Below, one piece after another: positions 1 through 64,000 of a DNA stretch of 64,000 nucleotides. The stretch lies in NCBI GenBank assembly GCA_001184205.1, contig LBMP01000002.1, forward strand, positions 390,726-454,725. Direction: 5' to 3'. The notes below the pieces were generated by a model that was not told the origin of the DNA, did not search any database, and saw only the letters and a list, made by a program, of their open reading frames with translations. A program made the translations under genes and the position numbers. The stretch comes from Desulfocarbo indianensis. GTDB lineage: Bacteria > Desulfobacterota > Desulfarculia > Desulfarculales > Desulfarculaceae. Each line of letters starts with the position of its first letter. Position 1 is the stretch's first letter.

Positions 1-2239
1 GGACGCGGGAGACATCGCCCGCGATTCCCTGCGCCGCCACGACAACGCCTACGGCGCGCGGGAGGTGGGGCCCCAGTTCCTGGAAAGCGGCGGCAAGTAT
101 GCCTTTCGCCTGCGCGGCGAGCGCCACCTTTGGACGCCGCCGGCCATCGCCAATCTGCAACAGGCGGCCCGCGGCGGGCGGCGCGAGCTTTACGAGGACT
201 TCTCCCGGCTCATCAACCGGCAGGAGCGCAAGCACTGCACCCTGCGCAGCCTGTTCGAGTTCAGGAAGTCCGACAAGCCCGTCGCCCTGGAGGAGGTGGA
301 GCCGGCCGAGAACATCGTCAAGCGGTTCGTGACCGGGGCCATGAGCTTCGGCTCCATCAGCCGCGAGGCGCACGAAACCATGGCCATTGCCATGAACCGC
401 CTGGGCAGCCGCTCCAACAGCGGCGAGGGCGGCGAGGACCGCGGGCGCTACCAGCCCCTGGCCAACGGCGACAGCCTGATAAGCCAGACCAAGCAGGTGG
501 CCTCCGGTCGCTTCGGGGTGACCACCGAATACCTGGTGAACGCCAGCGAGCTGCAGATCAAAGTCGCCCAGGGAGCCAAGCCCGGCGAGGGCGGCCAGCT
601 TCCCGGCCACAAGGTCAACGACGAGATCGCCCGGGTGCGCTACAGCACGCCCGGGGTGAGCCTCATCTCGCCGCCGCCCCACCACGACATCTATTCCATA
701 GAGGACCTGGCCCAGCTCATCTTCGATCTGAAGAACGTTAACCCCCAGGCCCGCATCAACGTGAAGCTGGTTAGCGAGGTGGGGGTGGGCACCATCGCCG
801 CCGGCGTCAGCAAGGGCCACGCCGACGCGGTCCTTATCTCCGGCGGCGACGGCGGCACCGGGGCCAGCCCGCTGTCCAGCATCAAGCACGCCGGCATCCC
901 CTGGGAGCTGGGCCTCAGCGAAACCCATCAGGTGCTGGTGGCCAACGACCTGCGCACCCGCATCAAGGTGCAGGCCGACGGCCAGATGCGCACCGGCCGC
1001 GACGTGGCGGTGGCCGCGCTCTTGGGGGCCGAGGAGTTCGGCTTCGGCACCGCCGCCCTGGTGGTCATGGGCTGCGTGCTGCTGCGCAAGTGCCACACCA
1101 ACACCTGCCCGGCCGGCGTGGCCACCCAGGACCCCCGCTGCCGCGAGCGCTTCAAGGGGCGGCCCGAGCACCTCATCAATTACTTCTTCTTCGTGGCCGA
1201 GGAACTGCGCCGGATCATGAGCGAGCTGGGCTTCCGCACGGTGGACGAGATGGTGGGCCGGGCCGACATGCTCGAGATGCGGGAAGGCGTCGACCATTCC
1301 AAGGCCGCCAAGCTGGATTTCAGCCGGGTGCTCATGCAGGCCCAGGCCGTGCGGGGCGGAGAGGTGCACTGCACCCTGGCCCAGGATCACGGCATCGACG
1401 CCATCCTGGACCGGAAACTGATCGAAAAGTGCAAGCCGGCTTTAGAGGACCAGCAGCCGGTGCGGCTGGAGCTGCCCGTGCGCAACATCAACCGCACGGT
1501 GGGGACCATGCTTTCCGGCGAGGTGGCCAAGCGCTACGGACAGGACGGCCTGCCCCCGGACACCATAACCCTTAACTTCCAGGGATCGGCCGGGCAGAGC
1601 TTCGGCGCTTTCGGCATGAAGGGCATCACCATGCTCCTGGAGGGCGACGCCAACGACTACGTGGGCAAGGGCCTCTCCGGAGCCAAGATCGTGGTGCGCC
1701 CGCCGCAAGGCTCTTTATTCGATCCGGCGGAAAACGTCATCGTGGGCAACGTGGCCCTTTATGGCGCCACCACCGGCGAGGTGTATTTCGCGGGCCTGGC
1801 CGGCGAGCGCTTCGCCATCCGCAACTCGGGGGCGCTGGCCGTGGTGGAAGGCACCGGCGACCATTGCTGCGAATACATGACCGGAGGCGTGGTGGTGGTG
1901 CTGGGGCGCACCGGGGTCAACTTCGCCGCCGGCATGAGCGGCGGCGTGGCCTTTGTCTACGATCCCCACCAGGATTTCGACCTGCGCTGCAACCTGGACA
2001 TGGTGGACATCGAGGCGGTGTCCGAGCCCGAGGACCTGGCCACCTTGAAGCGGCTCCTGGAAAACCACCTGCGCTACACGGACAGCCCCCGCGCCCGGCA
2101 TTTCCTGGAGCACTGGGCGGAAACCGTGTCCCTCATGGTCAAGGTGATGCCCATGGAATATCGCCGGGCCTTGGGCAAGATGGCCCAGGAGGATCTGGAA
2201 GCCCGCCGCACCGACGCCGAACAGGTGCGCCAGGCCTGA
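1..2239 (+). CDS. gltB: Glutamate synthase large subunit, 5'-truncated by window edge
   Basis: The reading frame is open from base 2 to the TGA at 2237-2239, so the gene starts before the window; the N-terminal glutamine amidotransferase domain is missing here. Visible are the FMN/2-oxoglutarate synthase barrel, the 3Fe-4S cysteine cluster CxxxxxCHTNTCP near bases 1074-1113, and the C-terminal GXGXG beta-helix domain (about 1580-1960, with [14 protein letters not shown]). The enzyme makes two glutamates from glutamine and 2-oxoglutarate. It is followed by gltD, its electron-input partner. Family assignment is firm; the full length cannot be judged. Confidence 0.97.
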
Positions 2240-2253
2240 TGAAACGCAATCAA

Positions 2254-2277
2254 GGCCCGCCGCCAGCCTGGCGGGCC
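2254..2277. repeat. Inverted repeat between gltB and gltD
   Basis: A perfect 8-bp stem (GGCCCGCC / GGCGGGCC) with an 8-base loop lies 15 bases after the gltB stop and about 20 bases before the gltD start. There is no T-run, so it is more likely an RNA-stability or partial-attenuation hairpin inside the gltBD operon than a true terminator. Confidence 0.5.
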
Positions 2278-2297
2278 CGCATGGTAGGAAAGATGTC

Positions 2298-3737
2298 ATG
2301 GGTAAGGTAGACGCTTTCTTGAGCATACCCCGCCGCACCGCTCCCCTGGAAGACAGGGACGAGCGCCTGGGGCATTATCGGGATTTTCACTTGAGCCTTT
2401 CCGAGAGCGATCTCAGGGACCAGGCCGCGCGCTGCATGGACTGCGGGGTGCCCTTTTGCCACGGCTACGGCTGCCCCTTGGGCAACCTGATCCCCGAGTG
2501 GAACGACCTGGCCTACCGGGGCCGCTGGCACGAGGCCTGCGACCGCCTGCATTCCACCAATAATTTCCCCGAGATCACCGGCCGGGTCTGCCCCTCGCCC
2601 TGCGAGGCGGCCTGCACCCTGGGCGTGGGCGACGATCCGGTGACCGTGCGCCAGATAGAGCTGGCCGTGGTGGAGCGCGGCTGGGCCGAGGGCTGGATCG
2701 AGCCCCTGGCCCCCGCCCAGGAGACCGGCAAGAAAGTGGCGGTGATCGGCTCCGGCCCGGCCGGCCTGGCCGCGGCCCAGCAACTGCGCCGCGCCGGCCA
2801 CCAGGTTAGGCTGTTCGAGCGCGACGACGCCATGGGCGGCATCCTGCGCTACGGCATACCGGATTTCAAGCTGGAGAAGTGGGTGCTGGACCGCAGGCTC
2901 CAGCAATTGGCCGATGAAGGCGTGCGCTTCGAGATGAACGTGGAGGTGGGCAAGGACCTGAGCGCGGAATACCTGCGCAAGCGTTTCGACGCGGTGTGCC
3001 TCTGCCTGGGGGCCCGCCAGCCCCGCGACCTGGAGGCGCCGGGGCGCGAGCTGGCCGGCGTGCACATGGCCATGGATTACCTGGTGCAGCAGAACCGGCG
3101 GGTGGCCGGCAAGCCCATAACCGGCCCGGAAATCCACGCCCGGGGCAAGAAGGTGGTGATCATAGGCGGCGGCGACACCGGCGCCGATTGCCTGGGCACC
3201 GCCTTGCGCCAGGGGGCGGTCAGCGTGCACCAGTTCGAGATATTGCCCATGCCGCCCCACAGCCGGGCCGAAGCCACCCCCTGGCCCCAATGGCCGCACA
3301 TGCTGCGCACCAGCCCGGCCCATTTGGAAGGCGGCGAGCGCCGCTGGAGCGTGGCCACCAGCGAGTTCTTGGGCGAGGACGGCCAACTGAAGCGCCTCAA
3401 GGGCCACGAGGTGCGCTGGAGCGGGCCCGATGAGAGCGGCCGCAGCAAGATGAGCAAGGTCAAGGGCAGCGAGTTCGCCATGGAGGTGGACTTGGTCCTC
3501 TTGGCCATGGGATTCACCCAGCCGGAGCACGAGGGGCTCCTGAACGGCCTGGGGGTCGAATACGACGAGCGGGGCAATGTGAAGGCCGGCTCGGATCTGC
3601 AAACCAGCCTGCCCGGCGTGTACGCCGCGGGCGACATGCAGACCGGCGCCTGGCTGGTGGTACGGGCCATCGCCGCTGGCCGCCGCATGGCCGCCAGCGT
3701 GGATTATAGACTCACGGGGCGCACCATACTGTCGTGA
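2298..3737 (+). CDS. gltD: Glutamate synthase small subunit (NADPH, 4Fe-4S)
   Basis: 479 residues, the usual length for GltD. The N-terminal Fe-S region has cysteines in CMDCGVPFCHGYGCP (about residue 46) and CPSPCEAACTLG (about 98). The FAD dinucleotide motif GSGPAGLAAA is near residue 152, the NADPH motif GGGDTGADCLG near 290, and the C-terminal FAD motif GDMQTGAWLVVRAI near 445. It passes electrons from NADPH to GltB. ATG 2298 is preceded by AGGAAAG; an ATG at 2281 lacks a better site. It sits 58 bases after gltB and is probably co-transcribed. Confidence is high. Confidence 0.97.
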   Translation: MGKVDAFLSIPRRTAPLEDRDERLGHYRDFHLSLSESDLRDQAARCMDCGVPFCHGYGCPLGNLIPEWNDLAYRGRWHEACDRLHSTNNFPEITGRVCPSPCEAACTLGVGDDPVTVRQIELAVVERGWAEGWIEPLAPAQETGKKVAVIGSGPAGLAAAQQLRRAGHQVRLFERDDAMGGILRYGIPDFKLEKWVLDRRLQQLADEGVRFEMNVEVGKDLSAEYLRKRFDAVCLCLGARQPRDLEAPGRELAGVHMAMDYLVQQNRRVAGKPITGPEIHARGKKVVIIGGGDTGADCLGTALRQGAVSVHQFEILPMPPHSRAEATPWPQWPHMLRTSPAHLEGGERRWSVATSEFLGEDGQLKRLKGHEVRWSGPDESGRSKMSKVKGSEFAMEVDLVLLAMGFTQPEHEGLLNGLGVEYDERGNVKAGSDLQTSLPGVYAAGDMQTGAWLVVRAIAAGRRMAASVDYRLTGRTILS

Positions 3738-3907
3738 TAAATCCCGGCAGTTAACCGCCCGGCCAGCCCATTTTTTTCAGGGGCGTAAAATTGCCCGCTC
3801 CAGCCGGGAGCCTGGGCCTCCATTTTGCATGTGAAATCAAGGTGGCTGTTCTTATAGAGCCTGGTTTCAGCAACTTGGAAGTCATAGGCGCTGGCGGCTG
3901 GCATGTT

Positions 3908-3935
3908 TGATAGAATATACATACAAGATGGTATG
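3908..3935 (+). promoter_or_regulatory. Extended -10 promoter with overlapping palindrome, NifA-like gene
   Basis: TGATAGAAT (3908-3916) reads as an extended -10 element (TG-N-TAGAAT); no good -35 is seen. The 16-mer CATACAAGATGGTATG (3920-3935), a near-palindrome of the CATACC-N4-GGTATG type, would cover the predicted start of transcription near 3923, which suggests autorepression. This also argues against translation from ATG 3903. Inferred by eye. Confidence 0.45.
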
Positions 3936-3959
3936 ATCAGCGAGCCTTCGCGGAGCCCT

Positions 3960-5525
<1,566 letters not shown>

Positions 5526-5657
5526 GCATAAATTGGTATAGGTACTTCAGGGTATTTTTTAGCCCTTCTCGGCCCCGGCCCGCCAGCGGCTGGGGTATTG
5601 CCATTTATACAAGTAAAATAAGCAGTTAACAGCGACGGCCCGCCGCTGAAACACCTT

Positions 5658-5672
5658 TGGCACATGCCTTGC
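5658..5672 (+). promoter_or_regulatory. Sigma-54 (-24/-12) promoter for porin-amtB-PII operon
   Basis: TGGCAC-ATGCC-TTGC matches the sigma-54 consensus TGGCAC-N5-TTGC exactly, with the invariant GG and GC ten bases apart. Predicted transcription start is near 5684, giving a leader of about 90 bases before the porin ATG at 5774. A dedicated GAFTGA-type activator is encoded immediately upstream. Confidence 0.85.
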
Positions 5673-5773
5673 CCTATGTCCTGCATGTACGAGGGTAGTT
5701 TCCTTCGGGGTTTTTTGAGGCTCCCGGCTGGTAGCCGGGAAATGGCAAAGGAACGAGTAAAGGAGTTAAGGAA

Positions 5774-6535
5774 ATGAAAAAGCTGGTTGTCTGTCTTTTG
5801 GCCGCTCTGGTTTTGATGGTGCCTCTATTCAGCATGCCGGGTCAGGCTCAGGCCGTGACCCCCAAGGTTGATTTCAGTGCGGCCTTCAACAGCAAATATG
5901 TATGGCGCGGCATGCTTCTCGTGGACGACTGGGTGATTCAGCCTTCCGTGAACATCGGTGTGGGCGGCTTCACCTTCAACATTTGGGGCAACTACGAGCC
6001 CACCGACGAAACCGACCACCAGAAGAAATTCACCGAGATCGACCTGACCGCTGAATACGCGTTTGAGTTTGGCAATTTCACCATACCGGTGGGCGTGATT
6101 CACTACGTGTTCCCCAACACCGAGTTCGACGCCACCACTGAAATCTACGCCGGGATCAGCTACGACTGGATCATCTCGCCCAGCGTCAAGGTCTATCACG
6201 ACGTGGATCAGGCCGCGGGCGGAACCTACATCAACCTGGCCGCCTCCTACTCCTACGCCATCCCCAGCCTGCCCAAGTGCGTGAGCATGAGCATCGATCT
6301 GGGGGCGGGCGTCAGCTACGCCACCGAGGATTACAACAAGTTCTACTTCGGCGTGGACGACGGCGCCTGGACCGATTGGTCGGCCGGCCTGGCCGTGCCC
6401 ATCGGGGTCCTGGACGGCATGCTTACCTTCACCCCGGCGGTCACCTACACCGCCCTGGTGGACAGCAAGATCAAGGACACCACGGAAGACGACACCAACA
6501 CCTTCTTCGGGCTCACGGTCACCTTGAGTTTCTAG
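5774..6535 (+). CDS. TorF-family putative outer-membrane porin
   Basis: 253 residues. A signal peptide (KK, hydrophobic core, cleavage after AQA near residue 27) is followed by alternating aromatic/polar beta-strands and a terminal Phe (TVTLSF), typical of an outer-membrane barrel. The motif SKYVWRGMLL near residue 40 is the hallmark of the Gcw_chp/TorF family. Start ATG 5774 has AAGGAG about 10 bases upstream. It is the first gene after a consensus sigma-54 promoter and 69 bases before amtB, so it is probably the outer-membrane entry for nitrogen compounds. Substrate is not shown by sequence. Confidence 0.85.
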   Translation: MKKLVVCLLAALVLMVPLFSMPGQAQAVTPKVDFSAAFNSKYVWRGMLLVDDWVIQPSVNIGVGGFTFNIWGNYEPTDETDHQKKFTEIDLTAEYAFEFGNFTIPVGVIHYVFPNTEFDATTEIYAGISYDWIISPSVKVYHDVDQAAGGTYINLAASYSYAIPSLPKCVSMSIDLGAGVSYATEDYNKFYFGVDDGAWTDWSAGLAVPIGVLDGMLTFTPAVTYTALVDSKIKDTTEDDTNTFFGLTVTLSF

Positions 6536-6604
6536 GCGCGGGCCAGAGGATTAGCAGCCTTGCCTTCCAGAAGTCGGCGGGGCCCACTGAAAGGAGCCTA
6601 AAAT

Positions 6605-7948
6605 ATGATTAAGCGAGTCATCGCAGCGTTCATGGCGCTTATGGGGTCGGGGTTGGCCTTGGCCGGCAACGCCTTGGCCGAGGAGGCGGCCAAGGAAGCC
6701 CCCAAGATCAGCGACATGGACACCATGTGGGTGTTATTGGCCGCCTATCTGGTGTTTTTCATGCAGCCGGGCTTCGCCATGCTGGAGGCAGGGCTCACCC
6801 GGGCCAAAAACGCATGCAACATTCTGGCTAAGAACTTCATGGACTTCAGCGTGGCCAGCCTGGTCTATTTCCTGGTGGGCTATGCCTTCATGTTCGGCGA
6901 CGGCAACTCGTTCATAGGTCTCAAGGGGTTCGGTTTGATGGGGCTGGAAGACGGCAGCCTGCCGGTGTGGGCCTCCTGGATGTTCCAGGCGGTGTTCTGC
7001 GGCACCGCCGCCACCATCGTATCCGGCGGCATGGCCGAGCGCACCAAGTTCACTTCCTACCTGGTGTTCACGGCCGTGCTTACCGCCATCGTCTACCCCA
7101 TCATCGGCCACTGGACCTGGGGCGGGGGTTGGCTGTCTGAGATGGGATTCTTCGACTTCGCCGGCTCCACCATCGTGCATGGCACCGGCGGCTGGGTGGC
7201 CTTGGTGGGCACCTTGTTCCTGGGGCCCCGCCTGGGCAAGTATTCGGTGGACGGCAAGGCCAATGTTCTGGCCGGCCACAGCCTGCCCCTGGCGGCCCTG
7301 GGCGTGTTCATCCTTTGGTTCGGCTGGTTCGGATTCAACCCCGGATCGCAGCTGGCCGCTTCCGGCGTTGACAACGCCAGGGCCATCGCTTTGATAACCA
7401 TCAACACCAATCTGTCGGCGGCGGCCGGCGCGGTGGCGGCCATGAGCGTGGTATGGATGATATTCGGCAAGCCCGATCTCTCCATGACCATGAACGGCGC
7501 CCTGGCCGGTCTGGTGGCCATTACCGCCCCTTGCGCGGTGGTGAGCCCCTTCGCCTCCATCGTGATCGGTCTCTTTGCGGGCCTCATCGTGGTGATGGGC
7601 GTCACCCTTCTGGACAAGCTGCACGTGGATGACCCGGTGGGCGCCATCCCGGTGCACGGCTTCAACGGCATGTGGGGCACCATCGCGGTGGGCATCTGGG
7701 GCCAGAAGGCCCTGGGCCTGGCCAACGACGGCCTGCTGCACGGCGGCGGCTTCACTCAGCTTGGCATTCAGATTATGGGCACCGTGGCCTGCGCCGCTTT
7801 TGCCATGGCCTGCATGGCGGTGGTTTTCGCGGCGGTTAAGGCGATAATAGGCCTCAGGGTGTCGGTGGAAGAGGAAATCCGTGGTCTGGACATCGAGGAA
7901 CACGGCATGGAAGCCTACTCCGACTTCCAGATATTCACGACCAGGTAA
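6605..7948 (+). CDS. amtB: Ammonium transporter, Amt/MEP/Rh family
   Basis: 447 residues with an N-terminal signal-like helix and then eleven expected membrane helices. Conserved features: the start of the first mature helix (WVLLAAYLVFFMQPGFAMLE), the pore histidine in HGTGG (about residue 192) and its twin in PVHGFNGMWGT (about 350), with AERTKFTSY before the fifth helix. It imports ammonium, and PII normally plugs its cytoplasmic face; the PII gene starts 12 bases after its stop. Ribosome site AAAGGAG precedes ATG 6605. Confidence is high. Confidence 0.97.
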   Translation: MIKRVIAAFMALMGSGLALAGNALAEEAAKEAPKISDMDTMWVLLAAYLVFFMQPGFAMLEAGLTRAKNACNILAKNFMDFSVASLVYFLVGYAFMFGDGNSFIGLKGFGLMGLEDGSLPVWASWMFQAVFCGTAATIVSGGMAERTKFTSYLVFTAVLTAIVYPIIGHWTWGGGWLSEMGFFDFAGSTIVHGTGGWVALVGTLFLGPRLGKYSVDGKANVLAGHSLPLAALGVFILWFGWFGFNPGSQLAASGVDNARAIALITINTNLSAAAGAVAAMSVVWMIFGKPDLSMTMNGALAGLVAITAPCAVVSPFASIVIGLFAGLIVVMGVTLLDKLHVDDPVGAIPVHGFNGMWGTIAVGIWGQKALGLANDGLLHGGGFTQLGIQIMGTVACAAFAMACMAVVFAAVKAIIGLRVSVEEEIRGLDIEEHGMEAYSDFQIFTTR

Positions 7949-7960
7949 GGAGGGGATGCC

Positions 7961-8302
7961 ATGAAGCTGATAATCGCATATATTAAGCCTGAAAGGCTGA
8001 GAGACGTTAAGCAAGCGCTTTACGAGGCCCAGATCTACAACATGAGCGTAACCAACGTGGTGGGCAGCGGACGCCAACGGGGTTTTTCGGAAACCTACCG
8101 CGGCGTAGTGCAGGAGGTTAATCTGATCAAAAAGGTAAGGTTGGAAATCGGAGTCAACGATGAATTCGTGGACGCCGCCCGCCAAGCCATAGTCAAGGGC
8201 GCCCGCACCGGTCAAATCGGCGACGGGGTGATGTTCGTACTGCCGGTTGAGGACGCCATGCGCATACGCACCGGCGAAGAGGGCGGCTCGGCCATGGGTT
8301 AA
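7961..8302 (+). CDS. PII signal-transduction protein (GlnB/GlnK type), variant T-loop
   Basis: 113 residues, normal PII length. It has the start MKLIIAYIKPERL, the B-loop TGQIGDGVMFV and the C-terminal IRTGEEG. In the T-loop, GRQRGFSETYRG keeps Tyr46 but the next segment is RGVVQEVN, putting Gln where enterobacterial PII has the uridylylated Tyr51. It therefore probably responds only to ATP/ADP and 2-oxoglutarate. Its position directly after amtB makes it the channel regulator (GlnK role). Whether to call it glnB or glnK cannot be settled from sequence. Confidence 0.95.
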   Translation: MKLIIAYIKPERLRDVKQALYEAQIYNMSVTNVVGSGRQRGFSETYRGVVQEVNLIKKVRLEIGVNDEFVDAARQAIVKGARTGQIGDGVMFVLPVEDAMRIRTGEEGGSAMG

Positions 8303-8313
8303 GCAAAACTCTG

Positions 8314-8361
8314 CATACCATCCGGTAGGATAGCAGGTTGACGCACCTACCGGATGGTATG
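8314..8361 (+). promoter_or_regulatory. Tandem palindromic sites / 16-bp perfect inverted repeat upstream of glnA
   Basis: CATACCATCCGGTAGG (8314-8329) and CCTACCGGATGGTATG (8346-8361) are exact reverse complements, separated by 16 bases. Each arm is itself a near-palindrome, C[AC]TACC-N4-GGTA[GT]G. Their centres are 32 bases apart (about three helical turns) and lie about 137 and 105 bases upstream of the predicted sigma-54 start, the classical enhancer position. Alternatively the long hairpin terminates the PII transcript, but it is followed by GTTTACTTG, not a clean T-run. Confidence 0.6.
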
Positions 8362-8432
8362 TTTACTTGCGCGCCAGGGAGACCGGTTCGCATTTTTCTA
8401 ATCTTAAGAGCCAATTAAAAAAAGGTTTTTAT

Positions 8433-8448
8433 TGGCCTGATTATTGCT
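8433..8448 (+). promoter_or_regulatory. Sigma-54 (-24/-12) promoter for glnA
   Basis: TGGCCT-GATTA-TTGCT keeps the core TGGC and TTGCT with GG and GC exactly ten bases apart; two of the less conserved -24 bases differ from consensus. Predicted start is near 8459, leaving a leader of about 100 bases to ATG 8562. Confidence 0.75.
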
Positions 8449-8472
8449 CATACTGAATCTATCGCAACTGGC

Positions 8473-8488
8473 GCTACCATGTGGTAGG
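8473..8488 (+). promoter_or_regulatory. Palindrome in the glnA leader
   Basis: GCTACCATGTGGTAGG contains CTACCA-N2-TGGTAG and fits the TACC-N4-GGTA core seen upstream of glnA. It lies about +15 to +30 from the predicted sigma-54 start, a position where a bound regulator would block transcription. Confidence 0.45.
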
Positions 8489-8561
8489 TAATAAGGCAAT
8501 CAAAACCGGCGGGGTTGGTAAGGGCCGCCATGCCGGCAATGGGGAAACCCCAAGGAGGTAA

Positions 8562-9899
8562 ATGAGCATGCCAGCAATGACCAAAGAAGCCGTTCTCAAG
8601 GCGGTGCGGGACAACAACGTGAAGTTCATTCGCCTGTGGTTCACCGACATCTTGGGAGTGCTCAAGAGCTTCGCCATATCGCCCAAAGAGTTGGAAGGGG
8701 CCTTCAGCGAAGGCATGGGCTTTGACGGCTCCTCGATTCAGGGCTTCGCCCGCATCGACGAGAGCGACATGGTGGCCATGCCCGACGTGAGCACCTTCAC
8801 CCTGCTGCCTTGGCGCAGCACGGAAACCGGTTCCGTGGCCAGGATGTTCACCGACGTGCGCAATCCCGACGGCACCCCCTACGAGGGCGACCCCCGGTAT
8901 GTGTTGAAAAAACAGTTGGATCGGGCTGCCAAAATGGGCTACGCCATGTACGTGGGACCCGAACTGGAGTTCTTTTATTTCAAAAATTCGGAAGGCACCG
9001 AATACCTGGACCGGGGCGGCTACTTCGACCTCACTCCCCTGGACGTGGCCAGCGATCTGCGGCGCGACACCATAATCGCCCTGGAAAAAATGGGCATCGA
9101 CGTGGAGTATTCCCACCACGAGGTGGCTCCCAGCCAGCACGAGATCGACCTGCGCTACAAAGACGCCCTGCAGATGGCGGACGCGGCCATGACCTATCGG
9201 CTGACCGTCAAGGAAATCGCCATGAAGTATGGCGTGTACGCCACCTTCATGCCCAAGCCGGTTTTCGGCGAGAACGGCAGCGGCATGCACACCCACCAGT
9301 CGCTGTTCAAGGGCAAGAAGAACGTGTTCTTCGACGCCAAGGACCAGTGGGGGCTTTCCGCCGAAGGCAAATGCTATATCGCGGGCCTTTTGAAGCACGC
9401 GCCCGAGTTCTGCTCCATCATCGCCCAGTGGGTCAACTCCTACAAACGCCTGGTGCCGGGCTACGAGGCTCCGGTGTACGTGGCCTGGGCGCGGCGCAAC
9501 CGTTCGGCCCTGGTGCGGGTGCCCATGTACAAGCCCGGCAAGGAACTGGCCACCCGCTGCGAGCTGCGTTGCCCCGACCCGGCCTGCAACCCCTACCTGG
9601 CCTTCGCGGTGATGCTGGCCGCCGGCCTCAAGGGCATGGAGGAAAAATACGAGCTGGCGGCTCCGGTGGAAGAGGACATCTTCGAGATGACCCCCAAGGA
9701 GCTGAAGAAGCACAAGATCAGGGCCCTGCCCGGCAGTTTGGGCGAGGCGGTGGAGATGACCGCCAAGAGCGATCTGGTGAAAGAGTGCCTGGGCGATCAC
9801 GTGTTCGAGAAGTTCGTGGAAAACAAGCGCATCGAATGGGACGCCTTCCGCATTCACGTGAGCCAGTGGGAGCAGGACCGCTACCTGTCCATCCTCTAA
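8562..9899 (+). CDS. glnA: Glutamine synthetase type I (alpha-like)
   Basis: 445 residues, the length of GSI-alpha enzymes. Features: the N-terminal latch MGFDGSSIQGFARIDESDM, metal and ATP motifs such as KPVFGENGSGMHTHQS, and NRSALVRVP with CELRCPDPACNPYLAFA. Arg64 in GFARI matches the arginine that mediates feedback inhibition in Bacillus-type GSI. At the adenylylation loop, EEDIFEMTPKEL has Phe374 where GSI-beta has the modified Tyr. It makes glutamine from glutamate and ammonium. ATG 8562 has AAGGAGG upstream. Transcribed from its own sigma-54 promoter and ended by a clear terminator. Confidence 0.97.
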   Translation: MSMPAMTKEAVLKAVRDNNVKFIRLWFTDILGVLKSFAISPKELEGAFSEGMGFDGSSIQGFARIDESDMVAMPDVSTFTLLPWRSTETGSVARMFTDVRNPDGTPYEGDPRYVLKKQLDRAAKMGYAMYVGPELEFFYFKNSEGTEYLDRGGYFDLTPLDVASDLRRDTIIALEKMGIDVEYSHHEVAPSQHEIDLRYKDALQMADAAMTYRLTVKEIAMKYGVYATFMPKPVFGENGSGMHTHQSLFKGKKNVFFDAKDQWGLSAEGKCYIAGLLKHAPEFCSIIAQWVNSYKRLVPGYEAPVYVAWARRNRSALVRVPMYKPGKELATRCELRCPDPACNPYLAFAVMLAAGLKGMEEKYELAAPVEEDIFEMTPKELKKHKIRALPGSLGEAVEMTAKSDLVKECLGDHVFEKFVENKRIEWDAFRIHVSQWEQDRYLSIL

Positions 9900-9927
9900 G
9901 CTCCAACGCCTGATAATCGCAAGAAAC

Positions 9928-9961
9928 GGCGGGGCTCCCCAAAGGGGGCCTCGCCTTTTTT
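9928..9961 (+). terminator. Rho-independent terminator after glnA
   Basis: GGCGGGGCTCCCC-AAA-GGGGGCCTCGCC followed by a run of six Ts, about 30 bases after the glnA stop. Confidence 0.9.
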
Positions 9962-10040
9962 CGCCTTTTGAGCGACCGCGCCTTTGCGTAGTCGAGCGGC
10001 TTGGGATATAAAGCTCGCAGCCAGTTAACGTGGAGAGGCC

Positions 10041-10880
10041 ATGAACCAAGAGGACCGAGCCGCCGATTTCCGCCCCGGCGATCCCATGCTTTTGGTGGAC
10101 GAGCGCGACCGCCGCTATCTTCTCATCGTCCCCGAATCGCCCCGGGCCGAGCGGGTGCGCGGCGAGGTGTTCGGCCAGGAGACGCTCTGCGCCCTGCACG
10201 ACGGAGAGCTGCTCATCTCGCCCATGCGGCGGCGCTATCTGGTGTTCAAGCCGGCCCTGCACGAGGTGGTGCTGAACATGCCCCGCGCCGCCCAGGTGAT
10301 CTACCCCAAGGACCTGGCCACCATCCTGGAATGGGGCGACGTGGCTCCGAGCATGCTGGTGGCCGAGGTGGGCTGCGGCCACGGCGCTCTCACCATGACC
10401 CTGCTGCGCGCCCTGGGGCCGGAGGGCCGGCTGCACACCTATGATCTCAGGCAGGATCACCTGAACCGCACCCGCAAGAACGCCGCGCTCTATCTGGGCG
10501 CGGATATCCTGGAGCGCTGGCAGCCCCATTTGGTCGATCCCTCCCAGGCGGGTTTCCAGGCGCAAGGCTACGATAGGCTCTTCACCGACGTGCCCGAACC
10601 CTGGACCATGATCCCCGCGGCGACCCAGGCTCTGAAGCCGGGCGGCGTGTGGGTGGCCTATATCCCCACGGTGATGCAGATGAGCCAGCAGATAGAGGCC
10701 CTGAACCTGGACCCCTGGTTTTGCCTGGCCGAGGGCTTTGAAACCTTGCAGCGCTATTGGCACATCAAGGGCCAGTCCGTGCGGCCCAAGCACAACATGA
10801 AGGCCCATACCGGCTTCATCGTCACCTGCCGCCGCCGCTGGCGGGAGCAGGCCGCTCCCCAGGACGCCTCCCAGGCATGA
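10041..10880 (+). CDS. tRNA (adenine-N1)-methyltransferase, TrmI-like
   Basis: 279 residues. An N-terminal beta-barrel-like part is followed by PKDLATILEWGDVAPSM and a class I SAM site, VAEVGCGHGALTMTLLRAL (about residue 108). DRLFTDVPEPW and the C-terminal RPKHNMKAHTGFIVTCRR are hallmarks of the TrmI/GCD14 family, which makes m1A58 in tRNA. GGAGAGG lies just before ATG 10041. It stands between the glnA terminator and a small secreted-protein gene, with no functional link to either. Confidence 0.85.
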   Translation: MNQEDRAADFRPGDPMLLVDERDRRYLLIVPESPRAERVRGEVFGQETLCALHDGELLISPMRRRYLVFKPALHEVVLNMPRAAQVIYPKDLATILEWGDVAPSMLVAEVGCGHGALTMTLLRALGPEGRLHTYDLRQDHLNRTRKNAALYLGADILERWQPHLVDPSQAGFQAQGYDRLFTDVPEPWTMIPAATQALKPGGVWVAYIPTVMQMSQQIEALNLDPWFCLAEGFETLQRYWHIKGQSVRPKHNMKAHTGFIVTCRRRWREQAAPQDASQA

Positions 10881-10906
10881 CGACAAAGCTAGAAACGGAG
10901 ATGGAC

Positions 10907-11365
10907 ATGAAAAAAGCTGTGACCTGCTTATTGGTTTTGGCGGCGCTCGCCTTGGTTTTGGCTCCCGCGGCCCAGGCGGCGCAGGGGACTGACCGCTGCC
11001 TCATCCTGCAACCCTCGGGCGGCCCCAATATCCGGGTGGAGACCAACTCCTTTTGGGGCAGCCTGCAAGGCAACATGAGCTGGACCGTCGGCGGCAAGAG
11101 CTATGCCTTCACCGTGAGCGGTGCGGGGGAAGCCATCACCCAGGGCGACGACGTCACCTGCAAAATGCATCTCAACGGTTCCAGCGCGCTGGACGGCGGC
11201 GGCATAACCCTGCTCAACGCCAATATCACGGTTACCGGCAAGCGGGTCAACTCCGCCAGCATCAATTTCACCGATGTGAGCTACAGCATAAGCGTGGTGG
11301 ATTTCAGCGGCAAAGGCACTGACCAGGAATACGACGGCTCCGACCCCATCGTGGGCTGCGATTAG
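10907..11365 (+). CDS. Small secreted protein of unknown function
   Basis: 152 residues. MKKAVTCLLVLAALALVLAP followed by AAQA is a clear Sec signal peptide, leaving a mature protein of about 128 residues, rich in Gly, Ser and Thr, with beta-type alternation and three cysteines (one close to the mature N-terminus, one internal, one two residues from the end). I do not recognise a family. ATG 10907 has GGAG six bases upstream; an ATG at 10901 would leave no spacing. It follows the tRNA methyltransferase by 26 bases. Possibly periplasmic. Confidence 0.7.
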   Translation: MKKAVTCLLVLAALALVLAPAAQAAQGTDRCLILQPSGGPNIRVETNSFWGSLQGNMSWTVGGKSYAFTVSGAGEAITQGDDVTCKMHLNGSSALDGGGITLLNANITVTGKRVNSASINFTDVSYSISVVDFSGKGTDQEYDGSDPIVGCD

Positions 11366-11402
11366 GCGCCGCGCCGCCCCGGCCCACGGCGGAAGGTTTT
11401 TA

Positions 11403-12098
11403 ATGCCGGCCAAGATCATGCGGCGCGCCTCGGCTTTTTCCTTTAGCTGCGGCCGCTGCTCGCGCTGCTGCCGCCAGCAGGCCATCCAGATCAATCCTTA
11501 TGAGATTTGGCGCTTGGCCCGCTCCCTAGGCCTCGCCGCCAGCCAATTCATAGACCGCCACACCAGCAACGGCGGCCTGTTCCTGCGCTTCGGCCAGGAC
11601 GGGGCCTGCGATTTCCTGGGGGAAACAGGCTGCATGGTCCACGCCCAGCGCCCCCTGGCCTGCCGCTTGTATCCCCTGGGAAGAAGCCTGGAAAACGGCC
11701 ACGAAACATTCGAGCGGCTGGAGCCGCATCCCGACTGCCAGGGGCGCCGGGGAAGCCGGGGAAGCCGGGGAAGCGTGGCCTCGTTTCTGGAGGAGCAGGA
11801 GGCCCTGCCCTACCTGGAGGCGGCGGAGCGCTACGCGGGTGCGATTAACAAGCTGTTGGCGGCCATCGAGGCCGAGGCGGCCAGGCAGCCGGCCCTCTCT
11901 GCCCTGATCCGCCGCGAGCTGCTGCAAAAGACGGGGGCGGGCACTGATCCCCGCAGCCCCTGGGTGGATTGGGACGCCGCCCTTGCCCAAGCCGGCCTTG
12001 ACGAAACCTGCCCGCCCCGGGATCCGCGGGAAGCCCTGGAGCTTTATCTAACCGCCCTGGAAAAATGGATCGACGACCATATCGCCGGCAACGGGTGA
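11403..12098 (+). CDS. YkgJ-family cysteine-cluster protein
   Basis: 231 residues. The N-terminal CGRCSRCC and the later CDFLGETGCMVHAQRPLACRL are the metal-binding pattern of the YkgJ family (proposed zinc or iron-sulfur ligands). The C-terminal half is helical and not assigned. GGAAGG precedes ATG 11403. A 9-bp triplet repeat inside the gene gives the residue run GSRGSRGS. Exact role unknown for the family. Confidence 0.85.
   Translation: MPAKIMRRASAFSFSCGRCSRCCRQQAIQINPYEIWRLARSLGLAASQFIDRHTSNGGLFLRFGQDGACDFLGETGCMVHAQRPLACRLYPLGRSLENGHETFERLEPHPDCQGRRGSRGSRGSVASFLEEQEALPYLEAAERYAGAINKLLAAIEAEAARQPALSALIRRELLQKTGAGTDPRSPWVDWDAALAQAGLDETCPPRDPREALELYLTALEKWIDDHIAGNG
11747..11773 (+). repeat. 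Three tandem 9-bp repeats inside the YkgJ-type gene
   Basis: CCGGGGAAG occurs three times in a row, in frame, coding a Gly-Ser-Arg run. It is likely a slippage-prone linker between the Cys cluster and the helical part. Confidence 0.8.
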
Positions 12099-12116
12099 GC
12101 GCCGCCAGCGCCCTGG

Positions 12117-13031
12117 TTATCCCTCGAAATACCTGGGCGTCACCGGCAGGCGGCCGGCCGGCTCTTGCCATTTCTCATCGGGCCAGCCCAGGGCGATACA
12201 GGCGTACACGGTTTCCTCGTTCGGGATGCCCGCCCGTTGCTTCAGGCCGGGCTGGTTGGCCATCACCGCCACCACGTAGCCGATGAGGCAGGAGCCCAGG
12301 CCCATGGCGTGGGCGGCCAGGATCACCTGGCCGGAGGCCAACAGCGCGTCCTCGGCCGGGCAGGAGGCTCCGGGCCGCGAGCTCACGATGATGGCCGCGG
12401 GCGCGCCGTGAAAGAGGCGCTCCCGGCCGCTGGCCTGCCACTCGTCCAGCGCCCGGCATACCGATTCGTAGTGCTCATGAAAATAAACATACAGTTCGGG
12501 CTTGCCCAGGGCCTTCAGCAGGCCGCGCAGCCAGGGCTTGGCGGCCTTGGCGTTGAGGTCCCGGAAAAATTCTCCCATGGGCCGGGCCAGGGCCAGCACC
12601 GCCTGGCGGGTGGGCAGGATGGTGAAGCTCCAACGCTGGCTGTTGGTGCCGGACGGCGCGGTTATGCCGATCTTGACCAGGTCTTCCAGCATCTCGCGGG
12701 GCACGGGCTTGTCTTGATAATTGCGGCAGGAGCGGCGGGAACGCATGAGCCGCGCCAGTTGGGCCACCTCGGGCTGGCCAAAGGGCAGCCAGCGGTTGTC
12801 CGCGGCAAAGGTCTTGAACTCCAGGGCCGACTCCGGCAAGAAGGGCAGCTCCACCGCGCCCGCCGGGCAGACCGCCGCGCAGTGGCCGCAATAGAGCGAG
12901 CGGTCGCCCACCACCTGGGCCACGCCATCCACCAGGCCCAGGGCCTGGGTGGGGCAGACCCGGACGCACTCGCCGCAGCCGACGCACAGGTCCTCTCGGA
13001 TTATGGTGCGGACCGGCTGATCACTGGCCAT
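12117..13031 (-). CDS. Ferredoxin-domain nitroreductase
   Basis: 304 residues. The N-terminal two-cluster ferredoxin part has CVGCGECVRVCP (about residue 16) and CGHCAAVCP (about 48). The nitroreductase fold follows, with SRRSCRNYQDKPVPREMLE (about 98), APSGTNSQRW for FMN binding, and a C-terminal GWPDEKW. Such fusions use ferredoxin-type electrons to reduce a flavin-bound substrate; the substrate is unknown. GGGGGAA precedes ATG 13031. It starts 5 bases after the PlsB-like stop, so the two are one transcription unit. Confidence 0.9.
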   Translation of the reverse strand: MASDQPVRTIIREDLCVGCGECVRVCPTQALGLVDGVAQVVGDRSLYCGHCAAVCPAGAVELPFLPESALEFKTFAADNRWLPFGQPEVAQLARLMRSRRSCRNYQDKPVPREMLEDLVKIGITAPSGTNSQRWSFTILPTRQAVLALARPMGEFFRDLNAKAAKPWLRGLLKALGKPELYVYFHEHYESVCRALDEWQASGRERLFHGAPAAIIVSSRPGASCPAEDALLASGQVILAAHAMGLGSCLIGYVVAVMANQPGLKQRAGIPNEETVYACIALGWPDEKWQEPAGRLPVTPRYFEG

Positions 13032-13036
13032 GGGCT

Positions 13037-15523
13037 TTATTCCCCCCAGAGGGCGGCGTGGGCTTCATTCAGGATGGGCAGCGCCAGGCCCGCCCGCTTG
13101 GCCACCCGGTGGGCGGCGTCCAGATCGTAATAGGATTGCAGCTTGAGGCCCTGGTCGGCCATCTGCCGCACTATCTTTTCGGCGGCCTTGGCCAGATCGC
13201 CGCTTTTCTTGGCGGCGGAAAGCAGCGCCTTGGCGAAATCCCTGGCCGGCCCCCCCAGGCCGCACGCCGTGTAGACCGCGGTCCAGGCGGCCGAGCCCGC
13301 GGCCATGCTCTCCTCCTTGCCGCCCAGGGCCTTCACCAGGCGCGCCGCCTCGGCCGCGGCCTTGGCGGAGAAATGCCCGACCTTGGCGGAATCCTTGAGA
13401 TGGCCTTGGCGCTGCTTGACGTTGGCCCACAGGGCGTAGACCCGGGCCAGCACCGCCGCCGCCTGGATGCCCAGGGGATCGCCGCTCAGCTCCACCCCCA
13501 AAGGCGGCCAGGAAAACAGGTCGGCCAATTCCTCGCGGCCCGGCGAGGGCCCGCCCAGGACGCCCAGGGCCTCCTGGCCCTGCACCAGGTCCTGCTCGGT
13601 CACCGGGCCCACCAGGGCGTAGACTTCCACGTCGTCGCGGCCCATCTCCCTGGCCAGGTCCTCTACCACCTGACAGGGCAGGCGCTGGCTGTCCGGCTCG
13701 AAGCCGCAAGTGACCACCACCACCCGCAGCCTTTGCTCGGCGTGCTCCAGCATGGCGCGGGTCTTGGCCGGCAGGTCGCGGGGCGCCGAAGCCAGGACCA
13801 CCTCCGAGGCCTTGCGAAAAGCGCTGGGCGGGTCGCTGGTCACGAAGGCGTTCTTGGGCAGGCGGTGATCCTCGAAACGGCCGGGCGGCCGGCGGGTGAT
13901 GCCCATTTCCTGGGCCACCTCGGGCCGCGAATCATACAGGGTGAGGCTGGCGTTGAGATAGCGCTTCTCGTCCAGCATGCGGTTGCCCACCAGACAGGTG
14001 AGGGCGAACCCCCAGTCGTTGGCCCCCACCACCACGATGTTCTGGTCGGCGGTGGGCGAGTAGATGCGCCGGTCGCCGTGGGTGGCGTAGAAGGCCAGGC
14101 CGGCCTCGCTTTTTACGGCGGGCAGGCCGGCTTCATCGCGCCGCCAGCGCTCCAGCACCGCCCGTTTCTTGAGGGTCTTCAAGCCGTCGGCCACCACGGC
14201 GGCGGTGTCGCGCTCGCGGATGAAGTCCTCCAGGTCGGGCTCCTGGCCAAAGGCGGCCTGGTGATACTCGAACAGGAGTTCTTTTTCATATTCCACCGCC
14301 GCGGCCAAATCCGGCTTGCCGCCCGCGGCGCCGGCGTCCTTGGCCTGGCGGCGGGCTCGCAGCAGCCCTCGCGCCACCAATTGGCTGGCCATCACCTTTT
14401 TGGCGCGGGCTATTTCGCGGATGGCGTAGAGCGCCACGTATTCATCCATTGACAAACCGCCGGGGTCGGCGAGATGGCGTTCTTTCAATTGCGAGAGCAA
14501 AACCGGCCGGGGCATGGTCACCACGGCCCGGCCGTAGATATTCTGCGCCGAGCGCCACACCCAGGAGCGGGGATGCAGGGGCAGGCGGGCCAGGGTGCGC
14601 CAAAAGCCCATGCCGCGCAGCCAGCACATGGCGCCCTTGCGCGCCGCCAGGGAGAGATCCTCCGGCACCACGGAATAGGAAACCGCCACCGGCTGCACCA
14701 CCAGTTCCTGGTCCGTGGCCAGGGCCCCGCGCAGGGTCACCAGGCGGCGGGGATAGCGCAGGCTGCCGTCGCGGCTGCGCGCCCCGCCGTGCCAGGCCTC
14801 CAGGAAAATCGCCTGCTGCCCGCCGGACTGGCTGACCGCCCGGCAATAGTTGAAAAGGGCCGCCAGGGCCTGCCGCGAAGCGCCCCGGCGCTGCACCACG
14901 TAGGAGCCGATGCGCAGAACCTTTTCCAGGCTTTTGATGGCCATCATGTTCTGGCCGGCCGCGAAAAGTGGCAGGCCCAGGCCGACGTTCATGGTCAAGA
15001 CGTCCACCAGGAACTCATCCAGATGGGACGAGTGGTTCACCAGATACACCACGCCCAATCCCTGGCGGCGGTATCCCTTGAGTTCTTCCAGGTGGGCCAG
15101 GTCGCGGCCGTCTGGCGAGGTGAAGGGGCGATTGGGGTCGGCCTGCTCGTAAAGGCCGTTCATGATGGTGGCGACCGCGGTGGTGCCCAGCTTGTGTATC
15201 TCGTGGTCATAATGATGGGTGACCTGGGCCACCAGTTCCTTAATCTCGTTTTCCTTGGGGGCTTCGCCGTTTTCCGCGGCCAGTTGCTCCATGGTGAGCT
15301 TCACGGCCAGCTGGTCCAGTTCCTCGCGGTTGGGCCATTCCTGGGGGATGTCGGAAAAACGCTCCAGCCAGGGGCGGCCGGATTCGGATTCGGCGATGCG
15401 CCGCAAGAGCTTCACGAAGTCGACGCGCTCGGCCAGAGTGGCCACCTTGCGGCTGAAGGATTTTTTCAGCCGGCGGCTCAATGAGGCGCGGCGTTTATCC
15501 TTGGCATTTCCCTGCGCGGCCAT
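13037..15523 (-). CDS. PlsB-like acyltransferase fused to a GpsA-like domain
   Basis: 828 residues from ATG 15523 (GGGAGG seven bases upstream; the in-frame start at 15550 is weaker). Residues about 130-370 form a glycerophosphate acyltransferase domain with the catalytic HX4D block NHSSHLDEF (about 163) and FLEAWHGGARSRDG, the PlsB-type block 3. From about 490 a second domain resembles NAD-dependent glycerol-3-phosphate dehydrogenase: VVGANDWGFALTCLVG matches the GxGxWGxAL Rossmann motif, and the C-terminal helical domain ends with AKRAGLALPILNEAHAALW. By eye, the catalytic lysine (GGAxKN) and the NRRFG segment are not conserved. It may make and acylate glycerol-3-phosphate, or sense it. Confidence 0.8.
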   Translation of the reverse strand: MAAQGNAKDKRRASLSRRLKKSFSRKVATLAERVDFVKLLRRIAESESGRPWLERFSDIPQEWPNREELDQLAVKLTMEQLAAENGEAPKENEIKELVAQVTHHYDHEIHKLGTTAVATIMNGLYEQADPNRPFTSPDGRDLAHLEELKGYRRQGLGVVYLVNHSSHLDEFLVDVLTMNVGLGLPLFAAGQNMMAIKSLEKVLRIGSYVVQRRGASRQALAALFNYCRAVSQSGGQQAIFLEAWHGGARSRDGSLRYPRRLVTLRGALATDQELVVQPVAVSYSVVPEDLSLAARKGAMCWLRGMGFWRTLARLPLHPRSWVWRSAQNIYGRAVVTMPRPVLLSQLKERHLADPGGLSMDEYVALYAIREIARAKKVMASQLVARGLLRARRQAKDAGAAGGKPDLAAAVEYEKELLFEYHQAAFGQEPDLEDFIRERDTAAVVADGLKTLKKRAVLERWRRDEAGLPAVKSEAGLAFYATHGDRRIYSPTADQNIVVVGANDWGFALTCLVGNRMLDEKRYLNASLTLYDSRPEVAQEMGITRRPPGRFEDHRLPKNAFVTSDPPSAFRKASEVVLASAPRDLPAKTRAMLEHAEQRLRVVVVTCGFEPDSQRLPCQVVEDLAREMGRDDVEVYALVGPVTEQDLVQGQEALGVLGGPSPGREELADLFSWPPLGVELSGDPLGIQAAAVLARVYALWANVKQRQGHLKDSAKVGHFSAKAAAEAARLVKALGGKEESMAAGSAAWTAVYTACGLGGPARDFAKALLSAAKKSGDLAKAAEKIVRQMADQGLKLQSYYDLDAAHRVAKRAGLALPILNEAHAALWGE

Positions 15524-15854
15524 GAGGTGCCCTCCCGGCCGGGCCTTCAAGCCCGAAATTTATATCTGAAATCAGCGCTGGAAAGCGGCGCAGGCGTCCG
15601 CCCGGCCAGGCTCGACTGCCAAACCTAACCCACCAGCCGGTGAGGCGCAAGCTGTTTCTAGGATGGAGAAAATCCAGACTGGATCGCCATGAATCGCGTT
15701 CAGCGCCGCCAGGCCGCGCCGCCTAAATACGCGGCTCGCAAACCGCGAGGCCGGCGCCGGAAGCCCGCCGCGTCCGCGCCTGAGCCGCCCCATGGGCCGG
15801 CGCCCGCGGGCGGCTCGAGCCGTCCGCGGCTGCCCGGCCTTGCCCGGCGGCGCT
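15524..15854. other. Intergenic region with no convincing gene
   Basis: 331 bases upstream of the PlsB-like gene and downstream of the VOC gene. A 61-codon plus-strand frame (15689-15874) is almost all Arg, Pro, Ala and Gly and looks like chance GC-rich sequence. I see no clear promoter, repeat or RNA gene; the PlsB-like promoter must lie here. Confidence 0.5.
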
Positions 15855-16250
15855 TTATTTATAGAACTGTTTGAACTCCGGGCTGGGTTCTATTTCTGAA
15901 AAGATATAGAGCTGAATGCCGTTGGGATCTTGGATGGCAAAGCCGCGGTCGCCCCAGGGGTGGTCCTCCAGGGGCATGACCGGCTCCAGGCCGGCCCGCG
16001 TTAGCCTCTGGTATTCCTTATCCACGTCTGCCACCGCGAAGTTGTAGACCAGGCCGGCGCAGTCGCACGGGGGCTGGCCCGGTTGCTGGGGGGCCATGAA
16101 TTGCAAGGCAGCCGACGGCGAGCCGAAATGCAGATCAACATACCAGCCGCAATCGAAATTGACCCTGGCCTGGAAATGCTTCACGTAAAAATCCCGGCTC
16201 TCGGCCACCTTCCCGGTGGTGACGCAGGGCGACAATGACTTGGCGATCAT
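15855..16250 (-). CDS. VOC/glyoxalase-fold protein
   Basis: 131 residues in two beta-alpha-beta-beta-beta modules: SPCVTTGKVAESRDFYVKHF at the start, and VADVDKEYQRLTRAGL with DPNGIQLYIF in the second half. This is the glyoxalase/bleomycin-resistance superfamily; some members bind metal through His/Glu pairs, others sequester drugs. Function of this one is not shown. AAGGAGGGGG is a strong ribosome site before ATG 16250. It lies downstream of the S24 protease gene in the same direction, so it is possibly co-transcribed. Confidence 0.8.
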   Translation of the reverse strand: MIAKSLSPCVTTGKVAESRDFYVKHFQARVNFDCGWYVDLHFGSPSAALQFMAPQQPGQPPCDCAGLVYNFAVADVDKEYQRLTRAGLEPVMPLEDHPWGDRGFAIQDPNGIQLYIFSEIEPSPEFKQFYK

Positions 16251-16280
16251 CGCGTATTTCCCCCTCCTTAAACCAGCTTC

Positions 16281-16718
16281 CTAATGGTGGCGGTAATGGC
16301 GGATGAGCCCGGCCACCACGCCCAGGACCCGCACCTGGTCATGCCGCAGGTGGATGGGCGACATGGCGGGGTTGGCCGGCACCAGGCGGATGCCGTCTTT
16401 TTCCATGTAGAATTTTTTCAGGGTGACGTCGCTTTCATTGATGAGCGCCACCACCATTTGCCCGTTCTCCGCGGTCTGGCGCTCCTCCACCACGATGACG
16501 TCGCCGGGGCTGATGTGCTCGTCGATCATGGAATCGCCCCTCACCTCCAGGGCGAAGGTGCGGAAGCGGCCCAGCATGTCCCTGGGGATGGATACGCTGC
16601 GCTCCTCGGCCACGGCCTCGATGGGCAAGCCGGCGGCCACCACGCCCAAAAGGGGCACTTCCACTTCTTCCAACTCTATTTCGCTGCATCCCAAATCGGT
16701 CAGGGATATGGCGCTCAT
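16281..16718 (-). CDS. LexA-type S24 peptidase domain lacking the DNA-binding head
   Basis: 145 residues from ATG 16718 (GAGG six bases upstream; GTG 16730 is an alternative). The whole protein is the LexA/UmuD C-terminal domain: the self-cleavage Ala29-Gly30 in VAAGLP, Ser63 in RGDSMID and Lys101 in VTLKK, with spacings like those in LexA. There is no winged helix, and no coding frame for one upstream, where the promoter lies. It is more LexA-like than UmuD-like (QTAENGQMVVALINES, NPAMSPI). It could be a UmuD-style cleavable partner or a regulator that acts without binding DNA. Confidence is high for the domain, low for the role. Confidence 0.85.
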   Translation of the reverse strand: MSAISLTDLGCSEIELEEVEVPLLGVVAAGLPIEAVAEERSVSIPRDMLGRFRTFALEVRGDSMIDEHISPGDVIVVEERQTAENGQMVVALINESDVTLKKFYMEKDGIRLVPANPAMSPIHLRHDQVRVLGVVAGLIRHYRHH

Positions 16719-16732
16719 GCTTAACCTCACAA

Positions 16733-16786
16733 TTGTATGGTCAACATCTGTATCGTATGGTACCGTCTGGGTGCATGGTGTGTCAA
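16733..16786. promoter_or_regulatory. Divergent promoters overlain by a 7-bp direct repeat
   Basis: On the minus strand, TTGACA (complement of 16781-16786) and TACCAT 18 bases on form a sigma-70 promoter for the S24 gene. On the plus strand, TTGTAT (16733-16738) and TATGGT (16756-16761), 17 bases apart, may serve the amidohydrolase operon. GTATGGT occurs at 16735-16741 and 16755-16761, a 20-base period (about two helical turns), overlapping both promoters: a likely operator. Confidence 0.5.
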
Positions 16787-16830
16787 GATTATTGAGCAGG
16801 GTTTACCAAGCAAAAGGAGGTTGCTATATT

Positions 16831-17664
16831 GTGGCCATGCTCATAGACGTACATACCCATGTGTTTCCGCCGGAAGTGATTGAAAACCGTGAGAGCTTTC
16901 TGCAAGGGGAGCCCGCGTTCGCATCCATATATGCCGATCCCAAAGCCCCCATGGTCACCGCCGAGGGCCTGATTCAGGCCATGGACGCCGGCGGGGTGCA
17001 AATATCCTGGGCCGTGGGGTTCCCCTGGGTCAAGGAAGCCAACGCCCGGCTGCACAACGACTATTTGGCAAGGGTGGTGAAGGAGTATCCCCAGCGGCTG
17101 CGCGGCCTGGGCTGCGTGCACCCGGTGGCGGCCTGGGCCCAGGTGGAGGCGAGCCGCTGTCTGCGGCAAGGCCTCCACGGCCTGGGCGAACTGGCCTTTT
17201 ACAGCACCGACCTGAACATACGGGCCCTGGGCCCCTTGTGCGAGCTTTGCGCCCTGGAGGACAAGCCGCTCTTGCTGCACACCAACGAGCCGGTGGGCCA
17301 CCGCTATCCGGGCAAGGCTCCCATGACCTTGGCCTCGCTGTATGGCCTCATCAAGGCCCATCCCCGCACCAAGCTGGTGCTGGCCCATATGGCCGGCGGC
17401 CTGTTTTTCTACGCGCTCCTGAAAAAAGAGGTGTCCGAGGTCATGCGCAACGTATGGCTGGACACCGCCGCGGCCCCCTTTCTTTACCAGCCCCAGGCCT
17501 ATGCCCTGGCCGTGAAGCTCATGGGCAAGGACAAGGTGCTTCTGGGCAGCGATTTCCCCTTGCTGCCCGTGAGCCGCTACCTCAAGGAACTGTCCCTGGC
17601 CGGGCTTTCCGAGGAGGAGATGGAGGCCGTCCTGGGCCAGGCCGCGGCTGGGTTGATCCCCTGA
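16831..17664 (+). CDS. Amidohydrolase-family metal-dependent hydrolase
   Basis: 277 residues from GTG 16831, which lies 10 bases after AAAAGGAGG; ATG 16837 is two codons inside. The TIM-barrel features are VHTHVF (HxH metal site) at the N-terminus, the His of LLLHTNEPVGH, LVLAHMAGG, and GSDFPLLP with the catalytic Asp. This fits the ACMSD/amidohydrolase-2 group of hydrolases and decarboxylases. Its stop overlaps the ATG of the YhaO-like gene by one base, so the two are translationally coupled. Substrate unknown. Confidence 0.85.
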   Translation: MAMLIDVHTHVFPPEVIENRESFLQGEPAFASIYADPKAPMVTAEGLIQAMDAGGVQISWAVGFPWVKEANARLHNDYLARVVKEYPQRLRGLGCVHPVAAWAQVEASRCLRQGLHGLGELAFYSTDLNIRALGPLCELCALEDKPLLLHTNEPVGHRYPGKAPMTLASLYGLIKAHPRTKLVLAHMAGGLFFYALLKKEVSEVMRNVWLDTAAAPFLYQPQAYALAVKLMGKDKVLLGSDFPLLPVSRYLKELSLAGLSEEEMEAVLGQAAAGLIP

Positions 17665-18914
17665 TGCCGCCGGTGCGCCTGCTGCACGCGGCGGATTTGC
17701 ATCTGGACGGCCCGGTGGCCGCGGCCGAGCCGGGCTGCGCGCCCCTGGCCGGCCAGGCCAGGGCGCGCTCCCTGGAGCGCCTGGTGGCCCTGGCCCGGGA
17801 TCGGCAAGTGCAGGTGGTACTTTTGGCCGGGGACGTTTTTCACACGCCCCGGCCGCCCCTGGCCGCGGTGCTTCTCTTGCAGCAGGCCCTGGCCGCCTGG
17901 ACCGAGGCCGGGGCCAGGGTGTTCATCGCGCCGGGCAATCACGACCCCTGGCAGCCGGATTCGGTGTGGGAGCACTGGCGGGAGATGCCGGGGGTGCACG
18001 TTTTCGCCGCCCGGCCGCAAGGCGTGGCTCTAAGCGATCTGGGTTTGTGGGTGGCCGGCGCGGCCCACGGCTCCAGCCATGTGACAGAAGACCTGGCCGC
18101 CCAGTTGCCCGCCCCGCCGCCCGGCTTGAGCGGGGTGGCCTGCCAGCATTTGGACCTGCCTTCCTCGCACCATAAGCAGGACCACCAGCCCTACGCGCCC
18201 AGCCAGCTTGCCACCCTCACCGCGGCGGGTTTCGCCTATTGGGCCCTGGGCCATTGGCACAAGCCCCAGGAGCTTTGCCAGCGGCCTCGGGTGGTCATGG
18301 CCGGCACGCCCCAAGGAGCCCATTGGAACGAGTCCGGTCCCCATGGAGCCTGGCTGGTGGAGATCGAGCCGGGCGGGGCGCAATCGGCCCATGCCGAGTT
18401 GGTGGCCAACGCGCCGCTGGTTTTTCATGATCTGGTCCTGGACGATCTCCTGGCGGCGGGCGATCCGGCCAAGCTCCTGGATTTGGCCGCCCGCGCCCTG
18501 CAGCCAGAGCGCCAGCCCGGCGACCACGCGGCCTGCCTGCGCCTGGCCCTCGAGGGGCCTTGCCCCCTGTGGCGCGAATTCGTGGGCGAACGGGCCCCAG
18601 AGGGCCGGGAGGCCCTCAAGCGGGGGCTGGGCCTGGCCGGGCTGGCCCTGGAGGCGGACCGCCTGACCCCGCCGGTGGAGGCGAGGGAATTGGCCCAAAG
18701 GCCCGACGTGCTGGGAGGGGTGTTGCGGCTTTTGGCCCAGGCCGGCCAGGACCCGGAGCTGTTGGCCGAGTTGGGGGAGGAACTGGCTCCCCGGCTGCAC
18801 CCCTGGACCAAGGGCTGGGACGCCTCCCGCCGCGGCCAGTGGCTGAGGGATCTCTTGGCCGAGGCCGAGGGCCTGGCCATAAGGGACCTCTGGCTGGGAG
18901 ACAACGGCTCATGA
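17664..18914 (+). CDS. YhaO/SbcD-like DNA repair nuclease (metallophosphoesterase)
   Basis: 416 residues. The calcineurin-like phosphoesterase motifs are all present: HAADLHLDG at the N-terminus, AGDVFH, GNHDPW and GHWHKP. This is the Mre11/SbcD family, closest in layout to Bacillus YhaO, which pairs with an SbcC-like ATPase. The C-terminal third is a capping/helical region. The start is fixed by overlap with the amidohydrolase stop (TGATG) and the end overlaps the next ATG by four bases. It probably forms a nuclease complex with the following ATPase. Confidence 0.9.
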   Translation: MPPVRLLHAADLHLDGPVAAAEPGCAPLAGQARARSLERLVALARDRQVQVVLLAGDVFHTPRPPLAAVLLLQQALAAWTEAGARVFIAPGNHDPWQPDSVWEHWREMPGVHVFAARPQGVALSDLGLWVAGAAHGSSHVTEDLAAQLPAPPPGLSGVACQHLDLPSSHHKQDHQPYAPSQLATLTAAGFAYWALGHWHKPQELCQRPRVVMAGTPQGAHWNESGPHGAWLVEIEPGGAQSAHAELVANAPLVFHDLVLDDLLAAGDPAKLLDLAARALQPERQPGDHAACLRLALEGPCPLWREFVGERAPEGREALKRGLGLAGLALEADRLTPPVEARELAQRPDVLGGVLRLLAQAGQDPELLAELGEELAPRLHPWTKGWDASRRGQWLRDLLAEAEGLAIRDLWLGDNGS

Positions 18915-21559
18915 GGCTCCTCTCCCTGGGGGTGGCCGCTTTCGGCGCGCTACGGCCCGGCCTGCGCCTGGAGTTTGGGCCGGGGCTGAATCTGCTCTTG
19001 GCCCCCAACGAGGCGGGCAAAACCACCACCCTGGAGCTTATCACCGCCCTCTGGTACGGGTTCGGGCGCAGGGTGGGGGGAGCGCATCCCTTTGAGCCCT
19101 GGGCGGGCGGCTCCGTTGAATTGGGCGGCGAACTGGCCTATGAAATGGCCGACGGCCGCCGCTACACCTTGAGCCGCCATCTCCTGAAGCGCGGCGAAAG
19201 CCTGAAGCTTGAGGATCAGGCCGGCGGCCAGGTGGAATTGAACGGCCGCGAACCGGGCCAGGCGCACCTGGGCATGAGCAAGGGCGTGTTCCACACCGTG
19301 AGCCGGGTGGCGCTGGACGACCTGCAAAAGGCCTTTTCCGGCGCCAGCCCCAAGGAATACGGGGCCGCCCGCCAGGAGCTGCTGGGCTATTTTTTCCTGG
19401 AGGCAGCCACCAGGGGCCAGGTGGCCAACCCGGTGCAGGTCCGCGAGGAGTGGGAAAACCGGGCCGGGGCCCTGTATCACGCGGACAAGCGCCGGGGCAA
19501 GGCTGACCGCGACCTCATGGGGCAACAGGAAAACGCCGAGAGCCAATTGGCCCAGGCCCGCCAGCGCGAAGAGGCGGCCCGGCGGGCGCAGGGCGAACTG
19601 GAGGAACTGGCCGAGCGCTTGAGCGAATTGGGCCGTCAACGCCAGGAGGCCGGCCAGGAGGCGCAAGGGGCCAGGGCGGCCCTGGAGCGGGCCAGGGAGC
19701 TGGAACGCCAGGCCGCCTTGCAGGCCGAGATAGCGCGGTTGGCGGGGCAGGGCCTGGCCGACGAGGCCAGCGAAAACCGGGCCCGTGATTTGGAGCGCGA
19801 GATCGCCGCCGCCGGGCAGAGGGCCGGCCGGGCGAAAAACCAGGCGGCCGAGGCCAGGGCCGCGGCGGGCCAGGGCGATCCGGCCCAGAGCGAAGCCGGG
19901 CTCAATAAATTGCATGAGCGCTGGGTGGCTTGGCAAACCCGCGCCCAGGAGGCGGACGCCCAGGAAAAGCGGCTGGACGGCAAGCGAAAAGAATTGGAAG
20001 AGGCCTGGGCCATGGAAGCGGCCTCCCTGGCCGCCCTGGAAGCGGACCTGCCCTACCGCCTGCATGATCTGACCCAGGCCATGAACCAGGCCGGGGAGGA
20101 GGCAAGGCAAGCCGGGCGGGCCTTGGCCGCTCTGCCCGCGCCGCCGCCGGGCTGGGCCCTGCCCTTGGGCCTGGGCTTGCTGGCCCTGGTGGGCGGGGTG
20201 AAGGGATTGATCTGGTCTTATCTGGCCGCCTGGCCCTGGTGGGTTTGGCTGGCTTCCGGTCTGGCCCTGGCCGCGGGCCTGGCCCTAGGCGTCTGGTCCT
20301 TGGGCAACCGGCGACGCGCCGGGAAGCGGGCCGCCGAGGAAGCGCGCCTGGGCGGGCTTGCCCAAGAGGCCGCCAGCCGCGCGGAAAGCTTGCGGGCGCA
20401 GCGGGACGCCGCCGCCGCCGGCCTCAGCCCGGCGGCGGCCCAGGCCGAGCCCGCCCGCCTGGCCGCGGCCAGGGCCGAGGCCGTCAATCTGATGGAGCAG
20501 CGGCTGAGCCAGGACCAGGCCCAGGAGGGACTCGCCGGCGAGCGGGCCGCCCTGGAACGGGAAACCGCCGAGCTGACGGGCCGGCCCGAGGACCGCGATT
20601 GGAGCCGGGCCCTGCAAGCGGCCAGGGAGGCGCTGAAGGCCCAGGCCCGCGCTTTGGCCGAGGCCCAGCGCCTGGAGCGGGAGGCGGAGCAGGCCGGCGT
20701 CGAGGCGCAGGCCCGGCGGCAAGAGCTGGAGCGGCACCTTAGCGGCGCGGGCCTGGCCGATATGGAGGCCCTGCGCCAGGCCAGAAGCCGCTCCCGCCGG
20801 GTGAACGAGCTTAACGCCAAGCTGGCCGAGGTGGACGAGCGCCTGACGGCCATGCCGGACCGGCCGGAAGCGCCCAAGGATGCGGCGGCCTGCCAGAAGC
20901 TTCTGGAGGAGGCGGAAGGCCGCCTGAAGGCCATGCAGTCCCAGTTCAGCGGGCTGGACCAGCGCCGGGGCAGCCTGGCGCAGGAACTCAAGCAGTTGAA
21001 CCAATCCCAGAGCGCGGCCCAGGCCGAGGCCGCCCTGGAGGAACTGCGCCGCCAGCGGCATGAGCTGGCCCGGCGGCAGGGGGCCTTGCTGCTGGCCGGG
21101 GCCTGCCTGGAGAGGGCCATGCGGCGCTTTCGGCTGGAGGCCCAGCCCAGCCTGCTGCAAAAGGCCAGCGCCTGGCTGCAAAAGGCCAGCGCCGGGGCCT
21201 ATGAGTGGCTGGGCAGCGATATTTTCGAGCAGAAGGCCGGCCAGGACCCCAGCCTCAACGCCCGGCCCGGCCCCGCGGCCAGGGAGCGCGAGGCTGAAGC
21301 CCTCAGCCGGGGAACCCGCGATCAGCTTTATCTGAGCCTGCGCCTGGCCCTGGCCCAGGAGATCACCAGCGGCGGGGAGCCGGTTCCCCTGTTGCTGGAC
21401 GATCCCCTGGTGAATTTCGACGACCGGCGCCTGGCGGCCGCCCTGGCCATGCTGGCCGGGCTGGCCGGCGAGCGCCAGGTGCTGCTGTTCACCTGCCACC
21501 GGGCGCAATATGAAATCTTGAAGGGAGCGGGCGATTGCCGCTTGCTGGAATTGGCCTGA
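18911..21559 (+). CDS. YhaN/SbcC-like AAA ATPase with coiled coils and central membrane segments
   Basis: 882 residues. Walker A APNEAGKTT (about residue 31) opens an SMC/Rad50-type head; a Q-loop region follows, then long Ala/Glu/Arg-rich coiled coils (about 200-410 and 465-770). The C-terminal signature SRGTRDQLYLSLRLALAQE precedes Walker B LLLDDPLVNFDD (about 827). Between the coils, about 413-463, are two strongly hydrophobic stretches in place of a zinc hook, suggesting membrane anchoring. It overlaps the YhaO-like gene by ATGA. Together they would form a membrane-tethered Mre11-Rad50-like complex. Confidence 0.9.
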   Translation: MRLLSLGVAAFGALRPGLRLEFGPGLNLLLAPNEAGKTTTLELITALWYGFGRRVGGAHPFEPWAGGSVELGGELAYEMADGRRYTLSRHLLKRGESLKLEDQAGGQVELNGREPGQAHLGMSKGVFHTVSRVALDDLQKAFSGASPKEYGAARQELLGYFFLEAATRGQVANPVQVREEWENRAGALYHADKRRGKADRDLMGQQENAESQLAQARQREEAARRAQGELEELAERLSELGRQRQEAGQEAQGARAALERARELERQAALQAEIARLAGQGLADEASENRARDLEREIAAAGQRAGRAKNQAAEARAAAGQGDPAQSEAGLNKLHERWVAWQTRAQEADAQEKRLDGKRKELEEAWAMEAASLAALEADLPYRLHDLTQAMNQAGEEARQAGRALAALPAPPPGWALPLGLGLLALVGGVKGLIWSYLAAWPWWVWLASGLALAAGLALGVWSLGNRRRAGKRAAEEARLGGLAQEAASRAESLRAQRDAAAAGLSPAAAQAEPARLAAARAEAVNLMEQRLSQDQAQEGLAGERAALERETAELTGRPEDRDWSRALQAAREALKAQARALAEAQRLEREAEQAGVEAQARRQELERHLSGAGLADMEALRQARSRSRRVNELNAKLAEVDERLTAMPDRPEAPKDAAACQKLLEEAEGRLKAMQSQFSGLDQRRGSLAQELKQLNQSQSAAQAEAALEELRRQRHELARRQGALLLAGACLERAMRRFRLEAQPSLLQKASAWLQKASAGAYEWLGSDIFEQKAGQDPSLNARPGPAAREREAEALSRGTRDQLYLSLRLALAQEITSGGEPVPLLLDDPLVNFDDRRLAAALAMLAGLAGERQVLLFTCHRAQYEILKGAGDCRLLELA
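21155..21193 (+). repeat. In-frame 21-bp tandem duplication in the YhaN-like gene
   Basis: CTGCAAAAGGCCAGCGCC occurs at 21155-21172 and 21176-21193, giving a doubled LQKASA heptad unit just before the C-terminal ATPase lobe. Confidence 0.8.
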
Positions 21560-21615
21560 TCGGGCGGTTTTCGCTGCGGGGCGGATTTAGCGGGCCGGGT
21601 GTGTTAGGCGGGGCG

Positions 21616-21693
21616 GGCTGGTCAGTGCCGGGTGTCGCGGCGCGGAGGGTCGTTGCCGGAGGTCGCGGGTGGGGCTGGTCAGTGCCGGGTGTC
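21616..21693. repeat. 57-bp-spaced duplication of a gene 3' end
   Basis: The 21-base block starting GGCTGGTCAGTGCCGGG occurs at 21616-21636 and 21673-21693. The second copy contains the stop and last codons (DTRH) of the minus-strand small gene, so the first copy looks like a duplicated or decayed tail of it. Confidence 0.75.
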
Positions 21694-21966
21694 TTCGTAA
21701 AGTGAACCCAGGCCTTGGTGGTTGAACAGGACCCCGATTTCCCTCATGAGCTGATTGGTGGATATCTCGATGCGCTCCAGGTCGGAGTCGGTCACCGCGT
21801 GGAAGTCGATGAGGGAGAGGATTTCATCCAGATGCCGCAACTGCTCCACGATGCGCGGATGGCTCCCTTCCTTGGAAAGGCGGCGGCTCACGTCCTGGAT
21901 CAGACGCAGGCAGGAATCCACCCTTAGCCGCCGGAAGTCGCCGATTTCCCGCGCGCCGCGCATCAT
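21679..21966 (-). CDS. Small helical protein of unknown function
   Basis: 95 residues (94 if ATG 21963 is used). The sequence is predicted helical, rich in Arg, Leu, Ile and Glu, with no signal peptide, cysteine or membrane segment; I do not recognise a family. The start overlaps the stop of the holin-like gene (ATGATG with GGGAGG just upstream), which argues for real coupled expression. A 21-base block at its 3' end is duplicated downstream. Confidence 0.6.
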   Translation of the reverse strand: MMRGAREIGDFRRLRVDSCLRLIQDVSRRLSKEGSHPRIVEQLRHLDEILSLIDFHAVTDSDLERIEISTNQLMREIGVLFNHQGLGSLYEDTRH

Positions 21967-22361
21967 GCCTCCCAATTTCCCCCCCGGCCGCGCCGCATTT
22001 CGATGACCTCCACCCGGCCCCGGCCGCCGATGAGGCCGGAGGCGGCCATGCTGATGAGGCTGAGGACCAGGGCCCCTCCCACCGCCGCCCAGAAGCCGTG
22101 CACGGAAAATCCCGCCAGGAGCTTGCCGGTGAGCCAGAGCATGAGCCCGTTTATGACCAGGGTGAAAAGTCCCAGGCTGAGCACGTTGATGGGCAGGGTC
22201 AGCACCAGGAGCACCGGCCGGATGAGGGCGTTGAATATGCCCAGAAACAGGGCGGTGATAAAGGCCCAGCCCACGCCGTCCACCTGGATGCCGTCGAAGA
22301 GGTAGCTGATGAAGAGAACCCCCAGGGCGCTGATGATCCATCTGATTATTACGCCTGCCAT
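21963..22361 (-). CDS. Phage-holin-family 4-TM membrane protein (DUF360 type)
   Basis: 132 residues with four hydrophobic segments. Motifs typical of this widespread chromosomal family are GLFTLVINGLMLWL and NALIRPVLLVLTLPIN. Despite the name it is usually not a lysis protein and is found in many non-phage contexts. AGGAAA precedes ATG 22361. It sits three bases after the BrkB-type stop and overlaps the next small gene, forming a three-gene minus-strand unit. Confidence 0.88.
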   Translation of the reverse strand: MAGVIIRWIISALGVLFISYLFDGIQVDGVGWAFITALFLGIFNALIRPVLLVLTLPINVLSLGLFTLVINGLMLWLTGKLLAGFSVHGFWAAVGGALVLSLISMAASGLIGGRGRVEVIEMRRGRGGNWEA

Positions 22362-22364
22362 GGC

Positions 22365-23765
22365 TTATTTCCTATCATATCGCCGGCAGGGACGCAACGA
22401 GCCCCCGGCGCGGTCTTCCTGATCGTCAATATCCTGGGCCGCGCAGACCAGCTCCAGGAGGCTGGTGGAGCCCAGTATGCGCTGGCTTTGCTCGGCGGCC
22501 TGGCCCAACAGATCGTTCAGTTCCTTTTCGCCGGGCTTGGCCGGGTCGGGCAGCTTGCGCTCGGCCGTCCCGCGCACCGCCTCGATCACGTCCTGGGCGC
22601 TGATCACGTCCAGGGAGCGGGCCGGCTGCACCAGGCCCTCCAGGCCCAGCTCGTTGACCAGGCCGGCCGCCTCCAGGCAATCCACCGCCTGCATGACCTC
22701 GCGCTGCATCACGTCCAGCTCCTGGGCCAGCTCGGCCTGGGAATAGGGCGCTTTGCCCTGATGAAAGCGGCGGGCCGCGCGCAGCATTATGGTGAGCGCC
22801 AGGTGCTCCCGCTGGCCGGGGCTGAGCGGCTTGGTGACTATGCGCGGCAGGGGGCCGAAACGGCAGACATGGTGGGCGCGGGCCAGCTCCGCGCCGAAAA
22901 GCACCACGGTCCAGCTCACCTGCATCCAGATCATGAACAGGGGCAGGGAGGCGAAACCGCCGTAGATGGCGTTGTAGCGGGCCACCCCCACCTGAAAGAT
23001 GATGTAGAGATGCTGCACCAGAAACCACAGCGCCGCCGCGATCACCCCCGCCACCGCGGCCGAGGACCAGGGTATCTTGGTGTTGGGCAAGAACAGGTAC
23101 ACGAAAACGAAGGCCGCCAAAAGCAGCAGCCAGGGGCCCAGGCTGGGCGCGTAGGCCGAAACCCCGCCGATCACCGGCACGTCGAAAATCCAGCGCACCA
23201 GCTCGTGGGAGGCGAAGGCCGCCCAAGCGCCGGTGGCGCCCAGGATGAGAAGCGGGCAGATGATGAGCACCGAGAGATAGTCGGTGAATTTCCGGAGCCA
23301 GCTCCTTTGCGAAGGCACGTCCCAGATGCGGTTGAAGGTTTCCTCCATGGTGGAGATGGTGAACACCAATGCCACCACCAGGGCCGCCAATCCCACCGCG
23401 CCCAGGGTGCCCACCTGGGTGTTCTGCACGTAGCCCAGAATTTGCTCCAGCACCTCGCGCTGGCCCACGATGAATTCGTTGTCCACCAGGGCCTGGCGCA
23501 GGGTCTGCGAAAAGCCCAGGCCCTTGGCCACCGAAAAGCTTATGGCCAGGGCCGGCACCAGCGCCAGGAGGCTTATGAAGGTGAGCGCGTTGGCTTGGAA
23601 GGGAACCCGGTCGCTCATGGAGTTGCGGCCGGCCAGGTAAAACATCTGCAAGGTAAGGTTGCCCCAGGCGGCGGGCCCCCGCACGGGCCGCTCCGGACGC
23701 CACAGCCAGGTCATGATCCGGCGGTCCAGGTCGCTGAGCCAGTCTTGTTCCTTGCCTGCAACCAA
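22365..23765 (-). CDS. YihY/BrkB-family inner-membrane protein
   Basis: 466 residues. The N-terminal part has the family block VPFQANALTFISLLALVPAL and six expected membrane helices, with FTDYLSVLIICPLL and YNAIYGGFASLPLFMIWMQV. The C-terminal 160 residues are a cytoplasmic extension with winged-helix-like segments (SQAELAQELDVMQREVMQAV). The family was once named ribonuclease BN, which is now considered wrong; its role is unclear. The start is TTG 23765, seven or so bases after AGGAG. It heads the BrkB-holin-small gene unit. Confidence 0.9.
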   Translation of the reverse strand: MVAGKEQDWLSDLDRRIMTWLWRPERPVRGPAAWGNLTLQMFYLAGRNSMSDRVPFQANALTFISLLALVPALAISFSVAKGLGFSQTLRQALVDNEFIVGQREVLEQILGYVQNTQVGTLGAVGLAALVVALVFTISTMEETFNRIWDVPSQRSWLRKFTDYLSVLIICPLLILGATGAWAAFASHELVRWIFDVPVIGGVSAYAPSLGPWLLLLAAFVFVYLFLPNTKIPWSSAAVAGVIAAALWFLVQHLYIIFQVGVARYNAIYGGFASLPLFMIWMQVSWTVVLFGAELARAHHVCRFGPLPRIVTKPLSPGQREHLALTIMLRAARRFHQGKAPYSQAELAQELDVMQREVMQAVDCLEAAGLVNELGLEGLVQPARSLDVISAQDVIEAVRGTAERKLPDPAKPGEKELNDLLGQAAEQSQRILGSTSLLELVCAAQDIDDQEDRAGGSLRPCRRYDRK

Positions 23766-23857
23766 GCTTTTTCTCCTAAGTAGCGCGTCTAAAGCTTACC
23801 ACCGCCCGCTCAGCCAAGGCAACGCGCCAGGCTGCCGTGGCCGCGGCCCTTCGCGCC

Positions 23858-25582
23858 CTAGTCCACGAACAGGTCCACCAGTTGAAACTTGTCCACGTCC
23901 ACCAGGCCCCGGTCGCTCAGCTTGAGATGGGGTATCACGCAGAGGCACACGAAGCTGAGCGCCATGAAGGGCTCCGGGTGGGCGCATACGGCGGCGCTGG
24001 CCGCCTTCAAGCGGTCAAGCTGCTCGATCACCGTTTGCAAGGGCTGGTCGCTCATGAGCCCGGCCAGGGGCAGGGGAACCTCGGCCAGCACCCGCTCCTC
24101 CTTGGCCACGCAGAGGCCGCCGCCCATCTCGGCCACCCGGCGGGCGGCGGTGAGCAGGGATTGGCTGTCCATGCCGGCCAGCACCAGGTTGTGGCTGTCG
24201 TGGGCCACGCTGGAGGCCAGGGCCCCCTCGCGCATTCCCAGGCCCCGCAGAAGGCCCTGGCCGAGGTTGCCGTTCCGGCCGTGGCGCTCCACCACGATCA
24301 AGCGGGCCAGATCCCGCGCCGGATCGGCCGTGAGGTAGACCCCGTCGGTGGGCGTCTCCTCGATGGCCTGCCTGGTGAGCACCTGGCCGGGCACCAGCTC
24401 GATGACCCGCGCCCTGGGGCCGGCGGCCTCCACCAGCAGGGCTTCCTCGCTCAAGGCCGGCGGCTTCATGGTGTTCAGGGCCGCGCCGGCGAAGGGCGGG
24501 GCCAGCGGCTCCAGCACGCGGCCTTCCTGGGCCACCAGGCGGCCGGCCTGGAAAACCTGGCGCACGTGGAAATTCTTCAGGTCTTCCAGCACCGCCAGAT
24601 CCGCCGCCCAGCCCGGAGCCACCGCGCCGCGGCGTTTGAGCATGAAACGCCGGGCCGGATTCAGGGTGACCAGGCGCAGGGCGCTCATGGGGTCCAGGCC
24701 CAGGGACACCGCCATGCGCACCAGTTCGTTCAGATGGCCTTCCCTGGCCAGGTCGTGGGGATGGCGGTCGTCGCAGACCATGAGGCAGCGGCGTTCGCTT
24801 AGCGGCGTGACCAGGGGCAACAGCTCGGCCAGGTTGCGGGCGGCGGAGCCCTGGCGGATCATGAGCCACATGCCCCGGGCCAGCTTTTCGGCGGCCTCCT
24901 CCCGGTTGGTGCACTCATGGTCGCTGTTGGGGCCGGCCACCAGATAGGCGTTCAGGTCCTTGCCGGCCAGAAGCGGGGCGTGGCCGTCCAGGGGGCGGCC
25001 CTTGAAGGCGATTATCTTGTCCAGAACCTCGGGGTCGCCGGCCACCACGCCGGGGAAATTCATCACCTCGGCCAGGCCCAGGATGCGCCGCCAGCCCAGG
25101 GTCTGGGCCAGCTCCTCCGGCCCCAGGGAGGCGCCCGCGGTTTCCAGGTGGGTGGCCGGCACGCAGGAGGGGGCGTTGAAATAAAACGTCACCGGCAGGC
25201 CCTGGGAGTTCTTCAGCATGGCCCGGATGCCGGCGAGCCCCATGACGTTGGCTATCTCGTGGGGGTCGGCCACGATGAGCGAGGTGCCGTGGGGGGCCAC
25301 GGCCATGGCCAGCTGGGCCGGACAGAGCATGGTGGATTCCACGTGCAGATGGCCGTCGATGAAGCCGGGCGCCAGATAAGCGCCCTTCAGGTCAATGCGC
25401 TCCCTGCCTTCATAAGAGCCCAGGCCGGCCACCACCCCGTCGTGAATGGCCACGTCGGCTTCTTCCAGCCGCCCGGAAAAGACGTCCACCACCTTGCCGC
25501 CACTAAGCACCAGATCGGCGGGCTCCTGCCCGCGGGCCACCTTGAGGCGCGCGGCCATTTGTTCGCGCTCGCTAAGGCTCAT
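23858..25582 (-). CDS. ade: Adenine deaminase
   Basis: 574 residues, normal for bacterial Ade. It has GFIDGHLHVESTMLCP (metal HxH), VADPHEIANVMG, the later CDDRHPHDLAREGHL and the C-terminal SVAHDSHNLV with a conserved second domain. It converts adenine to hypoxanthine and ammonia for purine salvage. GAGGAA precedes ATG 25582, seven bases after the stop of the preceding small gene, so it is the last gene of an APH/AAA-small-ade run. Confidence is high. Confidence 0.95.
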   Translation of the reverse strand: MSLSEREQMAARLKVARGQEPADLVLSGGKVVDVFSGRLEEADVAIHDGVVAGLGSYEGRERIDLKGAYLAPGFIDGHLHVESTMLCPAQLAMAVAPHGTSLIVADPHEIANVMGLAGIRAMLKNSQGLPVTFYFNAPSCVPATHLETAGASLGPEELAQTLGWRRILGLAEVMNFPGVVAGDPEVLDKIIAFKGRPLDGHAPLLAGKDLNAYLVAGPNSDHECTNREEAAEKLARGMWLMIRQGSAARNLAELLPLVTPLSERRCLMVCDDRHPHDLAREGHLNELVRMAVSLGLDPMSALRLVTLNPARRFMLKRRGAVAPGWAADLAVLEDLKNFHVRQVFQAGRLVAQEGRVLEPLAPPFAGAALNTMKPPALSEEALLVEAAGPRARVIELVPGQVLTRQAIEETPTDGVYLTADPARDLARLIVVERHGRNGNLGQGLLRGLGMREGALASSVAHDSHNLVLAGMDSQSLLTAARRVAEMGGGLCVAKEERVLAEVPLPLAGLMSDQPLQTVIEQLDRLKAASAAVCAHPEPFMALSFVCLCVIPHLKLSDRGLVDVDKFQLVDLFVD

Positions 25583-25588
25583 ATTGTT

Positions 25589-25930
25589 CTATTCCTCCCA
25601 AAAGGCGGTCCAGACCCCCCGCCCCCGGCTGCGCCGAAAGGCCACGCGCAGGGCGGGAGGGCAATAAAGGGACGCCGCCAGGCCCGGAGGCTCTTCCTCG
25701 CCCATGAAAACCAGGCGCAGGCACAATTCCCCCCTGGTGCGCTCCAGGGTGGTCAGCGCCTCCCCCGGCCTTTTGGCCAGGCACAGGGCGCCGAAGGCCT
25801 GGCCCGCCGCCGCCAGCACGCCGCGGCTCAGCTCGGGGGACACCCCCAGGGATCGCAGGCGCTCGGCCAGGGCGTTTTGCAGGCCGGCCAGGTTTTCCAG
25901 CCGGCAGGCCGCGGAAAAGTCAGCCGCCAT
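25589..25930 (-). CDS. Small protein of unknown function, possibly HATPase-related
   Basis: 113 residues. The beginning (FSAACRLENLAGLQNALAER) and a following LGVSPELSRGVLAAAGQAFG have the rhythm of RsbW-like anti-sigma ATPases, but the ATP-binding N and G boxes are not evident, so this is only a suggestion. It overlaps the preceding APH/AAA gene by 11 bases and ends 7 bases before ade, so it is translated within that unit. Confidence 0.6.
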   Translation of the reverse strand: MAADFSAACRLENLAGLQNALAERLRSLGVSPELSRGVLAAAGQAFGALCLAKRPGEALTTLERTRGELCLRLVFMGEEEPPGLAASLYCPPALRVAFRRSRGRGVWTAFWEE

Positions 25931-27533
25931 GCCCCAACTCCTCCAGCTTGGCCAGAACCGCGGCTATTTTCTCCTCCGCGGGCGCTCCGCCGTCCACCAT
26001 CATATGATACCGGCCGGTTTCGGGCGAAAAGGGCTCCCAGGAGGCCGCCTGCTGATCATACAGCTCCAGGCGGCCGTCGCTCACCGCCCCTCCCCTGGCT
26101 TGCCGCCGCTTTAGCCTCTGGGCCGCCACCTGGCGGCTGGTCCTGACCTCGATCAAGAGAGGCTTGGCTCCCAGGGCCAGGGCCAAATCCACGAAGCGCC
26201 GTCTTTCCTGGTCCGCGCGGAAGGAGGCGTCCACGATCATGCTGTCGCCGATGGCCAGGCGGCCCCCGGCGGCCTGGTGCAGGGCGTCGTAGGTGGCCCC
26301 GGTGAGCCGGGGGCCGTAGAGGCCCTGCCCCCAGTCGTCCGGCGAAGACTCCTCGGGCCGCATGCCGGCCAGCCGCTTGCGCAATACGTCCGAGTTGACG
26401 CTCATCCAGCCCAGGCGGGCGGCCAGCTTGCCGGCCAGATAGCTTTTACCGGTGCCCATCAGGCCCATGAGACAGACCAGGAAATAGGGCGGCTCGCCAT
26501 GGCCCCCCCGGCCGGCGTAGTCGGCCGCCAGGCGGAAATAGGCCCGCGCCTTGTCCACGTCGGTGAATTTCTGCTCGGGCGGCACGCTTTGGTCGTCGAT
26601 CTCGAAGCCGTAAACCTTGGCCCGCACCACCGCCCGGTAGCATTTGTAGAAATTCACCAAAGCCGCGAATCCCTCATCTCCGCTGGCCCGGACGTATTCC
26701 TCCTCCAGGGCGGCGGAAAGATCGGGGCGTTGGTGATAGTCCAAATCCATGGCCAGAAACGAGACATCGCAGGCCGCGTCCTGATAGCGGAAGCGTTGAT
26801 TGAACTCGATGCAGTCGAACACGATGGGCCTGTCGCCGGCGGGCAGGTTGATGTTGCCGGAATGCAGGTCCCCGTGGCCGTCCACGATGAAACCGCCGCG
26901 CACCCTTTCGGCGAGGAGGTCTTGCCTGGCGTCCAGGAAGGCCAGGCTGTAATCCCGGATGGCGCGCCAGCGGGGCTGGGAAATGGTCACCTCCTGGTAA
27001 TCCTCGGTCTGGCTGAAGTTTTCCTCCACGTTGAAGCGGATCTGGGCGGGCCGCCCGAAATGGGCCACCTCCCGCCCCCGCTGGGCCTTTTGGTAAAAAT
27101 CCGCCAGCAGCCGGGCCAGTTCCCTGACCTGGTCCTGCTCCACCCGGCCTTCCCCCAGGAGCCGGTCCATTTGCCGGGCGCGGTCCATTTGGCGCATCTG
27201 CAGCACCGGCTCGATCAGGTTTTCGCCGGCCTCCTCCAGGGGAACCAATCGGTAATCCCCCTCCCGCGAGACCAGCCCCAGCACCGCCAGATAGACCTCC
27301 GGGGCCAGGCGGCGGTTCAGCCGCAATTCCTCCCGGCAGAAATGCGTCCTGGCCTCCAGGGTGCTGAAATCCAAAAAGCCCAGGTTCAAGGGTTTTTTTA
27401 ATTTATAGGCGTGGGAGCCGGTCAGGAACACGTGGCTGATGTGGGTCTGCACGTGCTCCACCGCGCCCACGGCGTGGGGATAGAGCCCCGGCCGCTGAAA
27501 AATGGCGGCGATGTCCTGGTCCGGCTGCTGCAT
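25920..27533 (-). CDS. Aminoglycoside-phosphotransferase-like kinase fused to AAA/P-loop kinase
   Basis: 537 residues from ATG 27533 (GGAG five bases upstream); longer in-frame starts run into the neighbouring promoter region. The N-terminal half is APH/choline-kinase-like, with VDGHGDLHSGNI as catalytic loop and FDCIEFN as metal site. The C-terminal half is a small P-loop kinase with MGLMGTGKSYLAGKLA (Walker A) and a zeta-toxin/gluconate-kinase-like fold. These fused proteins are common but uncharacterised. It opens the minus-strand unit that ends with ade. Confidence 0.85.
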   Translation of the reverse strand: MQQPDQDIAAIFQRPGLYPHAVGAVEHVQTHISHVFLTGSHAYKLKKPLNLGFLDFSTLEARTHFCREELRLNRRLAPEVYLAVLGLVSREGDYRLVPLEEAGENLIEPVLQMRQMDRARQMDRLLGEGRVEQDQVRELARLLADFYQKAQRGREVAHFGRPAQIRFNVEENFSQTEDYQEVTISQPRWRAIRDYSLAFLDARQDLLAERVRGGFIVDGHGDLHSGNINLPAGDRPIVFDCIEFNQRFRYQDAACDVSFLAMDLDYHQRPDLSAALEEEYVRASGDEGFAALVNFYKCYRAVVRAKVYGFEIDDQSVPPEQKFTDVDKARAYFRLAADYAGRGGHGEPPYFLVCLMGLMGTGKSYLAGKLAARLGWMSVNSDVLRKRLAGMRPEESSPDDWGQGLYGPRLTGATYDALHQAAGGRLAIGDSMIVDASFRADQERRRFVDLALALGAKPLLIEVRTSRQVAAQRLKRRQARGGAVSDGRLELYDQQAASWEPFSPETGRYHMMVDGGAPAEEKIAAVLAKLEELGHGG

Positions 27534-27658
27534 GGCGCTCCCTGTTACTCGATATTCTACAGGCATTTCGCTTACAAAGCCAAAGCGGCCGCGCGGGGCG
27601 GCCGGGCCTGGCCGGGTCTGCTTGTTGGCTGGCGGGCTATGCTCTATCATTGGTGCCT

Positions 27659-29554
27659 ATGTGGTCCAATTTCCGCAACATCGCCCTTGTGGTCCTGGTG
27701 TTTCTGCTGGCGTGGCAGGCCGCGCCGGCTGGGGCGGAGACCACGGATGAGTTCACGCCCGATCCCCTGGTGGGCCCCCTGGCCCCCAAGGCCCCGGCCG
27801 AGCAGCCCTGGTTGTTGGAAGCAGTGGACTTCAAGGGATTCAACAACATAAGCGCCGCCCAGGCGGCGGAGGTGATGGAGCTCAAGCCGCCGGGGCTTTT
27901 GCAGCTCAGCAAGCTTCCCCAATTCGATCCCCAGAAAGTGCGCCGCGATAAGGATCGGCTCCTGCAACTTTACCAGGAGCATGGTTTCTTCCAGACCCGC
28001 CTAACGACCGTGGTGAACAGGAACCGGGACAAGCGCACGGTAAGCGTGGTGTTCGAGGCCCAGGAAGGCGAACCGGTGCGCATCGAGAAGGTGGAGCTTT
28101 CCATCCTGCCCGAGGAGCTGCAAGCCGCTTGGCGTCCCCAATTGCTGGCCACGCTGCCGCTGAAGGCCGGCGAACAGTTCCAACTGGCGCTCTATCAGGA
28201 GGCCAAACGCATTCTGGGGCGGCTCATGGCCGATGAGGCCCACCCCCTGAACCAGGTGACGGGGCAGGTGAGGGTCTACCCGGAAAAGAAGAGCGCGGTG
28301 GTGCTCTTGCGGGCGGAGTTGGGGCCGCGGGTCCTGTTCGGGCCGGTGAAGGTGGAAGGCAACGAGGACATTGACCAGGATTACATCCTGAAGGTGAAAA
28401 CCTTCGTGCGCGGCCAGCCCTTTTCCAGCCGGGCCCTGGAACGCACCCAGTCCGCGCTTCTGGACACCGGCTTTTTCTCGGCGGTGAACCCGGAGCCGCT
28501 CTATGATGAAATGAAGGACAACCAAGTGCCCATCCGGCTCCGGGTGACCGAGCGCGACGCCCACTCGGTGCGCATGGGCCTGGGCTGGGGCACCGAGGAT
28601 TTGTTCAGGGTGCGCATCCTGCAAGTCAACCGCAACATGATCGGCCTGAACGAGACCTTCACCATCGAGGGCAAGGTGAGCGCCATCTACCAGGGCCTGG
28701 TGGGCAGGGTCAAGATACCCTTCGTCTACAGCCTGGACACCAACATGCTCCTGTCTGGCGGCATGGAACAGCAAAACAACGAGGCCTATGAAAACCGGCG
28801 GCTCTTCTTCTCGCCCATCCTGGAATACGTGCTAACCGGCAATTGGCGCTTCTACCTGGGCTATAACGTGGAAAAAGACAACCTCCTGGAGCTAAAGACC
28901 CTGGTGCCCGATCCAGAGGCGGAAAAGGATGAGCAATACATATCCTCGGTGCCCTTCGGCCTGCGCTACGACGGCCGCGACTCGGTGCTGAATCCCACCT
29001 CGGGGACCTTTTTCCGCTTGGACGTGGAGGTGGCCTCCGACGCCATCGGCTCCGAGGTGGAGTTCCTGCGCCCGGTGGCCGACCTGCGCCACGTGGTTCC
29101 CCTAAAGGATTATGTGGGCTTGAAAGACTGGTATTTGGCCACCAGGGCCAAGGGCGGCCTGGCCTGGAATCTCCCCGGCACCGACCGCATACCCCTGGTG
29201 CGGCGTTTCTTCCCGGGCGGGGCCGACAGCGTGCGGGGCTATCCCTATCAGAAGCTGGGGCCCTTGGATGAGGGCGGGCGGCCCCTGGGCGGAGAGGCCT
29301 TTGTGGAAGGCAGCCTGGAAGTGCGCTTCCCCCTGGTGGGCGAACTGGGCGGCGTGATTTTCACGGACGCCGGCAACGCCTACGAGTCCCTGAGCACGGA
29401 GATCGGCTCCCTGCGCTTCACCACGGGCGCGGGGCTGCGTTATCACACGCCGGTGGGGCCCCTGCGCCTGGACTTCGGTTATCAGCTCAATCCTCCGTCC
29501 AATTCCCCTTTGGCCCGTTACGAGGTTTATCTTTCGGTGGGGCAGGCGTTCTGA
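27659..29554 (+). CDS. tamA: TamA/BamA-family outer-membrane assembly protein
   Basis: 631 residues from ATG 27659 (TTG 27650 also in frame). A signal peptide ending in APAGA is followed by POTRA modules (DFKGFNNISAAQAAEVMEL; VKVEGNEDIDQDYILKVKTF) and a C-terminal 16-strand barrel with the fingerprint RFFPGGADSVRGYPYQKLGP and the terminal strand YLSVGQAF. Its stop overlaps the ATG of tamB, so the pair is the TamA-TamB envelope assembly/lipid-transfer system. It is divergent from the APH/AAA gene. Confidence 0.92.
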   Translation: MWSNFRNIALVVLVFLLAWQAAPAGAETTDEFTPDPLVGPLAPKAPAEQPWLLEAVDFKGFNNISAAQAAEVMELKPPGLLQLSKLPQFDPQKVRRDKDRLLQLYQEHGFFQTRLTTVVNRNRDKRTVSVVFEAQEGEPVRIEKVELSILPEELQAAWRPQLLATLPLKAGEQFQLALYQEAKRILGRLMADEAHPLNQVTGQVRVYPEKKSAVVLLRAELGPRVLFGPVKVEGNEDIDQDYILKVKTFVRGQPFSSRALERTQSALLDTGFFSAVNPEPLYDEMKDNQVPIRLRVTERDAHSVRMGLGWGTEDLFRVRILQVNRNMIGLNETFTIEGKVSAIYQGLVGRVKIPFVYSLDTNMLLSGGMEQQNNEAYENRRLFFSPILEYVLTGNWRFYLGYNVEKDNLLELKTLVPDPEAEKDEQYISSVPFGLRYDGRDSVLNPTSGTFFRLDVEVASDAIGSEVEFLRPVADLRHVVPLKDYVGLKDWYLATRAKGGLAWNLPGTDRIPLVRRFFPGGADSVRGYPYQKLGPLDEGGRPLGGEAFVEGSLEVRFPLVGELGGVIFTDAGNAYESLSTEIGSLRFTTGAGLRYHTPVGPLRLDFGYQLNPPSNSPLARYEVYLSVGQAF

Positions 29555-32500
29555 TGCCGAAGAGAGCGGCCAAAATATTGGGCCTCATCGTGGTCATTTT
29601 TCTGGGGCTCACGGTGCTATGCCTGGCCGCCCTGTTCGTGCTGGCCTCCTCGGAGGGGGTGCGCGATTGGGCCCTGGCCAAGGCCCGGGAGGAAATGGCC
29701 GCGAGCGCCGGCCTGCAACTCCACATCGGCGAGGTGCAGGGCAGCCTGCTCACCACCTTGCGCTTCAAGGATTTGAGCATTTCTCAAAAGGAGCGGACCT
29801 TTTTCAAGGTCCGCGAGGCGGAGCTGGGCATTCACCTGCTGCCGCTTCTGGGCGGGCGGCTCAGGGTGAGCCCCGTGCGCCTGCTTCAGCCGGAACTTGA
29901 TCTGCCGCTACAGCTTGAGGTGGCCCAAAGCGAGGACGACTCCATGCCGCCGCTTCTGGCGCTCACCGTGGCCAGGGTGGAGATAGTGGACGGCCTGGTG
30001 CGCTCGGGCGGGGCCTGGGGGCCCCTGCGGGAGATCGCCGGCATCCAGGCCAAGGGCCGTTTCATGCTGGACGCCAGGGGGACGAGGGCCAACCTGACCT
30101 TGAGCCAGGCGGTGCTGGCGTTGCCCGGCGGCCGCTTGCGGGCTTCTGCCGAGGCCTCCCTGCGGGACCAGCGCCTGGATATGGACAACTTCAGCCTGAC
30201 CAGCGGCCAGACCAGCCTGCAGGCCCAGGGGCGGCTCAATTGGCATAAAGGCTTGGACATGAAGCTGCGGGCCAAGGGCCGCCTGGCTGATTACGCCTTG
30301 CTGCCCCTGGCCTGGCCCGGCCCCCAGCCGCCGGCCGCGCCCCTGGATTTCGAGCTGAGCCTGGAGGGCGCGCCCGAGAAATGCCGGGTCATCGCGGGGC
30401 TCAGCCTGGCCGGCGGCCGCATCGACGGCGTGGGGCTCCTGGATCTGACCACGCCGTCCGGCCGCCTGGAGGCCGGCTTCCAGCGCTTCGATCCCCTGGC
30501 CTGGGGGCTTTCGCCGCTGGCCTTGCAGGCCACGGGGCGGGCCGAGATATCCTCCCAGGGCAAGCCCGGCTCTGAGGCGCAACAGGCCAGCCTGGACTTG
30601 AAGCTTTCCGGCCTCTCGCTGATGCAGACCAAAACCAGCCGCCTGGACCTGCGGGCCCAGCTTGCCGGCGGGCTGCTCACGGTGGCCGACCTGAGCGCGG
30701 CGGGTGATTGGGGTTCGCTTGGCGGCAAGGGCAGCCTGCGCCTGCCCCGGGCGCAAGGCCCCTTGGGGGTGGAAGCCGATCTCAGCTTCCAGGACCTCAC
30801 CGCGCCGCCCGGCTTGGTGGGCCAGTTGCCGGCCGGCCTGAGCCAAAGCCGTTTGCGGGGAAGCCTGAGGGCGCGGGGCGACAGCCAAAACCTGGATTTG
30901 GTCTTGGCCTTGGGCTCCTCGCAAATCTCGCCCCATCTGAGCCTGGAAGCCCTGGAGGCCGAAGGCGGCCTGCGCGGCGGAGCCTGGTGGTTGAAGCTCT
31001 TTAGGGCCAGGGGGGCCTGGGGAGAGATTCAGGCCCAAGGCTCCTTGGACGAGAAAACCGTGGACCTGGGGTTCAGCCTGAACATCCCGGAGCTGGCGGA
31101 GGCCGGCCTAGCCCTGGCCGGCTGGGGAATCGCCGCCCCCGATCTGCACGGCTCCCTGCAAGCCGAAGGCGGGCTTAAGGGACCCTGGCCCTCGGCCAAA
31201 TGGAGGCTCAGCGCACTGAGCCGGGATCTGGCCGGCTACGAGGCCTTTGTGGAAAAGCTGGAGATCAGCGCCAGCGGCGAAGGCTGGCGCCCGCCCCGGG
31301 GCAAGCTGGTGGCCACTTTCAGCCAGCTCACCTCGGGCGAGCATAATTGGGACCAGGCGCGCCTGGAGCTGAGCGCCTTGACCTCCCTCTACGATTTCAA
31401 CCTGCAGGCCCACAGCCCGGACGGCTGGGACCTTTCCCTGAGCGCCGACGCCAAGGCCGCCCTGGACTGGCCCAGGGCCGTGAACCTGCGCCGCTTCCGC
31501 ATGCAGAAGCCGGGCATGCCCGCCTGGGTGCAGGAGGGCGCGGCGCGCCTGGAATTCGACCGCGACCATTTCGCCATCGCGGGGCTGGGCCTGCGGGCGG
31601 GCGAGCAGCGGGTGAGCCTCTCGGGCCAGTGGCAGGGAGTCGGCCAGGCCAGCGCCCAATGCGAGATAAAGGGCCTGAAGCTGCGGCCCCTGTTCCCCGA
31701 GCAGCCCGTGCCGGCCGGGGCCGTGCTGGACGCCACGGCCCGGCTCTCCGGCAGCCTGCAACAGCCCGAGCTAAGCCTGGCCGGCAGCCTGGACGGCCTG
31801 GCCCGGCCCGGCCTGCCCCCCAGCCGGGTGGAGCTTTCCGGCGAATACAAGGACCAGCTCTTGTCCCTGAAGGGGCGGGCCTACACCTCCGGGCAGCCGA
31901 CCTTTGACCTGCAGGCCTCCCTGGGAGTGGAGCTGAGCCTGCATCCCCCCGTCTTGAATCTGACCCAGGAAGGGCTCCGGGCCTCGGCCAGCTCGGACAG
32001 CCTGCCCTTGGCCCTCCTGAATCCCGTCATTCCCGCCTTGAGCGGCATCAGGGGCATGGCCGACATGCGCCTGAGGGCCAGCGGCAGCCTGGAGGAGCCT
32101 TACCTCAGCGGAACCCTGGAGCTGAAAAAGGCGGCTTTCACGGTGAGCGCCACCAGCCAGCGTTTCGAACAGGTGGATCTGGCCCTGCGGCTGGAGGGGC
32201 AAAGGGTCATGGTGCAACGGGCCGGGGTGAAAAGCGGCGGCGACATGGAGTTCACCGGCTGGTTCGATCTGCCCCAGGCCTGGAAGCCGCGCTTCAACCT
32301 GGACATGCGGGCCAGCCAGTTCAAGCTCTCTTTGGGCGACTTGGGGGACAGCCAATTCGACGCGGCCATGCAGCTGAGAGGCTCCTGGCAGGAGCCGCTC
32401 ATCACCGGCAGCGTGCGCCCCCTCGCCCTGCGGGTGCAGGTGGGCATGGGGCCGCCCAGCGATTTGGAGGATGAGGTGGTGGTGCTGAAGCCCGGCCAAA

Positions 32501-33279
32501 AGCCGCCGCCCATGGACCGCCACCCCAAATCGATGAAGTGGGTGCCCGACGGCTTCCTGGGCAAGGCGCGGGTGGACCTGGCGGCCGACGTGAGCAAAGG
32601 CTTAAGGGTCGCCCTGGACGACGGCTGGCTGGAGGCGGCCGGGGCCATGCGGCTCAAGAAGGAGCCGGGCGGCCCCTTCACCTATCACGGCGTCATCACG
32701 GTCAAACGCGGCCTGGTGCTGCTTCTGGGCAAGCGTTTCGACATAAGGCGCGGCCGCGTCGATTTCGCCGACCGCGACGAGGCCAATCCCCTGGTGGACG
32801 CGGCGGTTTCACTCCAAGCCGGCAAGATACTGGCCCAGATCTCGGTGACCGGCGACGCCGTGAACCCCCACGTGCAGATCAGCTCCGAGCCCCCCATGAG
32901 CCAGGCGGATATCCTTTCCACCATCATCTTCGGCCGGCCCGCGCAAAGCCTGGACCAGGGCCAGTCCGGCCAGCTCAGCGCCCAGGCCCTGGCCCTCTTG
33001 GGCCAGCGGGGAGCCAGGGAGATAGGCCAGATATTGAGCCCCCAACTGGCCCCGGACGTGGTGACCGTGCACCAGGAGGTGCAGTACGGCTCCTCCCTGG
33101 AGGCGGGCAAGTACCTCAGCTCCGATCTCTACCTGCGCTACCGCCACAACTTAAGCCAGGAGGGCGGCCAGAACGTGGGCCTGGAATACCGCATAAACGA
33201 TTGGCTGGGCCTGGAGAGCCAGATAGGCGACGCGCGGGACAGCGGCGTGGATATGGTCTATACCTTTGATTTCGATTAG
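29554..33279 (+). CDS. tamB: Translocation and assembly module subunit TamB
   Basis: 1241 residues. One N-terminal membrane anchor (LGLIVVIFLGLTVLCLAALF) precedes a very long periplasmic beta-taco/AsmA-like region rich in Gly, Leu and Ser and almost free of Cys, ending in the DUF490 domain (RGRVDFADRDEANPLVDA; QADILSTIIFGRPAQ) and the terminal YTFDFD. TamB-like proteins bridge the inner and outer membranes and move phospholipids or help barrel assembly. It is coupled to tamA by a one-base overlap. Confidence is high. Confidence 0.95.
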   Translation: MPKRAAKILGLIVVIFLGLTVLCLAALFVLASSEGVRDWALAKAREEMAASAGLQLHIGEVQGSLLTTLRFKDLSISQKERTFFKVREAELGIHLLPLLGGRLRVSPVRLLQPELDLPLQLEVAQSEDDSMPPLLALTVARVEIVDGLVRSGGAWGPLREIAGIQAKGRFMLDARGTRANLTLSQAVLALPGGRLRASAEASLRDQRLDMDNFSLTSGQTSLQAQGRLNWHKGLDMKLRAKGRLADYALLPLAWPGPQPPAAPLDFELSLEGAPEKCRVIAGLSLAGGRIDGVGLLDLTTPSGRLEAGFQRFDPLAWGLSPLALQATGRAEISSQGKPGSEAQQASLDLKLSGLSLMQTKTSRLDLRAQLAGGLLTVADLSAAGDWGSLGGKGSLRLPRAQGPLGVEADLSFQDLTAPPGLVGQLPAGLSQSRLRGSLRARGDSQNLDLVLALGSSQISPHLSLEALEAEGGLRGGAWWLKLFRARGAWGEIQAQGSLDEKTVDLGFSLNIPELAEAGLALAGWGIAAPDLHGSLQAEGGLKGPWPSAKWRLSALSRDLAGYEAFVEKLEISASGEGWRPPRGKLVATFSQLTSGEHNWDQARLELSALTSLYDFNLQAHSPDGWDLSLSADAKAALDWPRAVNLRRFRMQKPGMPAWVQEGAARLEFDRDHFAIAGLGLRAGEQRVSLSGQWQGVGQASAQCEIKGLKLRPLFPEQPVPAGAVLDATARLSGSLQQPELSLAGSLDGLARPGLPPSRVELSGEYKDQLLSLKGRAYTSGQPTFDLQASLGVELSLHPPVLNLTQEGLRASASSDSLPLALLNPVIPALSGIRGMADMRLRASGSLEEPYLSGTLELKKAAFTVSATSQRFEQVDLALRLEGQRVMVQRAGVKSGGDMEFTGWFDLPQAWKPRFNLDMRASQFKLSLGDLGDSQFDAAMQLRGSWQEPLITGSVRPLALRVQVGMGPPSDLEDEVVVLKPGQKPPPMDRHPKSMKWVPDGFLGKARVDLAADVSKGLRVALDDGWLEAAGAMRLKKEPGGPFTYHGVITVKRGLVLLLGKRFDIRRGRVDFADRDEANPLVDAAVSLQAGKILAQISVTGDAVNPHVQISSEPPMSQADILSTIIFGRPAQSLDQGQSGQLSAQALALLGQRGAREIGQILSPQLAPDVVTVHQEVQYGSSLEAGKYLSSDLYLRYRHNLSQEGGQNVGLEYRINDWLGLESQIGDARDSGVDMVYTFDFD

Positions 33280-33302
33280 CCGCCCCGGCTCGGACAGGCT
33301 CA

Positions 33303-33332
33303 GGCCGGCTCACCTTTCGCGGGGAGCCGGCC
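33303..33332. terminator. Hairpin after tamB
   Basis: A perfect 9-bp stem GGCCGGCTC / GAGCCGGCC with a 12-base loop lies 24 bases after the tamB stop and 21 bases before the convergent kinase-BON gene ends. Only a weak T-rich tail follows (GCTTGCTTT). Confidence 0.5.
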
Positions 33333-33352
33333 GCTTGCTTTAAACGGCCCGG

Positions 33353-34171
33353 TCAGGGCAGGAACTTCATCAGGGCCGGCGAGACCTCCAGTTGATGCTC
33401 CATGATGCCCACGCCCGGCACCGCCCGCGCCAGGGACAGGGCCCGGTCCAAATCCTCCTGGCTGGCCACGTAGCCGGTGATGCTCAGCCTTCCGTTGTGG
33501 CAATCCACGTCCAGGGCGTGCACGTCCAGGTCCTCCACCAGGGCCAGGCGGACCTTCACCGCCAAGACCAAATCGGCCAGGATGCCGCGGGTGTCATCGG
33601 AGGGCTGGTATTCGTCGTGGGCGGCCAGATCCAGCACCGTGGCGGCCGCCTGCTCCAGGGAAAGCCGGCCCAGGTTGAGCACCAGGTCGTAGTTCAGGGG
33701 CGAGGCCCAATCAGCCCCGAAAACGTGGGCCACGTAGGCCCGGCGCTGGCGGTCCACCACCGTGGCCAACTGCCTGGCGCGGTCCAGGTCCAGGCCCTCG
33801 GCGGCGGCGATGCGCTGGGCGCGCAGCTCCAGGGGGGCGGTGGTGCGTATCCTGAGCACCGCCGGCACCAGCCGCAGCAGGAGATTGGCTCCCCGCCCCA
33901 CCAGCACCACCTGGTCGTTCTGCGCGTATTGCAGGACCACCGATTCCAGGAAGGCCGCGAAGACCCGCCTCCGCCGGCTGCCCATGTCCAGCATGGCCGG
34001 GCCCTGCTCGGCCAGTATCTGATGCTCGTCACGCGAAATATCCACCAGACCGCGCACCGCTTCCATGAGGGTGCGCCGGTCCACGCACTCCAGGCCGCCG
34101 CGCTGGCAGATTTCCATGGCCAGCTCGTCGCGCAGGGAGCCCATCTCGCCGGAAACCGTGATGATGCTCAT
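33353..34171 (-). CDS. Cytidylate-kinase-like protein with C-terminal BON domain
   Basis: 272 residues from ATG 34171 (AGGAGG four bases upstream). Residues about 1-195 match the cytidylate-kinase-like family: VVLVGRGANLLLRLVPAVL, VVDRQRRAYVAHVFGADW and NYDLVLNLGRLSLEQAA. The N-terminal P-loop reads VSGEMGSLRDELA where the family has a glycine-rich GSGG, so nucleotide binding is doubtful. Residues about 205-268 form a BON domain (RLSITGYVASQEDLDRALSL), normally a membrane- or phospholipid-binding module. An unusual fusion; the role is open. Confidence 0.8.
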   Translation of the reverse strand: MSIITVSGEMGSLRDELAMEICQRGGLECVDRRTLMEAVRGLVDISRDEHQILAEQGPAMLDMGSRRRRVFAAFLESVVLQYAQNDQVVLVGRGANLLLRLVPAVLRIRTTAPLELRAQRIAAAEGLDLDRARQLATVVDRQRRAYVAHVFGADWASPLNYDLVLNLGRLSLEQAAATVLDLAAHDEYQPSDDTRGILADLVLAVKVRLALVEDLDVHALDVDCHNGRLSITGYVASQEDLDRALSLARAVPGVGIMEHQLEVSPALMKFLP

Positions 34172-34213
34172 GACGCCTCCTCTCACCGATTAGCCTTGTG
34201 AGCGACGGCGGGT

Positions 34214-34240
34214 CCCGTCCCCCACGGCCGGGGGGACGGG
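34214..34240. terminator. GC-rich hairpin between pncB and the kinase-BON gene
   Basis: A perfect 10-bp stem CCCGTCCCCC / GGGGGACGGG with a 7-base loop lies downstream of pncB on the minus strand. There is no T-run, so it may be a weak or Rho-assisted stop. Confidence 0.4.
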
Positions 34241-34284
34241 GGCTTTCGCGCCCGCATGCGTCCTTAACATCAGGGTAGCATAAA

Positions 34285-35643
34285 TCAGGAAAGACTTGCT
34301 TGCCGGCCCAGGATGGCCTGGCGGGTCTGGTCTTGCAGCTTGCGCAAGGCGGGGCTGACCTGCACCGGCACCCGCGAGGGCTTCTCCAGGCGGAGGCAGT
34401 CCTCGGGCAGGGCGGCCTGTTCGGCTTTGAATCGCTGGCCGGCCTCCTGCCAGCCGGGGCTGGGGGCCAGACGCCGGCCCTGGCGCATCACCGGCTGCAG
34501 CAGGGCGCGGCCCTGGCCCGGCTCGTCCCTGAGGCCCAGGAGGTCGGACTCGATCTTGCCGTCCGGGCCCAGGCGCCGCCATATCTGCTTGGGCATGACC
34601 AGGGATTCCTTGCCGCTGCTCAGCTTCAAGGTGGGGCGTCCGTCGTAGGAAACCAGCTTGTAGGCCAGATCCAGATAGGGCGCGTCGGCCGAGGAGCCCA
34701 TCCTGGTGCCCACGGCCAAAAGGTCGACCTCGGCCCCGGCGGCCAGCATGGCCTGGATGCGGTGCTCGTCCAGGCTGCCCGAGACCACCACCTTGACCTT
34801 TTCCAGTCCGGCCTCATCGAGCATGGCGCGGGCCTGGCGGCTCTGGGCGGCCAAATCCCCCGAGTCCAGGCGGATGCCCACCAGCTTATGGCCGCTTTTC
34901 AGGAGCTCGCGGGCCACCTGGATGCTGTGCCGCAAGCCGCCCTCGGTGTCGTAGGTGTCCACCAGGGTCACGGTGTGATCCGGGAAGACCTGGCTGAAGG
35001 CGCGGAAGGCCTCGCCCTCGTCGCCAAAGGCCTCCACGAAAGAATGGGCCATGGTTCCCACCGGCGCGGTGTTCAGGCGCATGGCCGCCTCCACGTTGCT
35101 GGTGCCCACGAAGCCCACCAGGGATGAGGAACGGGCCACGGCGAAGCCCGCGTCCCGCCCCTGGCAGCGCCGCAGGCTGAAATCGATGCAGGGCCGGGCT
35201 TTAGCGGCGCTCACGCAGCGGGCGGCCTTGGAGGCCATGGTGCTGTGCAGGTTTATGGTCTGGATGAGGTGGGTCTCCACCAACTGCGCCTCCATGATGG
35301 GGGCGGTCACCTCCAGGATGGGCTCCTCGGCGAAGCATACCGTGCCCTCGGGCAGGGCCCACACCTCGCCGGTGAAGCGCAAATCCGCCAGGCTGGCCAG
35401 GAAGCTCTCCTCGAAGCGCCCCAGTGAGCGCAGATAGGCGATGTCCTCCTGGCTGAAGGCGAAGCTTTCCAGATAGTCCAGGGCCGTTTCCAGGCCGGCG
35501 GCCACTATGTAGCCCCTTTGGGGGGGCAGATCATGGGCGAAAAGGCTGAAGGTGGCGTCTTGCTTCATGCCCTTGTCATGGTAGACCGCGGACATGGTTA
35601 TTTCATAAAAATCAGTATGCAGGGCTAATCCGGTTGGGGGCAT
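34285..35643 (-). CDS. pncB: Nicotinate phosphoribosyltransferase
   Basis: 452 residues from ATG 35643, chosen because MPPTGLALHTDFYEITMSAV is the family N-terminus; an in-frame start at 35718 would add unconserved residues and cover a palindrome. Motifs: FSLRRCQGRDAGFAVARSS (active site), GTMAHSFVEAFGDE, DTYDTEGG and VGIRLDSGDLA for phosphoribosyl binding. It makes nicotinate mononucleotide for NAD salvage. No partner genes adjoin. The ribosome site is weak. Confidence 0.93.
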   Translation of the reverse strand: MPPTGLALHTDFYEITMSAVYHDKGMKQDATFSLFAHDLPPQRGYIVAAGLETALDYLESFAFSQEDIAYLRSLGRFEESFLASLADLRFTGEVWALPEGTVCFAEEPILEVTAPIMEAQLVETHLIQTINLHSTMASKAARCVSAAKARPCIDFSLRRCQGRDAGFAVARSSSLVGFVGTSNVEAAMRLNTAPVGTMAHSFVEAFGDEGEAFRAFSQVFPDHTVTLVDTYDTEGGLRHSIQVARELLKSGHKLVGIRLDSGDLAAQSRQARAMLDEAGLEKVKVVVSGSLDEHRIQAMLAAGAEVDLLAVGTRMGSSADAPYLDLAYKLVSYDGRPTLKLSSGKESLVMPKQIWRRLGPDGKIESDLLGLRDEPGQGRALLQPVMRQGRRLAPSPGWQEAGQRFKAEQAALPEDCLRLEKPSRVPVQVSPALRKLQDQTRQAILGRQASLS

Positions 35644-35690
35644 GTCATGTCTCGCATTGTGATGTGAGTGCCTTGGCAGCCGTGACGGCG

Positions 35691-35706
35691 TGTTACTACG
35701 ATAACA
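35691..35706. promoter_or_regulatory. Palindrome in the pncB upstream region
   Basis: TGTTACTACGATAACA has five-base arms (TGTTA / TAACA) around six bases, about 48 bases before the chosen pncB start. NAD-salvage genes are often under a dedicated repressor, so this may be an operator. The site was noticed by eye only. Confidence 0.35.
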
Positions 35707-35814
35707 AAAAAATGACATTTAGCCACACTTTAGGGAATGGGCGGCCGGGGGGACGGCCTCCCGGCGGGCGCGGCACGGGTTTGTTTTTAATTGGCCACGG
35801 GCCGGAAGCTTTGG

Positions 35815-35843
35815 TTGACACCCGTAGGCACAGCATGTAAGAA
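35815..35843 (+). promoter_or_regulatory. Sigma-70-type promoter for the response regulator gene
   Basis: TTGACA (35815-35820), 17 bases, then TAAGAA (35838-35843). The predicted start of about 35850 gives a short leader to the TTG start at 35874. Confidence 0.55.
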
Positions 35844-35873
35844 AAGGTACAAACCGGTTTTGGGTCGGGAGCA

Positions 35874-37226
35874 TTGGTTAATCAGCTAAAAATATTGGTA
35901 ATCGACGATGACAACATCATGCGGGAGGCGTGCAGGGACACCCTGGCCCGCTCGGGGCATGATATTGACCTGGCCGAAAGCGGAGCCAAGGGCCTGGCGC
36001 AGTTGAACCGCTGGGCCTATGACGTGGTGCTTTTGGACCTGCGCATGCCCGAGATGGACGGCATGAACGTGCTCCGCCAGATCAAGGGGCAGGACCCCGA
36101 AACCGTGGTGATCGTCATCTCCGGTTACGGCTCGGTGACCAGCGCGGTGGAGGCCATGAAGCTGGGCGCTTTCGACTTTCTGCCCAAGCCCTTCACCCCG
36201 GCCGACCTGCGCCGGGCGGTGGACATGGCCTCGGAAAAGCGCCGGCTGATCCTGGAGAACTTTTTCTTAAAGGAAGAGCTGAAGCGCAAGAACGCCCCCG
36301 GCCGGGTGGTGACCCGCGCCCGCTCCATGCTGCAGATCCTGGACCTTTTGGACCGGCTGGCCCCCACCGACACCACGGTGCTGTTCACCGGCGAAAGCGG
36401 CACCGGCAAGGGGCTCCTGGCCAGGCGCCTGCATGAACTCTCCCCCCGGCGCGATCATCCCTTCGTGGCGGTGGATTGCTCCACCTTGGTGCCCACCCTT
36501 TTCGAGTCCGAGCTGTTCGGCCACGTCAAGGGGGCCTTCACCGGGGCCGAGGCCAATAAGATCGGCAAGTTCGAACTCTCCACCGGCGGCACCCTCTTTC
36601 TGGACGAGGTGGGCAACATCTCCTTGGAAATACAGGCCAAGTTGCTGAAAGCCGTGGAGGAGCGGACCATCTGCAAGGTGGGCTCCAACCGGGTGATAAG
36701 GGTCGACGCCCGTTTGGTGGCCGCCACCAACCGCGACTTGGCCAAGGCGGTGAAGGCCGGCACCTTCCGGGAAGACCTGTTCTATCGCCTCAACGTCATG
36801 GAGGTGCATCTGCCCCCCCTGCGCCAGCGCCCCGAGGACATCCCCCCCCTGGTGGAGCAGTTTTTGGAGATGTACCGCGGCATGAGTTCGGCCCGGGTGC
36901 GCGGTTTTTCCAACGAGGCCCTGGAGCTTTTGAAGGCCCACCAATGGCCGGGCAACGTGCGCGAGCTGCAAAACACGGTGCAGCGGCTGATGGTGATGGC
37001 TCTGGGCCCCAGCATCGGGGCGGAGGAGGTGGAATCGGCTCTGCCCAATCCGGGCGGCGAGACCGCGTCCGGCGAACCGCTCCTCATGAGCGAGGTGGAG
37101 CGCAATCATATCCAAAAGACCCTCCGTCAATTCGGCGGCCACTTGAGCCGCACCGCCGAGGCCTTGGGCATAGACCGCAAGACCCTGAGGCTCAAGATGC
37201 GCAAATACGGCCTGGAAGCCATCTGA
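35874..37226 (+). CDS. NtrC-family sigma-54 response regulator
   Basis: 450 residues from TTG 35874 (GGGAG just upstream; a stop codon at 35838 bounds the frame). The receiver domain (about 5-120) has IDDDN, the phospho-acceptor Asp in [13 protein letters not shown] and Lys in PKPF. The AAA+ domain has Walker A GESGTGKG and the sigma-54 loop GAFTGAEA, with the GNVRELQN segment. A Fis-type HTH ([20 protein letters not shown]) ends it. It is a phosphorylation-controlled sigma-54 activator; no histidine kinase is adjacent. The next gene is a second response regulator. Confidence 0.93.
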
Positions 37227-37401
37227 TCCCCCCTCTACGCCTTCGGGTACCATTTTTCCAGACAGGGCTTGACCTGGCCGCCCGTGGCCAGGCAAAATCA
37301 CCTAAGCGCCATAACTGCACCGGGGCGGGCTTGCGTCTCGCCATCCCCGCGCTCCTTCCCGACCCCCCCCGGCGGTGATTTCTTCCCCGCGGGAGAGGCC
37401 C

Positions 37402-38022
37402 ATGACCAAAGTCCCCATTGAAAAAGCCAAGGTATTGGTAATTGACGATGAGGAATCCATGCGCGAAGCCTGCGCCAAGGTGCTGACCAGGGAGGGCTAC
37501 CAGGTGCGCACCGCGGCCAACGGCGAAGAAGGGTTGGAAATGGTGCGGCAGGTGCCGCCGGACATAGTGTTCGTGGATTTGGCCATGCCCAAGCTTGCCG
37601 GCCTGGAGGTGCTGGACGAGCTGGCCGTGTTGGCGCCGGACACCATTAAGGTGGTCATCACCGCCTACGCCACGGTGAGCGCCGCCCTGGAGGCGGTGCG
37701 CCACGGCGCGTATGATTTTTTGCCCAAGCCCTTCACGCCCGACGAACTCAAGGTGATCGCGGCCCGCGCCCTGGAAAGGCGATGTCTGCTCTTGAAAAAC
37801 CGCGAACTGTCCAAGGAGCGAGATCAGGCCAAGCTGCGCTTCCTGCAGTTCGTCACCGGCGAGGTCACCGGGCCGGTGACCTCGGTGCTGGCCCGCCTGC
37901 ATCAACTGGACAGCATGCTCATGGAGGAGCCCCAGGCCCAGGAGCTGGCCCAGGAGGCGGCGGACCGCCTGGAAAGGCTCCTCAGCCTGTTGGAGCGCTG
38001 GCGGCAGAACGGCGCTCAATAA
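37402..38022 (+). CDS. Response regulator with histidine-less DHp-like C-terminus
   Basis: 206 residues from ATG 37402 (GGGAG upstream). The receiver domain (about 8-125) has VIDDEESMREAC, Asp in VFVDLAMPKLAG, and KPFTP. The C-terminal 75 residues are helical; the stretch FVTGEVTGPVTSVLARL aligns by eye with the HisKA dimerisation motif around SHELRTPLT, but with Gly in place of His. It thus looks like a receiver joined to a kinase dimerisation stub that cannot be phosphorylated. It lies 175 bases after the sigma-54 regulator, in the same direction, so the two may share a pathway. Confidence 0.85.
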   Translation: MTKVPIEKAKVLVIDDEESMREACAKVLTREGYQVRTAANGEEGLEMVRQVPPDIVFVDLAMPKLAGLEVLDELAVLAPDTIKVVITAYATVSAALEAVRHGAYDFLPKPFTPDELKVIAARALERRCLLLKNRELSKERDQAKLRFLQFVTGEVTGPVTSVLARLHQLDSMLMEEPQAQELAQEAADRLERLLSLLERWRQNGAQ

Positions 38023-38372
38023 GCCAGCCGGTCAACGCGCCGCCAAGGGGCCCGGCCCAAGACCGGGCTTTTTGCGCGGCAGGGCTCCCTGTCCGTTTTC
38101 CCCATGGCCAATTTGATCGGCGATTTGCGCCGTGGCGATAACCCTGCCTGGCGGGGAGATCGGCGCGGCGGGGGGGCTGCGGGAACACGCCCCGGAAAAA
38201 CATGGTAAGCTCCAGGGGTGTTTGGCCCGCGGGCCCTCGCCGCCCGTGGCGAGCCTCCCCCTTGCCGCCAGGGCGGCCGGCTTTGCGCGGGCCGCCGCCC
38301 GCTCAAGCGGGGGCGGCCGCTCAGGGAACCCAAGCAAGCAAACGCCAGGCGGGCCCGGCGCCCGCCTGAAGC
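38023..38372. other. Intergenic region with terminator and GC-rich hairpins
   Basis: 350 bases. It starts with the terminator at 38050-38073. A very strong near-perfect hairpin (arms about 38290-38302 and 38307-38318, loop TCAA) lies in the second half, upstream of the Nudix gene. ORFs here are Gly/Pro/Ala/Arg-rich and not convincing. Confidence 0.5.
38050..38073 (+). terminator. Rho-independent terminator after the response regulator
   Basis: GCCCGG-N7-CCGGGC followed directly by five Ts, 27 bases after the stop codon. Confidence 0.75.
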
Positions 38373-39209
38373 ATGGAAAGCGCGCTGATGGATAGCAAGC
38401 AACCCCTGGCTTCGGCCTCGGTGATACTGGTGGACCCCCACCGGGGCCAAGACGAGCCTTTCGGCCTTTTTTTGCTGAAGCGGCGCACGGCCAGCAAGTT
38501 CATGCCGGACCGCTTCGTGTTTCCCGGCGGCCGGGTGGAGGCGGGCGACGGGGCCGACCCCCTGGCCGACGCCACCTTGCGGGTCTGCGCCCTGCGCGAG
38601 CTTTGGGAAGAGGCCGGCGTGATCCTGGCGCGGGAGCCGGAGGCGGCCGCCGCGCTGAGCCCCCAGGACCGCGCCGGGGCCTTGGCTCTGGTGGAGCGGG
38701 GAAGCGCCCCCTTGGGCGAGGTTCTGGCCGGTCTGGGCCTGCGGCCGGATTCGGCGGCGCTCAGGTCCTATGCCCGCTGGATAACGCCGCCGGCCCGCGC
38801 CCAGCGCTTCGACACCATGTTCTACCTGGCGCCCATGCCGCCGGGCCAGGAGGCGGCCAGCGACCGCAAGGAGACCTCCCAGGGCCTATGGCTGGGCCCC
38901 GGCCGGGCCTTGCGGGAAAACCTGGCCGGCCGGGTGGAGCTGGCTCCGCCCCAGGTGCGCATCCTGGGCGAGCTGGCCACCCACCAGAGCCTGGATGAAC
39001 TATGGGAGGCCGCGGGGAAAGCTGATTTAAGCCCGGTGCGTCCCTTTTTGTGGATCAAGGGCGAGAGCCGCGTGCTTTTGCTGCCTTGGGACCCGGATTA
39101 CCCGGCGCGGGAGCCGGTCCGGCCGGCCAAACCCTGCCCGGCCCATGTCTGCTCCCGCCTGGTGAATGAGCGGGGCCGCTGGTGGCCCTATAACACCTTG
39201 GGATTATGA
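38373..39209 (+). CDS. Nudix hydrolase, NUDT19-like
   Basis: 278 residues. The Nudix box runs from FPGGRVEAGDG to ALRELWEEAGV, with a longer insert than usual, as in the NUDT7/NUDT19 group that acts on CoA derivatives. The N-terminal SASVILVDPHRG and PFGLFLLKRR fit a Nudix beta-sheet. GGAAAG would fit a start at ATG 38388 as well as 38373 is possible by length. It is followed by a bidirectional terminator. Substrate is inferred only from family shape. Confidence 0.85.
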   Translation: MESALMDSKQPLASASVILVDPHRGQDEPFGLFLLKRRTASKFMPDRFVFPGGRVEAGDGADPLADATLRVCALRELWEEAGVILAREPEAAAALSPQDRAGALALVERGSAPLGEVLAGLGLRPDSAALRSYARWITPPARAQRFDTMFYLAPMPPGQEAASDRKETSQGLWLGPGRALRENLAGRVELAPPQVRILGELATHQSLDELWEAAGKADLSPVRPFLWIKGESRVLLLPWDPDYPAREPVRPAKPCPAHVCSRLVNERGRWWPYNTLGL

Positions 39210-39232
39210 TCGCCCCCCAATCCCTCTAGCAC

Positions 39233-39291
39233 GAAAAAAGCGAATCCGCGCCGCCCCGGCACAACCGGAGTGGCGCGGATTATTTTTATTT
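39233..39291. terminator. Bidirectional terminator between Nudix and curlin genes
   Basis: AATCCGCGCC (39243-39252) pairs with GGCGCGGATT (39272-39281). ATTTTTATTT follows on the plus strand, and a run of six As precedes it, giving Ts on the minus strand. It serves two converging genes. Confidence 0.85.
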
Positions 39292-39300
39292 AACGGCCGG

Positions 39301-40164
39301 CTAGCGTTGCACCACGTAGGCCTGGTTGTGCGAGCCCCTCTGCACGATGCTGGCGAAGTTGGCGTTGCCGTATTGCTGGATGGTGGCCGTGTTGAAGGCG
39401 CCCATCTGGGAGATGGAAGCCAGGTTGTAATTGCCCTGTTGCAGGATGGAGGCGTAGTTGTTGCCGGCAAGCCCGGCCCAGGCTCCCTGGTTGATGAAGG
39501 CCTGGTTGGCCAGGCCCTCCTGGTTGATGAAGGCCTGATTGGCCGATCCCTGGGAGATTATTTCGGCGAGATTGTCGCTGCCGTTTTGGCTGATCTCGGC
39601 CCGGCCATTGGCGCCGCTTTGTTGGATGTCCGCCCGGTTACCGGAGCCGTTCTGCTGGATGAGGGCGTCATGGCCCTCCCCGGTCTGGCTGATGGCGGCC
39701 TGGTTGTTCTGGCCGGTCTGGCTGATGCTGGCGGCCAGCCGGGAGCCCTGCTGGTTGATCTCGGCCCAGTGCCCCTGGCCGGTCTGGCTCAGGCTGGCCC
39801 GCAAGCCATCTCCCTGCTGAAACACGGCGGCGCTCAATTCCTGGCCGCTTTGCTCCACCGTGGCCTGGTTCCGGCTGCCGTATTGCTCGATGGCGGCGGA
39901 GAGGTTTTCGCCGGTTTGGCTTACCGAGGCCTGGAGCTGCTTGCCCTCCTGGTATATCTCCACCCTTTGTCCGCTCACGGTCAGCGAACTGAGAGCCAGC
40001 CGCCCGCCGGCTTCCCCGTCGTCCTGTTTGAGGGAATAGGCCAGGTTTTCGCCGGATTGCGCGACGCTGAAGGAACTGCCGCCAGCGGCCCATAGCGGAG
40101 CCGGCGTAAGGGCCAGCGAGGCGAAAACAGCCAGCAAGACAAATATAAACATGCGCCTTTCCAT
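39301..40164 (-). CDS. Curlin-repeat secreted amyloid-like protein
   Basis: 287 residues. A signal peptide (FIFVLLAVFASLALTP, cleavage near WAA) leads to about 18-19 units of 11 residues of the type xAxIxQxGxxN, for example QATVEQSGQEL, AASISQTGQNN, LASISQMGAFN. Two such units make one classical 22-residue curlin repeat, as in CsgA/CsgB functional amyloids. Cysteines are absent. AGGAG lies about seven bases before ATG 40164. No csgD, E, F or G lies in the window. It probably forms a beta-solenoid fibre or nucleator at the cell surface. Confidence 0.88.
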   Translation of the reverse strand: MERRMFIFVLLAVFASLALTPAPLWAAGGSSFSVAQSGENLAYSLKQDDGEAGGRLALSSLTVSGQRVEIYQEGKQLQASVSQTGENLSAAIEQYGSRNQATVEQSGQELSAAVFQQGDGLRASLSQTGQGHWAEINQQGSRLAASISQTGQNNQAAISQTGEGHDALIQQNGSGNRADIQQSGANGRAEISQNGSDNLAEIISQGSANQAFINQEGLANQAFINQGAWAGLAGNNYASILQQGNYNLASISQMGAFNTATIQQYGNANFASIVQRGSHNQAYVVQR

Positions 40165-40194
40165 CTTCGTTCTCCTATGAAAGATTACTTTTAT

Positions 40195-40235
40195 ATTATA
40201 CTAGTTGATGGGAAGGCCGAAAGGGCTAACCCTTT
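40195..40235 (-). promoter_or_regulatory. Curlin gene promoter with upstream palindrome, in an AT-rich gap
   Basis: The complement of 40195-40200 is a perfect -10 TATAAT. No -35 is seen at the right spacing; instead the palindrome AAAGGG-N4-CCCTTT (40220-40235) occupies that place, suggesting an activator. The 223-base gap 40165-40387 is clearly more AT-rich than its surroundings. A 63-codon plus-strand frame at 40177-40368 is antisense to the promoter and not supported. Confidence 0.5.
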
Positions 40236-40387
40236 GATATGTAGTACAATTGTATTAGAAAAAACTTGGGGGGCGGCGGGAACGATGGGCGATAATAAGT
40301 TGAAAATAAAAATATATCGCGGGCGTGATCCGGGCGGGAAAGCGGAATTTATTTTTTATTTAAAATAGTATTTTATATTTGCCGAAA

Positions 40388-41302
40388 TTAATAGTTTTGC
40401 TCCAGGGCTTTTACCAAGTCGGTGAGGGTGGCGTTAACCGGGCAGGCCAGGCCCAGTTCCGCGCCCTTGCGCTCCACCGCGCCGTTGATGAAATCCACCT
40501 CGGTGCGCCTCCGGGCCCGCACATCTTGCAGCATGGAGCTGATGTTGCCCGCCGTGCGCCGGGCCACCTCCCGCACCGCCTCACGCATGTCCTCGTGCAG
40601 AAAGGATATCCCCAGCGTCTCCCCCAGGGCCTCGGCCTCGGCCTCGGCCCGGTCCATGAGCGCGGCGGCCGAGGCAAGCTCCAGGAGACGGCCGTTGGGC
40701 ACGCCCAGGATGGCGGTGAGGGCGTTGATGCCCACGTTTATCACCAGCTTGGTCCAGATGAGGTTCTGGCAGCCTTCCACCGCCTGGGCCGCGAAACCGG
40801 CTTGCTCCAGCATCGCGGCGACCTGGCGGGCGAAGTCGTCCAGGGGACCCTGGGCCGGGCCCAGATGGGTCTGGCCCCGGCCCGCGTGGCGCACGTGGCC
40901 CTCGGCCAGAAGCGTGGCCCCCTCGCTGGTGATGCCGCCCAGCACCCTGGCCGGGCCCAGGGCCTCCACCAGGGCCTCCACGTTGCCCACCCCGTTTTGC
41001 AGGGTGAGGGCCCGGCCCTGGGGCGCGAGATGCCGCCCCAGAGTCTGGGCCGCGTCCGCGGTGTGATAGGCTTTCACGCATACCAGGGCCAGATCGCTGG
41101 CGGCCAAGTCCTCGGCGCGGGCCGTGACGGGTATGCTGAGGCGACGTTCACCCTCCTGGTCTTCCAGCAGAACCCCGTGGGCGGATAATCTCTCGGCCCG
41201 CTCCGGCCGGTGGTCCAGCAGGTTCACCCGGATGCCGGCCCTGGCCAGCCGGCCGGCCCACAAAAGCCCCACCGCTCCCGGTCCGATCACCGTGACGCGC
41301 AT
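40388..41302 (-). CDS. panE: 2-Dehydropantoate 2-reductase
   Basis: 304 residues. NADPH-binding motif VIGPGAVGLLWAGRLARAG at the N-terminus, then LVCVKAYHT, LQNGVGNVE, WTKLVINVGINALTAIL with the catalytic Lys, and EVDFINGAV near the end, all characteristic of ketopantoate reductase. It makes pantoate for CoA synthesis. GAGAGG lies before ATG 41302. It follows panB by 45 bases on the same strand, so the two consecutive pantothenate steps are co-transcribed. Confidence 0.95.
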   Translation of the reverse strand: MRVTVIGPGAVGLLWAGRLARAGIRVNLLDHRPERAERLSAHGVLLEDQEGERRLSIPVTARAEDLAASDLALVCVKAYHTADAAQTLGRHLAPQGRALTLQNGVGNVEALVEALGPARVLGGITSEGATLLAEGHVRHAGRGQTHLGPAQGPLDDFARQVAAMLEQAGFAAQAVEGCQNLIWTKLVINVGINALTAILGVPNGRLLELASAAALMDRAEAEAEALGETLGISFLHEDMREAVREVARRTAGNISSMLQDVRARRRTEVDFINGAVERKGAELGLACPVNATLTDLVKALEQNY

Positions 41303-41347
41303 GGCAACGCCTCTCTTTCCACGTTCGCAATGGCCCCGATGGCGTCC

Positions 41348-42187
41348 CTAGAATTTGAGCTGGCCCACCACGTCCTCGGCCATGGCGAATTCATGGGCCT
41401 TTTGGGGGAAGGTGCCGCCTTTCACTTCTGAGACGTAGTTTTGCATGGCCTCCTGGATCACGGCGAACAAATCCACGTATTGCTTGGCCATCTTGGGGGT
41501 TTTGCGCATGGAGAGCCCCACGATGTCGTGGTAGACCAGCACCTGGCCGTCGCAGTCCGGCCCGGCGCCGATGCCGATGGTCACCATGGAGGTGTTTTCG
41601 GTGATGATCTTGGCCAGGGCGGAGGGAATGCACTCGAAAACTATCATGTCCGCGCCCGCGGCCTGCAGGGCCTTGGCGTCGTCGATGAGCTTCTGGGCCC
41701 CGGCCAGGTCCTTGCCCTGCACCTTGTAGCCGCCCAGCTTGGAAACGCTCTGGGGGGTGAGCCCGATGTGGGCGCACACCGGGATGCCCGCGTCCACGAT
41801 GGCTTTAACGGTTTCGGCCATCTCGGCCCCGCCTTCCAGCTTCACGCAGTCGCAGCCGCCTTCCTGCATCATGCGGCCGGAATTGATCAGCGCCTGCTCG
41901 CGGCTCACCTGGTAGCTCATGAAGGGCAGGTCGCCGATGAGAAAACAGGAGGAAAGACCGCGCCGCACCGCCTTGATGTGGTGCAGCATGTCATCCATGG
42001 TGACCCCCACCGTGGAGCCCTGGCCCAGCATCACGTTGCCCAGGCTGTCGCCCACCAAGACCACCTCCACTCCGGCCGCCTCGCAGAGCGCGGCGGTGGG
42101 GTAGTCATAGGCGGTGAGCACACTGATCTTTTCCTGGCTGGCTTTTTTTTGGTAGAGGTCGGGAATGGTCACCTGTTTCCGGGTCAT
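41348..42187 (-). CDS. panB: 3-Methyl-2-oxobutanoate hydroxymethyltransferase
   Basis: 279 residues, normal length. Motifs: LTAYDYPTAALCEAAG, VLVGDSLGNVMLG (Mg site), KLEGGAEMAETVKAI, AHIGLTPQSVSKLGGYKVQG and FECIPSALAKIIT. It forms ketopantoate from 2-oxoisovalerate using methylene-THF, linking to the one-carbon genes folD-fchA on the other side of the promoter region. AGGAGAGG precedes ATG 42187. Confidence is high. Confidence 0.97.
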   Translation of the reverse strand: MTRKQVTIPDLYQKKASQEKISVLTAYDYPTAALCEAAGVEVVLVGDSLGNVMLGQGSTVGVTMDDMLHHIKAVRRGLSSCFLIGDLPFMSYQVSREQALINSGRMMQEGGCDCVKLEGGAEMAETVKAIVDAGIPVCAHIGLTPQSVSKLGGYKVQGKDLAGAQKLIDDAKALQAAGADMIVFECIPSALAKIITENTSMVTIGIGAGPDCDGQVLVYHDIVGLSMRKTPKMAKQYVDLFAVIQEAMQNYVSEVKGGTFPQKAHEFAMAEDVVGQLKF

Positions 42188-42610
42188 GATCCTCTCCTAA
42201 GTAGATGGTGTGAAAAAACGGGTTGCCGCCCGGCGCTCCAGCACCGCCCCAACCAAAAAACGCGCCGTCAAGCAATGACGAGCGCGCAAAAATAACGGCC
42301 AGCGGGCCGCCTTTGGTTCGCGCGCCGTCCCGGTCCCGGCAAACAGGATCCAAGCGGCTAAGGGTGCGTTTAAAGGCGCCGGTTATGTTAAACCTGTAGC
42401 CCATGCCGCTCCGGGTGTCAAGGCCGGCCCGGCAAAGGGGCCATAAATCTTACGCTTGTGGGAAACTGCACAAAAACGTTGACACTGCCTCAAGCCTGTG
42501 TTGTTCTGTGAGGCGCCGGGTTCCCGGCCGAACGACAAGAGAACCGCTAATCAGTAACTTCCGCCTGAGGTTCGGGCGGCTAGCAAATTATACGGGAAAG
42601 GAGAGGGGGC
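42188..42610. other. Divergent promoter region panB / folD
   Basis: 423 bases between divergent genes. A TTGACA at 42479-42484 could be the -35 for folD, but the matching -10 (TGTTCT) is poor. Several short GC-rich inverted repeats are present. No open frame looks real, and I find no tRNA or riboswitch-like conserved element. Confidence 0.45.
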
Positions 42611-43471
42611 ATGGCAGCAGAGCTCATCAAAGGCTTGCCCATAGCCAAGGTTATTCGCGAGGAAATCACGAAAAACGTAGAGGCCTTGAAGAGCAAGGGC
42701 GTGCAGCCCAAGTTGGCGGTGCTTCTGGTGGGCGATGACGAGGCCAGCGTGGTCTACGCCCAGTCCAAGCAGAAGGTGGGCGCCAATCTGGGCATCGAGG
42801 TGGACCTCAAGGTGATGGCCGCCGACACCAGCGAGGACACCGTGCTTCAGCAGATCGCGGGTTGGAACGACGACCCCAACGTGCACGGCATCCTGGTGGA
42901 GCTGCCCCTTCCCAAGCATCTGAGCAAGGAAAAGGTGATGGAGGCCGTCGCCCCCAAGAAGGACGTGGACGGAGTGCATCCGGTTAACCGCGGCTATCTT
43001 CTTGGCGGCCAGGAGCATCTGGCCCTGGTGCCGGCCACGCCGCTGGCCTGCATCGCCCTGATGGAGCGGGCGGGCATCCAGCTCAAGGGCAAGAAGGTCA
43101 CCCTGGTGGGCCGCGGCGACACCGTGGGCCGCCCCCTGGCCAGCCTTTTGATCAAGCGCGACGCCACCATCACGGTGTGCCACACCAAGACCGTGGATCT
43201 GGCCGGCGAGTGCAAGAACGGCGAGATCGTGGTGGCCGCCGCCGGCTTCGCCGGACTGGTGACCAAGGACATGATCGCCCCCGGCACGGTGGTGATCGAC
43301 GCCGGCATCAACCCCACCCCCGACGGCAAGAGCATCTGCGGCGACGTGACCCCGGACGTGGAGGAAGTGGCCAAGGCCATGACTCCGGTTCCCGGCGGCG
43401 TGGGTTCCTTGACCACCACCATCATCATGGAAAACCTGCTCAAGGCCGTCAAGTTGCAGGGCCTGGGCTAA
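42611..43471 (+). CDS. folD: Methylene-THF dehydrogenase / methenyl-THF cyclohydrolase
   Basis: 286 residues. Motifs: SVVYAQSKQKVGANLGIE with the catalytic YxxxK, GILVELPLPKHL, PKKDVDGVHPVN, NADP-binding VGRGDTVGRPLA and the C-terminal TPVPGGVGSLTTTIIMENL. It interconverts methylene-, methenyl- and formyl-THF. AAAGGAGAGG precedes ATG 42611. It is followed 98 bases on by a separate cyclohydrolase gene, as in organisms running the methyl branch of the Wood-Ljungdahl pathway. Confidence 0.97.
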   Translation: MAAELIKGLPIAKVIREEITKNVEALKSKGVQPKLAVLLVGDDEASVVYAQSKQKVGANLGIEVDLKVMAADTSEDTVLQQIAGWNDDPNVHGILVELPLPKHLSKEKVMEAVAPKKDVDGVHPVNRGYLLGGQEHLALVPATPLACIALMERAGIQLKGKKVTLVGRGDTVGRPLASLLIKRDATITVCHTKTVDLAGECKNGEIVVAAAGFAGLVTKDMIAPGTVVIDAGINPTPDGKSICGDVTPDVEEVAKAMTPVPGGVGSLTTTIIMENLLKAVKLQGLG

Positions 43472-43569
43472 CCGGCGGCGCTCCAAGGCGGCGCGGCCCG
43501 GGATCTTTAGGATTCTAGCGGGGCGCGCCCGCCCGCATTGCGCGCATCTGGCGAAAGGAGCCGAACGAG

Positions 43570-44202
43570 ATGCAAAACGTATACGAGATGAAGTTCTCCG
43601 ACTTCATAGAGATAGCCGCTTCCAAGAGCCACACCCCCGGCGGCGGCAACGTATCGGCCGCGGTGGCCACCCTGGGCGCCTCCATGGTGGCCATGGTGGG
43701 CAACCTGACCCTGGCCAACAAGAACTACGCCGACCATCACGAAGCTTCCCAGAAGCTGGTGACCAAGGTGATGGACATCATCGAGCGCCTGAAAAAACTC
43801 ACCATGGACGACATGAAGGCCTTTGACGACTACATGGGCGTGTTCAAGATGCCCAAGGACACCGACGAGCAGAAAAAGGCTCGGGCCGAGGCCATGCAGG
43901 CGGCGGCCAAGAAGGCCACCCTGGTGCCCCTGGATATCTGCAAGGCCTGCTTGGAGATTCTGGTGGAGGCCGACGAGCTGTCCAAATACGGCAACAAGAT
44001 GGCCATCAGCGACGTGGGCGTGGGCGCCATGGTGGCCGAGGCGGCCATGCGCTCCTGCATGCTCTCGGTGGACATCAACCTGCCCAGCATCAAGGACCAG
44101 GCTTTCGTGAAGGACGTGCTGGACGAGCGCGCCCGCTTGTTCACCAAGGCCGAGGAGCTGAAGCTGCTGGCCCTGGCCCGGGTCAAGGAAAAGATGGGCT
44201 AA
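43570..44202 (+). CDS. fchA: Methenyl-THF cyclohydrolase / formimino-THF cyclodeaminase family (FchA)
   Basis: 210 residues, all-helical. SHTPGGGNVSAAVATLGASM is the hallmark of the FTCD_C/FchA family; LVPLDICKACLEILVEA and SDVGVGAMVAEAAMRS follow. In acetogens FchA performs the methenyl-THF step; homologues alternatively deaminate formimino-THF. Co-orientation with folD supports the one-carbon role. AAAGGAG precedes ATG 43570. A strong terminator follows. Confidence 0.9.
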   Translation: MQNVYEMKFSDFIEIAASKSHTPGGGNVSAAVATLGASMVAMVGNLTLANKNYADHHEASQKLVTKVMDIIERLKKLTMDDMKAFDDYMGVFKMPKDTDEQKKARAEAMQAAAKKATLVPLDICKACLEILVEADELSKYGNKMAISDVGVGAMVAEAAMRSCMLSVDINLPSIKDQAFVKDVLDERARLFTKAEELKLLALARVKEKMG

Positions 44203-44250
44203 CCTCCCCGGCTGAGCCCGCACGGGCCGGAGCCGCTTAAAAGCATTGCG

Positions 44251-44298
44251 CGTAAAAAAGGCGTGGGCGCTGGCATGAGCGCCCACGCCTTTTTTACG
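44251..44298. terminator. Strong symmetric terminator after fchA
   Basis: A perfect 21-base stem from CGTAAAAAAGGCGTGGGCGCT to its complement, with a 6-base loop. The A and T runs are part of the stem, so it can act in both directions. Confidence 0.92.
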
Positions 44299-44673
44299 TA
44301 AGGCCGCCTGACCCCCGCGCCGGGCGGGGCCTGTATTTGACCTGAGCCGGCCCAGGGGGTAAATTGCACTGTAACGCCTACAAAGTATAGGTTAATTGCC
44401 AGGGCTAAAGCTGAAATACTATTTAATGTCAATCGGTTGATTGTCTGAAGTCGGGATAGGCGCTCTTTGGGCGGGACCTGGTCGAGAGGGAGGCGGTATG
44501 GTTCCTCACGTTGTTTCTGGCCTCTTTGACCAGGCAGGCGGCCCGGCGGCGTTTTTGGAATATGGCGGGGGGAGAGCCAAGCGGCTGGAAAAACGCCGTT
44601 GGCGGGCGGCTGGGCCCTAAGGAAAAAAGGCAACGGACTTTTCTTGGAATAACGACTCAACGGAGACGACAAA
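44299..44673. other. Intergenic leader upstream of mrp
   Basis: 375 bases. An AT-richer patch (about 44360-44450) holds TTGCCA and, 17-18 bases on, CTATTTA, a weak sigma-70 candidate. The rest is GC-rich without convincing ORFs. If that promoter is used, mrp has a leader of over 200 bases. Confidence 0.4.
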
Positions 44674-45531
44674 ATGACTGAATGCGCATCGGGAAGCTGT
44701 TCCGGCGGGGCGGCCCCGGCCCAGGACGAAATGGACCTCAAGGTTACGGCCAACCTGGATAACATACGCTTCAAGCTCCTGGTGATGAGCGGCAAGGGCG
44801 GGGTGGGCAAATCCACGGTGGCCGCCTATCTGGCCCTGGGCCTGGCCGCGCAAGGCTATCAGGTGGGGCTCCTGGACGTGGACCTGCACGGGCCCTCCAT
44901 CCCCCGCATGCTGGGGCTCAAGGACCACGCCAGGGTGGACGAGGAGCAGCAGTTCATCCATCCCCTGACCCTGGACCACGGGCTCAAGGCCTTGAGCGTG
45001 GAGATGCTCCTGCCCAAGAAGGACAGCTCCGTGATCTGGCGGGGGCCCCTGAAGATCGGGGTCATCAAGCAGTTTCTGGGCAACGTGGCCTGGGGCAACC
45101 TGGATTTCCTGGTCATCGACTCCCCGCCGGGCACCGGCGACGAGCCCCTGACCATCGCCCAGACCATCAACGACGCCATGGCGGTGGTGGTCACCACGCC
45201 CCAGGAAATCGCCCTGGCCGACGTGCGCAAGTCCATTGATTTCTGCTACCAGATGGAGCTGCCCATCCTGGGGGTGGTGGAAAACATGTCCGGCCTCACC
45301 TGCCCCCATTGCCACCAGCCCATAGAGCTTTTGGGCAAGGGCGGCGGCAAGGCCCTGGCCGAGCGCTTCGGCCTGGAGCTCCTGGGCCAGATCCCCTGGG
45401 ACCCCCGTCTGGTGGAGGCCTCGGACAAGGGGCGGCCCCTGGATTTGTCCAAGCTGGAAGACGGCGCGGCCGGGCCCTACCGCGACATGGTGGGCAAGGT
45501 GCTGGGCCACACCGCCGAGAGAAAAGCCTGA
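44674..45531 (+). CDS. mrp: Mrp/NBP35-family iron-sulfur cluster carrier ATPase
   Basis: 285 residues. Deviant Walker A SGKGGVGKSTVAAYLALGL (about residue 39), LLDVDLHGPSIPRMLGL, IDSPPGTGDEPLTIAQ, and the cluster-binding CPHC near residue 210. The N-terminus also has two cysteines in CASGSC. It transfers Fe-S clusters to apo-proteins. The usual DUF59 head is absent, as in many anaerobes. It is followed by an FmdB-type zinc ribbon protein 50 bases downstream. Confidence 0.93.
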   Translation: MTECASGSCSGGAAPAQDEMDLKVTANLDNIRFKLLVMSGKGGVGKSTVAAYLALGLAAQGYQVGLLDVDLHGPSIPRMLGLKDHARVDEEQQFIHPLTLDHGLKALSVEMLLPKKDSSVIWRGPLKIGVIKQFLGNVAWGNLDFLVIDSPPGTGDEPLTIAQTINDAMAVVVTTPQEIALADVRKSIDFCYQMELPILGVVENMSGLTCPHCHQPIELLGKGGGKALAERFGLELLGQIPWDPRLVEASDKGRPLDLSKLEDGAAGPYRDMVGKVLGHTAERKA

Positions 45532-45581
45532 TTCACGCGCGTCCCCGCCCGCGGGGGCCCAAGGCCAAGGAGGCATAGGCA

Positions 45582-45833
45582 ATGCCCATCTACGATATCA
45601 AATGCCTGGATTGCGGGCACGTCGGCGAGGTGCTGATTTTCGGCGTCTCCGATCCCATGACCTGCCCGGCCTGCGGCGGGAGCCATATCGAAAGGCTGCT
45701 TTCCGCGCCTTCCGATCTGACCGGCCGCACCCGGCAGCAGGCTCCCGGCCCCGGCGATCATACCTGCTGCGGCTCCACGCCTTCGCAGGCCGGCTGCCAG
45801 GGCCCCGGCTCCTGCTGCGGCAAGCTGGGTTAG
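45582..45833 (+). CDS. FmdB-family zinc-ribbon protein
   Basis: 83 residues. MPIYDIKCLDCGHVGEV and CPACGGSHIERLLSAP give the CxxC-CxxC zinc ribbon of the FmdB family. The tail is rich in Cys and Gly (CCGSTPSQAGCQGPGSCC), suggesting further metal binding. AAGGAGG precedes ATG 45582. The stop codon TAG is formed by the first bases of the palindromic element that begins here, so the native C-terminus may have been changed by an insertion. Confidence 0.88.
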   Translation: MPIYDIKCLDCGHVGEVLIFGVSDPMTCPACGGSHIERLLSAPSDLTGRTRQQAPGPGDHTCCGSTPSQAGCQGPGSCCGKLG

Positions 45834-46089
45834 CCCGCATATTTCATGAGGGGCGGGCGGCATTAAGTGATGAGTCAGCATTCATGGGACTCATGGGAAA
45901 GGCCGCATCATTATCGAGGGACGATTCGCACCCGGGCCCGGCGCAGCCAGCCGCCGGCAGACAAGGCGTCTGGCAAGCGAGGGCCGCAGGCGTAGCCAAA
46001 GCTACGTCAAGGCCCGAGAGCGGCCGGCAACGCGGGGCGCCGCTGGCTGGCGCAGCCGGACGCGCGGCCCTCGTGAAATGTGCGGGCTA
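45831..46089. mobile_element. MITE-like palindromic element with 22-bp terminal inverted repeats
   Basis: The left end TAGCCCGCATATTTCATGAG (45831 on) and the right end (46068-46089) are inverted repeats matching at 20 of 22 positions. Inside are secondary arms (GCGCAGCCAGC at 45941; GCTGGCTGGCGC at 46042) and a central hairpin GGGCC-N5-CGTAGC-CAAA-GCTACG-N4-GGCCC (45981-46015). The 259-base element codes no protein. TA at both outer ends would fit an IS630/mariner-type target duplication. Both flanking genes end on its terminal TAG codons. Copy number cannot be judged from this window. Confidence 0.7.
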
Positions 46090-46911
46090 GGGGCGGGGCG
46101 GCCACCAGGCCGCGAAACGGAGTTCGGGCGGGGCTTCTTTTAGAAAGCGCTCCATTGCCTGGGAAAAGACCTGCACCGCCTGGCCGGGGCTGGCGGCCTG
46201 GCCCGCGGGCAGGGCCAGGCGGGGATGGCGGCCCAGCTTGCCGCCCAGGTAGAGGCGGGCGAAGGGCCGGCCCGGGCTCACCGCCTCCTCGGCGCAAACC
46301 GTGCTGCAATGAAGGCAGCCCAGACAGCGCTTGGGATCGCGCAGGGCCACCTCGCGCACCTGGATGGCCCCGTCCGGGCAGCCCTGGGCGCAGGAGCCGC
46401 AGGCCGTGCATTCCCCGGAATCGAAAACCGGCCGCACCGAGCCCACCACCGCCAAATCCGCGATTTGGGGCCGCGAACAGCCGTTGGGGCAGCCGGCCAG
46501 GGCTATCTTGAGCTTGTGGTGAAAGAGCACCCGGTCGCCGGAGACCCTTTTTCGCAGGCGCTCGTTGATATCGGCGGCGGCGAGCCATTCCTCCATGGCC
46601 TCGCGCCAGGGGCCGGTGTCCAGGAGGGTGTTGGGGCATTGGGCCAGTTGGGCCCGGCAGGATTCCACCACCACCATGGGCGCGCCGGGCTGGTTCTCCT
46701 GGGGCAGGAGCGCGGCCGCTTCCTTTTCCCCGCGCCCGCCCATGACCTCGCGGAAACGGGCCTGGGCCTCCTGCACGTCAGCCAGGCTCACGGTATCGCG
46801 TCCCTGGGCGGCCACCCGCTCCTCGACCTTTTTGCGGGCCAGGCCGCGCACGAAAAACGGAGCTTTTTTAAGCTCCTCCTCGGCCTCCCGCGCCCACGAC
46901 AAACGCCCCAT
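46087..46911 (-). CDS. PCP-reductase / siroheme-sulfite-reductase-like / ferredoxin protein
   Basis: 274 residues from ATG 46911 (GGGGAG five bases upstream; the longer start at 46971 is weaker). N-terminal PCP_red-like helix region WAREAEEELKKAPFFVRG; middle part with KIALAGCPNGCSRPQIADL, typical of nitrite/sulfite reductase cluster binding; C-terminal two-cluster ferredoxin, CTACGSCAQGCP and CLGCLHCSTVC. It probably handles electrons to a small inorganic substrate; the full siroheme cysteine set is not evident. The gene ends on the terminal TAG of the palindromic element. Confidence 0.8.
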   Translation of the reverse strand: MGRLSWAREAEEELKKAPFFVRGLARKKVEERVAAQGRDTVSLADVQEAQARFREVMGGRGEKEAAALLPQENQPGAPMVVVESCRAQLAQCPNTLLDTGPWREAMEEWLAAADINERLRKRVSGDRVLFHHKLKIALAGCPNGCSRPQIADLAVVGSVRPVFDSGECTACGSCAQGCPDGAIQVREVALRDPKRCLGCLHCSTVCAEEAVSPGRPFARLYLGGKLGRHPRLALPAGQAASPGQAVQVFSQAMERFLKEAPPELRFAAWWPPRP

Positions 46912-47062
46912 GTCATCTCCCCATGCTTGATCGTTAAAGAGAATGATTACCGGCGGGGCCATGGCTGTCAAGTTGGCAAGGCTTGTGCAGCCGGGCTAGA
47001 GACGGCCTGGGATGATTTCGCGCTTTTCGCAAGGCCCGCGCCGGGGCCGCCCCGCGCGGTGT

Positions 47063-47458
47063 TTATTTGAGCATTTTCAGGATGTCCTTGAGTTCGCCGA
47101 TGATGCGGGTCTTGTCTTGCGGCGGGGCCGGGGCCGCGCCCGGCTCTTTAGCTTCAGCCTGGGGGGCCGGGGTTTGCTCGGCGGCCATTTCCTCCAGCCG
47201 GCGGCGGGCCCCGGCGATGGTGTAGCCCTGTCCGTGCAGCAGGTGCCGCACCAGGGCCAGGATTTCCACGTCCCGGCGGTGATAGATGCGGCGGCCGCTG
47301 GGCGCGCGGGTGGGCTGGATAATTGGGAACTCGCTCTCCCAAAAGCGCAGCACGTGGGTCTCCACGCCCAGGAGCTTGGCCACCTGGCCGATGCGGAAGT
47401 AAGGCTGGTCCGGGATGCTCAAGACGGGCGGCTGATTGTCCCGGACCTTGGAACTCAT
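47063..47458 (-). CDS. MerR-family regulator
   Basis: 131 residues. MerR winged helix: PYFRIGQVAKLLGVETHVLR, FWESEFPII, PSGRRIYHRRDVEIL. After a short Pro/Ala-rich linker there is only a brief terminal helix, with no cysteines for metal sensing. This is the small MerR commonly found directly after pheT in proteobacteria. ATG 47458 overlaps the pheT stop by ATGA, so the two are translationally coupled. Confidence 0.92.
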   Translation of the reverse strand: MSSKVRDNQPPVLSIPDQPYFRIGQVAKLLGVETHVLRFWESEFPIIQPTRAPSGRRIYHRRDVEILALVRHLLHGQGYTIAGARRRLEEMAAEQTPAPQAEAKEPGAAPAPPQDKTRIIGELKDILKMLK

Positions 47459-49881
47459 TGCCGCAACACCCCCTGGAAGCGCTCCAGAAGCTCCTTGATG
47501 GCGGCCTCGTGGGCCGGGCGCACCTCGTCCTCGGTGAGGGTGCGCTCCGGGCTGCGGTAATGGAAGCGCAAGGCCAGCGACTTCTGCCCCTTGGCCAGGG
47601 GCTTGCCCCGGTAGAGGTCGAACAGCTCCACCGCGGCCAGCCACTTGCCGGCCTTTTTGTTTTGGGGGGCCCGCGCCGCGGCCAGCATGTCGCCCGCGCC
47701 CACGGCCTCGTCCACCACCATGGCCGCGTCGCGCACCACCTCCGGGTAGCGGGGCAGGGGGGCGTAGGCCTTGCCGGCAGGGGCCAAATCCACCAGGAGG
47801 TCGAAATCCAACTCAAAGGCGTACACCGCCAGGTCCAGGTCATGGGCGGCGGCCACCTTGGGATGCACCTTGCCGATCTCGCCCAGCACCAGCTCCCCCT
47901 TCACGGCCCGGCAACACACGCCGGGCTCGAAATAGGGCGGCGTCCGCTCCGGGGCGGGGAAGGTAAGGCCCTCCAGGCCCAGGCCGGCGAGCAGGTATTC
48001 CACCGCGCCCTTGGCGTGGGCCAGGCTCGCGGCCTGTTCGCCGCTCCACCAGCTAACCGGCGCGGCCAGGCCGCAGAGCGCGCCGGCCAGGCGGGCCGGC
48101 TCCTGGGGCAGCTTGGCGTCTTCCCGCTGCCAGAAGACCTTGCCCACCTCGAACAGCGCCACGTCGGGCACCGAGAAGGACACGTTGCGCCGGCAGGCCG
48201 TCAAGAGGCCGGGCAGGAGGGTGGTGCGCAGGACGGATTGATCCTCGGACAGGGGGTTAAGAAGCTTGACCAGGAGGCGGCGGGGATCGTCGCCGCTCAG
48301 GCGCAGGTTGTCCACGGACTTGGGATGGGTGAAGGAAAGGCTGATGGCTTCGTCAAAGCCCAGGCCGGCCATGAGATCGCGGCAGCGCTCGCGCACCACC
48401 TGGTTCCAGGCCCGGGGCCGGGCCATGAGCGGCGCCCAGGGCAGCTGGGCCGGGATGTTGTCGTAGCCCACCAGGCGCGCCACCTCCTCGGTGAGGTCCA
48501 CCGGCCGCTCCAGGTCGGTGCGCGCCGCCGGCGGCCGCACGCTGAGCAAATCCGGGTCGCCGCCGCTTGCCACCTTGAGCCCCAGGTTCTGGAGCGGCTC
48601 CACCACCTGCTCGCGGCTTAGGGGCAGGCCCAGGAAACCGGCGGTGCGGCTCACGCTGAGGGGTATCTCGGGCGCTTCATAGGGCTTGGCGTAAACGTCC
48701 AGCGCGCCCAGGGCCACCTGGCCGCCGGCCAGCTCGGCCGTGAGCTGGGCGGCCCGGTCCGCGGCCAGGAGGCAGCCCTCCTGGTCCACGCCCCGCTCGA
48801 AGCGGTAGGAGGCCTCGGTGGAGAGCCCCAGGCGCTTGCTGGTGCGGCGGACGCTCAAGGGATTGAAAAAGGCGCTTTCTATGAGCACGTCCCGGGTGCG
48901 GTCCTCGATTTCGCTGTTCAGCCCGCCCATGATCCCGGCCAGGGCCACCGGCTTTGCGCCGTCGCAGATGAGCAGCATGCCGGCCTCCAGCTTGCGCTCC
49001 TGGCCGTCCAGGGTGGTGAAGGTCTCGCCTTCCTCGGCCACCCGCACGTGGATGCGGCCCTGGGCCAGTTGGGCGAAGTCGAAGCTGTGCAGGGGCTGGC
49101 CCCGCTCCATGAGCACGTAGTTGGTCACGTCCACCACGTTGCTGATGGGCCGCACCCCGCAGGCGCGCAAGCGGTCGCGCAGCCAGAGCGGCGAGGGGCC
49201 GATCTTCACCCCCCGCACCAGGCGGCCCACGTAACGGGGGCAGGCCTCGGGGGCGGCCACGGTGATGGCGGCCTGCTCGCCGATGGCGGGCTCCTGCTCG
49301 CCGAGCTTGATCTCCGGCGTGGCCAGGGGGCGTCCGGAGATGGCGGCCACGTCGCGGGCGATGCCCAGGATGGAAAGCGCGTCGCCCCGGTTGGGGGTGA
49401 TGGATATTTCCAGGACCACGTTTTCCAGGTTCAGGGCTTGGATAATGTCCTGGCCGGGAGCCAGGGAGCGGTCCAGCTCCATGATGCCGGCGTGATCGTC
49501 GCTGAGCCCCAGCTCCCGCTCCGAGCAGAGCATGCCCCGGCTTTCCACCCCGCGGATATTGGCGGTCTTCACCTCCATGCCCTCGCCCAAAACCGCGCCC
49601 ACCACGGCCAGGGCCCCCACCATGCCTTCATGCAGGTTGGGCGCGCCGCAGACGATTTTTTCCTGGCCGGCTCCGGTATCCACCAGGGCCAGGCGCAGCT
49701 TGTCCGCGTTGGGATGGGGCTCCACCCCCAGCACCTTGGCGGTTATCACCTTGCCCGCCCAGGTAAATCGCCGGATCACCGCGTCCACTTCCAGGCCGGC
49801 CATGGTAAGCGCATGGGCCAACTCCTCGGGAGACAAACCGTGATCAACGAATTCACCCAGCCATTTGAGAGGAACGAGCAT
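47455..49881 (-). CDS. pheT: Phenylalanine-tRNA ligase beta subunit
   Basis: 808 residues from ATG 49881 (MLVPLKWLGEF; TTG 49890 is a less likely start). Domains in order: tRNA-binding OB fold (VITAKVLGVEPHPNADKL), B3/B4 editing (VVDVTNYVLMERGQPLHSFD), B5, the catalytic-like core (DQSVLRTTLLPGLL), and the FDX-ACB anticodon domain at the C-terminus (YPEVVRDAAMVV). It needs the alpha subunit PheS, which is usually encoded immediately upstream but is not here; a divergent ABC operon lies upstream instead. Confidence 0.97.
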   Translation of the reverse strand: MLVPLKWLGEFVDHGLSPEELAHALTMAGLEVDAVIRRFTWAGKVITAKVLGVEPHPNADKLRLALVDTGAGQEKIVCGAPNLHEGMVGALAVVGAVLGEGMEVKTANIRGVESRGMLCSERELGLSDDHAGIMELDRSLAPGQDIIQALNLENVVLEISITPNRGDALSILGIARDVAAISGRPLATPEIKLGEQEPAIGEQAAITVAAPEACPRYVGRLVRGVKIGPSPLWLRDRLRACGVRPISNVVDVTNYVLMERGQPLHSFDFAQLAQGRIHVRVAEEGETFTTLDGQERKLEAGMLLICDGAKPVALAGIMGGLNSEIEDRTRDVLIESAFFNPLSVRRTSKRLGLSTEASYRFERGVDQEGCLLAADRAAQLTAELAGGQVALGALDVYAKPYEAPEIPLSVSRTAGFLGLPLSREQVVEPLQNLGLKVASGGDPDLLSVRPPAARTDLERPVDLTEEVARLVGYDNIPAQLPWAPLMARPRAWNQVVRERCRDLMAGLGFDEAISLSFTHPKSVDNLRLSGDDPRRLLVKLLNPLSEDQSVLRTTLLPGLLTACRRNVSFSVPDVALFEVGKVFWQREDAKLPQEPARLAGALCGLAAPVSWWSGEQAASLAHAKGAVEYLLAGLGLEGLTFPAPERTPPYFEPGVCCRAVKGELVLGEIGKVHPKVAAAHDLDLAVYAFELDFDLLVDLAPAGKAYAPLPRYPEVVRDAAMVVDEAVGAGDMLAAARAPQNKKAGKWLAAVELFDLYRGKPLAKGQKSLALRFHYRSPERTLTEDEVRPAHEAAIKELLERFQGVLRQ

Positions 49882-50292
49882 GGTTAACAACCTTTGACGC
49901 AGTGGTGTTGACGGGAAGCGGCCCCGGCCGCGAACAAATTGGGCCCCGCTTGGCTTATAGCAGAATTAATGACTGATAACGCGGTCTTGCCTGGGAAGCC
50001 CTGTTTTGCCGCCAAAATATACCATGAAGACCTTTTTAAGTAAAAGAGCTGGCGCGCAGGGATTTTTGGGGCGCTTAAAAAAGCCGCCTTGTGCCGGCCG
50101 GTTAGGGCGCGGGCCGCGTGCCGGCCCGCGCCTGGGGCCCCAAAGGCGTTTAGACTAGCCAACCCCTTTTATTGACTCGGCTAAACGGGCACATGCGTCT
50201 TTACAGGGCCGCGCGATCCTGGTAAACATATGAACTTGCCTATCCTAGGGCCCCGCCAGCCGGGGCCGAATCACAGCAGCCGAGGAGAGTTC
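49882..50292. other. Divergent region pheT / ABC operon, with structured leader
   Basis: 411 bases. A perfect 10-bp hairpin (50106-50115 with 50123-50132, 7-base loop) and, on the minus strand, a short stem with six Ts near 50080-50098 lie in what would be the pheT leader, so attenuation is possible. A small minus-strand frame MVYFGGKTGL is not Phe-rich. No pheS, tRNA or T-box is seen. Confidence 0.45.
50200..50228. promoter_or_regulatory. Overlapping divergent promoter candidate
   Basis: On the plus strand TTTACA, 17 bases, TAAACA; on the minus strand the complement reads TTTACC, 17 bases, TAAAGA. The same segment could thus serve the ABC operon and pheT. The -10 and -35 matches are moderate. 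Confidence 0.35.
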
Positions 50293-51258
50293 ATGATCCA
50301 GGTCAGGGAGCTCAGCAAACGTTTTGGCGCCACCGTGGCGGTGGACCGGCTGGATTTCTCCGTGGAAAAGGGGGAGATTCTGGGCTTTCTGGGGCCCAAC
50401 GGCGCGGGCAAAACCACCACCATGCGCATCCTTACCGGGTTTTTCCCGCCCAGCTCGGGCGGCGCGGCGATCGCGGGCCATGACGTGGTGACCGAGCCCA
50501 TGGCCGCCCGGTCCTCGGTGGGTTATCTGCCGGAAAGCGTGCCGCTTTACGTGGATATGCGGGTGGGCGAATATTTGCGCTTCGTGGCCGGGGCCAAGGG
50601 GCTGGAAAAGGGCCGCGCCCGGCACGAGGTGGAGCGGGTGCAAAAGGCGGTGGGCATCAGCGACCGCCGGGGCCAGCTCATCAAGCAGCTTTCCAAGGGC
50701 TACCGCCAACGGGTGGGCCTGGCCCAGGCCTTGTTGGGCGATCCGCCGGTGCTTATCCTGGACGAGCCCACCATCGGCCTGGACCCTGGGCAGATCGTGG
50801 AAATCCGCTCGCTCATCAAGAGCTTCGCCGGCGACAAGACCGTGGTGCTCTCCAGCCACATCCTGCCCGAGGTGGCGGCCACCTGCTCCAAGGTGGTGAT
50901 CATCAACCGGGGCCGCCTGGTGGCCCAGGGATCGCCCTCCCTGCTGCGGCCGGGCGGGGCGGCCGGCCGCGGCCGCCTGCGGGTGGTGGCCCAGGGCCCG
51001 GCCCAGCTTTTGGCGGAGCTTCTGAGCAAGGTCAAGGGCGTGGCCGCCTGCTCCATGGAAGACGCGGCCGGGGGCGAGGCCACCTGCGGCTTCACCCTGG
51101 ATACCGCCGGCGGCAGCCAGGTGCAGGCAGAGGTGGCCAGGGCCGTGGTTGGCTCCGGCCATGATCTCATCGAGCTCAGCCCGGTAACCGCCAGCCTGGA
51201 GGAGGTGTTCATGCAGCTAACCACCAATGAGCCCGGCGGCGAGGAGGCGGCGGCATGA
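50293..51258 (+). CDS. ABC transporter ATP-binding protein, GldA-like
   Basis: 321 residues from ATG 50293 (GAGGAG five bases upstream). Walker A GPNGAGKTTTMRIL, Q-loop region, signature LSKGYRQRVGLAQAL, Walker B VLILDEPTIGLDP and the switch His in LSSHILPEV. The C-terminal 80 residues form the accessory domain seen in GldA/NatA-type exporters. It is the first gene of an overlapping four-gene unit with a permease, a GldG-type protein and a DUF4340 protein. Substrate unknown. Confidence 0.93.
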   Translation: MIQVRELSKRFGATVAVDRLDFSVEKGEILGFLGPNGAGKTTTMRILTGFFPPSSGGAAIAGHDVVTEPMAARSSVGYLPESVPLYVDMRVGEYLRFVAGAKGLEKGRARHEVERVQKAVGISDRRGQLIKQLSKGYRQRVGLAQALLGDPPVLILDEPTIGLDPGQIVEIRSLIKSFAGDKTVVLSSHILPEVAATCSKVVIINRGRLVAQGSPSLLRPGGAAGRGRLRVVAQGPAQLLAELLSKVKGVAACSMEDAAGGEATCGFTLDTAGGSQVQAEVARAVVGSGHDLIELSPVTASLEEVFMQLTTNEPGGEEAAA

Positions 51259-52022
51259 AATCCTTCGGCGCCATCTACATGAAGGAGTTGCGCTCCTATT
51301 TCCATTCGGCCACCGCCTACGTGCTCCTGGTGGGCTTTCTTTTGATCACCGGCTATTTCTTCTACGCCGGCGTGGCCCAGTACGCCATGTTCAGCCTGCA
51401 GGCCATGCAGAATCCGGTGATGATGAAGATCAATCTCATGGATTATCTGGTCACCCCGCTTTTGGGCAACATGGCGGTGATCTTCATCCTGGTGACCCCG
51501 CTGCTCACCATGCGGCTTTTGGCCGAGGAGCGCCGCACCGGCACCATCGAGCTGCTGCTCTCCTATCCGGTGAGCGACGGCGGCGTGGTGCTGGCCAAGT
51601 TCCTGGCGGCCTGGACCATGGCCGCCATCATGCTGGGCCTCAGCTGGTGCCACATGCTGATCCTCTTGTGGATATCCGAGCCCCATGCGCCGGCCATGCT
51701 GGTGGGCTACCTGGGCATGCTGCTGCTCTGCGGGGCCTTCGTGTCCCTGGGCGTTTTCGCCTCGGCGGTCACCGAGAACCAGATCGTGGCCGCCTTGATA
51801 TCCTTCGCCGGGCTGTTGCTTTTATGGGTGCTGGGCTGGTCCTCGGCCGTGGTGGGGGAAGAGGCCGGGCCCATCCTGGAATCCTTCAGCCTCACCAACC
51901 GCCTGCAGGATTTCAGCCGAGGCCTGCTGGATACGGCGGACGTGGCCTATTTCGTGCTGTTCATGGGATTCTTCCTGTTCGTTAGCATCAGGGTGCTGGA
52001 GGCCAAGCGGTGGAAGGCGTGA
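51255..52022 (+). CDS. ABC transporter permease, GldF-like
   Basis: 255 residues with six hydrophobic segments. MKSFGAIYMKELRSYFHSAT and LLTMRLLAEERRTGTIELLL are typical of ABC-2 permeases of the GldF/NosY group. ATG 51255 overlaps the ATPase stop (ATGA). In Bacteroidetes GldA-F-G supports gliding; in other phyla, as here, the same gene set exists without gliding and its substrate is not known. Confidence 0.92.
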   Translation: MKSFGAIYMKELRSYFHSATAYVLLVGFLLITGYFFYAGVAQYAMFSLQAMQNPVMMKINLMDYLVTPLLGNMAVIFILVTPLLTMRLLAEERRTGTIELLLSYPVSDGGVVLAKFLAAWTMAAIMLGLSWCHMLILLWISEPHAPAMLVGYLGMLLLCGAFVSLGVFASAVTENQIVAALISFAGLLLLWVLGWSSAVVGEEAGPILESFSLTNRLQDFSRGLLDTADVAYFVLFMGFFLFVSIRVLEAKRWKA

Positions 52023-52027
52023 AACCA

Positions 52028-53566
52028 ATGGCAAAGGGATTGGCCGTGGGCGGCCTGTTGCTGGCCGCGGCCGGCGGTTTGTTCTACGCGCTCAGCCTGC
52101 GCCATCCCCAATACGGCCTCATGGCGGCGGGGCTGGGGCTGGCCCTGCTGGCGGCGGGTCTGATCGCGGCCCGCCAGCAAGTGGGCCGGGCCCTGGGCAG
52201 CCGGGCCTTCCGCCTGGGCCTGGGCGCCGGCGCGGCGGTGGTGGCGGTGGCGGCCCTGGTGGTGTTTTTGGGCGCCCTGGCCGGGCGGCACCATCTGCGC
52301 TGGGATTTCTCCCAGGGGCAAAAGCTCTCCCTGGCGGCCCAATCGCTCCAGGTGCTGCAAAAGCTGGATAAGCCGCTCAAGGCCTACGCCTTTTTCAAGC
52401 CGGGCCAGGCCGGCCGGGAGCAGACCAAGGACCTCCTGGACCTCTACGCCTACCATAACCGCAATTTCACCTATCAGTTCGCCGACCTGGACGCGCAGCC
52501 CACCCTGGCCAAGCGCTTCGGGGTCAACACCCACGGCCAACTGGTGCTGGTGGGCAAGGACAAGGAAGAGAAAATCAGCCTGCCCGACGAGCAGAAGCTG
52601 ACCAACGCCCTCATCCGCCTGGCCCGCACCGAGAAGAAAACCATTTATTTCCTGGGCGGCCACGGCGAACGCGATCTGGAGGGCATCGGCCAAAAGGATT
52701 TCAGCGAATTCAAAAAGTCCCTGGAGAACCAGAGCTACCAGGTCAGGAAGCTGATCCTGGCCAATCAGGAAAAGGTGCCGGCCGATGCGGTGTGCGTGGT
52801 GGCGGCCGGGCCCGGCAAAGCGTTGCTCGACAAGGAAAAAGAACGCCTGGCCAATTATTTGCAGTCCGGGGGCAGCCTGCTTATGATGATGGAGCCGGAT
52901 AACGACGCCGGCCTGGGCCCCTGGCTGGAAGAGCGCGGCGCGCTCCTGGGCGACAACCTAGTGGTGGATCTGGGCGCGGCCGAGATAGGCGCCAGCCCGT
53001 TTTGGCCGCTGGGCATCACCTACGGCTCCCACCAGGTGACCAATCCCCTGGAGAACATCATCACCTTTTTCCCCATCGCCCGCACCGTGAACCTGGCGCC
53101 GAAAATGCCGGCGGGGGCCGTGGGCGTGGAGCTGGTGCAAACCGTGCCCCAGTCCTGGGCCGAGGTGGATTACCGGCAAATGGCGGAAAAGCCCGAGTTC
53201 CAGGAGGGGCGCGACCTGCCGGGACCCTTGAGCCTGGGCGTGGTGGTGGAGCTGGCCGCACCGGCTGAAAAGCCCGCGGACGGCCCCCGGGCCGGGGGCA
53301 GGCTCATGGTTTTCGGGGACGCGGATTTCGCCAGCAACGCCTTTTTGGAGCAGGCCGGCAACCGCGATCTGGCGCTCAACAGCGTCGCTTTTCTGGCCCA
53401 GGAGCAGGACCTTATTTCCATTTCGCCCAAGCAGGAGGCTTCCCAGCCGCTCATGGTGCAGCCCTTCCAGGCCAAGGTGGTGTTCTGGATGCCGGTGGTG
53501 GTCCTGCCGCTTTTGTTTTTGGTGATAGGCGTGATGGTGGTCATCAGGCGAAGGAGGGTGGCGTGA
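52028..53566 (+). CDS. GldG-family ABC auxiliary protein
   Basis: 512 residues from ATG 52028 (GGAAGG ten bases upstream; GTG 52010 and 52019 are alternatives overlapping the permease). Three N-terminal membrane helices, a large periplasmic domain (HHLRWDFSQGQKLSLAAQS; IYFLGGHGERDLEG; LLMMMEPDNDAGLGPWLEE) and one C-terminal helix (VVVLPLLFLVIGVMVV) give the standard GldG layout. It forms a complex with the two preceding ABC subunits. Confidence is high for the family. Confidence 0.9.
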   Translation: MAKGLAVGGLLLAAAGGLFYALSLRHPQYGLMAAGLGLALLAAGLIAARQQVGRALGSRAFRLGLGAGAAVVAVAALVVFLGALAGRHHLRWDFSQGQKLSLAAQSLQVLQKLDKPLKAYAFFKPGQAGREQTKDLLDLYAYHNRNFTYQFADLDAQPTLAKRFGVNTHGQLVLVGKDKEEKISLPDEQKLTNALIRLARTEKKTIYFLGGHGERDLEGIGQKDFSEFKKSLENQSYQVRKLILANQEKVPADAVCVVAAGPGKALLDKEKERLANYLQSGGSLLMMMEPDNDAGLGPWLEERGALLGDNLVVDLGAAEIGASPFWPLGITYGSHQVTNPLENIITFFPIARTVNLAPKMPAGAVGVELVQTVPQSWAEVDYRQMAEKPEFQEGRDLPGPLSLGVVVELAAPAEKPADGPRAGGRLMVFGDADFASNAFLEQAGNRDLALNSVAFLAQEQDLISISPKQEASQPLMVQPFQAKVVFWMPVVVLPLLFLVIGVMVVIRRRRVA

Positions 53567-54939
53567 GCCTGCGCAAGGTCCTGGCCTGGCTTTTTGTCCT
53601 GGCGGTGGCCGCCGGGGCCTATTTTTACACGGCCCGCCAGGCCGGGGAGGTCACCCAAAAGCAGCTTGCCGACAGCAAGGTCTTGAGCCTGGCCGATCCC
53701 CTGCACGTGGAGGCCCTGGAGCTTTCCGGGGATGACTATCCCAAGACGGTGCGCATCGAGCGCCGCGACGCCGAGCACAAGTGGCAGATGACCCAGCCCG
53801 TGGATTGGACCGCCGACGGCGTGCGGGTGGGCCGGCTGCTGGATACTCTATTGGGGGCGCACTGGCAAAGGCGCTTGGAGGAGCGGCAGCAGTTGGCCGA
53901 GTTCGGCCTGGACCCGCCCCGGGTGCGGGTGAGGGTCTGGGACCGCCAGGGAGCCTTGGTGGAGCTTTTGGTGGGAGATGAAAGCCCCTCGGGAGAATTC
54001 TTCTACGCGGCCCCGCCGGATGGCAAGGGCGAGGTCTGGCTGCTGCCCGGCAAGGACCGCTTGCAGATATCGCTCACCTTGTTCGATCTGCGGGACAAGG
54101 CGGTGCTGGATTTCGTGGTGGCCAACGTGAAAGCCATCCGGCTGGAAAGCGCCCGCACCGGCCAGCTTCGCCTGGAGCGCAAGACGGTGGAGGGAGAGGA
54201 CCAGTGGTTTTTCCACGGCGGCGGGGCGGCCTCGGCGGAAGACGTGCGCGACTGGCTGTTCCAGATCCACGGCTTGCGGGCCCTGGATTTCGTGGATAGC
54301 GGCATAAACCCCGCGGCCATGGGCTTGACCAAGCCCGTAACGCGTTTAACTTTAAGCATGAAGGACGGCCAAAACCTGGGCCTGGAGATTGGCGCCCAGG
54401 CCAAAACCGGCCCGGAAAGCTATGTCCGGCGCTTGCTGGGCGGCCAAGTCATGGTGGTTAAAGACAAAAGCCTGGCAGTCCTCAACAAGGCGCGGAAAGA
54501 TTTGGCCTTTCGCAAGGTTTGGGACCTGGCGCGGGAACGGGTGGTGGCCCTGGAGGTTCAAGGCCCCGGAGAGAGTAAACAGGCCTTTGCCAAACAAGAG
54601 GGGCAGTGGCAAAGGACCTTGCCTCCTGGTAAGGATGAAGATGGCAAGGCGGCCTCGTTTTTGATCTGGGACCTGAGCGAGCTTAAATACGAGGAAATTC
54701 TGCCCGCCCAGGGCGATTACGGCCTGGAGCCGCCGCAGGTGAAAATAACGGTCAAGGAGCGGCTTAAAACCGAAAAGGATCAAGTCCGGTCCTTGAGCTT
54801 GTTCATAGGAAAAAAGGATGAAAAAAGCGGCCTTCTGCCCGTGCGGGTGGCGGGCGACGCCCGTGTTTTTGGCGTGAAGCCGGAACTGGCCGACAGCATC
54901 CCCCCGGGGGATGACCAAAAGTCCCCTTCGGGGACCTAG
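53563..54939 (+). CDS. DUF4340 protein associated with the Gld-like ABC system
   Basis: 458 residues from GTG 53563, overlapping the GldG stop by four bases. One N-terminal membrane helix ([18 protein letters not shown]) is followed by repeated beta-rich modules with the DUF4340 pattern: [10 protein letters not shown]-like [27 protein letters not shown] and a second copy around [17 protein letters not shown]. Probably a periplasmic partner of the GldG protein; this pairing is common in Deltaproteobacteria and Planctomycetes-type operons. Confidence 0.88.
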
Positions 54940-54961
54940 ACCCTGCAAAGAGGGAAAGATC

Positions 54962-55276
54962 ATGGCACGAGTAACCGTGGAAGATTGCCTTCGCCAGGTA
55001 AACAACCGTTTCGCCTTGGTGCATTTGTCCGCCAAGCGGGTGCGGCAGCTGCGGGAAGGCGCTCCGCCCCACCTTGATTCCAAAAACAAGGAAGTGGTTC
55101 TGGCCCTCAGGGAGATCGCCGCGGGCGACGTATACCCGGTGAGCGCCGACGAGGCCGAAAAGGGCCGCATGGAGGCCGAGACCAAGGAGCGCGAGCGCCT
55201 GGCCGCCCTGGCCGCCGCCCAAAGGGAAGAGGGCGAAAAGCCCGCGCCCAAGGTCGAGGAAGAGGACGAGGACTAG
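54962..55276 (+). CDS. rpoZ: RNA polymerase omega subunit
   Basis: 104 residues from ATG 54962 (GAGGGAAA four bases upstream). [20 protein letters not shown] is the omega signature, followed by [12 protein letters not shown] and the REIAAG helix; the C-terminus is a charged Glu/Lys-rich tail. It helps assemble beta' and couples to ppGpp response. It starts 22 bases after the DUF4340 gene. The gmk and spoT genes that often flank rpoZ are absent. Confidence 0.95.
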
Positions 55277-55279
55277 GCC

Positions 55280-55618
55280 ATGGCCAAAAGCGCATTGCCC
55301 ACCGCCAGGGAGCGCCGGGAGATGCTGGCCCAAAACGCGGCCGGCCTGGGCGCGGCGGGCAGGGCCCTGGCCGAGGCCGGGCGCTGGGGCGAGGCCCTGG
55401 AGTGCCTGGAGGCGGCGGAGGACCGGGAAGGCCTGGCCCAGGCGGCGGACGCCGCCGTGGAAGCCGGCGATTATTTCATCTACCGCCGCGCCAGGCAGCT
55501 AATGAGCGGAGAGCCGGAGCCCCGCCAGTTGGCCCGCCTGGCCGAGATGGCCGAGGCCGCGGGCAAGCTTTCCCACGCCAGCGCCGCGCGTAAGCTTTTG
55601 CACCAGGAAGAGAGCTGA
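55280..55618 (+). CDS. Small TPR-like helical protein
   Basis: 112 residues, nearly all helical and Ala-rich, with a TPR-like rhythm ([39 protein letters not shown]). No enzyme motif, signal or cysteines beyond one. Its ATG is three bases after the rpoZ stop and it ends 10 bases before dnaJ, so it is expressed between them. Possibly a chaperone or polymerase adaptor; not recognised. Confidence 0.75.
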
Positions 55619-55628
55619 GCCCCCAGTC

Positions 55629-56762
55629 ATGAATGCCAAGAGGTGTTATTACGAGATCCTGGGCGTTGAGCGCGACTCCGACGGCGAGGTCATAAAAAAG
55701 GCCTACCGCAAGCTGGCGCTGCAATACCACCCGGACCGCAACCCCGACGACAGCGAGGCCGAGGAGCGTTTCAAGGAGTGCGCCGAGGCCTACGAGGTGC
55801 TGCGCGATCCCCAGCGGCGTCAGGCTTACGACATGTACGGCCACGAGGGCCTGCGCTCCACCGGCTTCCAGGGCTTCGGCGGGGTCAACGATATCTTCAG
55901 CACTTTTTCGGATATTTTCGAGGGATTTTTCGGCTTTGGCGGCGGCGGCCGCTCCAGCGGGCCGCGCCAGGGGCGCGATCTGCGCTATGACCTGGAGATC
56001 AGCCTGGAAGAGGCGGCCCAGGGCAAGCAGGAGACCTTTCCCGTGGGCCGCGAACTCACCTGCCAGGCCTGCGACGGACAGGGTCAGGAAGGCGGCGAGG
56101 AGCCGCCCATTTGCCAGACCTGCGGCGGCCAGGGCCAGGTGCTGCGCTCCCAGGGCTTTTTCCGTTTGGCCACCACCTGTCCGGCCTGCAACGGCAAGGG
56201 CCGCCAGGTGACCAGGCCTTGCCCGGAATGCGATGGCCGGGGGCGCACTTATCAGGAAAAAGAGCTTACCTTGAGGGTGCCCGCGGGCATCACCCACGGC
56301 CAGCGCCTCAGGATGCGGGGCGAGGGCGAGGGCGGGGCCCTGGGCGGTCCGCCGGGGGACCTCTACGTGGTGGTGCACGTGCGGCCCCATCCGGTTTTCG
56401 AGCGCAACGGCGACGACCTCTACCGCCGCCTGGAAGTATCCATGGCGCAGGCCGCCCTGGGGCGGGCCGTGATGGTGGATAGCCTGGTGGATGGGCCGGC
56501 CGATCTGGAACTGCCCGCCGGCGCCCAGAACGGCGATCTGCTGCGCGTGAAGGGCTTGGGCATGCCCAGGCTGCGCGGCGGCGGACGGGGCGACATGCAC
56601 GTGCAGATATTGGTGAAGACCCCCACCAAGCTGAGCAAGCGCCAGCGGGAGCTCTTGGAGGAGTTCGCCGGGCTGGGCGACCGGGGCGCGGCCCAAACGC
56701 CCCTGGATGGCGAGGAAAAGGCTCCCCGCAAGAAAAAGAAAAAACTCTGGGGACTTAACTAG
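55629..56762 (+). CDS. dnaJ: DnaJ chaperone (type I Hsp40)
   Basis: 377 residues. J domain with YHPDRN (HPD) about residue 36, a Gly/Phe-rich linker ([12 protein letters not shown]), a zinc-finger region with all four CxxCxGxG repeats ([32 protein letters not shown]), and the C-terminal substrate domain ([17 protein letters not shown]). The tail is very basic (KKKKK). No dnaK or grpE is adjacent. It delivers unfolded clients to DnaK. Confidence 0.95.
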
Positions 56763-56797
56763 CCCCCTGGCGGGGCCGGAGAAGGGATATTCAAGGC

Positions 56798-57295
56798 TTG
56801 GGACTGACCCATGTGGATGAAAAAGGCGCCGCCCGCATGGTGGATGTCAGCGGCAAAGAGCCCACCAAGCGCCGGGCCTTGGCCCGGGGCCTGATCCGGC
56901 TGGCTCCGGAGACCGTGGCCGCCATCGCCGAAGGCCGCGCCGCCAAGGGCGACGTGCTGGCGGTGGCCAGGGTGGCGGGCATCATGGCCGCCAAGCGCAC
57001 GCCGGAGCTGATTCCCCTTTGCCACCCCTTGCCCATCAGCTCGGTGCGCCTGGAACTGACCCCGCGGGAAGAGGGCGTCCTCATCGAGGCGGAGGTGATC
57101 ACCACCGCGCCCACCGGGGTGGAGATGGAGGCCATGACCGCGGTGAGCGTGGCCGCGCTGACCGTGTATGATATGATCAAGGCCGTGCAGAAGGACGCGG
57201 TCATCGACCAGATCTTCCTGGTGGAAAAGAGCGGAGGAAAGAGCGGAGAGTTCCGGCGTTCTGCGCCGGGGGGCGGGGCGCCTGAAAACGGCTGA
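56798..57295 (+). CDS. moaC: Molybdopterin precursor synthase MoaC
   Basis: 165 residues from TTG 56798, the only start that keeps the conserved [18 protein letters not shown]. Core motifs: [25 protein letters not shown] and [20 protein letters not shown], with the catalytic Lys in [10 protein letters not shown]. The C-terminal Gly/Ser tail is longer than usual. It makes cyclic pyranopterin monophosphate with MoaA. It stands alone between dnaJ and dksA, away from other molybdenum-cofactor genes. Confidence 0.93.
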
Positions 57296-57361
57296 CGCAT
57301 GGCGGCCTTGGGTGGCCAAGGTTCGGCGGATGAGGGACCGTCAGGCGGCCTCCCAGAGGTC

Positions 57362-57390
57362 TTTACAGAGGCGCGGTGCCATGATAGACT
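57362..57390 (+). promoter_or_regulatory. Sigma-70-type promoter for dksA
   Basis: TTTACA (57362-57367), 17 bases, TAGACT (57385-57390); predicted start near 57397, about 30 bases before the dksA ATG. Confidence 0.5.
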
Positions 57391-57427
57391 CTCCCACCGA
57401 TTCCCGCCGGCTTGTAAGGAGTTATGC

Positions 57428-57790
57428 ATGAACGAAGCTAAGCTGGAAGAATTTCGGCAGCTCTTGCAGTCAAAGATGGACGATCTTTTGTCCCAGGCCG
57501 AGAACACGGTGGCGGGCATGACCGACAGCAAGGACAATTTTCCAGACCCCACGGACCGCGCCGCGCTGGAATCCGACCGCAATTTTCTTCTGCGCATACG
57601 CGACCGGGAACGCAAACTGATCTCCAAGATACAGGAAGCCATGGAACGCATAGAAGACGGCTCATACGGCATCTGCGAATCCTGCGGCGAGGAGATCGGA
57701 GAAAAGAGACTTTTGGCGCGTCCCGTCACCACCCTGTGCTTTGATTGCAAAAAGCGCCAAGAGGCCATGGAGAAGGCCCGCGGCAAGTAG
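57428..57790 (+). CDS. dksA: DksA/TraR-family transcription factor
   Basis: 120 residues from ATG 57428 (AGGAG seven bases upstream). A helical hairpin carries DPTDRA, the DxxDxA tip motif that enters the polymerase secondary channel, followed by the zinc finger CESCGEEIGEKRL-ARPVTTLCFDC. It modulates rRNA and amino-acid promoters with ppGpp. It has its own promoter candidate, downstream of moaC and before the polysaccharide cluster. Confidence 0.95.
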   Translation: MNEAKLEEFRQLLQSKMDDLLSQAENTVAGMTDSKDNFPDPTDRAALESDRNFLLRIRDRERKLISKIQEAMERIEDGSYGICESCGEEIGEKRLLARPVTTLCFDCKKRQEAMEKARGK

Positions 57791-57851
57791 GCCCGCGCTT
57801 TAATCGGCGGTTCAGGGGCTTTACCCGCGAGTCGGTGCAGGCGATCCAAGC

Positions 57852-59249
57852 ATGTTCCAAAGACGCCTTCAATTTTTCCGTTCAGTTTTATACCTCTGCG
57901 ACCTCTTCATGGTGGCCGCCTGCTGGCTGGCCGCCTATTACGTCCGCTTTTTCGCGCCCGTGTTCCCGGTTACCAAGGGCGTGCCCGACCTTGAATTGTA
58001 TCTGGCCCTCATGGCCCTGGTCCTGGTGGTTTTCGCGGTGGTGCTGCAAGCCATAGGCCTCTACCGCCGGCCCTGGGCCAGGATCACCCAGGTCATCTGG
58101 CCGGTGTTCCAGGTGGCCACCCTGGGGGTGACCATCGCCATAGCCATTACCTGGTTCCTGAAGCCTTATGACTTCAGCCGCCTGGTTTTCGTGCACTTTT
58201 TCGTTTTCATCATCGTGGCCATGCTGGCCTATCGGCCGCTTTTGCGCAATATCTGGTCGCGCTTGGCTCCGGGCTACGCCAACGAGCGGGTGCTCATCGT
58301 GGGGGTGGAAGACCTGGGCCGCCTGGTGGCCGGCAAAATCCGCAAGCAGCCGGTGCTGGGCCTGACCCTGGCGGGATTTCTCACCTGCACCCCCTCCAAG
58401 GTGGGCAGCGAGGTGGACGGCCTGCCCGTTTTGGGCATGTACAGCGAGATACAGCAAGCCATAGCCAAGCACCAGATTCACGTGGTCATCGTGGCCCTGC
58501 CGCTGTCGGCCCACGACCGCATCGTGCAGGTGATGAACGACGTGGCCGAAGAGATGGTGGACGTGCAGGTGGTGCCCGACCTCTACCGCTATATTAGCCT
58601 CAGGGGCACGGTGGAGGAGTTCGACGGGCTGCCCATCATCGGGCTGCGCTCCACCCCCCTGGAGGGGTGGAACCGGGTGCTGAAGCGCACGGTGGACATC
58701 TTGGGCTCCCTCATGGGCATCGTGCTGTTGGGGCCGCTGATGCTGGCCTTGGCCCTCGGCGTCAAGCTCAGTTCGCCCGGCCCGGTGCTCTACCGGCAGA
58801 AACGCATGGGCCTGGACGGCAGGCTGTTCGACATGCTCAAGTTCCGCTCCATGCGGGTGGACGCGGAAGACGATTGCGGCCCGGTGTGGGCCTGCCAGGA
58901 CGACCCCCGCCGCACCAAGCTGGGCGCTTTCATGCGCCGCACCAGCCTGGATGAATTGCCCCAGTTTTTCAACGCGCTGAAAGGCGACATGAGCCTGGTG
59001 GGACCGCGGCCGGAACGTCCGGAGTTCATAAGCGATTTCAAGTCCAAGGTTCCGCGCTACATGCTGCGCCACAAAATGAAGGCCGGCATCACCGGCTGGG
59101 CCCAGATCAACGGCTGGCGGGGCAACACCTCCCTGGAGCGGAGGATCGAGCACGACCTGTACTACATAGAAAACTGGTCCCTGGCCCTGGACTTCAAGAT
59201 CATGGCGCTCACCCTGGTCCGGGGCTTCGTCAATCCCCACGCCTACTAA
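57852..59249 (+). CDS. Undecaprenyl-phosphate sugar-phosphotransferase (WcaJ/WbaP type)
   Basis: 465 residues. Four or five N-terminal membrane helices, a central nucleotide-binding-like domain (RVLIVGVEDLGRLVAGKI), one more helix, and the C-terminal transferase domain with KRTVDILGSLMGIVLLGP, RQKRMGLDGR, MLKFRSM, TSLDELPQFFNALKGDMSLV and GPRPERPEF. It puts the first sugar phosphate on the lipid carrier, starting a surface polysaccharide. The ribosome site is weak. It leads the transport and modification genes downstream. Confidence 0.93.
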   Translation: MFQRRLQFFRSVLYLCDLFMVAACWLAAYYVRFFAPVFPVTKGVPDLELYLALMALVLVVFAVVLQAIGLYRRPWARITQVIWPVFQVATLGVTIAIAITWFLKPYDFSRLVFVHFFVFIIVAMLAYRPLLRNIWSRLAPGYANERVLIVGVEDLGRLVAGKIRKQPVLGLTLAGFLTCTPSKVGSEVDGLPVLGMYSEIQQAIAKHQIHVVIVALPLSAHDRIVQVMNDVAEEMVDVQVVPDLYRYISLRGTVEEFDGLPIIGLRSTPLEGWNRVLKRTVDILGSLMGIVLLGPLMLALALGVKLSSPGPVLYRQKRMGLDGRLFDMLKFRSMRVDAEDDCGPVWACQDDPRRTKLGAFMRRTSLDELPQFFNALKGDMSLVGPRPERPEFISDFKSKVPRYMLRHKMKAGITGWAQINGWRGNTSLERRIEHDLYYIENWSLALDFKIMALTLVRGFVNPHAY

Positions 59250-59341
59250 AAACAGGTCTTTGATAATCGTGGCTATTTGGGGTATGAGTTAGGCGCGCCC
59301 GGCTCAAGCAGCGGGCAAATGCGCCCTTGGGGAAACTAACC

Positions 59342-60145
59342 ATGGCAGGCACCCGGCAGCGGAACATATTCGCCCGTTTTTTCGCCGAACTGTTGCGGCA
59401 TCAGGCCCTGGTGGCGGCGCTCACCGGCCGCGAGCTGAAAGGGCGCTACCGGGGTTCGGTTCTGGGCTTTTTGTGGACCTTTCTCAATCCCCTGCTGCTG
59501 CTTTCGGTTTACGCCCTGGTCTTTTCCGTCTATTTCCGGGTGCAGATGGAAAACTACGCGGTGTTCATGTTCACCGGCCTCTTGCCCTGGATTTTTTTCT
59601 CTTCCTCGCTCATGGAAGGCGCCGGCGCGGTGTCCGACGGCGGCAGCCTGGTGACCAAGGTCTTGTTCCCCCAGCAGGTATTGCCCGCGGTCAAGGTCAT
59701 GGCCAATTTCGTGAACTACCTGCTCAGCCTGCCCATCCTGTTCGGCTTCATGCTGCTTAACGGGGTGCCCATAACCGTCCACGCCCTGGCGTTCCTGCCG
59801 GTGGCCCTGGTGCACATCGTTTTCGTTTTCGGCCTGACCCTCATCCTGGCCACGGCCAACGTTTTCATGCGCGACACCCGGCACATCCTGGGCAACGTCC
59901 TGACCCTGTGGTTTTTCCTGACCCCCATCCTCTACCCCCTGACCCAGGTGCCGGGCCAGTACCGCTTTCTGGTCTATTTGAACCCGGCCGCCGTGTTCAG
60001 CCTGGCCTATCACGACCTGTTCTTCTGGGGGCGCTGGCCCCGCTGGGACCTCTTGGGCCTGCTTTTGGCCGCCGGGCTGGTCATGCTGTTGGTGGCCATC
60101 GTGATTTTCGAGCATTACAAGGAGTACTTCGCCGAGAAGATATGA
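59342..60145 (+). CDS. Polysaccharide ABC transporter permease (Wzm/KpsM type)
   Basis: 267 residues from ATG 59342 (GGGGAAA upstream; TTG 59327 is an extended alternative). Six expected membrane helices in the ABC-2 layout: RELKGRYRGSVLGFLWTFLN at the N-terminus, LLPWIFFSSSLMEG, and ANVFMRDTRHILGNVL. It forms the membrane channel exporting a lipid-linked polysaccharide together with the ATPase that overlaps its stop by ATGA. Confidence 0.93.
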   Translation: MAGTRQRNIFARFFAELLRHQALVAALTGRELKGRYRGSVLGFLWTFLNPLLLLSVYALVFSVYFRVQMENYAVFMFTGLLPWIFFSSSLMEGAGAVSDGGSLVTKVLFPQQVLPAVKVMANFVNYLLSLPILFGFMLLNGVPITVHALAFLPVALVHIVFVFGLTLILATANVFMRDTRHILGNVLTLWFFLTPILYPLTQVPGQYRFLVYLNPAAVFSLAYHDLFFWGRWPRWDLLGLLLAAGLVMLLVAIVIFEHYKEYFAEKI

Positions 60146-61386
60146 GCCAAGAGCCTGTCATAGAAGTGCGGGGGCTGAAAAAACGCTTTCGCCGGGAAAT
60201 GATCAAGAGCGACTACACCACCTGGAAGTCGCTCTTGCTGAAGCCCTTTTCCCGGCGGCGCGCCCGTGATTACGTCACCGTGCTGAACGGGGTGGACTTT
60301 GCGGTGGGCGCGGGCCGCACCTTGGCCATCATCGGGCAGAACGGCTCGGGCAAGAGCACCCTGTTGAAGATACTGGCCGGCATTTATAAACCCGACGAAG
60401 GGGAGGTGCAGGTGCGCGGCCGGGTGGCCAGCCTCATCGAGCTGGGGGCCGGGTTTCACCCGGAGTTCACCGGCCGGGAAAACATCTTCCTCAACGGCAC
60501 CATCCTGGGGCTTTCCAAAAAGGAGATCGGCCAGCGCCTGGAGCATATCATCGCCTTTTCCGGCCTGGGCGAATACATAGACGCGCCGGTGCGCACCTAC
60601 AGCTCCGGCATGTACGTGCGCCTGGGTTTCAGCGTGGCGGTCAACGTGGATCCGGACGTGCTCCTGGTGGACGAGGTGCTGGCCGTGGGCGACGAGGCCT
60701 TCGCTCACAAGTGCGAGGACAAGATCAACCAGTTCCGCGCCTCGGGCAAGACCATCTGCCTGGTGACCCACGACATGGGCGCGGTGGAGAAATACGCCAA
60801 CGAGGTGGTGTGGCTGGACGGCGGCCAGGTGGCCGCCGCCGGCGAGGCCCGCCAGGTGATAGACGCCTACCGCCAGAAGGTGGCCGTTGAGGAGGACGCC
60901 ATCCGCCGGGAGGAGACGCGCCTGGAAAAGGCCGAGCGCCTGCAGGCCCAGCGCTGGGGCGACGGCGACGTGGTCATCGAGGACGTGCGCCTGCTGGACG
61001 GCGCTGGGGCGGAAAAGGCGGTCTTCAATCACGGCGAGGCGCTCACCGTGGAGTTGGATTACCGCCTGGCCCGGCCCACCGAGGATTTGGTGTTCGGCGT
61101 GGCCCTGGTCAACGCGGGCCAGGTGGTATGCTGGGGCAGCAACACCCATATCGACCGCGCGGAGTTGGGTCCGGCGCCGCCGGCGGGCACCGTGCGCTGC
61201 CGCCTGGACCGGCTGGATTTGTTGCAGGGCACCTATTTTTTGGACGTGGCCGCCCACGCCAAGGACGGCCGGGCCTATGATTATCTCAAGCGGGCGCTGT
61301 CTTTCGCGGTGCGCAGCTCCTTGGGAGACGAGGGCGTGTTCCGGCCGCCCCACGAATGGGGCCTATCCGGCCGAGGGGAGGGCTGA
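60142..61386 (+). CDS. Polysaccharide ABC transporter ATPase with carbohydrate-binding tail (Wzt type)
   Basis: 414 residues. ATPase domain: Walker A IGQNGSGKSTLLKILAG, signature YSSGMYVRLGFSVA, Walker B LLVDEVLAVGD, and the switch His in VTHDMG. After about residue 265 a beta-rich C-terminal domain (VVIEDVRLLDG; FNHGEALTVELDYRL; LDRLDLLQGTYFLDVAAH) is the Wzt-type domain that recognises the finished end of the glycan. It overlaps the permease by four bases and the methyltransferase by one. Confidence 0.93.
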   Translation: MSQEPVIEVRGLKKRFRREMIKSDYTTWKSLLLKPFSRRRARDYVTVLNGVDFAVGAGRTLAIIGQNGSGKSTLLKILAGIYKPDEGEVQVRGRVASLIELGAGFHPEFTGRENIFLNGTILGLSKKEIGQRLEHIIAFSGLGEYIDAPVRTYSSGMYVRLGFSVAVNVDPDVLLVDEVLAVGDEAFAHKCEDKINQFRASGKTICLVTHDMGAVEKYANEVVWLDGGQVAAAGEARQVIDAYRQKVAVEEDAIRREETRLEKAERLQAQRWGDGDVVIEDVRLLDGAGAEKAVFNHGEALTVELDYRLARPTEDLVFGVALVNAGQVVCWGSNTHIDRAELGPAPPAGTVRCRLDRLDLLQGTYFLDVAAHAKDGRAYDYLKRALSFAVRSSLGDEGVFRPPHEWGLSGRGEG

Positions 61387-62789
61387 TGAGCCAGGAACCG
61401 AAAGACCACGCGGCCGAGCCTTCCTGGGAGGAGCTGCTGGCCGAGGTCGACGCGGCGGTGGAGCAGAAGAAGGCCGACGGCTTCTACGATGCCGACGAGG
61501 TGCGCCGCATAGAGGAGATGCCGGTCAACTTCATCAAGGCCAAGGAGGACGGGGCCGAGGCGGAACTGGCCCTGCGCAGCGCCAACCTGCAAAAGCTGTG
61601 GGACGCCAAACAGAGCGGCGTCACCACCCACCGGGCGGGCGCCGTGGGCGGCCTGATCGTGGGGCTCAAAAAGCTGTTGCACAAGGTTTCCGGCTTTCCC
61701 CTGGGGGTTTGGCTGGCCCGCCAGGTGCAGTTCAATGACGAGTTGGTCAAGCTGAGCAACGTGCTGGTGCCCCAGCACACCGATCTGCGCCACCGCACCA
61801 ACCACAACGAGAAGCGCCTGGATGAGCTGGAATACAACAACCGGGCGCTTTACGACGAGCTCTCCCGCGCGCACGACCGCCTGGGGCATCTGGAGCGCCT
61901 GCTGGAAGACCTGCGGCGCGGCGGTCAGGAGGCGGCCCGCCATGTGGAGGCGCGGGTCTCCGGCCTGGAGCGCGCCGCCGGCTCGGACCGCTCCCAGATC
62001 GAGACCTCCCTGGCCGGCATCCAGGCCATGCTGGAGGATCTGGCCCGGGGCGGCGTGATCTCCGAGGCGGCGGCCGGCGCGGTGGCGGCCGAGCGCCAGC
62101 GGGCGCGGGGCTCGGGCTACCTGGCCTTCGAGGACATGCACCGCGGCGACCGCGCCGAGATCAAACAGCGCCAGGAGGTTTACCTGCCTTATTTCCAGGA
62201 GGCGGTCGGCGCCGAGGCCCCCCTGTTGGACATCGGCTGCGGCCGGGGCGAGTTTCTGGAGGCGGCCAAGGAGGCGGGGCTTCCCGCCAGGGGCGTGGAC
62301 CTGAATCCGGAGATGGCCGCCTTTTGCCGGAGCCGGGGCCTGGAAGCGGCCGAGGGCGACGCCATCGCCTATCTGCGCGGCCTGCCCGACGCCGGCCTGG
62401 GCGGCATCCTGGCCGCGCAATTGATCGAGCATCTGCCCCTGGATCAGCTCACCGAAATGGTGAGCCTCTGCTCGGCCAAGCTCAAGCCCGGCGGGGTGTT
62501 CATCGCCGAGACCGTGAACCCCCAGTGCCTCACCACCTTTTCCGGGGCGTTTTATCTGGACCTGACCCACATCAAGCCCATCCACCCCGAGGCGGCCCGC
62601 TTCCTCTGGCGCTGGGCCGGCCTGGGCCAGGTGGACATCGTGTATCTCTCGCCCTATCCGCCGGACCACCGCCTGGAGAACTACCAGGAGGGCGACGACG
62701 GCCTGGCCGGGGTGGTGAACCGCAACGTGGAGCGGCTCAATTCGCTTTTGTTCGGCTATCAGGACTACGCGGTGGTGGGGCGCAAATAA
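61386..62789 (+). CDS. SAM-dependent methyltransferase with N-terminal coiled coil
   Basis: 467 residues; ATG 61386 overlaps the ATPase stop (TGATG). An amphipathic/hydrophobic stretch (about 85-115: GGLIVGLKKLLHKVSGFPLG) precedes a long coiled coil (about 120-215). The class I methyltransferase part has PLLDIGCGRGEFLEAAKEAG (about 280) and LAAQLIEHLPLDQL. The combination beside a Wzt with a glycan-recognition tail recalls WbdD-type chain terminators, whose coiled coil sets chain length, though domain order is reversed and no kinase domain is present. Confidence 0.85.
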   Translation: MSQEPKDHAAEPSWEELLAEVDAAVEQKKADGFYDADEVRRIEEMPVNFIKAKEDGAEAELALRSANLQKLWDAKQSGVTTHRAGAVGGLIVGLKKLLHKVSGFPLGVWLARQVQFNDELVKLSNVLVPQHTDLRHRTNHNEKRLDELEYNNRALYDELSRAHDRLGHLERLLEDLRRGGQEAARHVEARVSGLERAAGSDRSQIETSLAGIQAMLEDLARGGVISEAAAGAVAAERQRARGSGYLAFEDMHRGDRAEIKQRQEVYLPYFQEAVGAEAPLLDIGCGRGEFLEAAKEAGLPARGVDLNPEMAAFCRSRGLEAAEGDAIAYLRGLPDAGLGGILAAQLIEHLPLDQLTEMVSLCSAKLKPGGVFIAETVNPQCLTTFSGAFYLDLTHIKPIHPEAARFLWRWAGLGQVDIVYLSPYPPDHRLENYQEGDDGLAGVVNRNVERLNSLLFGYQDYAVVGRK

Positions 62790-64000
62790 ATGCCGCCGAG
62801 GGACGCCAGCGGCCCGGCGCGGCGGGCCACCTTCGTGGTGCCTTGGTACGGCGAGAAGATTCCCGGCGGGGCCGAGGCGGAAACCCGGCGCACCGCCCAG
62901 AACCTGGCCGGGGCGGGGGTGGCGGTCACGGTGCTCACCACCTGCCTTTCCGGCCTGGGTTCGGACTGGGACCACGACCACTACCCGGCCGGCGAAAGCG
63001 TGGAAGACGGGGTGCGGGTGCTGCGCTTCCCCAGCGCCCCCCGCGACGGCTCCCGCTTCAATACGCTCAACACCCGCATCTGCGCCAACCAGGCGGTCAC
63101 CCCGGCCGAGGAGCGGGATTTCTTCGCCAACATGGTGCACAGCCCGGAGCTGTTCGCCCATCTGGCGGCCCACCCCGAGCTGGGGCCGTTTTTCTTCATT
63201 CCCTATCTGTTCACCACCGCGGCCTGGGGCCCCCTGGTGCATCCCGAAAAATCGGTGATCATCCCCTGCCTGCACGACGAGGGCTACGCCAGGCTCCTCA
63301 GCGTGCGCCGGGCATTCGAGACGGCCCGGGCCGTGGTGTTCCACGTGCCCGCCGAGCGCGACCTGGCCGCCTCGCTCTATGATCTAAACAAGACCGAGCC
63401 CCTGGTGCTGGGCGAGGGAGTGGACACCGATTGGCGCGGCGACTCCCGGCGCTTCCGGGCCAAATACAAGCTGCCCGGCCCCTTCATCCTCTACGCCGGC
63501 CGCAAGGACGCCGGCAAGAACGTGCCCCTTTTGAGCCGCTACTTCACCCGCTTCCTGGCCGACGGCCTGGGGCCCCAGGGCCTCAAGCTGGTGATGATCG
63601 GCAACCTGCCCGCGCCCATACCCCCCGGCGCGGAAAAGGACATCATCGACCTGGGCTTCGTTCCCAAGCAGGATAAATACGACGCCTACGCGGCGGCTGA
63701 GGTGTTGATCCAGCCCTCGGTCATGGAGAGCTTCTCCCTGGTCATCATGGAATCCTGGCTGGCCGGGGTGCCGGTGATGGTGCACGCCGGCTGCGCGGTG
63801 ACCAAGGAGCACGTGGAGTTGAGCCGGGGCGGGCTGCATTTCAGCGATTATCCCCGCTTCGCCGAGGGCCTCAAGATTTTATTGGCGCGGCCCGAGCTGC
63901 GGGCGGGCATGGGCCGGGCCGGCCGCGACTACGTGCTGAATAATTTTTCCTGGCCGGTGGTGACCGCCCGCTTCGTGGAACTCATCGACCGTTTGGCCCT
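62790..64000 (+). CDS. GT4-family glycosyltransferase, 3'-truncated by window edge
   Basis: The frame opens at ATG 62790, directly after the methyltransferase TAA, and stays open to the window end (403 full codons). The GT-B fold N-terminus has FVVPWYGEKIPGGAEAETRR; the C-terminal half has ILYAGRKDAGKNVPLL and QPSVMESFSLVIMESWLAG, with the ExxxxxxxE pattern of GT4 enzymes. It would extend the polysaccharide whose exporter is encoded upstream. The donor sugar is unknown and the C-terminus is missing. Confidence 0.92.
   Translation, partial: MPPRDASGPARRATFVVPWYGEKIPGGAEAETRRTAQNLAGAGVAVTVLTTCLSGLGSDWDHDHYPAGESVEDGVRVLRFPSAPRDGSRFNTLNTRICANQAVTPAEERDFFANMVHSPELFAHLAAHPELGPFFFIPYLFTTAAWGPLVHPEKSVIIPCLHDEGYARLLSVRRAFETARAVVFHVPAERDLAASLYDLNKTEPLVLGEGVDTDWRGDSRRFRAKYKLPGPFILYAGRKDAGKNVPLLSRYFTRFLADGLGPQGLKLVMIGNLPAPIPPGAEKDIIDLGFVPKQDKYDAYAAAEVLIQPSVMESFSLVIMESWLAGVPVMVHAGCAVTKEHVELSRGGLHFSDYPRFAEGLKILLARPELRAGMGRAGRDYVLNNFSWPVVTARFVELIDRLA

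Follow-up and report, generated by a model that had tools for sequence, protein, structure and literature searches.

The window, a stretch of 64,000 nucleotides from one contig of Desulfocarbo indianensis, carries on its reverse strand an open reading frame at positions 13037-15523 that starts with ATG and encodes 828 residues; the ATG, at 15523, is preceded on the same strand by GGGAGG (15531-15536), a likely ribosome-binding site. By its Pfam matches and its homologues the gene joins a PlsB-type acyltransferase to a GpsA-like half that appears to be a pseudo-dehydrogenase, and all features of the gene given below lie on the reverse strand. An initial annotation of the locus had described an acyltransferase fused to a degenerate GpsA, a description that proved right by Pfam, by the fold matches of an AlphaFold model (mean pLDDT 85.8, built from 27 family members) and by residue alignment. 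Between the two halves runs a linker (residues 346-490, 14054-14488) with a strongly conserved FYAxHxDRRxY segment. Two adjacent genes were ruled out as the source of this architecture, as a single continuous frame is found in every relative uncut by a contig end. Directly downstream of the fusion lies a gene for a nitroreductase with an N-terminal 4Fe-4S ferredoxin domain (12117-13031, reverse strand).

We searched 395 phylum genomes by protein sequence, with four named metagenome-assembled genomes besides. The phylum genomes gave 28 matches, 24 of them fusions and four standalone GpsA; the architecture of the window protein recurs in 23 other phylum genomes and in the four metagenome-assembled ones. 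We distinguish three types, which share the conserved linker segment: type A in families f1 (that of the window) and f2, type B in f57 and type C in f15, with A1 denoting f1 and its named relatives. No fused relatives were found in viral contigs and plasmids, and no description of a PlsB-GpsA fusion was found in open-licence papers. Weak GpsA scores in sixteen genomes (f31, f68 and others) suggested further fusions, which we rejected: in 14 of them the open frame spans no more than 396-427 aa, and the ten that were read in sequence hold a divergent standalone GpsA. The divergent standalone proteins at loci L122-L137 (f31, f68, f75, f94, f95, f105, f106) are ~400 aa long, contain IIGPGRLGTxFAYKFGRD and ALKN, and score far below canonical GpsA.

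The acyltransferase domain occupies residues 141-345 (14489-15103). Pfam Acyltransferase (PF01553) matches residues 152-281 at 30.8 bits, above the curated cut-off, and the front part of the model has the GPAT fold, matching human GPAT1 (8e4y) with Z 27.5 over 391 residues at an rmsd of 4.6. The HX4D motif, intact as initially annotated, is H164-S-S-H-L-D169 (15017-15034), with His and Asp present in 20/20 aligned type-A proteins. The motif III region FLEAWHGGARSRDG (residues 240-253, 14765-14806), located by alignment to GPAT1 and PlsB, retains the arginine of EGTRSR (R249) and the motif glycine, and has G246 in place of the glutamate, so that the E-G-x-R expected of PlsB and GPAT is incomplete; this loss had been overlooked. 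The glutamate position is Gly in all type-A proteins and Tyr in all those of types B and C. According to a review, replacing this glutamate by Ala or Gln in mouse GPAT1 reduces activity markedly without abolishing it, and its replacement by Gln or Asp in human AGPAT1 removes activity (PMC4280512). The PlsB equivalog model TIGR03703 scores the window protein at 34.7 bits against a cut-off of 618.5, a value reached by none of the 395 phylum genomes.

The second half consists of a Rossmann domain (residues 491-650, 13574-14053) and a helical domain (residues 651-828, 13040-13573), matched above curated cut-offs by NAD_Gly3P_dh_N (PF01210, residues 496-650, 44.2 bits) and NAD_Gly3P_dh_C (PF07479, residues 682-825, 27.5 bits). 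Residues 492-828 of the model match Coxiella GpsA (3k96_A) with Z 35.6 over 308 residues at an rmsd of 2.6, which upholds the two GpsA-like domains of the initial annotation as one complete fold; the structure of a GPD1 R269A mutant (6pyp) is among the matches of the fold search. The active site on this fold is incomplete. At the first lysine position TKG has become TCG (C606, 13706-13708), and at the second ALKN has become VLAR (A693, 13445-13447), within VLARV and thus at the AAVLAR to which the lysine had been assigned by eye. The aligned Asp and Thr are V750 and C754, and the substrate-phosphate Arg of GGRN / SRN is P759 (13247-13249). We take the lysines, Asp, Thr and Arg at these positions to be the catalytic residues of GpsA and GPD1; the window protein lacks both lysines (TKG, ALKN) on which GpsA activity depends. 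Each of the two is absent from 20/20 aligned type-A proteins, so their loss characterises the family and is no error confined to this locus. Homologues from both families show the same losses with their frames open, which likewise rules out a sequencing or frame artefact. The first position is Lys in 17/17 type-B loci, in 2/2 type-C proteins and in all standalone GpsA aligned.

The dinucleotide loop (residues 500-505, 14009-14026) reads GANDWG, where most relatives have GAGxWG. Its first two glycines are kept in 12/13 A1 proteins and in most A2 proteins, whereas the lysines are gone in all; some f2 proteins have an altered loop. Among the aligned A1 members, only the window protein has lost the middle Gly. 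From the replaced catalytic residues we propose that the GpsA domain of the window protein can no longer reduce DHAP, though the fold is kept. Of the two options initially put forward for this half, we hold a bifunctional enzyme whose active site has changed to be unlikely in the window protein, which has lost at least five catalytic positions and whose genome has a separate intact gpsA; the lost residues on a retained GpsA fold support the pseudoenzyme of the other option, for which sensing of substrate would be a possible role. Annotating type-A genes as GpsA, as their Pfam matches invite, would be wrong.

The two halves have diverged at opposite relative rates in the different types. Mean identity within A1 falls from 66% in the acyltransferase domain to 53% in the Rossmann and 41% in the helical domain; within type B it rises from 62% to 78% and 82%. 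The ratio of GpsA to acyltransferase distance has a median of 1.70 in type A (1.00-2.52; above 1 in 190/190 pairs) and 0.65 in types B and C together (0.38-0.81; above 1 in 0/15), and is 0.45 in an enlarged set of 16 type-B proteins (above 1 in 0/119). Because pairs have history in common, none of these pair counts amounts to a set of independent tests. The GpsA half of type A is also more divergent than the standalone GpsA of the same genomes in 100/105 pairs. Such faster divergence, relative to both the acyltransferase half and the standalone enzyme, is what a functionless remnant decaying at a tolerant C-terminus would display. However, in both families every type-A genome carries the half uninterrupted and at full length, the model shows the fold entire, and dN/dS in six close pairs is 0.09-0.39, well under 1, which indicates that it is still constrained; we consider a mere remnant improbable. 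In trees of either half the fused and standalone domains are split with support of 100/100, as would fit a single fusion event; long branches meet in both trees and the root is unplaced.

In a narrower version of the explanation we favor below, the GpsA half of type A would be a pseudoenzyme with a regulatory role: by binding NAD(H), DHAP or G3P it would adjust the acyltransferase to redox or glycolytic conditions. Its fold is retained and constrained, and type A as a whole has preserved the dinucleotide loop better than the lysines; against this, the loop is altered in the window protein and in some f2 proteins, the substrate pocket residues are gone, so that DHAP binding is unlikely, and structural support alone would account for the constraint. 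We regard such a sensing role as conceivable but rather unlikely.

Gene content elsewhere in the genomes differs between the types. A separate strong GpsA is present in all 17 type-A genomes searched, that of the window included, and the window genome also has both PlsX and PlsY; these were the companion genes that the initial annotation had suggested looking for. PlsX and PlsY occur together in 9/10 f1 genomes, the exception being G146. PlsY is absent from G146 and from 7/7 f2 genomes, as is PlsX apart from one weak match in G219 (1e-15), and in this same set the PlsB model matches the fusion only. Other acyltransferase-family genes sampled in f2 are of the Aas and PlsC/OlsA types, leaving the fusion as the sole GPAT candidate in 7/7 f2 genomes by searches for PlsB, PlsX and PlsY. 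Across the phylum, 36/395 genomes lack both PlsY and a full PlsB; type A is present in eight of the 36, all sampled f2 genomes among them, and a number of the remaining 28 are incomplete assemblies. Type A may thus supply the missing first acyltransferase of f2, a bacterial family with neither PlsY nor another PlsB.

Judged from sequence and gene content, the fusion in the window probably acts as a glycerol-3-phosphate acyltransferase that carries a pseudo-dehydrogenase. For type A as a whole the case for a GPAT is best in f2 and poorest in f1, where PlsX and PlsY coexist with the fusion; in those genomes the fusion is not the only route, and its substrate may differ. Along this line, the type-A acyltransferase half could acylate another lipid precursor, with f2 relying on an unrecognised GPAT. 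The replacement of the motif III glutamate in all type-A proteins would agree with such a role, as would the PlsX and PlsY of f1, but that would leave f2 without any known kind of GPAT, and no other part of the protein is as well conserved as the acyltransferase half. We consider this doubtful and retain glycerol 3-phosphate as the probable acceptor.

Types B and C show the converse. Type B keeps both catalytic sets, HX4D and the GpsA site, except for the motif III glutamate; a wider search of its class found the fusion in 18/18 f57 genomes and in 0/24 genomes of f33, with the GpsA residues kept in 17/17 type-B loci and HX4D in the 16/16 that cover the region. A type-B model has the same pair of folds as the window protein (Z 39.4 to GpsA, 26.5 to GPAT1). 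Type C keeps the GpsA lysines and has YX4D for HX4D in 3/3 proteins. Neither the intact dehydrogenase of these relatives nor the loss of the acyltransferase histidine in f15 was visible to the initial annotation. The genomes of both types encode PlsB separately, as a protein of 865-926 aa that contains HX4D, and no PlsX, PlsY or GpsA match besides the fusion was found in them. The G116 fusion runs into a contig end, and no GpsA C-domain was found in that genome. Fifty-three of the 395 genomes, including those of f33 (same class as f57, and likewise without the fusion), have no GpsA match at all, so a missing separate gpsA is not proof that a fused one is used. The f33 genomes (e.g. G032, G069, G131 and G158) are 97-100% complete and have PlsB, with neither a GpsA-family match nor the fusion. 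Short PlsB-like proteins of ~480-520 aa occur at L116, L117 and L118 and in f28 genomes; in f15 they stand alongside full PlsB.

The motifs of type B raise another reading, a bacterial route to lysophosphatidate by way of acyl-DHAP: the acceptor of the acyltransferase half would be DHAP or some other molecule, and the GpsA-like half would act, or once have acted, as an acyl-DHAP reductase. Motif I of type B, H-x-S-Y-[FY]-D, resembles the published DHAPAT motif H[+][S/T]Y-hydrophobic-D, as distinct from the H[+]SH-hydrophobic-D of mitochondrial GPATs (PMC4207751), and the order of the domains, acyltransferase then reductase, fits. Type A, however, has the GPAT-like HSSHLD and lacks the catalytic lysines, so it could not carry out a reduction by the known mechanism, and the lack of another GpsA in type-B and type-C genomes suggests ordinary G3P formation. 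We judge this route highly unlikely.

The surroundings of the gene vary with the type. In type B (L152, L153, L154 and L155, f57) they are conserved: glycosyltransferase 2, a protein of unknown function, the fusion, an HD/OB-fold protein and a peptide-chain release factor. The f2 fusions lie near genes for a phosphoribosyltransferase and a DUF3426 protein, and some of those in f1 near an aminotransferase class IV gene. Among the neighbours no link to lipid synthesis was found across the types. In G015 a glycerophosphodiester phosphodiesterase (GDPD) gene (L139:5308-6213) lies close upstream of the fusion on the same strand, with one gene call between them.

Taken together, the folds, the residue losses, the opposite rates and the gene content of the genomes form the basis of the explanation that we hold to be the likely one: an ancestral fusion leading from DHAP to lysophosphatidate has been reduced in opposite directions, leaving in the window a G3P acyltransferase with a dead GpsA domain. 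We envision that a single chain in the ancestor would have formed G3P and then acylated it. Where the lineage retained a separate gpsA, the fused dehydrogenase would have lost its active site (type A); where a separate PlsB was kept and no separate GpsA, it would have stayed intact (types B and C), with the acyltransferase histidine lost in type C, a complementary pattern of gene content that rests on four families. In the window protein the His/Asp pair of HX4D would most likely acylate glycerol 3-phosphate, the first step of phospholipid synthesis, and the pseudo-dehydrogenase may be kept for structure or regulation. The glycine at the motif III glutamate, a residue important in GPAT1 and AGPAT1, counts against this explanation. 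A bolder version joins the reciprocal loss of active sites from one ancestral bifunctional enzyme to a type-A dehydrogenase turned NAD(H)-responsive regulator of the first phospholipid step; we think it unlikely that both parts hold. Under the explanation we favor, type B would be a possible active bifunctional enzyme, type A an acyltransferase with a pseudo-dehydrogenase and type C a dehydrogenase with a pseudo-acyltransferase. The family would then offer a natural experiment on fused enzymes: either half seems to decay when another gene of the genome provides its activity.

Among known systems, PlsB and GPAT1 share with the window protein the acyltransferase fold with a preceding helical part, HX4D, the motif III Arg and the motif IV Pro; the window protein differs in its motif III Gly and in the GpsA domain that follows the acyltransferase. 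In the tree, the acyltransferase halves of the fusions form a group separate from PlsB of the same phylum. With GpsA and GPD1 the window protein has the complete two-domain fold in common, but both lysines and the substrate-site Asp, Thr and Arg are replaced. The Dunaliella enzyme DsGPDH (6iuy; fold match Z 35.2) also contains a glycerol-3-phosphate dehydrogenase within a longer polypeptide, 585 residues of it in the structure; there the partner is a phosphatase-like domain and not an acyltransferase. DHAPAT/GNPAT is eukaryotic and peroxisomal and is not known to be fused to a dehydrogenase. It belongs to the same acyltransferase superfamily, and its published motif (PMC4207751) is approached by the HxSYxD of type B, whereas type A has the GPAT-like HxSHxD.
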